In this document: one piece after another, positions 1 to 11,024 of the stretch | Position numbering within the stretch: the stretch's first letter is position 1 | How the letters are laid out: each line of letters opens with the position of its first letter | From: Candidatus Eiseniibacteriota bacterium | Lineage (GTDB): Bacteria; JAFGKV01 | DNA: 11,024 bases | Assembly: GCA_025453925.1 (NCBI GenBank) | Contig: JALOPK010000084.1 | Span: 1 to 11,024, forward strand | Direction of reading: 5' to 3' | Position numbers and translations under genes: made by a program | Notes under the pieces: model-generated | Database searches by the model: none | Told to the model about the DNA's origin: nothing | What the model saw: only the letters and a program-made list of their open reading frames with translations

Positions 1-480
1 CGCAGGCTTACGGATGATAGGAAGGGCCAGCTCATCACGCTGGACACCGAACAGGAGAGGACCCTTTTCTTCGACTTCTTTCCGCTGGAACTCGGAGAGA
101 TCCAGAGTTTCAAGACCCGATTCCACCTCTATACCGTACCGGGACAGGTGTACTACGAAGCGAGTCGAAGAATCGTCCTGTCCGGAGCGGACGGCGTGGT
201 GTTCGTGGCCGACTCTCAGGTTTCGAGGCGCGAGGAGAACATTGAGAGCTTTCGCGGTCTGCTTGAGAATATGTCGTTCTACGGCCTGCATCCCGACCAG
301 GTGCCGGTGGTGCTCCAGTATAACAAGCGGGATCTGAGCGAAGTCATGAGCCTGGAGGATCTTGATGCCGACTTCCGCAGGGATGGCTGGCCTCGCTTCT
401 CGGCGGTCGCCACGAAGGGGGACGGCGTGCTCGACACCATCCGCACCGCCATGAAAGAGGTTCTGGCGCGCTTCGAGTGA
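1..480 (+). CDS. mglA: MglA-like Ras-superfamily GTPase (5' end outside window)
   Basis: This is the C-terminal 159 residues of a small Ras-like GTPase of the MglA type; the reading frame is open from base 1, so the P-loop and start lie upstream. Visible signatures are ERTLFFDFFPLELGEI, then TRFHLYTVPGQ, which is the MglA form of the G3 switch II motif (TVPGQ in place of DTAGQ), VVFVADSQ, and the NKRD base-specificity motif in QYNKRDL. MglA proteins are cytoplasmic nucleotide-dependent polarity switches, known in Myxococcus for setting the leading pole for motility, and are turned off by the roadblock protein MglB. The stop overlaps the extreme 5' side of the next gene, which carries a roadblock-like domain, so the two probably form one switch module. 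Whether this copy governs motility or another polar process cannot be told from the fragment. Confidence 0.9.
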   Translation, partial: RRLTDDRKGQLITLDTEQERTLFFDFFPLELGEIQSFKTRFHLYTVPGQVYYEASRRIVLSGADGVVFVADSQVSRREENIESFRGLLENMSFYGLHPDQVPVVLQYNKRDLSEVMSLEDLDADFRRDGWPRFSAVATKGDGVLDTIRTAMKEVLARFE

Positions 481-494
481 AGGAGACGCTTCGA

Positions 495-1214
495 ATGTCA
501 TTGAAGGGAACACTCGGCGACCTCAGCGTGCCTGATCTGCTCCAGATCCCGCTGATAGGGAGGCTGACCGGTGCGCTTGGGTTTGCCAACGGCGATCGGG
601 AGGCCGTGGTGTACTACCACAGTGGGGCGATCGTCCATGCCGAATCGGGTGAGCTGCAGGGCGAACACGTGGTGTACGATCTCCTGGAGTGGGCGGAGGG
701 GAAGTTCAGTTTCGAAAAGGGCCGTCAGTGCGCTGCGGCGACCATCAAGAAGGATGTCCAGCACCTCTTGCTGGAGGGCCTGCGGCGCCTCGATGAGCGA
801 GCCAGAGCCGAAGCCGAACGACAGCAGCAGTGGAAAGCGCAACTCGGAAGTGAGGCAGAGCTCGCAACCGCGCTCTCTGAGGCTCTTGTCAACGCGGGCA
901 CCGCGGTCGCTGCTGCCGCCGTTCTTGATCGGGATGGCCGCGTGCTCGCCTCATGGCCCGGGCCGGTCCTTCCCGAGAGCCCAAGCTACCAGGCCCTTCG
1001 CACCTGCGTGCGGATGTGGAAGGCCGCGGAGACCGGGTGTGATCAGCTATACTGGGGTACCGAAGCAACCTGGGTGGCCGGTCGGAGCCTCGGGGCATTC
1101 TCGCTTCTGGCCGCTGTCGCCAAGGAACGAACGGGCCTGGGGCAGTTTCACTTCGGGTTCAAGAAGGCTGTCGATCTGCTTCTTCTGCGCCTTCAGATCG
1201 CGAATCCGGCCTGA
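495..1214 (+). CDS. DUF4388 domain protein with C-terminal roadblock/LC7-like region
   Basis: A 239-residue cytoplasmic protein. The ATG at 495 is chosen because AAGGAG at 480-485 lies 9 bases upstream and the protein then opens with the typical DUF4388 start MSLKGTLGDLSVPDLLQ; an in-frame GTG at 477 overlapping the mglA stop is possible but has no better signal. Residues 1 to about 105 are DUF4388 (PATAN-like), including the conserved YYHSGAIVHAESG strand and the EGKFSFE stretch. A charged, probably helical linker rich in Arg, Glu and Gln follows (about 100-130). The remainder, with AAAAVLDRDGRVLAS and a later GLGQFHFGF strand, resembles a roadblock/LC7 fold. DUF4388 and roadblock proteins commonly accompany MglA-type GTPases, so a role as regulator or effector of the upstream GTPase is inferred. 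The roadblock call is weaker than the DUF4388 call. Confidence 0.85.
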   Translation: MSLKGTLGDLSVPDLLQIPLIGRLTGALGFANGDREAVVYYHSGAIVHAESGELQGEHVVYDLLEWAEGKFSFEKGRQCAAATIKKDVQHLLLEGLRRLDERARAEAERQQQWKAQLGSEAELATALSEALVNAGTAVAAAAVLDRDGRVLASWPGPVLPESPSYQALRTCVRMWKAAETGCDQLYWGTEATWVAGRSLGAFSLLAAVAKERTGLGQFHFGFKKAVDLLLLRLQIANPA

Positions 1215-1497
1215 ACGACCACGACCCAGGAGAGGCTCCGGCGATCCGCCTCTCGTCGGTCAATCTGGGCGGCACCACCGTCGAGCGGCGTCCTTCCCTC
1301 TGGGCCTCCGCGCATCGGGCGGGGGCCGTTCCCTCGAATGACGCCACCTGACGTCTCTCTGTAAGCCCGCAACAGCGCACCGTCTCCGATGCTGGGCGCC
1401 ACCAGGTAGGAGAGCCGAGACGACGACCGGGGGTTTCCCGTGGGCCGTGCCGGCCAGGGCTCACTCTCTCCCACCGGAACGAGCGGAACGAAGAAGA
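1215..1497. other. Intergenic stretch without a supported gene
   Basis: Between the GTPase module and the Hsp20 terminator there are about 280 bases with open frames on both strands but no recognisable protein, no Shine-Dalgarno in front of a plausible start, and no homology I recognise. It begins with an inverted repeat at 1230-1254 (listed separately). A small unknown RNA or a decayed gene cannot be excluded. Confidence 0.5.
1230..1254 (+). terminator. Possible terminator hairpin after the GTPase/DUF4388 genes
   Basis: GAGAGGC pairs with GCCTCTC across an 11-base loop, starting 15 bases after the DUF4388 gene stop. There is no T-tract behind it, so it may only protect the transcript end or be fortuitous. 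Confidence 0.35.
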
Positions 1498-1528
1498 GAG
1501 CCGGGTGACTGGTCGAGCCACCCGGCTC
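1498..1528 (-). terminator. Rho-independent terminator of the first Hsp20 gene
   Basis: A perfect 10-bp stem (GAGCCGGGTG with CACCCGGCTC) with an 11-base loop lies 27 bases beyond the stop of the minus-strand Hsp20 gene. Read on the minus strand it is followed by a pyrimidine-rich TCTTCTTCGTT tail, a weak version of the usual T-run. Confidence 0.65.
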
Positions 1529-1554
1529 AGGCGGGTCTCGGCCCCCCGGTTCCC

Positions 1555-2007
1555 CTACTTGATGGAGATGGGGATCTCCTTAGGGCGGGCCGCCTCGGAT
1601 TTCGGCAACTCGATCACCAGAACACCATCCCTGAAGGTCGCGCTGATCCTCTCGGGATCGACGGCCCTTGGGAGCGTGAACACGCGCTGGAACTTGCCGT
1701 AGGTCCGCTCCTGGCGATGCCAGTTCTTGCCTTTCTTCTCCTCGCGCTCAAGCCGTTTCTCGCCTTCAACGGTGAGAGTTGACTCGTGAACGGAGAGCCT
1801 GATGTCCTCTTTGGTGAGGCCCGGTAGTTCCGCTTCAACGACAAAGCCATCTTCAGTTTCGTGAATATCGACCTTCGGGCCCCACATCACTCCCGCAGTC
1901 TCGGGCTCGGCGAGCGAGCTCCTTCCGAAGAAGGACTCGAGTAGACGATTCATCTCGTCCTGCAGGGTCGTCACCTCATGGTTTGGTCTCCACCGAACGA
2001 TTGCCAT
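1555..2007 (-). CDS. Hsp20/alpha-crystallin family small heat shock protein (copy 1)
   Basis: A 150-residue small heat shock protein, an ATP-independent holdase that binds unfolding proteins in the cytoplasm and hands them to the DnaK/ClpB system. The start MAIVRWRP is fixed by GGAGGA 7 bases upstream and by the identical start of the neighbouring paralog; a longer open frame upstream holds the promoter and has no family similarity. The alpha-crystallin domain spans about residues 45-143, with VDIHETEDGFVVEAELPGLTKEDI, LTVEGEK, the YGKFQRVFTLP strand and the DGVLVI strand with a variant of the A-x-x-x-n-GVL signature (ATFRDGVLVIELP). The C-terminal IPI in KEIPISIK is the I-x-I tail that docks to a neighbouring subunit in the oligomer. 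It has its own sigma-54-type promoter and terminator, so it is a single-gene unit despite lying directly behind copy 2. Confidence 0.96.
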   Translation of the reverse strand: MAIVRWRPNHEVTTLQDEMNRLLESFFGRSSLAEPETAGVMWGPKVDIHETEDGFVVEAELPGLTKEDIRLSVHESTLTVEGEKRLEREEKKGKNWHRQERTYGKFQRVFTLPRAVDPERISATFRDGVLVIELPKSEAARPKEIPISIK

Positions 2008-2078
2008 TGCTGTGTCCTCCTTCCCGTCGGTTGGGTACCATCTGCACTGTTGCATCAACAGGCACACCGACTGCCGCA

Positions 2079-2095
2079 TGCAGGGATCATGCCAA
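2079..2095 (-). promoter_or_regulatory. Sigma-54 (RpoN) -24/-12 promoter for Hsp20 copy 1
   Basis: On the minus strand the sequence TTGGCATGATCCCTGCA matches the consensus YTGGCACGRNNNTTGCW at all but two defined positions and keeps the exact GG-N10-GC spacing. It lies about 72 bases upstream of the Hsp20 start, giving a leader of roughly 60 bases. The leader contains a small hairpin (CTGTT with AACAG at 2047-2061). Sigma-54 promoters need an AAA+ enhancer-binding activator. The escape from chance is strengthened by the second match in front of copy 2. Confidence 0.7.
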
Positions 2096-2103
2096 AACCC
2101 CTT

Positions 2104-2156
2104 GGGTGCGCATTGGAGTCTACTCCGACGATATCGACGGCCAGTACGGCGCACCC
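2104..2156. repeat. Nested inverted repeats upstream of the copy 1 promoter
   Basis: GGGTGCGC at 2104-2111 pairs with GCGCACCC at 2149-2156. Between them lie GGAGT-CT-ACTCC at 2115-2126 and the palindrome CGATATCG at 2129-2136. The cluster sits just upstream of the -24 element, where an activator or integration host factor could bind. Function is inferred from position and symmetry only. Confidence 0.4.
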
Positions 2157-2301
2157 CATACGACAAGAGAGGCACGGCCTGCCATTATGACAGTTCGCGC
2201 CTGAAAGTAGTCGCGTGACGCACAGTGCCGCGCACACTACCCGGAAGATGAGCGTCAGAGCTACGAAGCCGGGGGAGGGAGCGGGTTTGGCGGAAAACAA
2301 G

Positions 2302-2333
2302 GAGCGGGCAACCGCAGCAGCGGCTGCCCGCTC
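2302..2333 (-). terminator. Rho-independent terminator of the second Hsp20 gene
   Basis: GAGCGGGCA pairs with TGCCCGCTC, and inside it CCGC pairs with GCGG around an AGCA loop, with a single mismatch between the two stems. On the minus strand it is followed by CTTGTTTTCC, a proper T-rich tail. It lies 16 bases past the stop of Hsp20 copy 2 and separates that gene from copy 1. Confidence 0.8.
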
Positions 2334-2349
2334 ATGCCCCTTAAGGCAG

Positions 2350-2799
2350 CTACTTCACGGCGATGGGGATCTCTTTCGGGCGGGCTATTTCCTTCTTGGC
2401 CAGATGAATGGTCAGGACCCCGCTCTCGAAACTCGCCTCAATCTTGTCCGAATCCACTGCCATGGGAAGAGAAAACGACCGTTGGAACTTGCCGAATATC
2501 CTCTCTTGCCGGTGGCAGTCGCAGTCCTTCTGGTCGGCGTGGCCGTACTTCTTCTCGCCCTCGAGCGTGAGGGTATTGTCGTGTACGGTCAGTTTGATGT
2601 CTTCCTTCGTGACGCCGGGAAGCTCGGCGTCGAAGAGATACCCATCCTTCGTCTCATGTATGTCCACGCGCGGCCCCCACAGACTCGCCGCGGCGGCAGC
2701 CTCGGGCTCACGATGGCCCAAGAACGTCTCAAGAAGGCTGTTCATCTCATCTTGCAGCGTGGTCACGTCTCGGTAGGGTCTCCAGCGTACGATAGCCAT
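2350..2799 (-). CDS. Hsp20/alpha-crystallin family small heat shock protein (copy 2)
   Basis: A 149-residue paralog of the neighbouring Hsp20, aligning over its full length and identical at the start (MAIVRWRP), in VTTLQDEMN, in VDIHET and in ARPKEIPI. The start is set by AGGAGG 7 bases upstream. The alpha-crystallin domain covers about residues 44-142 (DAELPGVTKEDIKLTVHD, LTLEGEK, FGKFQRSFSLP, SGVLTI), and the tail has the I-x-I subunit-docking motif (IPIAV). It differs from copy 1 in an alanine-rich N-terminal arm and in the loop after LTLEGEK, where copy 1 has a Lys/Glu-rich stretch and this one has GHADQKDCDCHRQ, with a C-x-C-H cluster. That loop lies in the beta5-beta7 dimerisation region, so redox or metal sensitivity is conceivable but not shown. 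It is transcribed from its own sigma-54-type promoter. Confidence 0.96.
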   Translation of the reverse strand: MAIVRWRPYRDVTTLQDEMNSLLETFLGHREPEAAAAASLWGPRVDIHETKDGYLFDAELPGVTKEDIKLTVHDNTLTLEGEKKYGHADQKDCDCHRQERIFGKFQRSFSLPMAVDSDKIEASFESGVLTIHLAKKEIARPKEIPIAVK

Positions 2800-2855
2800 T
2801 GTAGTTCCTCCTATGTGGTGGCTTGAACCGCACTCTTGATTGCAGTCCACACTTA

Positions 2856-2872
2856 AGCAGCTATCGTGCCAC
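2856..2872 (-). promoter_or_regulatory. Sigma-54 (RpoN) -24/-12 promoter for Hsp20 copy 2
   Basis: On the minus strand GTGGCACGATAGCTGCT carries a complete TGGCACG -24 block and CTGCT for the TTGCW -12 block, with exact GG-N10-GC spacing. It lies about 57 bases upstream of the start codon, leaving a leader of about 45 bases. It is the better of the two sigma-54 matches in the window. Confidence 0.75.
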
Positions 2873-2885
2873 ACACTGCATGCGG

Positions 2886-2897
2886 GCCATGCATGGC
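2886..2897. repeat. 12-bp perfect palindrome GCCATGCATGGC
   Basis: A perfect dyad 14 bases upstream of the -24 element of Hsp20 copy 2, flanked on both sides by further CATG tetramers (2880-2883 and 2901-2904 neighbourhood). It may be an activator or repressor site, or an element for the divergent adenosine deaminase gene. Sigma-54 activator sites usually lie further upstream, so its role is uncertain. Confidence 0.4.
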
Positions 2898-3047
2898 TCT
2901 CATGGCAGCAGTGGATGCCGTGCCAGATGAGCGTCCCAGTCTGTCCGAGGAGCGCCATTCCCGCATCGGTAGGCATCGTTGCGCCGGTAACCCTTGGTCG
3001 TTTCATTGAGGCCAGTCTGCGAGTCCCCGCGCACCCCTGGAGACACC

Positions 3048-4067
3048 ATGGATCTTACTACCCTGCCCAAGACCGAGCTGCACATGCACCTCGATGGGTC
3101 AATCCCCATGGAGTTGACGTGGCAGCTCATGACTGAGTACCGCCTCAACCCCCGGCCGACCCTGGAGGAAACGGAACGGCTCCTCACCATGCAACCGGAG
3201 GACGAGACGTCCCTGCTGGCGTACCTCGACAAGTTCAGCTACCCCCTGTGGATCACCCAGTTCTACGAGAACATCCAGGGCGCCACCATCGCGATTCTGG
3301 ACCGATTGGCCGCCCTCAATGTCACTTTGGCGGAGCTGCGATACTCACCCATCGTTCACACCTACGCCGGGCTTACCGTTCGCCAGGCCATCCGCGCCGT
3401 GCTGAGCGGGATGAACCACGCCCGGAAAGCCCATGGCATGCGCGTCGGACTCATCGTCATCGCCATGCGCCAGCACGGCCCCCATATCGCCAAGATCCTT
3501 GCACGACAGGCGATCGCCGAGGGGCAGCGATTTCACAGGAGGTCCGGCGTAGTCGGATTCGACATCGCCGGAGCCGAGCGCGGAAACCCACCGGGATTGT
3601 TCCGCGAGGCCTTCCTGCTGGCCCGGCACGGGGGGCTGGGGTTGACCGTTCACGCGGGAGAGGACGAGGGGCCGCGCAGCGTGTGGGAGGCAGTCGACGA
3701 ACTGGGCGCCCGACGCATTGGGCACGGATGCTCGGCCTTGCAGGATATGACCTTGGTGCAACGTCTCGCGCGTGACAGGATCCTTGTGGAATGCTGCGTC
3801 ACATCCAACTACCAGACCGGCGCCGTGCCGCGGGGCGCGCGGCATCCGATCTTCACCTTCCTGGAGCATGGCGTGCCGGTCGCGATCTGCGTGGACAATG
3901 CGACCGTGTCCCGGACCGACAGCGTGCGGGAGAGCGCGCTGGTGGCCGATGAGGTGGGGCTGGACGAGGTCATCCGGATCCACCGGCAGGCCAGGGAGTT
4001 CAGTTTCATCGCTGCTGACGCGCCTTCCGGCTCGGGCAACCCTGATGGCGAGGCTCGGGAACCGTGA
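3048..4067 (+). CDS. Adenosine deaminase family protein
   Basis: A 339-residue metal-dependent deaminase of the amidohydrolase superfamily; members hydrolyse the 6-amino group of adenosine or related purines (some act on aminofutalosine in menaquinone synthesis). The start ATG at 3048 follows GGAG by 5 bases and gives the usual N-terminus. Zinc ligands are visible as H12 and H14 in TELHMHLDGS and H202 in VHAGED, with catalytic E205; H226 is in RIGHG and D283 in ICVDNATVS. GFDIAGAE at 170-177 is the family's substrate-side loop. In place of the D-D pair of mammalian and enterobacterial adenosine deaminases this protein has D283-N284, and the preceding TSNYQTGA...HP segment also follows the actinobacterial-like subgroup. 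The substrate is therefore left open. It is divergent from Hsp20 copy 2 and its stop overlaps the next gene by 4 bases (GTGA). Confidence 0.9.
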   Translation: MDLTTLPKTELHMHLDGSIPMELTWQLMTEYRLNPRPTLEETERLLTMQPEDETSLLAYLDKFSYPLWITQFYENIQGATIAILDRLAALNVTLAELRYSPIVHTYAGLTVRQAIRAVLSGMNHARKAHGMRVGLIVIAMRQHGPHIAKILARQAIAEGQRFHRRSGVVGFDIAGAERGNPPGLFREAFLLARHGGLGLTVHAGEDEGPRSVWEAVDELGARRIGHGCSALQDMTLVQRLARDRILVECCVTSNYQTGAVPRGARHPIFTFLEHGVPVAICVDNATVSRTDSVRESALVADEVGLDEVIRIHRQAREFSFIAADAPSGSGNPDGEAREP

Positions 4068-5671
4068 GGACGCGGATCATAGCGGGCATGGTGGTTCCGG
4101 CTCTACTTCTCGTCGGGGTGGCGGATGCCGCGCGACACTCGGCCACCCTCGCCCACCGAGAGCACAGCAGAGACCGCCCGGGTCTCTCCGGCCCGATGCT
4201 TCAGGCGCCCAGCGTTGCGGGGTTCTTTCTCGTTCACTACACGACGGTCGGTGTCGACGCGACGACCGGTACGTATGCCGCGGCGATCGCGGCCTGGGCC
4301 GATGCCTCTCGACAGGTGTTCACCGGCCTCGACTGGCTGCCGCCGCCGCCCGACGGCACGGCGGGCGGGGATTCGAGGTACGACCTGTACCTCATGGGGC
4401 TCGGCCAGTCCCTGACCGGATACACCCAACTGGAGGGACTCCTGCCCGGAGGGTATCCGGACGACGCGACCAGCTACGCGGTGCTGGCGACCGGGATGAC
4501 CGACGCGGAGGCATCGGCGGGGGTGGCGCACCACGTGCATCAGGCATGCCAGTATGCGTATTCGGCGAATGAGCTCGGCGCATGGATGGAACAGAGCGCC
4601 GGATGGATCGAGGAACTCGTGTTCCCGGCCGCCAACCAATGGGTGCTGCGTACGGGATCATACCTCGGGAACGCCCGGAAGTACTTGTTTGTCTCCGATG
4701 GCTGGACGGAGCAGGGGGCGCTTCTGTGGCCGAAGTATCTGGCCGAGTCCGCCGGCGATGCCGACCTTATCCGGCGCATCTGGCTTCGATGTGCCGATGT
4801 TCCCAACAATAACACCGTTTCGGCAACACAGCAGGAACTGGCCTTCTCGGGCCTCGCTTCTCTCCAGGAGGAGTTCCAGACGTTCACTGCCTGGAACTAT
4901 CTGTCCGGCGTTCATGACGACGGGATGCACTACGACGAGGGCGATCAGATCACCGGATCCGTGCCCCTCTTGGCCAGTCACGCCTCCTATCCTGCCGAAG
5001 GCCAGACCAGCGTGCTCACCGCGCCGTACGGCCTTGGCGCCTCCTACGCGGAGTTTCTCTACACCGCCGGAAGCGAGATCCGCATCAGCCTGGATGGTTC
5101 CGACACTTACGGCCCGTGGGGCGCAGGAGTGATTGCGATCAGCGGCTCCGGCCAGGCGACCTATGGTGCCTTTGCCGTGGACGCCGTCACCGGCATGGGA
5201 GACACGACCATCGCCGGGTGGTCCACTCTCCAACGCGTGGTGCTCGTCGTGCAGAACCTGCGCCTCGCTGCAGGGGCGCCCGGGCCGTTTTGCTACACCG
5301 CCGATGTCGCGGGATCCTCGCCGCCCTCCACCCCCACCGGGCTGGTCAGCGCGGTGTCTGGCGACTGGATCCGCCTGACGTGGTCGCCGTCGACCGATCC
5401 CGACGGCGACCTCGAAGGGTATCACGTGTATCGGTCAACACGGACGTTTCTCCCGCTGCCGGCCATGACCAGGATCGCCTCCGCAGTGACGGACGAGGAC
5501 CCTGGAATGCCTGGTGTGCAATGGACGGATCAAAACACCCTCGGGGCCGACGTTGTGGGCGATGAAGGTGCCAACTACTTCTGGGTTCTCACCGCCGTGG
5601 ATGCCGCCGCCAACGAATCGCCGCCCACCGGCGCCGTCGGGGAGTTCGACTTCCTGGTGCACTACCCCTGA
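4064..5671 (+). CDS. Secreted MXAN_6640-like putative metalloprotease with fibronectin III domain; zinc motif degenerate
   Basis: A 535-residue exported protein. Start GTG at 4064 overlaps the deaminase stop and yields a classic signal peptide: basic RTR, hydrophobic core to about residue 19, and a likely cleavage after ADA (residues 20-22). The body resembles the MXAN_6640-type putative metalloproteases: YDLYLMGLG at 106-114, then HQACQYAYSANE and WMEQSAGWIEELVF at 159-187, where the family normally has an HExxH zinc motif followed by a W-x-E-xx-A-x-W-x-E helix. Here the motif reads A-H-H-V-H-Q-A (155-161): the catalytic Glu and the second His of HExxH appear replaced, so peptidase activity is doubtful. 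Residues about 421-520 form a fibronectin type III domain (PSTPTGLVSAVSGDWIRLTW, YHVYRS, YFWVLTAVDAAANESPP). No sortase, PEP-CTERM or type IX sorting tail is evident. Family assignment is by recall and less certain than the secretion and FnIII calls. Confidence 0.8.
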   Translation: MRTRIIAGMVVPALLLVGVADAARHSATLAHREHSRDRPGLSGPMLQAPSVAGFFLVHYTTVGVDATTGTYAAAIAAWADASRQVFTGLDWLPPPPDGTAGGDSRYDLYLMGLGQSLTGYTQLEGLLPGGYPDDATSYAVLATGMTDAEASAGVAHHVHQACQYAYSANELGAWMEQSAGWIEELVFPAANQWVLRTGSYLGNARKYLFVSDGWTEQGALLWPKYLAESAGDADLIRRIWLRCADVPNNNTVSATQQELAFSGLASLQEEFQTFTAWNYLSGVHDDGMHYDEGDQITGSVPLLASHASYPAEGQTSVLTAPYGLGASYAEFLYTAGSEIRISLDGSDTYGPWGAGVIAISGSGQATYGAFAVDAVTGMGDTTIAGWSTLQRVVLVVQNLRLAAGAPGPFCYTADVAGSSPPSTPTGLVSAVSGDWIRLTWSPSTDPDGDLEGYHVYRSTRTFLPLPAMTRIASAVTDEDPGMPGVQWTDQNTLGADVVGDEGANYFWVLTAVDAAANESPPTGAVGEFDFLVHYP

Positions 5672-5678
5672 GGGACCG

Positions 5679-5707
5679 GTGTCGCGTTCCTGCGGGGAAC
5701 ACGACAC
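5679..5707 (+). terminator. Hairpin after the secreted protein gene
   Basis: GTGTCG-C-GTTCC pairs with GGAAC-A-CGACAC around a TGCGG loop, 7 bases after the stop. The stem is 11 bp with one mismatch, but no T-tract follows, so it is either a terminator without a T-run or a transcript-end stabiliser. Confidence 0.5.
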
Positions 5708-5804
5708 GACGCATCACGGCACGATGGGTTGGCTGCTGGTCCCCGGCACGACCGTGCCGAGGTCTACTCCGGAATCGCGCTCGTCCATTGTGGTTCCTGC
5801 ACTC

Positions 5805-5826
5805 ACCCGGCGGCTCGCAGCCGGGT
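5805..5826 (-). terminator. Hairpin downstream of the ceramide operon
   Basis: ACCCGGC pairs with GCCGGGT across an 8-base loop, about 40 bases past the stop of the minus-strand epimerase gene. A further short hairpin (CGGCAC with GTGCCG) is at 5744-5759. Neither has a T-run on the minus strand. These are the only structures I see in the convergent region 5672-5865. Confidence 0.35.
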
Positions 5827-5865
5827 TCCCGGGCGCGGCGCGAGATGCCCCCCGGGGCGAAGGCG

Positions 5866-6837
5866 TCAAAGCCATCCGTGGGCCCGATACCACGACAGGG
5901 TATCGGAGATGCCGGCCGACAGCCCGATGCGCGGGCGGAATCCGAGCTCCCGCTCGGCCTTGAGGGGCAGACACACCCAATGTGGAAAACAAGCCTCCGC
6001 GATCTTGTTGCGATCGAGCGGGGTTGGTCTGCCCGTCAGACGCTCCACCATTCGGCATGCCAGCCCGAGTAGCGCGAGGGAGGACAGCGGGACCGTGATC
6101 ACTCGGATCCGCCGCCCCATGTCGGCGCGCAGGACCTGCGCCAGACCCTCCCATCTCACGATCTCGCGGGAACTGATGAAGTACGTACTCCCCGACGGCA
6201 TTGCCGCCGATCCGGCGGCCAGCGCGCCAGCGACCACGTCCTGCACGTGGGTGAGACTCTGGGTTCCCCCCCGCGGGACCGGCAGGATACCGCGCGCAGC
6301 CGCCCTGAACAGCGGCAGGAAGTCGCGATCCCGCGGGCCGTACACTGCGGGCGGCCGGATCACGCTCACGCTGAGACTGTCCCGGTATGCGGCCACGACC
6401 TGCTCTTGGGCCAACTTGCTCTGCCCGTACCACGACACAGGAGCAGGCTGATCGCTCTCCCGTGCCGGCTGCCCCGTCGCGCTCGGTCCAGCGGCGGCCA
6501 ACGATGAGAACACGACCACCCGCGAGACTCCCCCGGCTTGACTGCACGCGTCGAGTAGCGCATCCGTGGCATTGACGTGGAACGCGAAAAAACCTTCCCT
6601 CGTCTTCGCATGGGTCACACCGGCCACGTGGTACACGCGGTCTACGCCGGCGACCGCCGGGAGCAATTCCCCGGCTGTCCAGTTCGCGCGTCGGACGACG
6701 TCTATGTCCTCCGGGAGCCACTGAAGAGAGGAGCGGGGGCGAAGCAGCGCCCGTACGGAGCGTCCCTGGGCGAGGATGCCCTCAACGAGATGGGAGCCGA
6801 TGAATCCGCTCGCCCCCGTCACCAAATCCAGCGGCAT
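5866..6837 (-). CDS. cerR: NAD(P)-dependent epimerase/dehydratase, probable ceramide reductase (CerR-like)
   Basis: A 323-residue extended short-chain dehydrogenase. The Rossmann nucleotide loop is T7-G-A-S-G-F-I-G14, the catalytic Ser lies in VVVFSSLAAAG (110-117), and the Tyr/Lys pair is Y137-G-Q-S-K141. VIRPPAVYGPRD is the usual substrate-domain strand and SLTHVQDVVAGAL the later one. On fold alone it would be an unspecified sugar-type epimerase. Its position as last gene behind spt and a GNAT-like acyltransferase argues for the CerR role, reduction of the 3-keto group in bacterial ceramide synthesis, as in Caulobacter where the reductase is annotated as an NAD-dependent epimerase. Its ATG starts 2 bases after the stop of the acyltransferase gene and has no strong Shine-Dalgarno, which suggests translational coupling. 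SDR call is firm; the ceramide role is inferred from context. Confidence 0.85.
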   Translation of the reverse strand: MPLDLVTGASGFIGSHLVEGILAQGRSVRALLRPRSSLQWLPEDIDVVRRANWTAGELLPAVAGVDRVYHVAGVTHAKTREGFFAFHVNATDALLDACSQAGGVSRVVVFSSLAAAGPSATGQPARESDQPAPVSWYGQSKLAQEQVVAAYRDSLSVSVIRPPAVYGPRDRDFLPLFRAAARGILPVPRGGTQSLTHVQDVVAGALAAGSAAMPSGSTYFISSREIVRWEGLAQVLRADMGRRIRVITVPLSSLALLGLACRMVERLTGRPTPLDRNKIAEACFPHWVCLPLKAERELGFRPRIGLSAGISDTLSWYRAHGWL

Positions 6838-6839
6838 GG

Positions 6840-7958
6840 TCAGGCGGTGGGAATCTCGTAGATCCGATAGGTCTTATACCGCCGGCCTCCCATGGCCTCG
6901 ATGTCCCGGATCATGAATTCATTGTCTTCGAGCACCCACCCCATCTCACCGCGAATGTAGCCGGCCTTGCGACCCCGCCGGAGGGATTCGAGCATCAAAA
7001 CTGCCTCGATGCCCTTGCGCCTGAACTGCTCCTTCACTCCCAAGGTGAGCAAGCGGGCCTCGGAGATCTTTCGGCTGTACCAGAGCGCCTTGAGAAAGCC
7101 CAGGGGGAACAGCCGGCCGTTGAGGTGCGCGAGCACGCGATTCAGGTTGGGAAGGGAAAGCGAGAAGGCCGCGGGCGTCCCCTTATGTTCCGCGATAAGC
7201 ACCAGCCTCGGATCGATTGCTGACTTCACTTCCTTGGCCAGATGGTCGAACTCCCGCGTCGTCATGGGAATGAATCCCCAGTTGTTGCTCCACGCCGAGT
7301 TGTAGATGTCGCGAACGATGGCGACATCCTCGCCAAAGCGCTTCATATCCATACACCGGATAGTGATGCCGGCCCGCTGCATGGCGCGATCCGCGATCCG
7401 TGACACCCGGGCCGGATCGTCTCCACCGGTGAAGAGCTCAAAGGCCACCAGATCCTTGATCTTGGCGAACCCGGCGGCTTCGAGCAGGGCCGGGTAGTAC
7501 GGTGGGTTATACGTCATCATCACCATGGGAGGGTATCCGAATCCATCGGTCAGGAGACCGCACGTCTCGTTGGTGGACCAGTTGCAGGGGCCGCGCATAC
7601 GTTCCACGCCCTGTCCTCGGAGCCAGGTGCGGGCGGCCTCGGCAAGGGCGATGGCAACCCGGGAATCGTTCACGGACTCGAAGAATCCAAAAAAGCCGAC
7701 ACGTTCGCACCGGAAGACATTGTGCTGTTCGTTCAGACAGACGCCGATCCTGCCCACCACCTCTGCCCGGTCCGTGGCCGTGAAGATCGAAGTGAGTGCG
7801 TGATCGTGGAACGGGTGACGCCCGGGCACCACCAACGCCCGCTCCTGGCTCAGGAGCGGAGGAACCCAGTTGGGATCACCGCGGTAGATCCGCCAGGGCA
7901 TCCGCTGGAACCGCGCGATGTCTCGTCGGGACCGCGCCTCGCGAACCTCGATGCTCAT
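6840..7958 (-). CDS. bcerS: GNAT-like acyltransferase, probable bacterial ceramide synthase (bCerS-like)
   Basis: A 372-residue protein of the large GNAT-like family related to E. coli YghO. Signatures seen are YRGDPNWVPPLL at 25-36, GRIGVCLNEQHN at 69-80, GPCNWSTNETCGLLTDGF at 123-140, PPMVMMTYNPPYYPALLEAAGF at 143-164, and a C-terminal GNAT core with FRRKGIEA (acyl-CoA loop variant) and GWVLEDNEFMIRDIE. Members next to serine palmitoyltransferase genes act as the bacterial ceramide synthase, which N-acylates the sphingoid base and is unrelated to eukaryotic ceramide synthase. The ATG overlaps the spt stop by 4 bases (ATGA), tying the two enzymes together. No signal peptide or membrane segment is evident, so the enzyme is probably cytoplasmic and works at the inner membrane face. 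Alternative: an acyltransferase for another amine product of Spt-like enzymes. Confidence 0.87.
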   Translation of the reverse strand: MSIEVREARSRRDIARFQRMPWRIYRGDPNWVPPLLSQERALVVPGRHPFHDHALTSIFTATDRAEVVGRIGVCLNEQHNVFRCERVGFFGFFESVNDSRVAIALAEAARTWLRGQGVERMRGPCNWSTNETCGLLTDGFGYPPMVMMTYNPPYYPALLEAAGFAKIKDLVAFELFTGGDDPARVSRIADRAMQRAGITIRCMDMKRFGEDVAIVRDIYNSAWSNNWGFIPMTTREFDHLAKEVKSAIDPRLVLIAEHKGTPAAFSLSLPNLNRVLAHLNGRLFPLGFLKALWYSRKISEARLLTLGVKEQFRRKGIEAVLMLESLRRGRKAGYIRGEMGWVLEDNEFMIRDIEAMGGRRYKTYRIYEIPTA

Positions 7959-9136
7959 ATCAGCGAGAATGCCTTGCCCACCCTGCCAAAGATCTCCAGC
8001 ACGCGATCAAGCTGCTGGTCCTCGTGGGTCGCCATGTAACTCGTCCGCAGCAACTCGTCGTTGGGCGCCACGGCCGGCGGGATGACCGGATTGGTGAACA
8101 CCCCTTCCTCGATGAGGGTCTTCCAGAGTCGGAATGTCTGCAGCATCCCCAGGCCGACTTTAATGGGGATGATGGCGGTCTGGCTCTTGCCGGTGTCGAA
8201 TCCGAGCTCCTTGAATCCCCGCCGCATCCGTTCACCGATCACGTTCAGGCGGGTGACCCGTTGCGGTTCAGCCTCCAGCACCTGCAGCGCCGCCATGGCG
8301 GCGGCCACCGAGGCGGGCGGCATGCTGGCTGAGAAGATCAGGCTGCGTGCATGATGCTTGATGTAGTGGATCACCTGCTCATCCCCGGCGACAAAGCCTC
8401 CAAGCGAGGCGAAGGACTTGCTGAAAGTCCCCATGACGAGGTCAACCCCTTCGGTCAGACCGTAGTGCTCGGCCGTTCCTCTCCCTGTGGGCCCTACCAC
8501 ACCAATGCCGTGGGCGTCATCTACCAGGAGACGGGCATTGTAGCGGTGGGCAAGATCCACCAGGGTGGGAAGGTCCGCCAGATCCCCCTCCATGCTGAAG
8601 ACGCCATCAACGACGATGAGCTTGGGGCGGTCCACGTTGGCGGCGAGGATACTCTCAAGCGCCGTGAGGTCGCCGTGAGGGAACTTCAGGTTCTTGCCGA
8701 AGCTCAAGCGACACCCGTCAACGATGCTGGCGTGATCCTCCCGATCGGTGATGACGAGCTCGTTTCGCGCGACCAAGGAGGAGATAACTCCCAGATTCAC
8801 CTGAAAGCCCGTGCTGAAGACCAGGGCCATCTCCTTGCCCATGAACCTGGCAAGCCGGTGCTCGAGCTCTTCGTGGAGCGTCAGGGTTCCGTTGAGGAAA
8901 CGAGAGCCCGTGCAGCTTGAGCCGTAACGCTCAAGTGCCTCCCTCGCGGCGTTGATCACGCTCGGGTGATGCGTGAGGCCGAGGTAGTTGTTCGACCCGA
9001 TCATGATCACTTCCTTCCCATCGATGCGCGCGATGGTCTCCTGGAAGGATTCGATGGGGCGGAAGTAGGGGTAAATACCGAGCGCCATGACTTCCTTGGC
9101 CTCGGTGAACCGGTAACACTTCTCGAACAGATCCAT
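7955..9136 (-). CDS. spt: Serine palmitoyltransferase (alpha-oxoamine synthase family, PLP-dependent)
   Basis: A 393-residue PLP enzyme of the alpha-oxoamine synthase family, which condenses an amino acid with an acyl thioester and releases CO2. Here serine plus an acyl-CoA or acyl-ACP would give 3-ketosphinganine, the first step of sphingolipid synthesis. PLP site residues are visible: SNNYLGL at 48-54, H135 in DREDHASI (stacks on the ring), D206 and H209 in DDAHG, and the Schiff-base lysine K240 in GTFSKSF; R364 in LRTSYMATH would bind the carboxylate. The start MDLFEKCYRFTEAKEV is preferred because it begins at the family's usual N-terminus and has GGAGG 4 bases upstream; an in-frame ATG pair about 50 bases earlier is possible. 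Relatives include 2-amino-3-ketobutyrate CoA ligase (Kbl), but the adjacent ceramide synthase and reductase genes favour Spt. It starts 118 bases after recO. Confidence 0.9.
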   Translation of the reverse strand: MDLFEKCYRFTEAKEVMALGIYPYFRPIESFQETIARIDGKEVIMIGSNNYLGLTHHPSVINAAREALERYGSSCTGSRFLNGTLTLHEELEHRLARFMGKEMALVFSTGFQVNLGVISSLVARNELVITDREDHASIVDGCRLSFGKNLKFPHGDLTALESILAANVDRPKLIVVDGVFSMEGDLADLPTLVDLAHRYNARLLVDDAHGIGVVGPTGRGTAEHYGLTEGVDLVMGTFSKSFASLGGFVAGDEQVIHYIKHHARSLIFSASMPPASVAAAMAALQVLEAEPQRVTRLNVIGERMRRGFKELGFDTGKSQTAIIPIKVGLGMLQTFRLWKTLIEEGVFTNPVIPPAVAPNDELLRTSYMATHEDQQLDRVLEIFGRVGKAFSLI

Positions 9137-9200
9137 GCTGCCTCCAGCCCGTCGTGCGGGACCGATGCTCCCTGACGCGGCCATCATGATCACGTTGACC

Positions 9201-9225
9201 TCGATTGCGATGTGCATCGCATCGA
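9201..9225. promoter_or_regulatory. Inverted repeat in the recO-spt gap (possible operator)
   Basis: TGCGATG and CATCGCA form a 7-bp dyad around two bases at 9206-9221, extended by TCGA arms on both sides with one bulged base. It lies 65-90 bases upstream of the spt start, in the only sizeable gap of the minus-strand gene run before spt, so it may be a repressor or activator site for the ceramide genes. No T-run follows it, so it is unlikely to be a terminator of recO. I do not see a convincing -35/-10 pair. Confidence 0.4.
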
Positions 9226-9254
9226 GAGGCTCCAGTACCGGGCCTCCCCGGCAA

Positions 9255-10082
9255 TCACCGGCGGGGAGTCTCACCCGCCGCGCCCGGCAGCGTGCAGGCG
9301 ATCGCCTGGCCGCCGTACGCCGAACCGCGCACCTCCGCGAGGAACGCCAATGAGCGGCTCTTCGAGGGCACCGGGGTATGGGTCTCCCACACGTCTCGGG
9401 CGATCGCAGCCAGCCTGGCAATGGTCACTTCGGATGCCGGACGGAGCTTCCATTGAGCGAACGGTTCAGCCAGCATCGTGCGAAGAAGCATCAAATCTCC
9501 CGCAGCAGTCGGTTCTTTGCAAGCGTCTTGAGGCGTACAGGAGCTACACAGGACTCCTCCGCGCGCGACGCTAAGCCATGTCGTCTCTCCCGCCGGACCG
9601 CCGCACCGAGCACATGCATCGACGCGAAGTCCATACCCGAGAGCCTTCTGAAGATGAAATTCGAAGGCCACCATGGTTCGATCAGCCTCGTCAGGCGACG
9701 CGCCGTTGAGCGCGAGAAGAAGCCACTTCAGCAGCAGAAAAACCCGGGAGGAAGGCTCCTCATCCGGGAGCTGTGAGAGTATGAGTTCGAGGGCGTAGGC
9801 GGCGAGTCCGAAGCGCTCCGGAGATTGGGACAGCGCCTCGTGGGCGACGTCGAGTTCAACGCCACTCACCGTTCGCAGACCCGATCCTTCCCCCATGTAC
9901 ACGGAACAGGTGATCAGGTTGGTGGGCTGGAAGGCCGCAGCGGCGACGCGCCCCGGACGGCGTGCCCCCCGGGCGATCACGCCGATCTTGCCCAGCTCCC
10001 TGGTGAAAAGGGAGCCGACGAGGCTGCTCTCGGAAAAAGGCGTGGTGCGGAGGACGATGCCTTCGACACGCTGGAGCCTCAC
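9255..10082 (-). CDS. recO: DNA repair protein RecO
   Basis: A 275-residue recombination mediator that, with RecR, loads RecA on single-stranded DNA coated with SSB during gap repair. The N-terminal OB-fold begins VEGIVLRTTPFSESSLVGSLFT and continues through GKIGVIARGARRP. The following helical domain has the family's ELILSQLPDEEPS and F-x-L-LKWLLLAL segments. A zinc-finger is present as C157-x-x-C160 and C179-x-x-C182 (CARC ... CSSC). The GTG start at 10082 is chosen because RecO proteins start just before this V-x-G-I-V-L-R motif and GAGG lies 8 bases upstream; a GTG 60 bases earlier is in frame but lacks a ribosome site. It follows the DUF502 gene at a distance of about 125 bases on the same strand and is probably constitutively expressed housekeeping. 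Confidence 0.95.
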   Translation of the reverse strand: MRLQRVEGIVLRTTPFSESSLVGSLFTRELGKIGVIARGARRPGRVAAAAFQPTNLITCSVYMGEGSGLRTVSGVELDVAHEALSQSPERFGLAAYALELILSQLPDEEPSSRVFLLLKWLLLALNGASPDEADRTMVAFEFHLQKALGYGLRVDACARCGGPAGETTWLSVARGGVLCSSCTPQDACKEPTAAGDLMLLRTMLAEPFAQWKLRPASEVTIARLAAIARDVWETHTPVPSKSRSLAFLAEVRGSAYGGQAIACTLPGAAGETPRR

Positions 10083-10206
10083 CGCGTCGACCTCGCGCTC
10101 ATGTCTCTCCGCGGATACCGCGTTGAGGGAACCCAGGCGCACGGGTCATCCTGCCGGACTCGCGGTCCCGACGTGCGGCTGAGCATGAATCCTCAGACCG
10201 GGGGAC

Positions 10207-10866
10207 TCATCCGGGACGTGGGGGTGGAAACTCCACCGAGGGGACGGCCGGTGGTTCCTCCGGAAGAGCATCATGCCCTCCGCGAGGCAAGACGAGGCCG
10301 CCCGAAACGATCATTCTGAGTGCGTCTTCGACCGCCACCGGCGTCTCACGCAGCCTCCCCGGAGGAACAAGGAGGACGAAGCCTGTAGTCGGATTGGGCG
10401 AGGTGGGCACAAACACCCGCGTCAACGATTCCCCCTCGGCGTCGGCGAGAAGGCCGCCCTCTCCGGCGACGAAGCCGACCGACCAGATGCCTCCCACGGG
10501 GTACTCCACCAGCACGACCCGGCGGAAACCCCGGCCCCTGCCCGACAGGATCATGGTGAGGGTCTGTTCGAGTACGCCATAGAGCTTGCCCAGAAGCGGG
10601 ACGGATGACAATGCCCCCCGCGCGAGCTTCACGAGTTGGCTCCCCACCAGGTTCCTCGTGAACAGGCCGGTCACCATGATCAAGAGCAGCAGAGCGGCGA
10701 ATCCAACCCCGGGAATGCGCATGCCGGTCAGCAGGAACAGCGCGGTGCCCAAGGGTCGATCCAGCATCATGAAGAGCTGCATGAACACGTAGATGCTGAC
10801 GACGGCGGGTACGAGCACGAGCACGCCGGCAATGAGGCTGGTGTGCAGCGTCCTTCTGAGGCCCAT
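10207..10866 (-). CDS. DUF502 family inner-membrane protein
   Basis: A 219-residue membrane protein of the DUF502 family, function unknown. The N-terminus LRRTLHTSLIAGVLVLVPAV leads into a first transmembrane helix at about residues 10-32, and a second one at about 52-70 (GVGFAALLLLIMVTGLF) is followed by the typical TRNLVGSQL. The soluble part contains the family hallmark SVPLLGKLYGVLEQ and then FRRVVLVEYPVGGIWSVGFVAGE, followed by VFVPTSPNPTTGFVLLVP, and it ends in a proline-rich tail. The Shine-Dalgarno is poor, but no better start exists, and this one places the first helix as expected. It lies 27 bases downstream of the CorC-type gene, so the two are probably cotranscribed. Confidence 0.93.
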   Translation of the reverse strand: MGLRRTLHTSLIAGVLVLVPAVVSIYVFMQLFMMLDRPLGTALFLLTGMRIPGVGFAALLLLIMVTGLFTRNLVGSQLVKLARGALSSVPLLGKLYGVLEQTLTMILSGRGRGFRRVVLVEYPVGGIWSVGFVAGEGGLLADAEGESLTRVFVPTSPNPTTGFVLLVPPGRLRETPVAVEDALRMIVSGGLVLPRGGHDALPEEPPAVPSVEFPPPRPG

Positions 10867-10893
10867 GGGAAGTCTAAAGGCTCACGAGGGGAC

Positions 10894-11024
10894 TCAGTCT
10901 GACTGTTCCCTCTTGACGACGACCTTGGCGATTCGCTGGCCTTCGACCTTTTCCACGATGAAGCGGAGATCTGACCACTCGAAGGTCTCACCTTCCTCAG
11001 GAATCCGCCCGATGAGGTCGTAGA
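10894..11024 (-). CDS. CorC/HlyC-type hemolysin-family transporter, C-terminal fragment
   Basis: The last 43 residues of a gene that continues beyond the window edge; the reading frame has no start here. The visible sequence YDLIGRIPEEGETFEWSDLRF followed by VEKVEGQRIAKVVVKRE is the C-terminal transporter-associated CorC/HlyC domain of the CNNM/CorC family (UPF0053). Full-length members have a DUF21 membrane domain, a CBS pair and this domain, and are linked to magnesium or cobalt export. Only the last domain is seen, so I cannot say whether the membrane part is present (a soluble CorC-like form also exists). The gene ends 27 bases before the DUF502 gene. Confidence 0.88.
   Translation of the reverse strand, partial: YDLIGRIPEEGETFEWSDLRFIVEKVEGQRIAKVVVKREQSD

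Follow-up and report, generated by a model that had tools for sequence, protein, structure and literature searches.

The window, by which I mean the whole stretch of 11,024 nucleotides that was analysed, carries three consecutive genes, spt, bcerS and cerR, together with recO, a gene of the MXAN_6640 type, an adenosine deaminase-family gene and two adjoining HSP20 genes (Table 1). The open reading frames lie on the minus strand where the first-pass annotation had placed them, and both junctions that it described, the overlap between spt and bcerS and a 2-base gap between bcerS and cerR, were confirmed. The spt gene begins with an ATG at position 9136 that has GGAGG just upstream, and scans for promoters and terminators around the operon gave no signal above shuffles. 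No sphingolipid role is known for recO.

Table 1. Genes and junction features of the window, with positions counted from its first letter.
Feature	Position	Strand	Description	Remarks
HSP20 gene	1555-2175	-	small heat-shock gene	adjoins the second HSP20 gene
HSP20 gene	2350-3006	-	small heat-shock gene	adjoins the first HSP20 gene
adenosine deaminase-family gene	2994-4067	+		4-base overlap with the start of the metalloprotease gene
MXAN_6640-type gene	4064-5671	+	putative metalloprotease	convergent with the operon; 99.7 bits, model cut-off of 140 not reached
cerR (epi)	5866-6837	-	SDR-type ceramide / 3-ketosphinganine reductase, 323 aa	
bcerS (YghO/aca type)	6840-7958	-	tandem-GNAT N-acyltransferase, 372 aa	
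ATGA overlap	7955-7958	-	spt stop / bcerS start, 4 bases	same overlap in the same-genus genome
spt	7955-9136	-	serine palmitoyltransferase (PLP alpha-oxoamine synthase), 393 aa	K240
recO	9255-10142	-	Pfam RecO_N/RecO_C	118 bases upstream of spt, same strand

The phylum is represented by three genomes, each from a different species: that of the window (82% complete), one from the same genus and one from the same family (98% complete). All three share the order recO, spt-bcerS-cerR, convergent MXAN_6640-type gene and adenosine deaminase, with recO directly upstream of spt in both relatives. The same-genus genome repeats the 4-base overlap and the 2-base gap exactly; the same-family genome keeps the gene order and the 2-base gap between bcerS and cerR, but its spt and bcerS do not touch. 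Spt, bCerS and CerR are 85%, 74% and 65% identical to their same-genus counterparts and 76%, 64% and 53% identical to those of the same-family genome. The operon is far beyond chance, since its three genes match three enzymes of one pathway and since their order, overlap and gap recur in the same genus. The MXAN_6640-type gene, a conserved convergent neighbour in both relatives, marks the 3' border of the ceramide operon.

The neighbourhood shows some further features. The MXAN_6640-type protein also gives a weak fn3 match, the adenosine deaminase-family protein is highly conserved (87% in one relative, 75% in the other), and the same-family genome has an HSP20 gene in the corresponding neighbourhood.

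The first gene was described in the first-pass annotation as encoding a PLP-dependent oxoamine synthase with the motifs of serine palmitoyltransferase (SPT), and this description holds. Its Pfam match is Aminotran_1_2, and the predicted PLP lysine, K240, lies in GTFSKS and is accompanied by the rest of the catalytic set: H135 (the stacking histidine), D206 (contacting PLP N1) and R364 (binding the substrate carboxylate). The best PDB match is the Sphingobacterium multivorum enzyme, SmSPT (3a2b, E 3.5e-123), to which Spt is 50% identical; its identity to Kbl and BioF of E. coli is 35%. Among positions taken from published work on SmSPT (PMC10196870) and on the cysteate-using enzyme SulA (PMC9304779), 14 SmSPT residues have identical counterparts in the window protein (N52, Y54, G80, S81, H138, S185, D210, A212, H213, T241, S243, K244, A274 and R367), and S239, G77-S78 and A270 of the window Spt are different in E. 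coli Kbl and/or BioF. Thus the main catalytic and substrate-contacting residues of the S. multivorum enzyme (3a2b, 8guh) are conserved. The differences are Met271, Ser53 and Ala79, replaced by Ile267, Asn50 and Thr76, each of which is the commonest residue among the other cluster SPTs.

Model searches point the same way. The best NCBIfam model is the SPT model NF047600, whose 540.6 bits exceed the scores of bioF (384) and glycine C-acetyltransferase (355) and yet lie below the curated cut-off of 640 bits for this Bacteroidota SPT equivalog. The other non-Bacteroidota SPTs tested do not reach 640 either (515 for the Myxococcus protein, 477 for that of Halobacteriovorax), so the cut-off delimits a narrower, Bacteroidota equivalog; judged by its score, the window Spt is not filed under NF047600.

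Alpha-oxoamine synthases are closely related to one another, which raises the question of whether this enzyme might be a BioF- or Kbl-type synthase of an unrelated pathway, lying by coincidence beside unrelated acyltransferase and epimerase genes. The first-pass annotation had named a grouping with Kbl or BioF as evidence against its own reading. In trees of 73 and 23 rows, the window protein lies among SPTs, apart from Kbl and BioF, and the SPT clade has support of 94/95 in the 23-row tree. Forcing the window Spt and Kbl together costs 13.8 to 15.3 log-likelihood units, a difference that does not reach significance (AU test, p 0.26 and 0.17). The test is weak on function because, in an unrooted tree, it asks only whether the window protein could be the SPT branch nearest Kbl. 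The phylogenetic support for placing the protein among SPTs is therefore good, though not absolute. The phylum's genomes, moreover, carry separate BioF/Kbl-like genes elsewhere, and spt is associated with bCerS and CerR genes in many phyla. Given these data, a BioF/Kbl-type enzyme of some other pathway is very improbable. Within the SPTs, the window protein is of the Bacteroidota/deltaproteobacterial subgroup rather than of the Caulobacter (Rhodobacteria) type.

A BioF-like synthase of the same genome (L125, G000:C152:9579-10607) has an SPT-like serine before the PLP lysine and an alanine at the position diagnostic for SulA versus SPT; it branches just outside the SPT clade.

What else could an SPT-like enzyme with these neighbours make? 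A related aminolipid, either a sulfonolipid from cysteate or a 1-deoxyceramide from alanine, would require the same three reaction types, and sulfonolipid synthesis does use the same enzyme families (PMC9304779). Alanine and glycine are used by SPT, if poorly (PMC10196870), and could in part serve as substrates here; the choice of serine over cysteate or alanine cannot be fixed from sequence alone. Nevertheless, Lys281, which distinguishes SulA from SPTs with alanine at this position (PMC9304779), aligns with Ala270 in the window Spt, and alanine is found in all 65 other SPTs aligned. Furthermore, the SPT match (414 bits) far exceeds those to the cysteate acyltransferases 7u7h (226 bits) and 28eh (249 bits). 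I consider a product of this kind improbable, and a ceramide backbone the better reading of the cluster.

The second gene had been called a YghO-type, GNAT-like acyltransferase, and its relatives bear this out. An alignment of 375 aa that spans the whole protein shows 35% identity (E 9e-80) to YghO of E. coli BL21, which is a bCerS/aca homologue (PMC9386255); the closest bCerS in the named genome collection is 49% identical. Family searches returned a marginal GNAT match in Pfam and none in NCBIfam, and a search for a sequence relative of P0002 with a solved structure found none. An AlphaFold2 model built from 37 sequences (pLDDT 92.9, pTM 0.90) has its best structural matches among tandem GNATs (Z 20.9-24.5) and also matches N-myristoyltransferases over its whole length (Z about 16.4). 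The model is thus a confident one of a tandem GNAT similar to N-myristoyltransferases, the fold that would be expected for an N-acyltransferase using long acyl thioesters.

Two further bCerS/YghO-like proteins are encoded in the same genome (L031, G000:C390:1251-2354, 35% identical; L032, G000:C185:2823-3848, 30% identical), neither with an spt match on the contig sequence examined. Extra copies of a similar kind also occur in the same-family genome and in genome G003.

The third protein is an extended SDR by both Pfam and NCBIfam searches and is 30% identical to CerR/epi of BL21 (E 2e-35), in agreement with its earlier description as an SDR epimerase-type reductase. The Rossmann motif TGASGFIG (TGxxGFxG) at position 7 and YGQSK at position 137 (Y137xxxK141) are intact, and K278 and W287 are common to the cluster CerRs and BL21 CerR and absent from an SDR paralogue in the same genome. 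The backbone of the CerR family tree is poorly resolved, and the group of this paralogue nests inside it.

Taken together, sequence homology, the catalytic residues, the modelled fold, the conservation of the operon and the repeated association of its genes make it very likely that the three genes form an operon for synthesis of the dihydroceramide backbone. Spt, with PLP on Lys240, would condense L-serine with a long-chain acyl thioester to give 3-ketosphinganine with loss of CO2; the tandem-GNAT bCerS would then N-acylate 3-ketosphinganine with a second acyl thioester, and CerR, an NAD(P)H-dependent SDR using Y137xxxK141, would reduce the 3-keto group to yield the presumed dihydroceramide. 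The acylation-before-reduction order is adopted by analogy with Caulobacter (PMC11087976). The lipid would be destined for the outer envelope. LpxC is found in all three phylum genomes, whose owners are therefore probably LPS-making Gram-negatives.

The two later steps could also run the other way, as in eukaryotes, with CerR reducing 3-ketosphinganine and bCerS acylating sphinganine. One group has put forward this order for Caulobacter (reference 5 of PMC11087976; PMC9386255), and sequence does not decide between the two. In Caulobacter cerR mutants, however, oxidised ceramide accumulates, and Caulobacter CerR is periplasmic by experiment whereas Spt and bCerS are cytoplasmic (PMC11087976). 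Reduction first is a rather unlikely variant of the ceramide pathway, and acylation first is retained here.

Where do the acyl groups come from? The first-pass annotation remarked that a dedicated acyl carrier protein and acyl-ACP synthetase are missing from the window. Their absence stands, and a search with BL21 AcpR found no dedicated AcpR in either the window or the three phylum genomes, giving only one weak ACP match per genome, which in the window's genome and the same-family genome is acpP in the fatty-acid synthesis cluster. A search with BL21 AasR gave weak partial matches only, of the general acyl-AMP ligase kind. AcpR and AasR are tied to Rhodobacteria SPTs, and Bacteroidota and deltaproteobacterial SPTs form another subgroup (PMC9386255), so for an Spt of the latter type their absence is expected and leaves no gap in the operon. 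The same paper reports distant homologues in some myxobacteria (PMC9386255). The specialised pair was not detected, which makes the acyl-AcpP of fatty-acid synthesis, or else acyl-CoA, the likeliest donor. A more speculative extension, which I regard as possible but doubtful, is that this is a minimal three-gene system in which Spt and bCerS take acyl groups directly from housekeeping AcpP, independently of dedicated carriers, and which would be portable to other hosts. A compact three-gene set of this kind, lacking a dedicated ACP, would be a handy construct for asking, beyond Caulobacter, which acyl donor is used and whether acylation or reduction comes first.

Scanning genome contigs with the bCerS alignment found at least 581 relatives. 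Among the best 80 of these, which span more than 20 phyla, spt lies within 4 kb in 59 and both spt and cerR in 44, and 11 have the spt-bcerS-cerR order of the window; some of the other loci are cut by contig ends. The three ceramide genes are often clustered, and a Black Sea study of 2024 extended the predicted producers to 40 phyla (PMC11334938). Thus the compact adjacency that the first-pass annotation singled out is common and already published, and the arrangement is not new; the observation is a sound annotation of another example of a cluster known from many phyla. What it contributes is a poorly sampled lineage, here three species, with a conserved ceramide operon, alongside the numerous phyla for which sphingolipid synthesis had already been predicted.

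In two myxobacterial loci inspected (L046 and L045), Spt has about 100 additional residues at its C terminus, which the window Spt lacks. An ACP gene was considered for the stretch of roughly 440 bases that separates the spt match from bcerS in Myxococcota and was rejected, as this stretch encodes the Spt extension. Other myxobacterial loci have an equal-sized gap between the Spt match and bcerS.

The operon is best regarded as a well-supported, ordinary example of a known ceramide system, with lipid production inferred. It shares its three enzyme families with Caulobacter crescentus (CC_1162, CC_1154, CC_1164) and with the E. coli BL21 cluster (ECD_02850-02854), to whose Spt, bCerS and CerR the window proteins are 37%, 35% and 30% identical. 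The proposed match to the Caulobacter route is upheld by the homology of bCerS and CerR both to their BL21 counterparts and to spt neighbours in many phyla, and no result of the kind that the first-pass annotation had named as refuting came up. The description of the Caulobacter genes as partly dispersed was loosely worded, as all five are described as clustered, from CC_1154 to CC_1165 (PMC9386255). Unlike both of these systems, the window genes have no adjacent acpR or aasR, and their SPT belongs to the Bacteroidota/deltaproteobacterial type. Clusters of Myxococcota, Gemmatimonadota, Acidobacteriota and Bdellovibrionota (for example L046, L093, L099 and L114) have the same order on the same strand, and those of Gemmatimonadota (L093) and Acidobacteriota (L099), with 2-14 bases between matched stretches, are about as compact; the window differs from these same-order clusters of other phyla in the 4-base overlap of spt and bcerS and, where the myxobacterial ones are concerned, in the shorter Spt.
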